DNA from: Chromatiaceae bacterium
Lineage (GTDB): Bacteria > Pseudomonadota > Gammaproteobacteria > Chromatiales > Chromatiaceae
DNA length: 32,351 nt
Direction: 5' to 3'
NCBI GenBank assembly: GCA_003562815.1
Contig: PWTO01000276.1
Span: forward strand, 1-32,351
The notes beneath the pieces are model-generated. The model had not been told where the DNA came from. It was given only the letters and a program-made list of their open reading frames with translations, and searched no databases. Numbering within the stretch: the stretch's first letter is position 1; every line of letters starts with the position of its first letter. This document shows positions 1 to 32,351 of the stretch, piece by piece. Made by a program: the position numbers and the translations under genes.

Positions 1-189
1 GTGACGGTGCCCGAGGGCCAGTATTTCGTCATGGGCGATAACCGCGATAACAGTAACGATGGGCGCTGCTGGGGCTTCGTACCCGAGGCCAACCTGGTCG
101 GCAAGGCGTTCGCGATCTGGATGAGCTGGGATGGGCGTCGCGACGGTCTGCCAATCGCGTTCGAGCGCATTGGCGATGTCATCCATTGA
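1..189 (+). CDS. lepB: Signal peptidase I, C-terminal part (truncated by window edge)
   Basis: Only the last 62 residues are present; the gene starts upstream of the window. The protein is the inner-membrane serine protease that removes signal peptides from exported proteins. The visible part holds the family's C-terminal box, [11 protein letters not shown], followed by [20 protein letters not shown], which closely follows the end of E. coli LepB as I know it. One position differs: the usual Asp-Ser-Arg of this box reads Asp-Gly-Arg. The catalytic Ser and Lys lie outside the window and cannot be checked. The stop codon touches the rnc region, consistent with the common lepB-rnc-era-recO-pdxJ operon. 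Confidence 0.93.
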
Positions 190-236
190 ACCTGGGCCCA
201 CAAACCCGAGCCCAGCCCGAGCCCAGCGCAAACCGC

Positions 237-920
237 ATGACGACTGATCCCAAGCGCCTGGCAATGACGCTGCTCGGCCATCCGCCAGAATCGATGGCGT
301 TGATCGAGCAGGCCCTGACCCACCGCAGCGCTGGGCCGGTGAATAACGAGCGGCTCGAATTTCTGGGCGACGCCTTGCTCGGTTTCGTCATCGCCGAGGT
401 GCTGTTACAGCGCTTCCCCGGGGCCAGCGAAGGCGATCTGACCCGCCGCCGCGCGACCCTTGTCAATCGCGAGGCCCTCGCCAAGATCGCGCGCGCGCTC
501 AATCTCGGGGACTATCTGCGCCTGGATTCGGGCGCGTTGCGTTCCGGTGGCCATGCGCGCGATTCGGTGCTCTCGGATGCGCTGGAGGCACTGATTGGCG
601 CCATCTATCTGGATCAGGGCTTCGCGCGGGCGAAGCGGATGATCCTCGAGGTCTTCGCCGAGTCCTTGGTCGAGGTGGCCAATCAGGAGGCACGCAAGGA
701 TCCGAAGACCCAATTGCAGGAATGGCTGCAAGCGCGGCGGCGCGCCTTGCCTGAATACGAGGTGACTGACGTCACCGGAGAGCAGCATGCGCAATGCTTT
801 CGGGTACGCTGTCGCCTCCCCGACGATGGCCGTGAATGTCTCGGCGATGGCTCCAGCCGGCGCCGTGCCGAGCAGCAGTCGGCCGAGACCATGCTCGCCC
901 TGTTGAGCGAGGCCGATTGA
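237..920 (+). CDS. rnc: Ribonuclease III
   Basis: Double-strand-specific endoribonuclease that processes rRNA precursors and some mRNAs. The N-terminal catalytic domain carries the signature ERLEFLGDALLGFV (about residues 39-51) and the second acidic helix SDALEALIGAIYLDQG; the C-terminal dsRNA-binding domain begins near DPKTQLQEWLQ. The ORF track starts at a TTG (186) overlapping the lepB stop, but the ATG at 237 gives 227 aa, almost exactly the 226 aa of E. coli RNase III, so I chose it. The 17 extra residues would be encoded by a direct repeat (CCCGAGCCCAG twice) and look non-coding. No clear Shine-Dalgarno precedes 237, so coupling to lepB translation is possible. era follows after 4 nt. 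Confidence 0.93.
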   Translation: MTTDPKRLAMTLLGHPPESMALIEQALTHRSAGPVNNERLEFLGDALLGFVIAEVLLQRFPGASEGDLTRRRATLVNREALAKIARALNLGDYLRLDSGALRSGGHARDSVLSDALEALIGAIYLDQGFARAKRMILEVFAESLVEVANQEARKDPKTQLQEWLQARRRALPEYEVTDVTGEQHAQCFRVRCRLPDDGRECLGDGSSRRRAEQQSAETMLALLSEAD

Positions 921-924
921 CCCT

Positions 925-1950
925 ATGAACCAGTCTCAGGACGATCAAGCAGCGGCCTGCGTCGCCGCCGCCAGTGCGCATCCCGGCGCCGATGCCGATG
1001 CCAACCCCAACGCTGGCCCCAACGCCGATCCTGGCAGCGGGCGCTGCGGCTATGTGGCGATCGTCGGCCGACCCAACGTCGGCAAGTCGACCCTGCTCAA
1101 CCGGCTGTTGGGGCAGAAACTGGCGATCACCTCGCACAAGCCGCAGACGACGCGCCACACCATCCTCGGGGTCTCGACCCTGGACGCAGGGCAGATCCTC
1201 TACGTCGATACACCAGGCCTGCATCGGCGCGGTGGCAATGCGCTCAACCGCTATCTGAATCGGGCCGCGCGCGCGATCCTGGCCGATGTCGATCTGGTGC
1301 TGCTGGTGGTCGAGGCGCTGCGCTTCACCGAGGAGGACGCGCTGGCGCTGACCGAGATCGTCAAAGCCGGCACGCCTACCCTGGTCGCCGTCAACAAGAC
1401 CGATCGCGTCGCCGACAAGACAGGCTTGCTACCCTTCCTGCAGTCGGTGTCGGAACGGCATGCGTTCGTCTCCATCGTGCCGGTCTCGGCGCTGAAGGGA
1501 CATCAGGTCGAGCGCCTGGAGGCGGAGATCCTGGCCGCGTTGCCGGCGGGCGAGCCGTTGTTCCCGCCCGATCAGCTCACCGATCGCTCGGAGCGCTTCC
1601 TCGCCGCCGAGCTGCTGCGCGAGCAGTTGATGCAGCGCTATGCTCAAGAGCTGCCCTATCGGACCACGGTCGAAATCGAGTCCTTCACCCTCGAGCAGAC
1701 CAAGGGGACGGATCGCGCCGAAGCACCCAGGGCACGCATCCATGCCGTGATCTGGGTGGAACGCGAGAGCCAGAAGGCGATTATCATTGGCCACCGTGGC
1801 GAGGCGCTGAAGGCGGCGGCGTCGCAGGCGCGCCTGGAGATGCAGAAGCTCTTCGGTCGGCGCGTGCATCTCGAGGTCTGGGTCAAGGTCAAGGACAGTT
1901 GGAGCAGCGACGAGGCGGCGCTCGCGAGCCTCGGTTACGGCGAATACTGA
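925..1950 (+). CDS. era: GTPase Era
   Basis: Ras-like GTPase with a KH RNA-binding domain that helps 16S rRNA maturation and 30S assembly at the inner membrane. G1 is GRPNVGKS (residues 48-55), G3 is DTPGLH, G4 is NKTD, and the KH region near the end contains IIGHRGEALK and HLEVWVKVK before the C-terminal SLGYGEY. At 341 aa it is longer than the usual ~300 aa. The excess is an N-terminal stretch of about 40 residues rich in Ala, Asp, Asn, Pro and Gly (ADADANPNAGPNADPGSG) ahead of the G domain. No in-frame alternative start close to the G domain was evident, so the extension is kept. It lies four bases after rnc and just before recO. Confidence 0.95.
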   Translation: MNQSQDDQAAACVAAASAHPGADADANPNAGPNADPGSGRCGYVAIVGRPNVGKSTLLNRLLGQKLAITSHKPQTTRHTILGVSTLDAGQILYVDTPGLHRRGGNALNRYLNRAARAILADVDLVLLVVEALRFTEEDALALTEIVKAGTPTLVAVNKTDRVADKTGLLPFLQSVSERHAFVSIVPVSALKGHQVERLEAEILAALPAGEPLFPPDQLTDRSERFLAAELLREQLMQRYAQELPYRTTVEIESFTLEQTKGTDRAEAPRARIHAVIWVERESQKAIIIGHRGEALKAAASQARLEMQKLFGRRVHLEVWVKVKDSWSSDEAALASLGYGEY

Positions 1951-1988
1951 GCGTCGCGCTCGGCGATGGTCGTCGGGTCGCCTACGCC

Positions 1989-2783
1989 ATGAGCGTGCTG
2001 GCACTCAAGCGCGGCTTTGTCCTGCACCGCCGCGATTATCGTAACAGCAGTCTACTGCTCGAGGTCTTCAGCGCAGAGACAGGTCGACTTGCCTGTCTCG
2101 CCAAGGGGGCGAAGGCGGCGCCCAAGGGGCGTGGCGCCTTGGCCTCGCTGCTGCAGCCCTTTCAGCCGCTCTGGCTGCATTGGGTGGGGCGCGGCGAGGT
2201 CAAGACCCTAACCCGTGCCGAGGCCGCCGGCGCTGCGATCGCGCTCAGCGGTGAGCGCCTCTACTGCGGCTTCTACCTGAACGAGCTGCTGATGCGCTTG
2301 CTTGCGCGCGACGATCCCCAGGAGCCGCTGTTCGTGTTCTATCAGCAGGCGTTGGTGGATCTGGCGACCGAGGCGGTGGACGCGGTGCTGCGGCGTTTCG
2401 AGCTGCGCCTGCTCGAAGAGCTTGGCTACGCGTTCGATCCACGCCGGGATCGCCACGGTACGCCGATCGATCCGCGTCGATGCTATGGTTACAGCCCCAA
2501 CGAGGGGCTGGAGCCGATGCCGGACGTGGATCTGGCCCCTTTGCTTGACCCGAGGCTTGATCCGAGGTTGGCGCCCACGCCAGAGGCTGCGGTTGCTGCC
2601 GACCCCAACCTCGCTCCAGTGGCGCTGGTCAGCGGCGCCACGTTGCAACGGTTGGCTGCGGGAGCCGCGTTGTCGCCGCGCGAGACCCGCGCAGCGCGCG
2701 ACCTGATGCGCGCCGCGCTCGCCCCCCATCTTGGGCCCAAGCCGTTGCGCAGCCGCGAACTGTTTCGCCGGCGATCAGTCTGA
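1989..2783 (+). CDS. recO: DNA repair protein RecO
   Basis: Mediator of the RecFOR pathway that loads RecA on gapped, SSB-coated DNA. The ATG at 1989 starts [28 protein letters not shown], the typical RecO OB-fold N terminus; the longer ORF from 1899 would overlap era by about 50 nt and adds unrelated sequence. The product is 264 aa, slightly longer than the ~240 aa usual in gammaproteobacteria. The surplus sits in the C-terminal half, in a Pro/Asp/Leu-rich insertion ([20 protein letters not shown]) just before the conserved final helices. No zinc-finger cysteines are seen, as in E. coli RecO. pdxJ follows about 50 nt downstream, as in many relatives. Confidence 0.92.
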
Positions 2784-2832
2784 AGCCAGCTCGCCATCCG
2801 TCCGCATCGCTTTCTCAACCGCAGGAATCACC

Positions 2833-3600
2833 ATGTCAGAACCAACCGGGGCGCCGATCCGACTCGGCGTCAATATCGATCATATCGCCACCATTCGCGC
2901 CGCTCGCGGCACCCGTTACCCGGAGCCGATCCAGGCCGCGCTGGTCGCCGAGCAGGCCGGTGCCGATGCCATCACGCTGCATCTGCGCGAGGATCGGCGG
3001 CATATCCAGGATCGCGATGTGCATCTGCTGAAGGGCATTCTGCAGACGCGCATGAATCTGGAGATGGCGGCCACCCCGGAGATGGTCGAGATCGCTTGCG
3101 CCGTGCGGCCGAGCGACTGCTGCCTGGTGCCGGAGCGGCGCGAGGAGCTGACCACCGAGGGCGGACTCGATGTCGCTGGCCATATCGACATGCTCAAAGA
3201 GCAGACCGCGCGGCTCACCGACGCCGGCGTGCGCGTGTCGCTGTTCATCGACGCCGAGGCGGCGCAGCTGGAGGCCGCCGCCGAGATCGGCGCGCCGGTG
3301 GTCGAGATCCATACCGGCCGCTATGCCGACGCCCGCTCGCTGGCGGCGCGCACCGAGGAACTGCAGCGCATCGCCGAGGCGGTGGCGCGGGGACACGCGC
3401 TTGGCCTGCAGGTCAATGCCGGGCATGGGCTCGATTACCCGACTGTCGAGGCGATCGCGGCCTTGCCGGGCGTGCGTGAACTCAACATCGGTCATGCCAT
3501 CGTTGCGCGCGCGCTGTTCTCGGGGCTCGAGCGCGCGGTGGCAGAGATGAAACGTCTGATGGTGCAGGCCGCGCTCTTGGGTCAGCACGCGCGCACTTGA
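2833..3600 (+). CDS. pdxJ: Pyridoxine 5'-phosphate synthase
   Basis: Condenses 1-deoxy-D-xylulose 5-phosphate with 3-amino-2-oxopropyl phosphate to give pyridoxine 5'-phosphate, the last ring-forming step of the DXP-dependent vitamin B6 pathway, in the cytoplasm. The sequence shows the family N terminus [17 protein letters not shown], then [25 protein letters not shown], the [15 protein letters not shown] loop, EIHTGRYAD and the phosphate-binding end [11 protein letters not shown]...LNIGHAIV. The ATG at 2833 gives 255 aa, a normal length, and is preceded by AGGAA seven bases upstream; the longer ORF start at 2731 lies inside recO. It sits at the usual position after recO. Confidence 0.96.
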
Positions 3601-3740
3601 GTCGCCTGGACGGTCTTGATATCGGTGTCCGACCCCCATGGTTTCGTCGCTGTCATCGAACCAGGGTGGAAAAGGAACGCCGTTTGCTTCATGTTCTGGG
3701 ACATCCTCCGAGACATCCCGCAACCCAAGGTTTTTCGATC

Positions 3741-5336
3741 ATGACTACCACCGCAGAGTCGGCAACCCCGAGGCGCCCGGTCGTCCTGGTCATCCTCGAT
3801 GGCTTCGGCATCAACCCAAGTAAGCTCCACAATGCCATCGCCCAGGCGAGGACGCCACGGCTCGATGAATACTTCTTCCGGTATCCCTTCACGCAACTGA
3901 ACGCCTCAGGCAGTGGCGTGGGCCTGCCGACCGGACAGATGGGCAATTCCGAGGTCGGGCACATGACGCTCGGCAGCGGTAGCCTGCTGCGCCAAGACCT
4001 GGTGCTGATCGACGATGCGATCGCCGAGGGCCGTTTCTTCGAGAACGCGGCCTTGCTCGCGGCGGTCAACGCGGCCAAGGCCAAGGACCGACCTTTGCAG
4101 CTGCTCGGGCTGGTCTCCGAGGGCGGCGTACATAGCCACGTGCGCCACCTGCTGGCCCTGATCGAGCTGTGCCGGCGCGACGGCGTGACCCCATTGGTGC
4201 ACATGGTGACCGATGGGCGGGATACACCGCCGAAGTCGGTGCTCAACGGCCTCGGCGAGATCGAGGAGGCGCTCGACGGGGCGGGCGGGCGCATCGTCAC
4301 CGTCAGCGGGCGCTACTACGCGATGGATCGGGATCGGCGTTTCGACCGCACCGAACGTGCCTGGCGGGCCATCGCGCTTGGCAAGGGACGCAGCGCCCGA
4401 AGCGCACGCGCGGCGATCGATGCCGCCTATGCCGCAGGCGAGGGCGATGAATTCATCCATCCCAGCGTCATCGGCGATTGGCGGGGGCTCGAGGCCGACG
4501 ATCCAATGGTGCTGTTCAACTTCCGTAAGGATCGGCCCCGGCAGATCGCCGCCGCGCTCGCGCTCGACACCTTCGATGGCTTCGATCGGGGCCAGGCGCC
4601 GCGCGCTGCACTGACCTGCATGATGGTCTACGACAAGCGCTTTGGGCTCGCGCATGCGTTCGATCCCGAGGTGCCGGCGATCACCCTGAATCAGGTCGTC
4701 AGCGCCCAAGGGATCGAGCAGTTTCACTGCGCCGAGACCGAGAAGTATGCCCATGTCACCTTCTTCTTCAACGGTGGGCGCGAGGAGCCGGTCGCTGGCG
4801 AGGTGCATCGATTGATTCCGTCCCCGATGGTCAAGACCTATGACTTGAAGCCAGAGATGAGCGCGGTGCAGGTGGCCGATGCCGTCGTCGAGGCGATCGA
4901 GAGCGGGCGCTACGGCTTCATCGTCGTCAACTTCGCCAATGGCGATATGGTCGGCCATACCGGGTATATGGAGGCCGTGGTGCGGGCGGTCGAGGTGGTG
5001 GATCGGCAGGCCGGTCGCGTGCTGGACGCGGCCACGGCCAATGGGTATTCGGCGCTGCTGACGGCCGATCATGGCAATTGCGACATGATGCTGGACCCCG
5101 AGACGGACGCACCGCACACCCAGCATACGACCAATCCGGTGCCGTTGCTGGTGGTGGACAAGGAGCGTTGGGTGCTGCGACCGAGCGGAACCCTGGCCGA
5201 TGTCGCCCCAACGGTGCTTGAGCTGATGGGGCTGCCGGCCGCAGAGGCGATGTCCGGGCGCTCGCTGCTGTTCGAGGCCCTGGCGCCGCAGCCGAATGTC
5301 GCGCACGACCGGCTCGGGCTTGCGCGCACGGGCTAA
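3741..5336 (+). CDS. gpmI: 2,3-bisphosphoglycerate-independent phosphoglycerate mutase
   Basis: Interconverts 3- and 2-phosphoglycerate in glycolysis and gluconeogenesis using two Mn ions and a phosphoserine intermediate. The phosphatase-like domain has the metal ligand Asp in VILDGFG (about residue 20) and the catalytic Ser in GQMGNSEVGH (about residue 70). Later motifs include HMVTDGRDTPP, NFRKDRPRQI, VNFANGDMVGHTG, LTADHGNCDMM and PHTQHTTNPVP, the last ones carrying metal ligands. The ATG at 3741 gives 531 aa, a little over the common ~510, and has AAGG ten bases upstream. About 140 bp separate it from pdxJ, so it may have its own promoter. Confidence 0.95.
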   Translation: MTTTAESATPRRPVVLVILDGFGINPSKLHNAIAQARTPRLDEYFFRYPFTQLNASGSGVGLPTGQMGNSEVGHMTLGSGSLLRQDLVLIDDAIAEGRFFENAALLAAVNAAKAKDRPLQLLGLVSEGGVHSHVRHLLALIELCRRDGVTPLVHMVTDGRDTPPKSVLNGLGEIEEALDGAGGRIVTVSGRYYAMDRDRRFDRTERAWRAIALGKGRSARSARAAIDAAYAAGEGDEFIHPSVIGDWRGLEADDPMVLFNFRKDRPRQIAAALALDTFDGFDRGQAPRAALTCMMVYDKRFGLAHAFDPEVPAITLNQVVSAQGIEQFHCAETEKYAHVTFFFNGGREEPVAGEVHRLIPSPMVKTYDLKPEMSAVQVADAVVEAIESGRYGFIVVNFANGDMVGHTGYMEAVVRAVEVVDRQAGRVLDAATANGYSALLTADHGNCDMMLDPETDAPHTQHTTNPVPLLVVDKERWVLRPSGTLADVAPTVLELMGLPAAEAMSGRSLLFEALAPQPNVAHDRLGLARTG

Positions 5337-5482
5337 GTTGCTTTCAATCGGCCCGGCCCTGGCTCCTGGCTGATCGGCGCCGCTCCTGCCCCAGTGTAGG
5401 GCGTCTGCCCGCCTGTATGCGCCAGGATGATGCAGATCGGCCGGATGCTGTTGTCGTTGATCTGGAGACCCTGAGACCGTCC

Positions 5483-6730
5483 ATGCCTTCGAAGACACTC
5501 ACCTTCGTATTCGCCGCCGAGCGCGGTACGCCCGCGCCACTGACCGAACATCGCTGTAAGGCCGCAGTGCCGGTGGCCGGCAAGTATCGCGTGATCGATT
5601 TCACGCTGGCCAACTGTCTGCACTCGGGGCTGCGCCAAGTGCTGGTGCTGACACAGTACAAATCGCACTCATTACACAAGCACCTGCGCGACGGCTGGTC
5701 ACTGTTCAACGCCGAGCTGGGCGAGTTCATCACCGCCGTACCGCCGCAGATGCGCTATCACAGCGATTGGTATCGCAATGCAATGGACGCGTTGCGTCAG
5801 AACCGCTACCTGATCGAGCGCAGCCCGTCGGATAGCGTGTTGCTGCTCGATGGCGGTCTGGTCTATCGCATGGACTATGCGGAGCTGATCCGCTTTCACC
5901 GCGAGCAGGGCGGGGGCATTAGCTGCCCGCTGCGCCAGGCCGGGCCCGGCACCGCCAGCGGTGGGATGGCGGTGGAGGTCGATGCCGAGGAGCGGATCAT
6001 CGCCATGCGGCCACCGCCGGAGGCAGGCGACACCTACCGCTCGACGATGGGCGTGGTCCTGATCGACAAGACCTTGCTGCTCGAACGGCTCGAGACCCTA
6101 GCCGAAGCCGGTGAGTCTGGAATGGAAGCGGGGATGGCAGCAGGCATGGAATCGAACGTGGATCTCGTGACCCAGCTCCTGACACCGTTTCTCGATGGCC
6201 GTGCGTTCACGCCGAGCCCGCCGGTCGCCTACGGCTTTGGCGGCGAGCGCGGGCGCGTCAGTCAGGATCGGTATTGGAGCGATCTCGGGTCCACCGACGC
6301 CTACTTTCGCGCCAACATGGATCTGCTCAAGGCCGACTCGCCCTTGGATCTCTACCAGGCCGACTGGCATATCCTGACCTATCAGGGGCAGTATCCGCCG
6401 GCGCGCACCGTGCCTGGACCCAATTCGGGGAACGAGGGCATCTTCGTCAACTCGATGCTGGCGGCCGGAACCGTGATCCGTGGCGGCGGCGTCAGCCATT
6501 CGGTGCTCTATCCGCGGGTGCAGGTCGAGGACAGCGCGATCGTCGACGAGGCGATTCTGTTCGAGGGTGTGCGAGTGGGGGCCAATGCGCGCATCAGGCG
6601 CTGTATTTGCGACAAGGAGGTGGTGATCCCGGCGGGAGCCGTGATCGGCGAGGATCGCCGCGCCGATGCCGAGCGCTTCGCAGTCTCCGACGAGGGCATC
6701 GTGGTGATCCGCAAGGGGCAGTCGCTCTGA
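5483..6730 (+). CDS. GlgC-family protein (ADP-glucose pyrophosphorylase-like) with degenerate active site
   Basis: Clearly a GlgC homologue by length (415 aa) and by blocks such as GKYRVIDFTLANC, TQYKSHSLHKHL, YWSDLGSTDAYFRANMDLL and a C-terminal left-handed beta-helix ending in DEGIVVIRKGQ. GlgC makes ADP-glucose from ATP and glucose-1-phosphate for glycogen synthesis. Here the nucleotide loop, normally GGRGTRL, reads AERGTPA. The AGDHIYKMDY block with the catalytic Asp reads DGGLVYRMDY, so that Asp is Gly. The Glu-Lys-Pro motif that binds glucose-1-phosphate reads MRPPP. The Asp of YWxDxG remains. This pattern resembles non-catalytic partners (Firmicutes GlgD, plant large subunits), so a regulatory role is inferred. 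No glgA/B neighbours. An upstream ATG at 5417 is possible; 5483 places the start just before the domain. Confidence 0.8.
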   Translation: MPSKTLTFVFAAERGTPAPLTEHRCKAAVPVAGKYRVIDFTLANCLHSGLRQVLVLTQYKSHSLHKHLRDGWSLFNAELGEFITAVPPQMRYHSDWYRNAMDALRQNRYLIERSPSDSVLLLDGGLVYRMDYAELIRFHREQGGGISCPLRQAGPGTASGGMAVEVDAEERIIAMRPPPEAGDTYRSTMGVVLIDKTLLLERLETLAEAGESGMEAGMAAGMESNVDLVTQLLTPFLDGRAFTPSPPVAYGFGGERGRVSQDRYWSDLGSTDAYFRANMDLLKADSPLDLYQADWHILTYQGQYPPARTVPGPNSGNEGIFVNSMLAAGTVIRGGGVSHSVLYPRVQVEDSAIVDEAILFEGVRVGANARIRRCICDKEVVIPAGAVIGEDRRADAERFAVSDEGIVVIRKGQSL

Positions 6731-6754
6731 GCCGCGTGCGCACGCGCGCAGATT

Positions 6755-7681
6755 TCAGAAGCGGCAGATGGTCTCGCCGCCGTGCTCGATCCAGCCGTGG
6801 ATCATCTTCTTGGTCGTCATGCCGCTGGCGCAGTGGCCGGTGCGATCGATGCAGATGAGCCCACCGCGACCCTGGACCTTACGGCTGAGATAGGCGAGGC
6901 CGTCATCGACCGCAGAGCGCGCATTACCGCCACAGAGTTCGATCAGGTCCGCGACCGTCTTGGCGAAGACAGTGCGCATGAAGTCTTCGCCGTAGCCGGT
7001 CGCGGAGACCGCGCAGCTGTCATTGTCGGCATAGACGCCAGCGCCGATGATCGGTGAATCACCGACGCGGCCCATGCGTTTGTTGACAATGCCGCCGGTT
7101 GAAGTGGCTGCGGCCAGATGGCCCTGGCGGTCGCGCGCGACAGCGCCGATGGTGCCGTATTTCTGATCTTCGCCCTCGTCGTCATGGTCGAGCGTCATCC
7201 GCCCGCGCAGGCGCGCCTGCTCCAGTTGCTTGATCCGATCGGGGGTGAAGAAGTAGTGATCAGGCGTCAAACGCACCTGGCAATGCTTGGCGAACTGCAG
7301 CGCGCCGTCGCCGATCAGCATCACATGCTCGCTGCCATCCATGATCAGCCGCGCCAACTGCACCGGGTTGGCGATGTTGCCGATGCCGGCGACAGCGCCG
7401 GCGGAGAGATCGCGTCCGTCCATGATCCCGGCATCCATCTCGACCTTGCCGTTCTCGTTCAGCACCGAGCCGCAGCCGGCATTGAAGAGCGGATCATCCT
7501 CGAGCTGCGAGGCGCAGCTCTCGACCGCCTCGACCGCGCTCGCGCCGCGTTCGAGGATGGCGCGCCCGTGCTCGAGGATCACACGGATGCTCTCGAGGTA
7601 GCGTACGGCGGTGCGCTCATCGGCGACGTTGTCGAGCGCGCCCGCGCCGCCGTGGATCATCAGGGAATAGGTATCGGTCAT
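6755..7681 (-). CDS. Isoaspartyl peptidase / plant-type L-asparaginase (Ntn hydrolase)
   Basis: 308-aa N-terminal-nucleophile hydrolase of the IaaA/plant-type asparaginase family, made as a precursor that cuts itself before a Thr which becomes the nucleophile. The N terminus has MIHGGAGA, then NAGCGSVLNENGKVEMDAGIMDG, and the autocleavage site KYGTIGAVARD with Thr at about residue 177 (the usual His or Gly before it is Tyr-Gly here). After the nucleophile come STGGIVNKRMGRVGDSPIIGAG and SATGYGEDFMR, which shape the beta-aspartyl pocket. Family members hydrolyse beta-aspartyl dipeptides, including those released from cyanophycin. It starts 13 nt after the ATP-grasp gene on the same strand, so the two are probably co-transcribed. 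A purine-rich GAGAGAG precedes the ATG. Confidence 0.9.
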   Translation of the reverse strand: MTDTYSLMIHGGAGALDNVADERTAVRYLESIRVILEHGRAILERGASAVEAVESCASQLEDDPLFNAGCGSVLNENGKVEMDAGIMDGRDLSAGAVAGIGNIANPVQLARLIMDGSEHVMLIGDGALQFAKHCQVRLTPDHYFFTPDRIKQLEQARLRGRMTLDHDDEGEDQKYGTIGAVARDRQGHLAAATSTGGIVNKRMGRVGDSPIIGAGVYADNDSCAVSATGYGEDFMRTVFAKTVADLIELCGGNARSAVDDGLAYLSRKVQGRGGLICIDRTGHCASGMTTKKMIHGWIEHGGETICRF

Positions 7682-7694
7682 CTGCTCTCTCTAC

Positions 7695-8852
7695 TCAGAG
7701 GCGCTGGCTGAGGGCTTGCGCCAGTGCCTGCTGTCGCTCGGGCGGGCCGGCGAGCAGCACCAGCAGCTTGCCCACCAGCACCGGCCCCCAATTGACCAGG
7801 ATAACCCCTTCGCCGGTGCTCGGGTCATACTCGATCCCCGTCAGGTCGATCTCCGCGAGCCTTCGATGTTGGGTCGGGAAGGCGCGCGCCAGCCACTGCT
7901 CGATCGCGAGTTTGTGCGCGATCTTGGTTGGGTAGGAGGCGCCATTCCAGCGCGGATTGCACTCGATCGCCAGGTACTCGAGGCCTTGATCGCGATGGAC
8001 CACGGCGACATCGAAGGCGAAGACCCCTTGCATGCCCTGCGCGACGAGCCAGTCGGCCATGGGCTCGACGACCGGCCAGGGTGGCGCCGGAACCGGATGG
8101 CGGTTGCCCTGATGAACACAGCCATCGAGGACCTGCTCGGTTGCCGCGACCCGCTCGGCGCGGCCATCGAGGGCTTCGTACTGGAGATTGAGGAAGCTGT
8201 CGGTAGGCACCTCGTCCTGGATCTGCACCGGCGTGTCGGGCGCGAAGGTCGCGATGGCGGCGCGCAGGGCCTCCTGATGCTCGCAGCGGTAGATGCCCAC
8301 ACCCGAGACCGAGACGGCGGCCTTGAGATAGCAGGGATAGGGCGCGACATGGAGATCGACATCCTTGATCCGCCCAGCCGCCTCGAAGCAGCGGGTGCGA
8401 GGCACCGGCACGCCGAGATCCTCGGCCAGGGCCATGAACTGATTCTTGGAGTTGATGTAATCCACGGCCCGATACCAGCGCTCATCCGGGCGTTTGCGCT
8501 GCTCGGCGGCGCCGAAGTAGAACACCGAGGGCGTATGCTCTGGATAGTCGGCGAGCCGGCCAGGATCGATGTTCCAGATGACCTCGCGGCTGTGGCTGAG
8601 GCCGATGCGCCGGTAATGGTCGCAGATGACCGGCCAGTGGGGCTTGAGATCCGGGTGGAGCTGGATCAGGTCACCGGGATCGCTGACACCGAGGGCGCGC
8701 CCGGAGTAGAGGTGATTGCCGAGCACCCCCTCTGCGGTACAGCCCATGATGTCGTGATTGAGAATCCTCGGCGCTCGCGCCGGTCCGATCATTCCGGCCA
8801 GGTCGGCATTCGAGAGTGGATGTCGAGCCGAGTCATTGATGCTTACACCCAT
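7695..8852 (-). CDS. ATP-grasp family ligase
   Basis: 385-aa protein with a complete-looking ATP-grasp core. The N-terminal ~130 residues (LNHDIMGCTAEGVLGNH onward) look like a pre-ATP-grasp Rossmann-type domain. In the core I see a lysine strand with Gly-rich loop (CYLKAAVSVSGVGIYRC), the hinge acid in VQIQDEVP, and the metal-binding pair in EYLAIECNPRWNGASYP (E-x-N-x-R). Such enzymes activate a carboxylate as acyl phosphate and join it to an amine or thiol; several pre-ATP-grasp members are amino acid or peptide ligases. The exact substrates cannot be read. Its direct neighbour downstream is an isoaspartyl peptidase, which suggests an amino acid or isopeptide product. The start is uncertain; the region before LNHDIM is poorly defined. 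Confidence 0.82.
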   Translation of the reverse strand: MGVSINDSARHPLSNADLAGMIGPARAPRILNHDIMGCTAEGVLGNHLYSGRALGVSDPGDLIQLHPDLKPHWPVICDHYRRIGLSHSREVIWNIDPGRLADYPEHTPSVFYFGAAEQRKRPDERWYRAVDYINSKNQFMALAEDLGVPVPRTRCFEAAGRIKDVDLHVAPYPCYLKAAVSVSGVGIYRCEHQEALRAAIATFAPDTPVQIQDEVPTDSFLNLQYEALDGRAERVAATEQVLDGCVHQGNRHPVPAPPWPVVEPMADWLVAQGMQGVFAFDVAVVHRDQGLEYLAIECNPRWNGASYPTKIAHKLAIEQWLARAFPTQHRRLAEIDLTGIEYDPSTGEGVILVNWGPVLVGKLLVLLAGPPERQQALAQALSQRL

Positions 8853-8966
8853 AACGTCCGTCCATCGAGTTGGTGGCGACTGAGAGACGTCGGGAGTCAG
8901 GCAAGTCCTAGGCCAATGTTCTCGATAGGTCGGTCGAGGCGTGCCGAGGGAAGGCTGTTGGCGCGC

Positions 8967-9908
8967 TTAACCGGGCAGGCCGGAGGGCCGTTCCCGGCGC
9001 AGCCGAGGCTCGATGAAAGCGCGTCGGAATTGATGGCAGGTATCGATCAGCTCACGGCAACTCTTTGGCATGGGAGCGCGTGCGCGTACCATGTGGCTGA
9101 CCAGATCGGTGCTGGATTTTAGGATGCGATTGCCTTCCTGCGCTTCGTGAACCTCTGCCGCTGAGGGCGCCAGCGGCAGATGGGGTTGGATGTTGCGCAA
9201 ACGATCGCCGGCGACGACGAAGGCGGGCCAGACATCGAAGATGGCCGGGTCGGTGCGCAGGATCTCGCATTTGCGCTTGGCGGACTCGCCAAGTTCGGCC
9301 AGCAACGGCGCCAGCCCGCTGACCTGGGTGCTACCCTCGAACGTGGCGGTCAGCGTGGCGGTGATGCGATCGACATCGCGCATGGTCATCGAGATTTTGA
9401 GATAACGGCTGTCATAGAAGGCAGAGATCGGCTGGCTGAAGGCCTTGAATGGCTCCCCCCAGAGTTCGTCGATGCCCTCGTCGCCGCCGCGATGGCGCAC
9501 CATGTGCCCGAGATCCAGGGCTTCGAGCAGGTAGTCCCCACATTCGCGCATGAGGGCGTCGTCGGGCTCGATCTCGACGCCGTCGGCTTGCAGTTCGACC
9601 AGCTTGGTGAAGATGGTCGCGGCGCGGTTGAAGAGCGCACCGGCGAGCATCGCGCCATTGACCCGCTTGCGCTCGGGGTTGGTCTCGGCCTCATAGGCGG
9701 CGCGTGCCTCGGCGAGGCGGATGCCGGGGATGTTGATGCCGTGCTCGACGTGGTTGAACAGGCGCCGGGTCAATGCCTCGATCAAGGCTTTCTTGGCGGC
9801 TAAGGTTTCCGGCGGCGGCTCATAGTATTTGATCCAGTAGCCGTCGTAATGGATGCGGCGTTGGCCCTGCACCTCGGCGATGGTGCCATTTGGGATCTTA
9901 TCGCTCAT
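8967..9908 (-). CDS. Conserved-looking protein of unknown function in ATP-grasp cassette
   Basis: I do not recognise this 313-aa protein. It has no signal peptide, no obvious membrane segment and only scattered cysteines. The N terminus is polar and aromatic (RRIHYDGYWIKYYEPPPE), followed by mostly alpha-helical, charged sequence with a histidine/aspartate-rich patch (LDLGHMVRHRGGDEGIDELWGEPF) and a basic C terminus (RREREPSGLPG-like end, rich in Arg). Codon use looks like that of its neighbours, so it is a genuine gene. It lies 114 bp upstream of the ATP-grasp ligase on the same strand and probably heads a three-gene unit with it and the isoaspartyl peptidase. It could supply a substrate, a scaffold or a partner; nothing in the sequence decides this. 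Confidence 0.75.
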   Translation of the reverse strand: MSDKIPNGTIAEVQGQRRIHYDGYWIKYYEPPPETLAAKKALIEALTRRLFNHVEHGINIPGIRLAEARAAYEAETNPERKRVNGAMLAGALFNRAATIFTKLVELQADGVEIEPDDALMRECGDYLLEALDLGHMVRHRGGDEGIDELWGEPFKAFSQPISAFYDSRYLKISMTMRDVDRITATLTATFEGSTQVSGLAPLLAELGESAKRKCEILRTDPAIFDVWPAFVVAGDRLRNIQPHLPLAPSAAEVHEAQEGNRILKSSTDLVSHMVRARAPMPKSCRELIDTCHQFRRAFIEPRLRRERPSGLPG

Positions 9909-10118
9909 CGTGCTTATCGTGCGCTATGCGTCAGGGCCGGCGTGGCCCGGCGTCGCTTGGCGAGGATCGGCGCTGCCTTGAGTGCTAGGGTGGTGCCATC
10001 GCAGCCTGTATCATCGGCGGTGAAGTATCGCAGCATCGCTCCCCTCGCTGCCAGTGCGCGATGCCCAGTCATAGGCGGTTGTTGATGCCTTCTCTCATCA
10101 TCTTTATGGTGTGCTGCA

Positions 10119-10901
10119 ATGCGATGGTTTGTTGCCAATCTGATGCTCTTCGTTATCATCGGCCTCGCCGCGAGCGTCGCCGTTGCCGATGATCTCGCGC
10201 AGGCCAAGGCGGTCACCGAAGACGGCCCGGCCAGGCGCGCCTTGCCGACACCGCCCAGCGGGCCGGTGCCCACTCGCGCGGCGCTCAAGGCCTTGGTGGA
10301 GCGCACAGCCAAACAGTATGGTGTCGATGTCGCTCTCGTCGATGCGGTGGTGATTGCGGAGTCTGGCTATGATCCCAATGCCGTGTCTCGCGTAGGTGCC
10401 GTCGGGTTGATGCAGGTCATGCCGGAGACGGCGGCCGACTATGGGGTCTACTCGATCGAGGCATTGTTCGACCCCGAAACCAATGTCCGCACTGGCGTGC
10501 GGCATCTGAAACGGCTACTCGGGCAGTTCGGGATCGGCAAGGCGGTGATGGCCTATAACGCTGGCGAGGGTGTCTTGAGCCGCCACAATGGCTTCGTCAC
10601 CTATCCGGAGACGCAACGCTATACCTACCGGGTGTTGACGACCTATCTGCGCGGAAAAGGGGTTGCGCCCTATTCGCCGGAAGCCCATGCGCTGACGGGC
10701 ATCAACCTCAGCCCGGCGATGGCCAAGGCAAGCGGTTCGGCTCATGGTCCGGCTCGCGGTTCGCACCTGATCCAACCGCCACGGCTGCGCTTGCGGATTC
10801 GCCCGACCCTGTCCGATCGCGCCTTGGACCCCGGCTTGCATAGTAGCGGGCCGAACAGCCAGCCCATGTTCAAGCTGCAGCCGCCCCAGCCGATCAACTA
10901 G
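10119..10901 (+). CDS. Lytic transglycosylase (SLT domain), exported
   Basis: 260-aa periplasmic muramidase that cleaves peptidoglycan with formation of 1,6-anhydro-muramic acid. Residues 1-23 form a signal peptide (MRWFVANLMLFVIIGLAASVAVA). The SLT domain spans about residues 55-175: catalytic Glu in VIAESGYDPNAVS (about residue 81), then GAVGLMQVMPETAADYGV, FDPETNVRTGVRHLKRLL and AYNAGEGVL, the four usual blocks. The C-terminal ~85 residues are Pro/Arg/Ser-rich and probably disordered. It resembles the small transglycosylases of gammaproteobacteria rather than Slt70. It is divergent from the 313-aa unknown gene (210-bp gap) and convergent with hoxF. Confidence 0.88.
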   Translation: MRWFVANLMLFVIIGLAASVAVADDLAQAKAVTEDGPARRALPTPPSGPVPTRAALKALVERTAKQYGVDVALVDAVVIAESGYDPNAVSRVGAVGLMQVMPETAADYGVYSIEALFDPETNVRTGVRHLKRLLGQFGIGKAVMAYNAGEGVLSRHNGFVTYPETQRYTYRVLTTYLRGKGVAPYSPEAHALTGINLSPAMAKASGSAHGPARGSHLIQPPRLRLRIRPTLSDRALDPGLHSSGPNSQPMFKLQPPQPIN

Positions 10902-10916
10902 CCGATGACTTGGGCA

Positions 10917-10974
10917 GATCGGTGGGGCGCGCTGCCGGAGCCGGAATGGAGCCGGGGTCAGGCCCCGCCCGATC
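10917..10974. terminator. Hairpin-forming region between convergent transglycosylase and hoxF genes
   Basis: The gap holds a perfect 5-bp stem CGGGG-TCAGG-CCCCG (10953-10967), nested inside a wider inverted repeat in which GATCGG at 10917 pairs with CCGATC at 10969, with flanking G/C runs nearly complementary. No clear T run follows on either strand, so it is a possible bidirectional terminator, not a textbook intrinsic one. Confidence 0.35.
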
Positions 10975-12601
10975 ACCGGCCAGCGAGTTTTTCCTCGTAC
11001 TCGTCGCGGAAGTAGCGCAGCGTGCTCATGACCGGATTCGGCGCGCTTTGGCCGAGTCCGCACAGGCTGGTGGCCCGCACCACCTCGCACAACTCCTCGA
11101 GCAGCGCCAGATCGTCCGGCGTGGCATCGGCCTTCGCGATCTTGTCCAGTAAGGCGTGCATCTGCTGGGTGCCGGTGCGACAGGGCACGCACTTGCCGCA
11201 GGACTCGTCCATGCAGAACTCCATGAAGAAGCGCGCGACATCGACCATGTTCGAGGTCTCGTCCATGACGATCATGCCGCCCGAGCCCATCATGGTGCCG
11301 AGCGTCTTGAGGCTGTCGTAATCGACGCCGATGTCGAGATGCTCGGCCGGCACGCAGCCGCCCGAGGGACCGCCGGTTTGCACCGCCTTGAACGCCTTGC
11401 CGTTGGGGATGCCGCCGCCGATCACCTCGATGATGTCGCGCAGGCGGGTGCCCATCGGCACCTCGATCAGGCCGGTATTCTCGATGGTGCCGGCGAGCGC
11501 GAAGACCTTGGTGCCCTTGGAGCGTTCGGTGCCGATGCTGGCGAACCAGCCGCCGCCCTCGTTGACGATGGGGGCGATGTTGGCATAGGTCTCGACATTG
11601 TTGATCAGCGTGGGCCGCCCGAACAGACCGGATTCGGCCGGATAAGGCGGGCGTGGGCGGGGCTGGCCGCGACCGCCTTCGATCGAGGCCATGAGCGCGG
11701 TTTCCTCGCCACAGACGAAGGCGCCGGCGCCGAGGCGGATCTCGACATCGAAATTGAACTGCGTCTCGCAGATATGATGGCCGAGGAAGCCTTGGCGCTT
11801 GGCCTTGCGGATCGCGGTCTTGAGGCGCTCGACCGCGAGCGGGTACTCGGCGCGCACATAGATGTAGCCCTTGTTGGCGCCGATCGCGTAGGCGGCGATG
11901 GCCATGCCTTCGAGCAGGCGATGCGGGTCCGATTCGAGGATCGCGCGGTCCATGAAGGCGCCTGGATCCCCCTCGTCGGCGTTGCAGATGACGTACTTCT
12001 GCTCGCCCGGCATCTTCGCCACCGTCGACCACTTGAGGCCGGTCGGATAGCCGCCGCCGCCGCGACCGCGCAGGCCGCTGGTGGTGATCTCGGCGATGAC
12101 CTCGGCCGGGGTCATCTCGGAGAGCGCCTGCACCATGGCGCGATAGCCGCCGACGGCGACATAGCCCTTGAAGCTATCGGGATCGATCACGCCAGCGTGC
12201 TCCAACACGATCTTTTGCTGGCGCTGGAAGAAGGGCAAGTCGCTTGGGCAGTGCAGCGCGGCGAGCGTCGCCTCGGCGGCCGCCGGGTTCTGGGTCGCCT
12301 CGATCAGGGCCTCGGCATGATCTGCGGTCACCTCGCGGTAGATGCTGGACGCGTTGAGGTCGGCATCGCGCTCACCGACGCTCACCAAAGGCCCGGCCGA
12401 GCACAGACCCATGCAGCCGACGCCCTTGACACGGCAGTTGTCGGCACCTTTGGCCTCGCGCGCCTTGCGCAGCGCGTCCAACACCGGTTGCGCACCGGTG
12501 GATTGGCAGCTGGCCGCCATGCACACGCGCACCTCTTGGGCCACATCAGCGGCTTCCTCGGTATAGCTGCGGGCCAGTTCGTCGAGTTCGTCGAGGTTCA
12601 T
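10973..12601 (-). CDS. hoxF: Diaphorase subunit HoxF (NADH-binding, FMN and Fe-S)
   Basis: 542-aa flavoprotein homologous to complex I NuoF with an added N-terminal thioredoxin-like [2Fe-2S] domain, the layout of HoxF of bidirectional NiFe hydrogenases and of FdsB. The first domain has VCMAASC and KGVGCMGLC. The NADH/FMN domain shows [14 protein letters not shown] and [14 protein letters not shown]; the C-terminal [4Fe-4S] site is [13 protein letters not shown] with a fourth Cys in SLCGLG. The ATG at 12601 overlaps the hoxE stop (ATGA), so the genes are translationally coupled; the 973-aa ORF in the track merely runs on upstream. Together HoxE and HoxF exchange electrons with NAD(H). No hoxU, hoxY or hoxH follows: the next gene is a convergent transglycosylase. 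Confidence 0.9.
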
Positions 12602-13092
12602 TCGCGGGTCTCCTCCTCGATACGCTCGACCAATTTGTCGGTGCCGAGCTTGCCGATTACGTTGCCATCGATCACCACGGCCGGTGCCAGTCCGCAGGCG
12701 CCCACGCAGCGCGCGGTCATCACCGACAGGGACTTGTCCTCGGTGGTCTCGCCGGGGTTGACGCCGAAGCGTTGCTCGATGCCTTCGATCAAGGCTCCGG
12801 CCCCCTTGATGTAGCAGGCCGTGCCGGTACAGACCACGCAGGTATGCCGGCCCTGGGGCTTGAGCATGAACAGGTGATAAAAGGTCGCGACTCCATAGAC
12901 CTTGCTCAGCGGCAGGTCGAGCGAGTCGGCGACGAAGGTCATGGCGTCGGTGTCGAGGAAGCCGAAGGCATCCTGCACACTGTGGAGGGCTTCGATCAGC
13001 GCATGCTCGGCATAGCCATTGCGCCGCATGGTGGCGTTGACCAGCTTCCAGCGCTTGTCGGTGCTGGGTAGGTCGGGTCGTTGTCTCTGCAT
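12598..13092 (-). CDS. hoxE: Diaphorase subunit HoxE ([2Fe-2S], NuoE-like)
   Basis: 164-aa thioredoxin-fold [2Fe-2S] subunit homologous to NuoE. The four cluster cysteines are in [10 protein letters not shown] (two) and ARCVGACG (two). The block [27 protein letters not shown] matches cyanobacterial-type HoxE better than typical NuoE, which supports the Hox assignment over complex I. It works next to HoxF in moving electrons between NAD(H) and a partner module. An AGGGG lies about eight bases before the ATG. The gene is divergent from pssA across a 211-bp gap that should carry the hoxEF promoter. A formate dehydrogenase FdsG identity is the main alternative but fits less well. Confidence 0.9.
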
Positions 13093-13303
13093 GGTTGGCC
13101 CCTGTGTTGAGTGCCTGCGGATGGACCTCGGTCAGTACGGCTTCAGTCTGGCTCGATCGCCGCGCGCCATTAGAACGCGTCTCGCGGCTCAGCTCCAAGC
13201 GAAGAATTGCGACTGGTCGAGGCCCTTCAACTGTGCCAAGGTGGACGTCTATACTGGCCCCGCGCCCAGTGCGACCGCTGGACCTCTGCAAGAGCCGACT
13301 CTC

Positions 13304-14101
13304 ATGGCTGATTCCGATTTCGATGCCGACCCGATTGATCCATCCGCCCCGCTGTCCCCCGCTGGCCGTCGTCGCGGCATCTATCTGTTGCCCAATCTGT
13401 TCACCACAGCGGCCTTGTTCGCGGGATTCTACGCGGTCCTGTCGGCCAATGCAGGGCAGTTCGAGGCCGCCGCCCTGGGCATCTTCGCGGCCATGGTGCT
13501 CGATGGCTTCGATGGGCGCATCGCGCGCATCACGCACACGCAAAGCGATTTCGGCGCGGAGTATGACAGCCTCTCGGATATGGTCGCCTTCGGCGTGGCG
13601 CCGGCGCTGGTCGCCTATGAGTGGGCGCTGTCCGGGTTGGGCAAGCTCGGTTGGCTCGCCGCCTTCATCTATACGGCGGCCGCCGCGCTGCGGCTGGCTA
13701 GGTTCAACACCCAGGTCGGGATCGCCGATAAGCGCTGGTTTCAGGGCCTGCCGAGTCCGGCCGCAGCGGCGATCATTGCCGGTGCCGTCTGGATCGGGAC
13801 CGATAATGGCATCGGCGGCGCGAGCGTCAGTCTGCTCATGGCGCTGCTCACGGCCTGTGGCGGCTTGCTCATGGTGAGCAACTTCCGCTACCACAGCTTC
13901 AAGGTGCTGGACCTGCAGGGGCGGGTGCCCTTCATGTTCGTCGTGCTGCTGATGCTCGGCTTCGCGCTGGTGGTGCTCGACCCACCGGTGTTGCTGTTTT
14001 TGATGGCGTTCGGCTACGCGATTTCCGGGCCCATCTTCACGCTGACTCGGCGGCGTCAGCGTCTGAGCGAAGGGCGACGTCGACGCGGCCGTTCGGGCTA
14101 G
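13304..14101 (+). CDS. pssA: CDP-diacylglycerol-serine O-phosphatidyltransferase
   Basis: Integral membrane enzyme making phosphatidylserine, the precursor of phosphatidylethanolamine, from CDP-diacylglycerol and serine. The CDP-alcohol phosphotransferase signature is complete: DG-x2-AR-x8-G-x3-D-x3-D in [19 protein letters not shown] plus the following SLSD. Several hydrophobic helices follow, and NFRYHSFK near the C-terminal third is typical of the type II/PssA branch. The chosen ATG at 13304 gives 265 aa with a short acidic tail before [14 protein letters not shown]; the longer ORF start at 13019 overlaps hoxE on the other strand and encodes no recognisable sequence. The C terminus is strongly basic ([17 protein letters not shown]). 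Confidence 0.93.
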
Positions 14102-14241
14102 GTCGTTCGGGCGGGGTAAGGCGCTGCCACAAAAAACCTTATCAGTCCATAAAGGATTTCAACCGATAGGGCTCACTACTCGGGCGTCTAAAGAATTAGA
14201 ATATAACGTCATTCTCCCCGAGGCCAGACGAACCAACGCCC

Positions 14242-17148
14242 ATGAAAGACCCTGCCGTGCAACACGATGCCGAGATCGGCCAGACCGAGGTCAAAGAGAC
14301 CACTTGTTACATGTGCGCTTGCCGCTGCGGTATTCGCGTGCACCTGCGCGATGGCCAGGTTCGCTACATCGAAGGCAACCCGAACCATCCGCTGAACAAG
14401 GGCATCCTCTGCGCCAAAGGCTCCTCCGGCATCATGAAGCAGGTCTCGCCGGCGCGCCTGACCAAGCCGCTGCGCCGCAAGGCCAACGCCAAGCGCGGCG
14501 AGTCGCAGTTCGAGGAGATCTCCTGGGACGAAGCGCTGACGATGCTCAGCGAGCGGCTCGGCCATCTGCGCGCGACCGACCCAAAGAAGTTCGCGCTGTT
14601 CACCGGACGCGACCAGATGCAGGCGCTCACCGGCATGTTCGCCAAGCAATTCGGCACCCCGAATTACGCCGCACATGGTGGCTTCTGCTCGGTGAACATG
14701 GCCACCGGCATGATCTACTCGATCGGCGGCTCGTTCTGGGAGTTTGGCGGGCCGGACCTCGATCGCGCCAAGCTCTTCATCATGATCGGCACCGCCGAGG
14801 ACCATCATTCGAATCCGCTGAAGATGGCGCTCTCGAAGTTCAAGCGCGAGGGCGGGCGCTTCATCGCCATCAATCCGGTGCGCTCCGGCTATGGCGCGAT
14901 CGCCGATGAATGGGTGCCGATCAAGCCTGGCACCGACGGTGCGCTGTTCCTGGCCCTGACCCATGAGATTCTCAAGCTTGGCCTGTTCGATCGCGACTTC
15001 CTGATCCAGTACACCAATGCCGCCGAGCTGGTGATCGACGACCCCGCGCGTGACGATCACGGCATGTTCGTGCGTGACGAGAGCATCGATGTCACCCGCG
15101 GCTGTACCGATCCGCAGGACAAGTTCTGGTGGGATCGCAACCGGGGCGCGGTGCTGACCCATAGCGAGGGCGCCGATCCGCGCTTGCTCGGAGGCTACAC
15201 CATGCCCGATGGCACGCCGGTGAAGACCTCGTTCCAGCTGCTGAAGGAGCGGGTCGAGCCCTATACCCCGGAGTGGGCCGAGAGCATCACCGGGATTGCG
15301 GCCGCGACCATTCGGCGCCTCGCCCATGAGATGGGCGTGATGGCGCGCGATCATAAGATCGAGCTGCCGATCAACTGGACCGACGCCTGGGACAAGGAGC
15401 ACGACCGCGTCACCGGCAATCCGGTCGCCTTCCATGCGATGCGCGGCCTGGCGGCGCACTCCAACGGTTTCCAGACCATTCGCGCGCTCAGCATCCTGAT
15501 GACGGTGCTCGGTACCATCGATCGCCCCGGCGGCTTTCGCCACAAGGCCCCGTTCCCGAAGCCGATCCCACCCTGCCCGAAGCCGCCCCACAGCCCGGAT
15601 GCGGTGCAGCCGAACACCCCGCTCGACGGATTGCCACTGGGCTGGCCGGGCCGGCCCGAGGATCTGTTCGTCGACGACAACGGCGAGCCGGTGCGCATCG
15701 ACAAGGCCTTCTCCTGGGAGTATCCGCTCGCGGCCCATGGCCTGATGCACAATGTCATCACCAATGCCTGGCGCGGCGATCCCTATCGCATCGACACCCT
15801 GTTCCTGTTCATGGCCAACATGGCCTGGAACTCGGCGATGAACACGGTCGAGACGCGCAACATGCTCACCGACCGGGACGAGAACGGCGAGTACAAGATC
15901 CCGTTCCTGGTGGTATGCGACACCTTCGCCTCGGAGACCGTCGCCTTCGCCGATCTGGTGCTGCCCGATACCACCTATCTGGAGCGCCACGATGTGCTCT
16001 CGATGCTCGATCGGCCGATCTCCGAGTTCGATGGGCCAGTGGATTCGGTGCGACTGCCGGTGCTGCCGCCGAAAGGCGAATGCCGTCCGTTCCAGGATGT
16101 GCTGATCGAACTTGGTGCCCGCCTTAACCTGCCTGCGTTCACCAACCAGGATGGCTCGGCGAAGTACAAGAATTACCCGGACTTCGTGGTCAACTATGAA
16201 ACCTCGCCGGGCTCCGGGATCGGCTTCCTCGCCGGCTATCGCGGCAAGCATGGCGACAAGTCCCTGAAGGGCGAGCCGAATCCGAACCAATGGGAGCAGT
16301 ACGCAGCCAATCACTGCGTCTTCCACCATGAGCTGCCGCGCAGCTACCAGTACATGCGCAACTGGAACAAGGGCTATTTGCACTGGGCGCGCGCGCATGG
16401 AATGACGCGCTGGGCCGAGCCGATCACCCTGCACCTCTACTCCGAGGTGCTGCAGCGCTTCCGCGCCGCAGCCCAGGGTAAATGGCCTGGACGCCAGCCG
16501 CCGGAGCGTTATCGCAAGCGCATCGAGACCTTCTTCGATCCGCTGCCGTTTTACTACGATCCGCTCGAGACGCAGCGTGTCGATACCAAACGCTTCCCGC
16601 TCACCGCGCTGACCCAGCGGCCGATGGCGATGTACCACAGCTGGGATAGCCAGAATGCCTGGCTGCGCCAGATCCACAGCCACAACTACCTGTTCGTGAA
16701 TCCGAAGATGGCGATTGCGCAGGACATCAAGGACGGTGACTGGATCTGGGTCGAATCGCACCTCGGCAAGGTCAAGTGCATGTGCCGCTATTCCGAGGCG
16801 GTCGAACCCAGCACGGTCTGGACCTGGAACGCCATCGGCAAGGGGGCCGGCGCCTGGGGCCTGAGCGCAAAGGCGGACGAATCGAAGAAGGGCTTTTTGC
16901 TCAACCACATCATCAGCGAGGAGCTGCCGGTGGTGAGCGCCGATGGCAAGCAGGTTCTCTCCAATTCCGACCCGCTCACCGGACAGGCGGCCTGGTTCGA
17001 TACGCGGGTGCGCATCTACAAGGCCGAGGCGCGCGAAGCGCGGGTCACCGAGCCGCAGTTCCCGCCGATGAAGACGCTGCCGGGCCAGCTCGCGCGCCCG
17101 AAGCAGCGTTGGCAGGCCTATGTGGCCGGTCTCTTTGGCCGTCGATAG
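14242..17148 (+). CDS. soeA: Sulfite:quinone oxidoreductase, molybdopterin subunit SoeA
   Basis: 968-aa catalytic subunit of the DMSO-reductase family. SoeABC oxidises sulfite directly to sulfate in the cytoplasm and passes electrons to the quinone pool in purple sulfur bacteria. An N-terminal [4Fe-4S] motif is C-x2-C-x3-C-x27-C (Cys 22, 25, 29, 57). There is no twin-arginine signal, agreeing with a cytoplasmic site. A likely Mo-ligating Cys is in GGFCSVNMATG (about residue 149). Later come SKFKREGGRFIAINPVRSGYG, ADLVLPDTTYLERHD and the C-terminal molybdopterin-binding domain (SQNAWLRQIHSHNYLFVNP). The soeB and soeC types that follow fix the assignment; polysulfide/thiosulfate reductase is the family alternative. 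A 140-bp AT-richer leader precedes it. Confidence 0.88.
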   Translation: MKDPAVQHDAEIGQTEVKETTCYMCACRCGIRVHLRDGQVRYIEGNPNHPLNKGILCAKGSSGIMKQVSPARLTKPLRRKANAKRGESQFEEISWDEALTMLSERLGHLRATDPKKFALFTGRDQMQALTGMFAKQFGTPNYAAHGGFCSVNMATGMIYSIGGSFWEFGGPDLDRAKLFIMIGTAEDHHSNPLKMALSKFKREGGRFIAINPVRSGYGAIADEWVPIKPGTDGALFLALTHEILKLGLFDRDFLIQYTNAAELVIDDPARDDHGMFVRDESIDVTRGCTDPQDKFWWDRNRGAVLTHSEGADPRLLGGYTMPDGTPVKTSFQLLKERVEPYTPEWAESITGIAAATIRRLAHEMGVMARDHKIELPINWTDAWDKEHDRVTGNPVAFHAMRGLAAHSNGFQTIRALSILMTVLGTIDRPGGFRHKAPFPKPIPPCPKPPHSPDAVQPNTPLDGLPLGWPGRPEDLFVDDNGEPVRIDKAFSWEYPLAAHGLMHNVITNAWRGDPYRIDTLFLFMANMAWNSAMNTVETRNMLTDRDENGEYKIPFLVVCDTFASETVAFADLVLPDTTYLERHDVLSMLDRPISEFDGPVDSVRLPVLPPKGECRPFQDVLIELGARLNLPAFTNQDGSAKYKNYPDFVVNYETSPGSGIGFLAGYRGKHGDKSLKGEPNPNQWEQYAANHCVFHHELPRSYQYMRNWNKGYLHWARAHGMTRWAEPITLHLYSEVLQRFRAAAQGKWPGRQPPERYRKRIETFFDPLPFYYDPLETQRVDTKRFPLTALTQRPMAMYHSWDSQNAWLRQIHSHNYLFVNPKMAIAQDIKDGDWIWVESHLGKVKCMCRYSEAVEPSTVWTWNAIGKGAGAWGLSAKADESKKGFLLNHIISEELPVVSADGKQVLSNSDPLTGQAAWFDTRVRIYKAEAREARVTEPQFPPMKTLPGQLARPKQRWQAYVAGLFGRR

Positions 17149-17276
17149 CCCACGGTGGCCGGCGTCGAGGCGTCGGCCGCTCAATCACACTCGAAACGCG
17201 CGCGGCCCGCATCAACACTGGCCGGCGCGTGCGCCGACTTCAATGCCTCCGGGCCCGCATGACCCGCGATAGACCC

Positions 17277-17999
17277 ATGACTCAACTTGCCCTCGTCATC
17301 GATCTGAATGTCTGCGTTGGCTGCCACGCCTGCGTGACCTCCTGCAAACAGTGGAACACCTCGGGCTGGGCGGGCCCGATGGTGGACGAAAACCCCTACG
17401 ACGCCAATCCGACCGGCACCTTCTTCAATCGCGTCCAGACCTACGAGATCGGCAGCTTTCCAAGCACCGAGACGGTGCACTTCCCGAAGAGCTGCCTGCA
17501 TTGCGAAGATCCGCCTTGCGTGCCGGTGTGCCCGACCGGCGCCTCGTACAAGCGCGAGGATAACGGTGTGGTGCTGGTCGACTACGACAAGTGCATCGGT
17601 TGCAAGTACTGCTCTTGGGCATGCCCTTACGGCGTGCGCGAACTCGACGAGCAGCAACAGGTGATGAAGAAATGCACGCTGTGCATCGACCGCATCGCCG
17701 ACCACACCTTACCCGAGCCCGAGCGCAAGCCGGCGTGCGTGATGGCCTGCCCGACCAATGCCCGGCTCTACGGCGATGTGCACGATCCCGATTCCGAGGT
17801 CTCGGTGGCGATCCGCGAGCGTGGTGGCTATGCGCTGATGCCGGAGTGGGGGACCAATCCGGCGAATCATTACCTGCCGCGCCAAAAGACGCACATGCAT
17901 GTGACCGAGGAGGATCTGCAGCGCTCGGATAACCCGCTGACCAAGGAGGACATCACCGTCTATCAGGGTGAAGAGACCATGGAAGACGTCACTTGGTAA
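17277..17999 (+). CDS. soeB: Sulfite:quinone oxidoreductase, iron-sulfur subunit SoeB
   Basis: 240-aa ferredoxin-like electron transfer subunit carrying sixteen cysteines in four groups: VCVGCHACVTSC, SCLHCEDPPCVPVCPTG, KCIGCKYCSWACPYG and KKCTLC with PACVMACPTNA. These should hold four [4Fe-4S] clusters and form a wire from SoeA to the membrane subunit. The long ORF in the track runs upstream through soeA; the ATG at 17277 begins MTQLALVIDLNVCVGC, the normal family start. An ATG six codons earlier (17259) is possible. The gap to soeA is 128 bp and to soeC 39 bp; all three are one transcription unit by layout. Confidence 0.92.
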   Translation: MTQLALVIDLNVCVGCHACVTSCKQWNTSGWAGPMVDENPYDANPTGTFFNRVQTYEIGSFPSTETVHFPKSCLHCEDPPCVPVCPTGASYKREDNGVVLVDYDKCIGCKYCSWACPYGVRELDEQQQVMKKCTLCIDRIADHTLPEPERKPACVMACPTNARLYGDVHDPDSEVSVAIRERGGYALMPEWGTNPANHYLPRQKTHMHVTEEDLQRSDNPLTKEDITVYQGEETMEDVTW

Positions 18000-18038
18000 C
18001 GCGCGCTTTCGCATTCTGACTCTCGACAGGCAATCCCG

Positions 18039-19019
18039 ATGCATCCAGCTTTCTCCGTCATCTTCCTGACCACCCTGATCGGTGCGGGTCAAGGTCTCTT
18101 TCTGGCCCTGTTCACGGGCCAGCTCTACTCGACCGTCAGGCTGGTCGAGCAACAGCCGTCCTCGTTCTACGCGGTGGGTAGCGCCCTGTCCTTGGCGTTG
18201 CTCGTGGGCGGGCTTGCGGCCTCGTTTTTTCACCTTGGGCGCCCCGAGCGGGCCTGGCGGGCGGCCGCGATGTGGCGCACGTCCTGGCTCTCGCGCGAGG
18301 TCATCGTACTGCCGGCGATGATGGGCCTGGTCTTCCTCTACGGCGTTTTTCATTGGGCCGGTTGGACCCAGCCGTGGCTCGTGCTCGGCGAGGGGGCATT
18401 GACCATCGATGCCACCTTCGTGCTCGGCATGCTCGGCGTGTTGGTCGCGTTGGTGCTGTTCGTCAGTACCGGGATGATCTACGCCAGCGTCAAATTCCTG
18501 CAGGAGTGGAGTTCGCCCTACACGATCGCGAATTTCATCTTCCTCGGCACCGCGTCCGGTTTCATGCTGGCGGCGGCGTACTCGGCGCTGATCGGTAACA
18601 ATCTGGTGAGCTTCTTCGGCACCTGGGCGGTGATCGCGACGCTGCTCGGGCTCGGTACCCGTTCCGCCTCCTTGATGCGTAACGCAACGCTCAAGCATCG
18701 CAGCAATCTGCAAACCGCGATCGGTGTCCGTCATCGCGGGATCGTGCAGAAGTCCCAGGGCTTCTCGGCGGATTCGTTCAATACCCGCGAGTTCTTCCAC
18801 CATCAAAGCCTGCGGACCCTGAAGCTGATTCGCGTGGCCTTTTTGATCTTGGTGTTCCCGGTGCCAATCATGCTGGTGCTACTGGGCTATCAGCTGCAAT
18901 CGACGACACTGCCGATCCTGGCCTTTGCGATCCAATACCTCGGACTCCTGGCCGAGCGCTGGTACTTCTTCGCCGAAGCCCAGCACCCGCAGAATCTGTA
19001 CTACCAGCAGGTCTCGTAG
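18039..19019 (+). CDS. soeC: Sulfite:quinone oxidoreductase, membrane anchor SoeC
   Basis: 326-aa integral membrane protein of the DmsC-type anchor family, with about eight hydrophobic helices (for example VIFLTTLIGAGQGLFLALF, MGLVFLYGVFHWAGW, FVLGMLGVLVALVLFVSTG and the C-terminal VAFLILVFPVPIMLVLLGY). It would hold SoeAB on the cytoplasmic face and carry the quinone site. SFFHLGRPERAWRAA after helix two and the helix ending GMIYASVKFLQEW are characteristic DmsC-like segments. It contains no cofactor-binding cysteine groups. AGGCAA lies just upstream of the ATG. A hairpin follows 12 nt after the stop, marking the end of the operon. Confidence 0.9.
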   Translation: MHPAFSVIFLTTLIGAGQGLFLALFTGQLYSTVRLVEQQPSSFYAVGSALSLALLVGGLAASFFHLGRPERAWRAAAMWRTSWLSREVIVLPAMMGLVFLYGVFHWAGWTQPWLVLGEGALTIDATFVLGMLGVLVALVLFVSTGMIYASVKFLQEWSSPYTIANFIFLGTASGFMLAAAYSALIGNNLVSFFGTWAVIATLLGLGTRSASLMRNATLKHRSNLQTAIGVRHRGIVQKSQGFSADSFNTREFFHHQSLRTLKLIRVAFLILVFPVPIMLVLLGYQLQSTTLPILAFAIQYLGLLAERWYFFAEAQHPQNLYYQQVS

Positions 19020-19030
19020 TCGAGTGGGTA

Positions 19031-19056
19031 GGCCCGAGCGCGAAACGGCTCGGGCC
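19031..19056. terminator. Hairpin between convergent soeC and small-protein gene
   Basis: A perfect 9-bp inverted repeat, GGCCCGAGC and GCTCGGGCC, separated by an 8-nt loop, sits between the stop codons of soeC (rightward) and the 66-aa gene (leftward). The position and symmetry suit a bidirectional terminator. There is no T run directly after it on the + strand. Confidence 0.6.
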
Positions 19057-19064
19057 TCGCTCGC

Positions 19065-19265
19065 TCAGTGGTGCGAGCTGAGCATCAACTTGAACATCTT
19101 CAGGTTGATGGCGATGAATCGCCAGAACTGCCAAAGCAGACTGGCGCGCATGTAGCGGGTAAAGGCGGTCGGAACCGGCGGGGAATAGGCCTGCTGATAG
19201 GGTTCTTTATTCTTTGGTTTCGTCGCTGCGGGCGCCGCGTCGTTTAAGGTGACATCGCTGCTCAT
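19065..19265 (-). CDS. Small protein with C-terminal amphipathic/hydrophobic helix, next to SQR
   Basis: 66-aa protein I cannot assign to a family. The first half is polar (Ala, Lys, Pro, with QQAYSPPVP), the second is a helix rich in aromatic and hydrophobic residues with spaced basic ones (RASLLWQFWRFIAINLKMFKLMLSSHH), suited to lie in or on the membrane. A strong Shine-Dalgarno (GGAGGT) sits five bases before the ATG, so it is very likely translated. It follows the SQR gene by 71 bp on the same strand. The setting suggests a membrane tether or small partner for the SQR, which is also a monotopic membrane protein. That role is an inference from position and helix character only. Confidence 0.72.
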   Translation of the reverse strand: MSSDVTLNDAAPAATKPKNKEPYQQAYSPPVPTAFTRYMRASLLWQFWRFIAINLKMFKLMLSSHH

Positions 19266-19336
19266 CGTGACCTCCGGTTGGTGGTGGTGGACATTGGCAT
19301 GACTGGAGCCTTCAGCTGCGTGGGGAGGCTACCGGC

Positions 19337-20809
19337 TCAGTGCGGTAACAGCGACCAGCCCGGTCTCATCTTCGCCTGGTAGATGAAGACATGATGGAGG
19401 ATGTACTTCAGCCAGTGTCCGGCGAGGCCGATCTCGCCAAAGGTCAGCTCCATGTCGCGACCGTACTCGGGGTAGGTCTCGTAATCCGGCACCACCGGGT
19501 ACACCGTCATGGTGGCGGCCGAGCCTTTAAAGATGTGCATCCCGGTGGAGGCGACACAGGCCGCGCCCATCTCGGCCATCGAGGCGGTGTGGGTCGGTTC
19601 TGGAGCGCCACTGATCAAATCGCAGAGATTCGCGGCGACCGCTTTGCCAATGGTCGCCGCCGGCATGCCGGTGCGCGGTGGCGTCGGATTGATCGGCGTG
19701 CCGTTGGGGCTCTGCATCGGCTTGCTGATCAGATGCGGCGGCGCGAAGGCGATGCCGATGGCGAAGATGTTCTTGTACTTCGGCGTCTGATAGGTCTTCG
19801 GCCAATCGGCCTTGCTCCATTCCTCGTAGGGTTTCGGCGTGTAATCGCCATCGACCTTCATGAAGCCGTTGGGGGCAAACAGCTCGCTGCTGATGTCGCT
19901 GCCGTCTTGCGCGTAGGCTTTCAGCGGCTGACCGGCGAAGGGCGGGATCAGCATCGCGAAGTCGAACGCGAGCGTGTGCTCGGAGCCATCGAGCAGCTCG
20001 TAGTGGAGCGTGCCCGGCTCGATGCGCTTGACCCCGGCGCGCACGATCCACTCCATGCCGCGCTCGACCATCAGAGATTCGGCGAATACCTTGCCGTTGG
20101 TGATATAGCCGCCGCGCTTGATGTGTACGCCGCCCATGCCGAAGTCGCCGAGTTCGTACTCGTTGCTGATCCAGATGATGCGCGCTTTGTCGCGCACGCC
20201 CTTGGTGCGGAACAGGTGCTCGATGTTGTAGATGTACTCAAAGGCCGCGCCCTGACAGGTACACATGCCATGGCCGGTGCCAACCACGAAGGTGCGCGTT
20301 TCGCCGCGTTGCATCGCGGCGATGTTCGCCTGTAGCTCCTCATTGGCATGCAGTGCATGGCTCGGGGTGCAGACCGAGGTGGTGTAGCCCTCGTCTGGAC
20401 CTAAGCCGGGCGTGGCGCCGAAGTTGAGCTTGGGGCCGGTGGCATTGACCAGGTAATCGTAAGTGAGCGTCTCGCTCTGGCCGGCGCGCGCGGCATCGGT
20501 GTATTCAATGGTGACGTAGGGCGTCTTGGCTGCCTCGCCGCCTTCGGGGTGGATCGAGAGCGCCTTGGCTTGCTTGAAGACGGCGCCGAGGCGCTTATAG
20601 ACCGGGGCTAACGGGAAAGTGACCTGGCGTTCGGTCATCTCACCGACGCCGACCCAGATGTTGGAAGGAATCCAGTTCCAGCGCTCGTTCGGCGAGACGA
20701 CGACGATCTCGTGCTTGTCGTTGGCGCGTTTTTCGTTGAGCCATTTGCCGAGCCAGCGCGCAGTGGTGTGGCCTGAGATGCCCGCGCCGAGGATGACGAT
20801 GCGTGACAT
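19337..20809 (-). CDS. sqr: Sulfide:quinone oxidoreductase family flavoprotein
   Basis: 490-aa FAD protein of the pyridine nucleotide-disulfide oxidoreductase superfamily. The N terminus has the FAD fold VILGAGISGHTTA. Three cysteines lie where SQR needs them: SVCTPSHA, GMCTCQGAAFEY (first or second Cys) and AEMGAACVAST. These support sulfide oxidation to polysulfide or sulfur with electrons to quinone. The C terminus (HWLKYILHHVFIYQAKMRPGWS) is an amphipathic membrane-binding helix. I do not assign an SQR type. Expression should be high: a full AAAGGAGGT precedes the ATG. It converges on soeABC, so sulfide and sulfite oxidation to the same quinone pool are encoded side by side. Confidence 0.85.
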   Translation of the reverse strand: MSRIVILGAGISGHTTARWLGKWLNEKRANDKHEIVVVSPNERWNWIPSNIWVGVGEMTERQVTFPLAPVYKRLGAVFKQAKALSIHPEGGEAAKTPYVTIEYTDAARAGQSETLTYDYLVNATGPKLNFGATPGLGPDEGYTTSVCTPSHALHANEELQANIAAMQRGETRTFVVGTGHGMCTCQGAAFEYIYNIEHLFRTKGVRDKARIIWISNEYELGDFGMGGVHIKRGGYITNGKVFAESLMVERGMEWIVRAGVKRIEPGTLHYELLDGSEHTLAFDFAMLIPPFAGQPLKAYAQDGSDISSELFAPNGFMKVDGDYTPKPYEEWSKADWPKTYQTPKYKNIFAIGIAFAPPHLISKPMQSPNGTPINPTPPRTGMPAATIGKAVAANLCDLISGAPEPTHTASMAEMGAACVASTGMHIFKGSAATMTVYPVVPDYETYPEYGRDMELTFGEIGLAGHWLKYILHHVFIYQAKMRPGWSLLPH

Positions 20810-20815
20810 GCTGTA

Positions 20816-20824
20816 ACCTCCTTT
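20816..20824 (-). promoter_or_regulatory. Strong Shine-Dalgarno of sqr
   Basis: On the minus strand the nine bases AAAGGAGGT lie about six bases before the sqr ATG and are complementary to the anti-Shine-Dalgarno end of 16S rRNA. Most other genes here have only partial sites, so sqr translation is probably unusually efficient. It also fixes the start codon. Confidence 0.8.
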
Positions 20825-20842
20825 GGTTGGTTTTTCAACTTG

Positions 20843-20870
20843 AGCCTAGCAGCCGGAGCAGGCAGTGCAA
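20843..20870 (-). promoter_or_regulatory. Possible sigma-70-like promoter for sqr
   Basis: Read on the minus strand, TTGCAC and TAGGCT are separated by 16 bp and lie shortly upstream of the sqr ribosome-binding site, in the 167-bp gap after the M1 peptidase gene. Both hexamers match the consensus only partly, so this is a candidate found by eye. Confidence 0.25.
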
Positions 20871-20976
20871 AGCGGTCTAGGTCAAGCATTGGATAGCGCC
20901 GCAGGCCGAGCGTTCAGGACTCCAGCTGCGGTGCATTCGGTCGTCGGCCAGCGCCGCTGGCCGCGCCAAATTTGGG

Positions 20977-23217
20977 TCAATCGCTGGCAACGGCGGTGCT
21001 GCTTACGGCAGGCTGTTCGGCCGTGGCTTCGAGCAAGTGAGGGCGGGGCGGATACATCACCGTCGGCCTGGCCTCGGAGAGCCAGCGCGTCAGGCTCGAC
21101 TCGCCCGCTGGCCATTGGCCTTTGCCGACGTTGGTCGCTGCCGCGCCCTCGAAGAGCAGATAACCGTACTTGCTGTAGTGGGGGAGCCTGCGCGCCAGAC
21201 TGCTGATCGCCTCGGCGCTGTCGGCGCCGATCCAGCCCAAGGGCTGCGCGCCGCGATGCGTGCCGATGACCGGTATCCGCTCGACATGCTCGGTCTCGAA
21301 TAGCCTGAGGCGCCGCTGCGCGGGATCGAGCGCGAACACACCTTGCTCGTCGCCGATCGCCGCCAGCGTGGGCAGCCAGCGGTTGCTCCAGCCCAGCAGC
21401 CAGATGGCCCGATCCGAGGGCAATGTCTCGCGCTCGCTGTCGAGCGCGATGGACCAACCCGCATGGCCGCGCTGCCAGGCCTCGGCCAGCTTGCGATAGG
21501 CGGTGCGCCGTTCGGGTGGCGCATCGGCCGGCACCAGGATCAGCCCGCGTTCGGCACCGAACAGGTTGCTGAAGGTGGTCGTCGCTTCGCCCTCGGCCAG
21601 CGTGCGGAAGCTGTCAAAGCGCGGGTCCACCGCGATCCGGGCTGGACGCGCATCCAGGACCGCCGAGAAATCCGCGCCGCGCGCGTCCATCGCCACCAGC
21701 AACTCGCTGGCCGCGCCGTGTTCATCGAGGAGCGCGATGGGTACTGGCAGCGGGAAGGGATCGGCGGCTTGCGTCTGCTCGAGCCGGCCGCTCAGACGCC
21801 AACGGCCGTCGTTGAGCGGCTCCACGGCGACGCTTTCCAAGGCTAGGCTGGGTGCGCCAGGGCGCGTCGTCCAGGCCTCGAAGAAGGCGTTGAGGTCCGC
21901 GCCGGATTCGGCCTCGAAGGCGCTCTGGATGGCGTCCCAGCCGGCCTCGGAGAAGCGATGGTCGCGGTAGAAGCGCCGCAGTCCCTGGGTAAAGGGCGCA
22001 TCACCGAGCTGCATGCGGAGCATGTGGAAGACCATCAGGGCCTTGCCGTAGCCGATCGCCTGCGAGGCGGCGCCGTGGCGACCCTGGAAGGCGCGTAGCG
22101 GAAAGTCCTGGTGGTCGCGCACATAGTCCGCATAGGCCTTGAGCTGGTCACGACGGTAGTCGCTGCCCTTGCCGGCAAGCTCCTGGTTCAGGTGGTCGGC
22201 CAGATAGGCTGTCAGCCCCTCGCTCCAGTTGCCCTGCGCATCATCGACATAGACGCCGTTGCCCCACCAATTGTGCAAGATCTCATGTGGATAGGATGAG
22301 TGCAGGATGAACGGCAGCCGCAGCACCCTGGGACCCAGGAGGGTGAACGAGGGCATGCCGTAGCCGGTTTCCCAGAAGTTTTCGACCAGCGCGAACTTGG
22401 CATAGGGATAGTCGCCGATCAGCTCGCTGTAGCGCGCGAGATAGGTTGCGGTGGCCTCCAGGTAGCGCGCGGCCAGTGCCTCGTCGGCGCGGCGCAGAAA
22501 AGCCTGCGCCTCGGCCACCTCGGTCGACTCGCGATAGAGCGTGAATGGGGCTGCGATCAGATAGAGTACGTCCTGCGGTGCCGTCTCCCGCCAGCCGACA
22601 CGGACGCGCTCACCGTCGTTCTCGATGCTCGGGCCCGCGCCCTGCGAAACCGCGAGCCAGCCCTGCGGTAGGTCGACCTCGAGCGCGAGGGTCTCGAGGC
22701 TGCCCAGTACGCGTGGATACCAGCCGCTATAGCCAGTCAGAAACACGCCCTCGGGGCTGATGGTGCCGAGCGACTGCTGCCGCTCTCGGCCCATGCCTTC
22801 GCGCACCGCATCGAGGCCGTGACGGATGTGGCCCTGATAGCGCAGATGAATCTCGCGGTCATCGCCGGTGAAGAGTCGATATTGAACGAGATGGCCGCGC
22901 CGCGCGACCCGCTCCAGACGCGCCTTGCCACCGACGACCTCCGCCTCGAGCGCCTGGTGCAGTTGCACCAGCAGCGTCGGGGGCGATGCAGGCGGCAGAC
23001 TCATGTAGTCGGTCGCGCTGAGCAGGCCCGTCTCCGGGTCAAGGACGACCGCGAGCCGATGGGCGACCACCGGCCTGGCCTCGGCGCCTGGCTTGGCCTC
23101 GGCGGCGCTCGGCGCCGTGCCGGGACCGAGCGTCGCGAGCAAGAGCAGCCCCAAAAGGACGGCTGGAATGCGGATCGATTGCCGGAACTTGTTGGAATCG
23201 CGCAGGGTCGCTGTCAT
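20977..23217 (-). CDS. M1-like zinc metallopeptidase, exported
   Basis: 746-aa protein with an N-terminal signal peptide or membrane anchor (RIPAVLLGLLLLATLGPGTAPSAAEA). The zinc site of M1 (gluzincin) peptidases is complete: HEILH at about residues 311-315 and the third ligand Glu 18 residues on in NWSEGL. The exopeptidase motif GAMEN expected ~25 residues upstream is absent; the corresponding stretch reads ETGYGMPSFTLLG, so classical aminopeptidase activity is doubtful. The region after ~450 includes a beta-rich domain and a C-terminal alpha/beta part without recognised motifs. The ATG at 23217 precedes the signal sequence directly; the ORF runs 36 codons further without support. It is divergent from the ChaN-PDZ gene. 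Confidence 0.85.
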   Translation of the reverse strand: MTATLRDSNKFRQSIRIPAVLLGLLLLATLGPGTAPSAAEAKPGAEARPVVAHRLAVVLDPETGLLSATDYMSLPPASPPTLLVQLHQALEAEVVGGKARLERVARRGHLVQYRLFTGDDREIHLRYQGHIRHGLDAVREGMGRERQQSLGTISPEGVFLTGYSGWYPRVLGSLETLALEVDLPQGWLAVSQGAGPSIENDGERVRVGWRETAPQDVLYLIAAPFTLYRESTEVAEAQAFLRRADEALAARYLEATATYLARYSELIGDYPYAKFALVENFWETGYGMPSFTLLGPRVLRLPFILHSSYPHEILHNWWGNGVYVDDAQGNWSEGLTAYLADHLNQELAGKGSDYRRDQLKAYADYVRDHQDFPLRAFQGRHGAASQAIGYGKALMVFHMLRMQLGDAPFTQGLRRFYRDHRFSEAGWDAIQSAFEAESGADLNAFFEAWTTRPGAPSLALESVAVEPLNDGRWRLSGRLEQTQAADPFPLPVPIALLDEHGAASELLVAMDARGADFSAVLDARPARIAVDPRFDSFRTLAEGEATTTFSNLFGAERGLILVPADAPPERRTAYRKLAEAWQRGHAGWSIALDSERETLPSDRAIWLLGWSNRWLPTLAAIGDEQGVFALDPAQRRLRLFETEHVERIPVIGTHRGAQPLGWIGADSAEAISSLARRLPHYSKYGYLLFEGAAATNVGKGQWPAGESSLTRWLSEARPTVMYPPRPHLLEATAEQPAVSSTAVASD

Positions 23218-23267
23218 CTGTATCCCTAGAGGCCGTGATGGGACGATGTCTCTCGCAAGACCTTTCG

Positions 23268-23312
23268 TTGAGTACCCCGATTTTGAGTACCCAGATGATC
23301 GGATGATCTGGG
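23268..23312. promoter_or_regulatory. Repeats in the shared M1 peptidase / chaN-like divergent promoter region
   Basis: In the 123-bp divergent gap, TTGAGTACCC occurs twice in direct orientation (23268-23277 and 23283-23292; 15 bp start to start). It is followed by an overlapping inverted repeat CCCAGAT-9 nt-ATCTGGG (23290-23312) that also contains GATGATC twice. Such a layout suits a regulator-binding site serving both genes; no known operator is recognised. Confidence 0.4.
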
Positions 23313-23340
23313 CGCTGTCAGCCAACCCAAGAGAGTCCTA

Positions 23341-24588
23341 ATGACACCGCGACCCACTCCCGTGCTCCTGCGGCTTCTCATGAACCGGCGTCGGGCGTTG
23401 ATCCCGACCCTTGTGCCCGTGCTATTGGCGAGCGTGTTCTCGCTTGCGGCGGGTGTCACCGGATCGGCGAGCGCGAGTGCTGTCCCAGACTCGTCAAAGG
23501 ATGAGCGCGCCCTGGGTGTCGATCCAGCCACCGACGATCCCGCCACCAAGGTGCTCGATGTCTCTCGCCTTGGCGAACTCGATGGCCTGATCGAGCAACT
23601 GGCCGATGACCGTGTGATCTTTGTCGGCGAGACGCATGATCGCTACGAGGACCATCTGAACCAGCTCGCGATCATGCGCGGTCTGCATGAACGCGGCAAC
23701 CCGATCGCGATCGGCATGGAATTCTTTCAGCAGCCGTTTCAGGACACGCTCGATGCCTATGTCGCCGGCGACCTGAGTGAAGCAGAGCTGCTGCGCGAGA
23801 CCGAATACTTCGAGCGCTGGCGGTTCGATTATCGGCTCTACCGGCCGATCCTGCGCTATGCGCGCGCGCATGGCCTGCCGCTGATCGCGCTCAACCTGCC
23901 GCGCGAGATCACCAGGCAGGTGGGCGATGGCGGTATCGCCTCGCTCGGCCCTGAGCAGGCCGCGATGATCCCGCGCGAGATCGATCGCGACGACTCCGAA
24001 TACCGCGCCTATCTGGAGACGGTGTTCGCCATGCATCCGCACTCGGAAGACGCCTCATTCGAGCATTTCCTTGAGGTGCAGCTGCTTTGGGACGAGGGCA
24101 TGGCCGAGCGCGCGGTACGCTGGCTGCGCGAGCACCCCGACGCGCAACTGATCGTGCTGGCCGGCGCGGGGCATATCGAGTACGGCCGGGGCATTCCATC
24201 GCGGGTCCAGCGGCGCCTAGCGGTGCCGATGTCGATTGTGATGAGCGGCCAACAGCGCCCGCTGGACCCAAGGATGGCTGACTTCCTGCTCTATCCGCAG
24301 CCCGTCAGTCTGCCCAAGGCCGGGGTCATGGGGGTGATGTTGGATACCGAGTCGGAAGGCGAGGGCGTTGCGATCCAGGGCTTCGCGCCGCAAAGCGGCG
24401 CGCGTGAGGCCGGCGTCAAGGAGGGAGATCGAATCGTCGGCATCGGTGACACCCTGGTCGCGTCCTATGCCGATATCCGCATTGCGCTCATGGATAGCCG
24501 CCCCGGTCAACGGATGCCGGTCGCGGTGCTGCGTAATCCGCGCCGTGGCGACGCCGAGCAGCTACGCTTCGAGGTGACCTTGCAGTGA
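23341..24588 (+). CDS. ChaN-family (TIKI/TraB-like) protein with C-terminal PDZ domain
   Basis: 415-aa exported protein. A signal sequence covers the Arg-rich N terminus and ALIPTLVPVLLASVFSLAAGVTGSASA. The ChaN/haem-binding-uptake domain runs from about residue 75 to 310 and includes FVGETHDRYEDH (the GxTH active-site type motif), IGMEFFQQPFQD, ALNLPREITR and LAGAGHIEYGRGIP. Members bind haem or act as metal-dependent proteases; which applies here is unknown. The last ~90 residues form a PDZ domain (GVAIQGFAPQSGAREAGVKEGDRIVGIGD), usually a binder of C-terminal peptides. Two further ATGs lie within the first 15 codons. The stop overlaps the trhP start (TGATG), so the two are coupled. Confidence 0.85.
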   Translation: MTPRPTPVLLRLLMNRRRALIPTLVPVLLASVFSLAAGVTGSASASAVPDSSKDERALGVDPATDDPATKVLDVSRLGELDGLIEQLADDRVIFVGETHDRYEDHLNQLAIMRGLHERGNPIAIGMEFFQQPFQDTLDAYVAGDLSEAELLRETEYFERWRFDYRLYRPILRYARAHGLPLIALNLPREITRQVGDGGIASLGPEQAAMIPREIDRDDSEYRAYLETVFAMHPHSEDASFEHFLEVQLLWDEGMAERAVRWLREHPDAQLIVLAGAGHIEYGRGIPSRVQRRLAVPMSIVMSGQQRPLDPRMADFLLYPQPVSLPKAGVMGVMLDTESEGEGVAIQGFAPQSGAREAGVKEGDRIVGIGDTLVASYADIRIALMDSRPGQRMPVAVLRNPRRGDAEQLRFEVTLQ

Positions 24589-25997
24589 TGTCAGCGCACG
24601 CCCGATCGCGCGGTGTCGCGCCAGCGCCAGCTCCGGCTTCGACCTTTGCCGCGCCCCCGGCCCCGGAGCTGCTCGCGCCCGCAGGTACGCTGCGCAATCT
24701 GCGCTACGCGCTTGCCTATGGGGCCGACGCCGTCTATGCCGGTATCCCACGCTACAGTCTGCGGGTGCGCAATAACGAGTTCGGCTCGCTCGCGGCCCTC
24801 GCCGAAGGGATCGCTGCGGTGCGCGCTGCCGGCAAACGCTTCTATCTGGCCGCGAACCTGATGCCGCACGGCGCCAAGCTGGCGACCTTTCAGGCCGATC
24901 TGGAGCCGGTGATTGCACTGGGTCCAGATGCGCTGATCCTGTCCGATCCGGGGTTGATCCTGCTGGTGCGCGAGCGATGGCCGGAGGTTGCCATCCATCT
25001 CTCGGTGCAAGCCAATACCACCAATGCCGCAGCGGTGCGCTTCTGGCAGCAGCAGGGGCTGCGCCGCGCGATCCTCTCGCGCGAACTCTCGCTCGATGAA
25101 ATCGCCGAGATTCGCGAGGCTTGCCCGGAGATGGAGCTTGAAGTGTTCGTCCACGGCGCGCTCTGCATTGCCTACTCGGGCCGCTGTCTGCTCTCGGGCT
25201 ATCTGAACCATCGCGATGCCAATCAGGGCAGCTGCACCAATGCCTGCCGCTGGTCCTACCGGGTTGGGCAGTCGTCAAGCACGGCGGCGATGGGGCCGCC
25301 GCCAGAGAGGGCGATCGATCAACGCGCGGCTGAGCTGAGCGCGGATGCGGCGCCCGAACGCCATCCCGAGGCCGATCAGGTCTGGCTGCTGGAAGAGGCC
25401 GAGCGGCCTGGCGAGTACATGGCGATGTTCGAGGATGAGCATGGCAGCTATGTGATGAATTCGCGCGATCTGCGCGCGGTCGAGCATGTCGCGCGCCTCA
25501 GCGCCATCGGTGTCGATTCGCTCAAGATCGAAGGCCGCACCAAGTCGCATTACTACACGGCGCGCACCACCTCGGTCTATCGTCGGGCGATCGATGATGC
25601 TGCCGCCGGGAGAGGTTTCGATCGCGGCCTGCTCGACGAACTCGACGGCTTGGCCAATCGCGGCTACACCGAGGGTTTCCTGCGCAGACATGCCCCCTCG
25701 GCGCTGCAAAATTACGCCGCCGGCAGCTCGGTCAGCGAGCGCCGACAGTTCGTCGGCGAACTCGCGCGGGTCGATACCGCAAGCGGCCTCGCCGAGGTGC
25801 GGGTGCGTAATCGCTTCGCACTGGGCGATGAGCTGGAATGGATCACCCCGGCGGGCCTGCGGCGCTTTCGGCTGGAGCAGTTGAGCGCGACCGATGGCCG
25901 GCCCCTTGATGCAGCGCCCGGCGATGGCTGGACAGTGCGCATCCCGCTGCCGGATCAACCGCTTCCGGCGGAGGCGCTCCTCGCGAAGGTGCTCTAA
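24588..25997 (+). CDS. trhP: Peptidase U32 family tRNA hydroxylation protein TrhP
   Basis: About 469 aa, homologous to E. coli YegQ/TrhP, which helps form 5-hydroxyuridine at position 34 of tRNAs using prephenate-derived chemistry. The U32 domain shows ELLAPAGTLRNLRYALAYGADAVYAG, LSVQANTTNAAA and the Fe-S type cysteine set FVHGALCIAYSGRCLLSGYL with GSCTNACRW. Then come NSRDLRAVEHV and SLKIEGRTKSHYYTA, both typical. The start is the ATG at 24588 sharing a base with the chaN-like stop; a GTG directly before it (24585) is equally possible. An Ala/Pro-rich tail of about 25 residues precedes the domain. YegQ in E. coli is 453 aa, so the length fits. Confidence 0.9.
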   Translation: MSAHARSRGVAPAPAPASTFAAPPAPELLAPAGTLRNLRYALAYGADAVYAGIPRYSLRVRNNEFGSLAALAEGIAAVRAAGKRFYLAANLMPHGAKLATFQADLEPVIALGPDALILSDPGLILLVRERWPEVAIHLSVQANTTNAAAVRFWQQQGLRRAILSRELSLDEIAEIREACPEMELEVFVHGALCIAYSGRCLLSGYLNHRDANQGSCTNACRWSYRVGQSSSTAAMGPPPERAIDQRAAELSADAAPERHPEADQVWLLEEAERPGEYMAMFEDEHGSYVMNSRDLRAVEHVARLSAIGVDSLKIEGRTKSHYYTARTTSVYRRAIDDAAAGRGFDRGLLDELDGLANRGYTEGFLRRHAPSALQNYAAGSSVSERRQFVGELARVDTASGLAEVRVRNRFALGDELEWITPAGLRRFRLEQLSATDGRPLDAAPGDGWTVRIPLPDQPLPAEALLAKVL

Positions 25998-26024
25998 GGT
26001 CGTCAGGTCGGCCTGAGTGCCGGT

Positions 26025-27263
26025 CTAGCGGGCATCATCCTGCCCGAGCTGGGCCTTGAGCAGCTCGCCAAGGGTGCCGACGCCGGCATCCTCGTCCTTG
26101 TCCCGCGAGCGACCGCGTTCCTCCGAGCTTGGCGACGAGCGAGACTGCGTGGTACCGGCCTCGGCCGCTTGCAGACGCTCGGGCGCGAGCGAAAGACCGA
26201 TGCGGCGGCGCTCGGTATCCACCTGCACGACCACCGCATCGACCTGCTGATCGACCTGCACCACGTCCTTGGGATGCTCGACGCGGTGTCCCGCGCCGAG
26301 TTCGCTGACGTGCACCAGGCCGGTGAGCCCGGGCTCGAGTTCGACGAAGGCGCCGAAGGGTTCGAGGCGCTCGATGCGCCCGCGCACCTGGGTGCCGGGT
26401 CGGTAGCGCTGCGCGGCGTCGGACCAGGGGCTCTTTGCCAGGGCGCGCATCGAGAGCGCGATCCGCTCCGGGCGCTTGGGGTTGTTGGTCTGCTCGATGC
26501 GCAGGACCGCGACCTCGATCTCCTGACCGATGCTCAACACCTCTTCCGGATGCCGCACGCGACCGAGCGCGAGTTCGCTGATGTGGATCATGCCCTCGAC
26601 GCCGCCGAGATCGATGAAGGCGCCGAATTCTTGTAGTCCAACCACGGTGCCCGGCAGTACGGCGCCGGGCTCGAGCTTGGCGCGCAGCTCAGCGGCGCGC
26701 TCGGCCTGCGCTTCCTCAAGGATGGCGCGACGCGACACCACGAGATTCAGCCGTCGCCCGCCCTCGAATTTGGTGATGCGGAACGAGGCGCGCTCGCCAA
26801 CCAGGCTGGAGAGATCCTCGATGAAGCGCAGATCGGCCTGCGAGGCCGGGCAGAAGGCGCGCTGGCCGGCGATCTGCACTTCGAGACCGCCCTTGGTGGT
26901 GCCGGTGATCTGGCCCTCGACCGGAGTGCCGGCCTGGAACGCGGCCTGGAGCTGATCGGCGCCGTGGGCGTGGCGACCGTGGCGACTGCCAAGCACCAGG
27001 GTGCCGGTGTCGGGATCGACACCGGTGACCGCCGCCTCGATCGGGTCGCCGACGGCTTTGTTCACCTGACCATCGGCGTCGCGCAGGTTGCTGAGTTCCA
27101 GGGTGGCCTCGGCCTTGCCACCGATATCGACGAACGCATGCTCTTCGCCGATCTCGATGATAGTGCCTTGAACCCGGTCACCCACCTTGGGGCGTGCGGC
27201 CAGCGCCTGCTCGGTTTTTTCCAGCTCCTTGAGCAGGGCCTCGAAATCGTTGTCGTCGGTCAT
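26025..27263 (-). CDS. Protein with four S1 RNA-binding domains (RpsA-like paralogue)
   Basis: 412-aa protein with about four S1/OB domains: residues ~25-95 (GDRVQGTIIEIGEEHAFVDIG), ~110-180 (GTPVEGQITGTTKGGLEVQI), ~200-275 (LPGTVVGLQEFGAFIDLGGVEGMIHISEL) and ~290-365 (VRGRIERLEPFGAFVELEPGLTGLVHVSEL). The C terminus is Ser/Glu/Arg/Asp-rich and probably unstructured, ending in a short helix (GELLKAQLGQ). True ribosomal protein S1 has six domains in about 557 aa, so this is a separate RNA-binding protein; its targets are unknown. It is convergent with trhP (27-bp gap) and divergent from the DHH gene. Confidence 0.88.
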   Translation of the reverse strand: MTDDNDFEALLKELEKTEQALAARPKVGDRVQGTIIEIGEEHAFVDIGGKAEATLELSNLRDADGQVNKAVGDPIEAAVTGVDPDTGTLVLGSRHGRHAHGADQLQAAFQAGTPVEGQITGTTKGGLEVQIAGQRAFCPASQADLRFIEDLSSLVGERASFRITKFEGGRRLNLVVSRRAILEEAQAERAAELRAKLEPGAVLPGTVVGLQEFGAFIDLGGVEGMIHISELALGRVRHPEEVLSIGQEIEVAVLRIEQTNNPKRPERIALSMRALAKSPWSDAAQRYRPGTQVRGRIERLEPFGAFVELEPGLTGLVHVSELGAGHRVEHPKDVVQVDQQVDAVVVQVDTERRRIGLSLAPERLQAAEAGTTQSRSSPSSEERGRSRDKDEDAGVGTLGELLKAQLGQDDAR

Positions 27264-27348
27264 CGATGGGGGGCCTGTCTTCGGGCCGGTCGAAAATGGG
27301 GACGGTAAGCGGTTGCAGGCTGTGAGCCACTGGCGTGGACAACACAGT

Positions 27349-27457
27349 GAGTAGGGATTCTACTCGGCTGGCAACGCTGGGGGCCAGCATCAGGCAAATT
27401 TTCTACTGATCTGAGGCATTTTTCGGGCGCACAGCCCAACCTGGGGCCGTTGGGCCA
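27349..27457. other. Cluster of three short inverted repeats in a 284-bp divergent intergenic region
   Basis: The gap between the S1-domain gene and the DHH gene (27264-27547) has no convincing ORF. It contains GAGTAG-GGATT-CTACTC (27349-27365), GCTGGC...GCCAGC (27367-27388) and GCCCAAC-8 nt-GTTGGGC (27436-27457), with an AT-richer stretch between the second and third. They could form leader structures or operators; both divergent promoters must lie here, but I cannot assign hexamers with confidence. Confidence 0.35.
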
Positions 27458-27547
27458 CAGGGCGGATGGTTTTGGGGCTCGTACCCGCGTTAAGCTAATC
27501 GCCCCGGACGAAAGCGACCACGCATTGACTCAGGAGCCCCCCGACCG

Positions 27548-28516
27548 ATGACCCGCTACGATGTCTTCAATGGCGATGCCGACGGCCTCTGTGCGCTCCA
27601 GCAGCTCCATTTGAGCGAGCCGGACGCCGAGGACGCGGTCTTGATCACCGGCACCAAGCGGGATATCGCGCTCGTCCAGCAGGTGCCAGCGGTCGCGGGC
27701 GATCGGGTGACGGTGCTCGATGTGTCGCTGGACAAGAACCGTGGCCCCTTGCTCGCGCTGCTGGAGCGTGGCGTCAGTGTCCGCTATGTCGATCATCATT
27801 ATCCTGGCGAGATCCCGTCGCATCCGAACCTCAAGGCGCAGATCGATACCACCGCCGATCGGGGCACCAGTCTGTTGGTCGATGAGCTGCTGGCGGGTCG
27901 GCAGCGGGCCTGGGCCGTGGTCGGCACCTTTGGCGATAACTTCGATCGTTCTGCGCGACGCGCGGCCGAGCCGCTCGGATTGGCGCCAGAGGAGCTCGAT
28001 CTATTGCGCGAACTCGGCATCCTGCTCAACTACAACGGCTATGGCGCCACGCTGGCCGATCTGCATGTTCCGCCCGCGACCCTGTTCGCGCGCCTCCGCC
28101 CTTATGCCGATCCGCTCGCGTTCGCGCGCTGCGACGAGACTTTTGCCATGCTACGTGCCGGCTATGCCGACGATATGGCGCGCGCCCGTGCACTGACCCC
28201 GGAGCATCGCAGCGCGACCCATCTATCGATGCTGCTGCCGGCGGCGGCCTGGGCACGTCGGGTCGGCGGTGTTTATGCCAATGCCCTGGCCCAGCAGGCG
28301 CCGAAGCGGGCGCATGCGCTGCTGACGCGGCGCGAACAAGGCGGTTTCCTGGTCAGCGTGCGCGCGCCGCTCGCGCATCCGCAAGGGGCCGACGCGCTTT
28401 GCCGACAGTTCGAGACGGGGGGGGGGCGTCAGGCTGCGGCGGGCATCAACCAGTTGTCCGAGCGCGACTATCCGCGCTTCATCGACGCCTTTCTCGCAGC
28501 CTTTCGCGAGCCCTAA
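27548..28516 (+). CDS. DHH/DHHA1 family phosphoesterase
   Basis: 322-aa metal-dependent phosphoesterase. The DHH domain has FNGDADGLCALQQ near the N terminus (metal ligands in DAD), VLDVSLDKN and the namesake VDHHYPG. The C-terminal DHHA1 domain ends with the Gly-rich substrate motif GGGRQAAAGINQL. Relatives degrade nanoRNA, oligonucleotides or phosphoadenosine compounds or are RecJ-like; the substrate here is not evident. An AGGAG lies 11 bases before the ATG. Notable is a run of ten G (28417-28426) encoding the Gly-Gly-Gly of the DHHA1 motif, a spot prone to slippage; as given, the frame stays open through it. Confidence 0.85.
   Translation: MTRYDVFNGDADGLCALQQLHLSEPDAEDAVLITGTKRDIALVQQVPAVAGDRVTVLDVSLDKNRGPLLALLERGVSVRYVDHHYPGEIPSHPNLKAQIDTTADRGTSLLVDELLAGRQRAWAVVGTFGDNFDRSARRAAEPLGLAPEELDLLRELGILLNYNGYGATLADLHVPPATLFARLRPYADPLAFARCDETFAMLRAGYADDMARARALTPEHRSATHLSMLLPAAAWARRVGGVYANALAQQAPKRAHALLTRREQGGFLVSVRAPLAHPQGADALCRQFETGGGRQAAAGINQLSERDYPRFIDAFLAAFREP
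28417..28426 (+). repeat. Ten-G homopolymer inside the DHH phosphoesterase gene
   Basis: An uninterrupted run of ten G falls in the codons of the DHHA1 motif Thr-Gly-Gly-Gly-Arg. A gain or loss of one base would shift the frame 30 codons before the end and remove the conserved AAG part of the motif. Confidence 0.95.
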
Positions 28517-28564
28517 ACCCTAAACTCTGACATCCTGTGAGACTGGCGGCGGCTGAGGTTTGGT

Positions 28565-29509
28565 ATGCGGCATCTGGTTTTCGTCTATGGCACCCTGTTG
28601 CGCGGCGGGGTCAACCACGGCCTGCTCGCGGCCGCCGAGTGGGTCGGCGAGCACCGTACCGAACCACGCTTTACCCTGCTGCAATTGGGGGCCTATCCGG
28701 GGCTGATCAGCGGTGGCCACACGGCGGTTTCGGGCGAACTGTATCGGGTCGATAATGCCGGGCTCAAGGCACTCGATCGGCTTGAGGACTATCCACGGCT
28801 CTATGATCGGCGCCTGATTGCGACCCGTTTCGGTCCGGCTTGGGCCTATCTCTATCGCGGCTCGGTGCGTGATCGGCGACCGATCCCGAGCGGCGATTGG
28901 CGCACGCTCTCGCAGGCCGCCACCCCCCTGCGCGCGGCCGCGATTCGCGGTCGGCGCAATTCCAAGAACCCGGGTCGCCGGCAGCAAATGCGGTCCCGAC
29001 TCATGGCGACGGAGACATCGATGACTACCGACACCCCTGCTTCGCAGGCGACCGAGGAGGGCCGCTTTACCATCCAGCTCGAGCAGCGCGAGGGCTTCGA
29101 GATCAACGTCGCGTTCGACTGGAAACGCGCTGCCGATCTGCTGATGGACGAGCCGCCGCCACTGGGCGAGACCAATGGCCCCAATGCCTCGCGGCTGCTC
29201 GCGGCGGCGGTCGGCAACTGTCTCTCGGCGAGCCTGCTCTACTGCGTCGGCAAGGAAGAGCCGCCGGCGCGGAGCCTGCGCACCGACGTGACCTGTGTGA
29301 TGGTGCGCAATGAGAAGAAACGCTTGCGCATCGGACGCATGGACGTGCGCATGATCCTGGCGCCGAGCCTGATCGACGCCAAGCGTTTCGAGCGCTGCAA
29401 GACCCTGTTCGAGGATTTCTGCGTGGTCTCGGCCAGCGTCCGACAGGGGATTCCGATGCGCGTCTCGGTGCTCGACGAGGCGGGTAACCTGCTGCATCAA
29501 AGCGACTGA
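28565..29509 (+). CDS. In-frame fusion: gamma-glutamylcyclotransferase-like domain + OsmC-family domain
   Basis: A single 314-aa ORF. Residues 1-~115 are a GGCT/AIG2-like domain: FVYGTLLRGGVNHGLL at the start, GAYPGLISGG, GELYRV, LDRLEDYP and the typical end PIPSGDW. Such enzymes split gamma-glutamyl amine compounds, releasing 5-oxoproline. Residues ~155-314 are an OsmC-like domain (NGPNASRLLAAAVGNCLSAS with one Cys, and LFEDFCVVSASVRQGIP with the other), a family that includes thiol peroxidases. The ~40-residue link is basic and low in conservation (RGRRNSKNPGRRQQMRSR). A GGAG six bases before the ATG at 29021 suggests OsmC may also be translated alone from there (162 aa). A lost GGCT stop codon is a possible origin. 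Confidence 0.78.
   Translation: MRHLVFVYGTLLRGGVNHGLLAAAEWVGEHRTEPRFTLLQLGAYPGLISGGHTAVSGELYRVDNAGLKALDRLEDYPRLYDRRLIATRFGPAWAYLYRGSVRDRRPIPSGDWRTLSQAATPLRAAAIRGRRNSKNPGRRQQMRSRLMATETSMTTDTPASQATEEGRFTIQLEQREGFEINVAFDWKRAADLLMDEPPPLGETNGPNASRLLAAAVGNCLSASLLYCVGKEEPPARSLRTDVTCVMVRNEKKRLRIGRMDVRMILAPSLIDAKRFERCKTLFEDFCVVSASVRQGIPMRVSVLDEAGNLLHQSD
29011..29023 (+). promoter_or_regulatory. Internal ribosome-binding site and start for the OsmC part
   Basis: GGAG followed after six bases by ATG (29021) lies in the linker of the GGCT-OsmC ORF. It is as good a site as those of many true starts in this window, so a separate 162-aa OsmC protein is likely, whether or not the fusion protein is also made. 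Confidence 0.55.
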
Positions 29510-29549
29510 AGTCGCCGTTGTCCAGCCCGCGTTTCACTAGGAGAGCGGC

Positions 29550-31325
29550 ATGATCGGTTTACGACGGCAGCGTCGGGTCTTGTTGCTGGGCCAAGGGGTG
29601 GTTGCCGAGGCCTGCGAGCGGGCGTTGAACGCGGGCGCGCAACGCGCGTTGCCGAGGCTGGACCCAGAGGCGGTCGATGCCCGGCGGCTACGACAGGCCG
29701 ATATCCTGATCCTCGCCGACGCGACGGACCCGCGCGCGTTGTTGGCCGACCTCTCGCCGCGCCTCGCCCAACTCGAACGGCGACGACCCTTGCGGGTGCT
29801 GCTGCTCGATGACACCGCGCGCCTAGATGCCGCGCCGCTGGCCGAGACGGCGGCACAGCAGCCGTCCTGGGTGCGCCTTGAGTCAGTGCCGATCCCGCCC
29901 CGCGCGGCACGCCGATTGCTCGCGCGCTGGCCGCTGCATTGGGGGGCCGACCCGCGCTTTGGACAGCGCGTTCATCTGCTGCTGCTGGGCGAGAGCCGGT
30001 TCGCCGAGGCGCTGCTGGTGCATGCGCTGCGCATCAGCGGTTATGGCGATCCGCGCGCCTGCTTGACGCTGCTCGGCGACAATCCTGCGGCCTGGGAGGA
30101 GCAGTTCACTCGCGCCTATCCCCAAGCGCATCGGATTGCCGAACTGCGTTTTCAGTCGCTGCAAGCCCCTGACTTGGCGGCAGCGCCACCGGTCACCATG
30201 GCGGTGGTCTGCACCACGCCGACCGCAGTGGCTCTGCGTCAGGCGCGAACGCTGATCAGTGAGCTTGCCGAGGCGCAGCGTTGCTCGCCGCCGGTCCTGG
30301 TCGAGGTCGGCGATCTGCGCGCCGATGGCGAGCTAGACGACTGGGATGGCCAACTGATCCCCATCGAGCAGCGGCAATTGGCGCTGGATCGCGCCGTGCT
30401 CCTTGAGGGCCGGGGTGACGAGCTGGCGCAGGTGATCCATGACCATTACCGCGATACCACCGAGGCGCAAGGGCGCGATCCCTCGGTGGCGCCGGCGGGG
30501 CAACCGTGGCCGCTGCTGGCCGCGTCCTATCGGGATGCGAATCGCCATCAAGCCGACCATCTCTGGGCGAAGTTGGCGGTCACCGATTGCCGCGCCGTGC
30601 CCGAGGATCAGGTGGAATCGTTCGCCTTCGCGCCCATCGAGGTCGAGCGGCTCGCGGTCATCGAGCACGCGCGTTGGGCCGCCGACCGGTGGCTCGATGG
30701 CTGGTCGTATGCGCCGACGCGCGATAATGCACGCAAGCATCATCCGCAACTGGTGCCTTATCAGCAGCTCTCGGGGCCGATGAAAGATCTGGATCGCTTT
30801 GCGGTGCGCCTGCTGCCGACCTTGCTCGCGCGCTCCGGGCTCGGGGTACTGCGCATGCTGGTGATTGGACTGGTGTCGGCCGCGCCGGCGGCGCGACAAT
30901 CGGCGCCGCCACCCGCAGGGTTGGATCGGTGGTTTCGACAGGCGCTGAGGCGCTTGGTCGCGCGTTATCCGGATCGCGCGCTGGTGGTGGGCGCCGCGCT
31001 CGACGATCCCAGCGCGCGGCGGTTTGCCGAGCTGGCGAGCGCGCAGTTCGGCGCCAGCGTCTTCGTCTTACTGCAGCAGCCATTGCCGCTGCTGCTGGAC
31101 GGCCTCGAGGCGCGGGCACGCCGTCAGGCGCTGGCCTTATTGACCAGGGCCGAGCGGCGCATTGCGCTCCCGGAGCCGGGCGCCCTCGCGGGTTGGTTGG
31201 ACGCACGCGCCGAGATCCTGGTCGATCTCGGCGCCGATGCGCGCCCGACCGAGGCCGCGCTGCCGGAGCGCAAATGGCTGCGGATCGATCCCACGCATGG
31301 GCTGCGCTGGACCTTCGAGTATTAG
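29550..31325 (+). CDS. Multidomain protein with Rossmann-like domains and a RyR domain
   Basis: 591-aa soluble protein. The first ~120 residues look like a Rossmann nucleotide-binding domain (RVLLLGQGVVAEACERAL), and residues ~140-300 like a second, TrkA-N-like one (VHLLLLGESRFAEALLVHAL). Residues ~372-418 match the RyR repeat known from ryanodine receptors and some bacterial proteins: ARWAADRWLDGWSYAP, then HPQLVPYQQLSGPMKDLDR. The C-terminal ~160 residues contain ALVVGAALDDPSARRFAELA, an alpha/beta segment possibly of a nucleotide-sensing (SLOG-like) kind; that last call is weak. No membrane helices. Bacterial RyR proteins have been proposed to sense nucleotide-derived ligands; function here is unknown. 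AGGAG precedes the ATG by about ten bases. Confidence 0.75.
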   Translation: MIGLRRQRRVLLLGQGVVAEACERALNAGAQRALPRLDPEAVDARRLRQADILILADATDPRALLADLSPRLAQLERRRPLRVLLLDDTARLDAAPLAETAAQQPSWVRLESVPIPPRAARRLLARWPLHWGADPRFGQRVHLLLLGESRFAEALLVHALRISGYGDPRACLTLLGDNPAAWEEQFTRAYPQAHRIAELRFQSLQAPDLAAAPPVTMAVVCTTPTAVALRQARTLISELAEAQRCSPPVLVEVGDLRADGELDDWDGQLIPIEQRQLALDRAVLLEGRGDELAQVIHDHYRDTTEAQGRDPSVAPAGQPWPLLAASYRDANRHQADHLWAKLAVTDCRAVPEDQVESFAFAPIEVERLAVIEHARWAADRWLDGWSYAPTRDNARKHHPQLVPYQQLSGPMKDLDRFAVRLLPTLLARSGLGVLRMLVIGLVSAAPAARQSAPPPAGLDRWFRQALRRLVARYPDRALVVGAALDDPSARRFAELASAQFGASVFVLLQQPLPLLLDGLEARARRQALALLTRAERRIALPEPGALAGWLDARAEILVDLGADARPTEAALPERKWLRIDPTHGLRWTFEY

Positions 31326-31338
31326 CGCTTGGGCGTGG

Positions 31339-31416
31339 TGCCGATCAGGCATGGTGCCAATTGCCGATCAGGGCCGGCTCCGGGCCACCGGCTGTGCCGG
31401 CAGTTTGACCGCCGGC
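31339..31416. terminator. Repeat- and hairpin-rich gap between convergent RyR and DUF1249 genes
   Basis: The 90-bp gap has the direct repeat TGCCGATCAGG twice (31339-31349 and 31362-31372) and a hairpin GCCGGC-9 nt-GCCGGC (31396-31416) that reaches the DUF1249 stop codon. It probably ends both transcripts, though no T run is present. Confidence 0.35.
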
Positions 31417-31934
31417 TAGGGACTGGTAAGCAGCTCGCGTTGTCCGCCAGCGGCGCTCAGGCTGGCGCTGACGGGAAAGCCGTGCCCCTCGCGCAGGCAG
31501 TAGCCAAGCCACTTGGAGACGAACAGGTTGGCGCGCCACTTCGCCGCCAGCGCGGGATGCTCGTAGTGGCTTAGGATCGGCAGCACGGTTTGCCGCAGGC
31601 TCAGCACCTCGACCTGCTCGGCGTCGTGATAGGCACGCAAGAGCGCATCCGGCTCCGATGGCGGCTGCCCACCAGTATGCCCCTGAGGGGTGTCGGCGTG
31701 CAGCAGGTGGGTCAGGCGTAGCGTGCTGGTATAGCGCGACTGCTCAACCACCACCAATAACAGCTCGGCGCCCCCGTCCGGCTTCGAGCGCAAGGGGCCG
31801 CGCAGCCGTGGGAGCGCCGGCGCGAGCCGCATCAGGGCGCCATAATTCTCCTCGCACAGCGCCATCAGGCCGCCGACATCGGGCGCCGCCGCGAGCAGGT
31901 CGAGGCGAGAGAAAACCAACGAGGGTGCCTGCAT
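31416..31934 (-). CDS. DUF1249 family protein (YqiB-like)
   Basis: 172-aa cytoplasmic protein of the uncharacterised DUF1249/YqiB family. Matching blocks are LCEENYGALMRLAPAL near the N terminus, VVVEQSRYTSTLRLTHLL, LLRAYHDAEQVEVLSLRQ and the C-terminal KWRANLFVSKWLGYCLREGHGF. E. coli YqiB is about 140 aa; the surplus here is a small Gly/Pro-rich insertion in the middle (TPQGHTGGQPPSEP) and a tail of ~20 residues. No enzymatic function is established for the family. It lies downstream of a thioredoxin gene on the same strand. Confidence 0.85.
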   Translation of the reverse strand: MQAPSLVFSRLDLLAAAPDVGGLMALCEENYGALMRLAPALPRLRGPLRSKPDGGAELLLVVVEQSRYTSTLRLTHLLHADTPQGHTGGQPPSEPDALLRAYHDAEQVEVLSLRQTVLPILSHYEHPALAAKWRANLFVSKWLGYCLREGHGFPVSASLSAAGGQRELLTSP

Positions 31935-31994
31935 CGCGGGTGCGTTCCGAGGTTGACGGGGGTCTTGCGTGGCGGCGCCCTGTGGGGCGTGCCT

Positions 31995-32054
31995 GGCGGA
32001 TCATGCCAGGGCGGACGTGCCCAGGGCCGATCGCGCCCGGGCGGTTCGCGCCTG
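31995..32054. repeat. Four imperfect 15-bp tandem repeats
   Basis: Four head-to-tail units of consensus GGCGGNNSNTGCCMG follow one another without gaps: GGCGGATCATGCCAG, GGCGGACGTGCCCAG, GGCCGATCGCGCCCG and GGCGGTTCGCGCCTG. They fill the gap between the thioredoxin stop and the DUF1249 start and lie outside both genes. Each unit is partly self-complementary (GGC...GCC), so the array can form hairpins. Confidence 0.75.
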
Positions 32055-32057
32055 GCT

Positions 32058-32351
32058 TCAGGCGCTGCCTTGTTGCTTGGCGATATCGGCGCGGACCTGG
32101 TCCATGTCCAGCTCCTTGGCCTTGGTGATCAGCTCGCGGAACGAACTCTCGGGCAGTGCGCCGGGCTGCGAGAAGATGATCACCTGATCGCGGAAGATCA
32201 TCAGCGTCGGGATCGAGCGGATTTGGAAATGAGCCGCGATGCCCTGTGCCTCCTCGGTGTTGACCTTGGCGAAGACGATGTCCTCGTGATCGTTCGAGAC
32301 CTTCTCGTACACCGGTGCGAACGAGCGGCAGGGACCGCACCAGGTCGCCCA
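32058..32351 (-). CDS. Thioredoxin, C-terminal part (truncated by window edge)
   Basis: The ORF track starts this at an internal GTG, but the reading frame continues to the window edge as WATWCGPCRSFAPVYEKV, which contains the thioredoxin active site CGPC. Then come FAKVNTEEAQGIAAHFQIRSIPTLMIF, with the cis-Pro in SIPT, and FSQPGALPESSFRELI, a normal thioredoxin ending. About 97 residues are visible, so only the first ~20-30 are missing. It reduces protein disulfides in the cytoplasm. A C-terminal tail (DMDQVRADIAKQQGSA) is slightly longer than in E. coli TrxA. It lies upstream of the DUF1249 gene. Confidence 0.93.
   Translation of the reverse strand, partial: WATWCGPCRSFAPVYEKVSNDHEDIVFAKVNTEEAQGIAAHFQIRSIPTLMIFRDQVIIFSQPGALPESSFRELITKAKELDMDQVRADIAKQQGSA

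Follow-up and report, generated by a model that had tools for sequence, protein, structure and literature searches.

The gene at nt 5483–6730 of the window (the whole stretch of 32,351 nucleotides analyzed, contig C314 of a 3.2-Mb, 95.5% complete draft genome of a Chromatiaceae bacterium) encodes a GlgC homologue that is almost certainly a conserved pseudoenzyme whose effector site is intact. As read from its sequence, the active site is destroyed and the control pocket is kept, and the protein is probably an evolved regulator, not an enzyme. Its nearest named relative is the protein of Halochromatium salexigens, with 95% amino acid identity. The features concerned are:

3597–5336, plus strand: gpmI (2,3-BPG-independent phosphoglycerate mutase), the upstream neighbour, outside the proposed mechanism
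5483–6730, plus strand: non-catalytic GlgC paralogue, 415 residues plus stop (translation, Pfam PF00483 and PF24894, fold)
5513–5536, plus strand: degenerate G-rich nucleotide loop AAERGTPA, E. coli A26–L33 (alignment; pLDDT below 50 at residues 15–19 and 21–23)
5849–5878, plus strand: DGGLVYRMDY, E. coli AGDHIYKQDY (alignment); catalytic Asp142 replaced by Gly125, D148-equivalent Asp131 kept
6002–6022, plus strand: AMRPPPE, E. coli FVEKP region (alignment); EKP glucose-1-phosphate motif E194-K195-P196 lost
6272–6289, plus strand: YWSDLG, E. coli YWRDVG; second metal-binding Asp, D276, kept, 100% in the clade
6395–6709, plus strand: left-handed beta-helix at the C-terminus (matches PF24894), better conserved than the N-domain

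Loss of the active site

The initial annotation had taken this frame for a GlgC homologue without the G-rich loop, the catalytic Asp, and the EKP motif, but with YWxD. The coordinates are correct, and every motif it named is confirmed against E. coli GlgC. An in-frame ATG is also present at nt 5417, yet the orthologue alignment begins at nt 5483. Both GlgC-type domains, PF00483 (NTP_transferase) and PF24894 (C-terminal hexapeptide), are present.

The change from AGGRGTRL in E. coli GlgC to AAERGTPA removes G27, G28, and R32. T117, A118, H143, G179, S212, and the SHDFG region are lost as well, and among the catalytic residues R32, D142, E194-K195, and D276, D276 alone is kept. Across the 58 aligned members of the window clade the per-site losses are at or near fixation, with R32, K195, T117, and A118 retained in 0% and D142 and E194 in 5%, while K42, W274, and D276 are retained in 100%. 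The sequence is continuous on either side of each site, indicating that the catalytic residues were replaced and not displaced; the alignment at R32, D142, and K195 that had been proposed as a check likewise finds them missing, not shifted. Since it lacks an ATP loop, the metal-binding catalytic Asp, and a glucose-1-phosphate site, the protein is predicted to be unable to make ADP-glucose. The protein scores 260.9 bits with the GlgC model TIGR02091 (cutoff 424.9) and 339.2 bits with PRK00725 (cutoff 470). The TIGR02091 cutoff is a weak criterion, since some clearly intact GlgC proteins of class A, described below, also fall just under 424.9.

The complete retention of D276, K42, and W274 could mean that the protein is still an enzyme, using these residues for a different chemistry or sugar phosphate. 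Three early-branching or parallel relatives (L210, L138, and L139) lack EKP and keep R32, D142, and D276, which would allow a changed sugar specificity there. In the window clade, however, the nucleotide loop, R32, D142, H143, T117, and A118 have given way to variable residues with retention of 0–7%, and no new conserved polar set has taken the place of the lost residues. An altered enzyme is therefore improbable. Separate EKP losses in the same GlgC lineage (lineage C, see below) were observed in L138 (G007), L139 (G110), L141/L204 (G046, G086), L089/L096/L100, and L254. These cases, some with D142 and R32 intact, possibly represent changed sugar specificity or early pseudoenzymes.

Retention of the effector cleft and descent of the gene

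The fold is retained, as the initial annotation had held. An AlphaFold2 model from 53 sequences has a mean pLDDT of 84 and a pTM of 0.85, and the segments with pLDDT below 50 are the former nucleotide loop and residues 221–224. The best Foldseek matches are E. coli AGPase, with TM 0.82–0.84; among the PDB entries the AMP complex of E. coli AGPase ranks first, its FBP complex second, and the A. tumefaciens enzyme third.

Site retention was compared, with permutation over sites, in the 171 columns that are conserved among catalytic lineage-C proteins. The cleft and relay set comprises R40, R52, Q74, T79, R107, W113, Y114, R130, and R386 (E. coli numbering, lineage-C residues). The lists of functional residues were compiled in the course of the analysis, not preset, and come partly from general knowledge of E. 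coli AGPase. Active-site columns have a mean retention of 0.23 in the clade against 0.76 overall (p < 2e-5), K42, W274, and D276 being the exceptions, and the effector-cleft and relay columns have a retention of 0.998 against the same 0.76 (p = 0.0015); both p-values are comparisons among sites only, because the rows are related. Catalytic residues lost with effector site and relay kept is the pattern of a modulatory subunit. The beta-helix (residues 300 and above) is retained at 0.88 and the N-domain at 0.72.

Q74, W113, R130, and the interface Asp (D148) are 100% invariant in the clade. Q74 and W113 are required for the activation relay in E. coli AGPase (PMC3691274), and R130 stacks on AMP in the cleft of the neighbouring protomer (PMC11046441). 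In the A. tumefaciens AGPase, D141 makes a contact between subunits on which allosteric signalling depends (PMC10461462). The equivalent position is D148 in E. coli and Asp131 in the inactive GlgC. The activator lysine K39 is mostly His or Gln in the clade, and Asp or Glu in most of catalytic lineage C.

Orthologues were found in 52 of the 146 sampled genomes of the family, and they form a single clade in the tree with support 100/100. The named hosts are Halochromatium, Lamprobacter, Thiohalocapsa, Thiospirillum, Thiocapsa, Chromatium, Allochromatium, Thiorhodococcus, Thiobaca, Imhoffiella, and Thiodictyon. The dN/dS is 0.05–0.14 within Halochromatium/Lamprobacter, and 0.13–0.56 in wider pairs, where dS is near saturation. 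The low ratios indicate that the inactive glgC is under purifying selection.

Three of the 52 orthologues are in pieces. Single orthologues (G026:C45, L081, and L122; hosts Thiocystis minor, Chromatium okenii LaCa, and a g26 genome) have an internal stop, a frameshift, or an interruption, for which sequencing error and recent loss are both possible. They are what would be expected of a decaying pseudogene or an assembly artefact. Nearly all orthologues, however, are full-length with intact frames, the 95% identical H. salexigens gene comes from a separate assembly, and the low dN/dS rules out a pseudogene; we regard decay or artefact as very improbable.

The window clade is nested in lineage C, a third GlgC lineage, which is catalytic. 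The full catalytic set is present in lineage-C members from Holophagaceae, Methylococcaceae, and many other Gammaproteobacteria. In the basal relative L210, EKP is missing while R32, D142, and D276 are still there, suggesting that the glucose-1-phosphate site was the first to be lost. In the Holophagaceae contig L086 (3845–5700), the start of a second, intact-looking glgC lies about 300 bases downstream of an intact lineage-C glgC; the two are a possible natural two-subunit pair.

Among 369 genomes surveyed across the class, 36 carry a close lineage-C relative. The reduced tree requires at least seven changes at K195, at least four at D142 and as many at R32, and at least three at D276, and a single origin of the catalytic and K195 losses is rejected (p-AU 1.8e-25). 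The best tree separates the window clade from a second degenerate clade (L245, L251, L253, L255, L258, L261, and L265–L267); grouping the two as one is compatible with the data (p-AU 0.14). W113 is lost in the second clade and R130 in three of its members, so these proteins may work unlike the window protein. The loci of the clade are L272–L280, in G302, G190, G170, G232, G282, G502, G374, G253, and G474. In most of these genomes rng and/or yhdP adjoin the gene, and in six a glcD-like FAD-linked oxidase gene lies immediately downstream, overlapping or about 40 bases away at most.

Catalytic GlgC proteins and the proposed role

A search for a second, canonical glgC had been proposed; absence of such a gene, together with measurable ADP-glucose synthesis by this protein, was to count against a regulatory role. 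The genome of the window holds an intact canonical GlgC on contig C111 (419 residues, AGGQGSRL/GADHIY/QEKP/YWRDVG), a second GlgC, E. coli-like (GGRGARL), of which the end of contig C145 carries the first ~90 residues, and three GlgA homologues. A second glgC is thus present, and the reading as a regulatory subunit stands in part: the protein is non-catalytic with its fold kept, a catalytic glgC lies elsewhere, and the site conservation fits; the likeness to GlgD and plant subunits holds by analogy only.

Two catalytic classes co-occur with the inactive gene, class A (C111 type) and class B (E. coli-like). Class A and/or B is found in 52/52 genomes with the inactive gene and in 81/94 without it (p = 0.004, uncorrected for phylogeny). 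A candidate catalytic partner, as expected for a modulatory subunit, is present in the same genome: C111 here, and class A and/or B in all 52. Class A occurs in 51/52 genomes with the pseudoenzyme against 13/94 without, a strong association that follows phylogeny. Class B occurs in 47 of the 52, or 48 with the fragment in the genome of the window, in a tally that scores three genomes without a match (identity not given) as positive. Within the 52, G105, G028, G076, and G004 gave no class B match and G022 no class A match. The sole other GlgC found is of class A in G105, whose genome is a single contig, and of class B in G022. A division of labour between the pseudoenzyme and a class A enzyme with a lost cleft was considered and found unsupported: the class A cleft residues are unusual in relatives without the pseudoenzyme, too, and so predate it. 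In the Thiohalocapsa-type genome G038, a second class A copy (L172) reads AGGEGAGL, with R32 changed to Gly and K42 to Thr. It is another loss, apparently recent, in a different GlgC class.

The gene order around the inactive glgC is rnc-era-recO-pdxJ-[gpmI]-inactive glgC-endonuclease III-like. Since these are housekeeping genes, and gpmI lies upstream only in the Halochromatium/Thiohalocapsa group, the operon gives no clue to the role. No glg genes were seen beside it in the neighbourhoods of the window and its relatives, and the GlgD-type placement in a glg operon is not found. The endonuclease III-like gene, downstream in many relatives including H. salexigens, was not seen at nt 6731–6755 of the window; an asparaginase gene on the opposite strand directly follows the inactive glgC. 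Elsewhere in the window, long frames of 991 and 968 residues overlap almost fully on opposite strands (14209–17184, minus; 14242–17148, plus); the minus-strand frame has no NCBIfam match.

The best single explanation, which we favour by a little, is that the protein is a non-catalytic AGPase subunit that binds an effector and evolved independently. The pseudoenzyme derives from catalytic lineage C; its AGPase fold is kept, as are the Gln/Trp relay and the effector cleft that lies between the beta-helix and the catalytic domain. It probably co-assembles with a catalytic GlgC of the same cell, class A (C111) or class B, and binds a phosphorylated effector. Within such a mixed tetramer it would set the activity or the effector response, and so might regulate glycogen synthesis. 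Counting against such a subunit are the neighbourhood without glg genes, the inconsistent partner class, the His or Gln at K39, and the persistence of degenerate lineage-C relatives in genomes without another GlgC or GlgA.

This last observation concerns the second degenerate clade. Its protein is the sole GlgC homologue in G302 (98% complete), G170 (75%), G232 (78%), and G190 (93%). GlgA is undetectable in G302, G170, and G232, and G190 has a weak sub-cutoff match only. In G302, G170, and G232 the protein is thus not a subunit of a catalytic AGPase, and these cases do demonstrate that degenerate lineage-C proteins can persist in genomes that offer no AGPase partner. A partner-free role is accordingly a live alternative for the window protein: as a stand-alone sensor or scaffold, its cleft and beta-helix would bind a phosphorylated metabolite and act on another target. 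Selection would already have acted on this second function, so that catalysis could be lost time after time. The K195 changes, at least seven and independent within one lineage, the better conservation of the beta-helix, and the missing glg neighbourhood all agree with this role. However, the partner-free cases belong to the other, more degenerate clade with its damaged relay, three of the four genomes are incomplete, and a catalytic GlgC is kept in all 52 Chromatiaceae-type genomes. We consider the stand-alone role rather unlikely for the window protein, and the AGPase subunit remains the preferred reading.

A wider proposal can be offered tentatively. One gammaproteobacterial GlgC lineage may have, besides catalysis, a second role in effector sensing through which catalysis repeatedly became dispensable, and the resulting AGPase-derived metabolite sensors may outlive glycogen synthesis in some genomes.

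Comparison with known systems

Our search of a literature collection found no publication on this protein. Two glgC genes are listed for Allochromatium vinosum (PMC4301808), and the portion of that source consulted carries no remark on their catalysis. The proteobacterial AGPase is described as a homotetramer with one subunit type (PMC9093745; PMC11046441). So far, evolved inactive regulators of this kind have been reported only outside the purple sulfur bacteria, in plants and in other groups of bacteria. Many purple sulfur genera conserve such an inactive paralogue with its cleft intact, which implies that glycogen regulation in these phototrophs may have been attributed to an enzyme that was incomplete. 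Recurrent loss of catalysis provides a natural series for the transition from allosteric enzyme to regulator, comparable with and independent of plant large subunits and GlgD, and at least one branch of it apparently starts at the glucose-1-phosphate site.

E. coli GalF is a low-activity GalU paralogue once proposed to be a regulatory subunit, and it likewise was inactivated after duplication by loss of catalytic residues (PMC4643126). It differs in being a paralogue of UDP-glucose pyrophosphorylase and a monomer without effector cleft or beta-helix. Canonical E. coli GlgC (PDB 5L6S/5L6V) shares the fold, the effector cleft, and ~34% identity with the window protein. Unlike canonical proteobacterial GlgC, the window protein has lost the catalytic residues and falls under every curated GlgC cutoff.

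GlgD of Firmicutes is also an inactive GlgC paralogue alongside a catalytic GlgC. Its modulatory role was shown in Lactobacillales and Clostridiales, and Proteobacteria are said to lack it (PMC9093745). GlgD is encoded in the glg operon, whereas the window gene lies outside any. Membership in GlgD was rejected: the protein scores 138.9 bits with TIGR02092 (cutoff 236.6) and far better with the GlgC models. Descent speaks against membership as well, since the inactive GlgC arose in a gammaproteobacterial/Holophagaceae GlgC lineage, as placed in a tree of GlgC without GlgD sequences.

The plant AGPase large subunit is likewise a duplicated subunit with fold, effector sites, and relay residues kept. 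It acts in a heterotetramer, and in some cases its catalysis is weakened or lost (PMC6218581, PMC3691274). Its origin is separate, and the window protein differs in having no nucleotide loop, D142, or EKP, and in that its heteromer is a putative one. By analogy, the inactive GlgC would work like GlgD and the plant large subunits while being a member of neither family.
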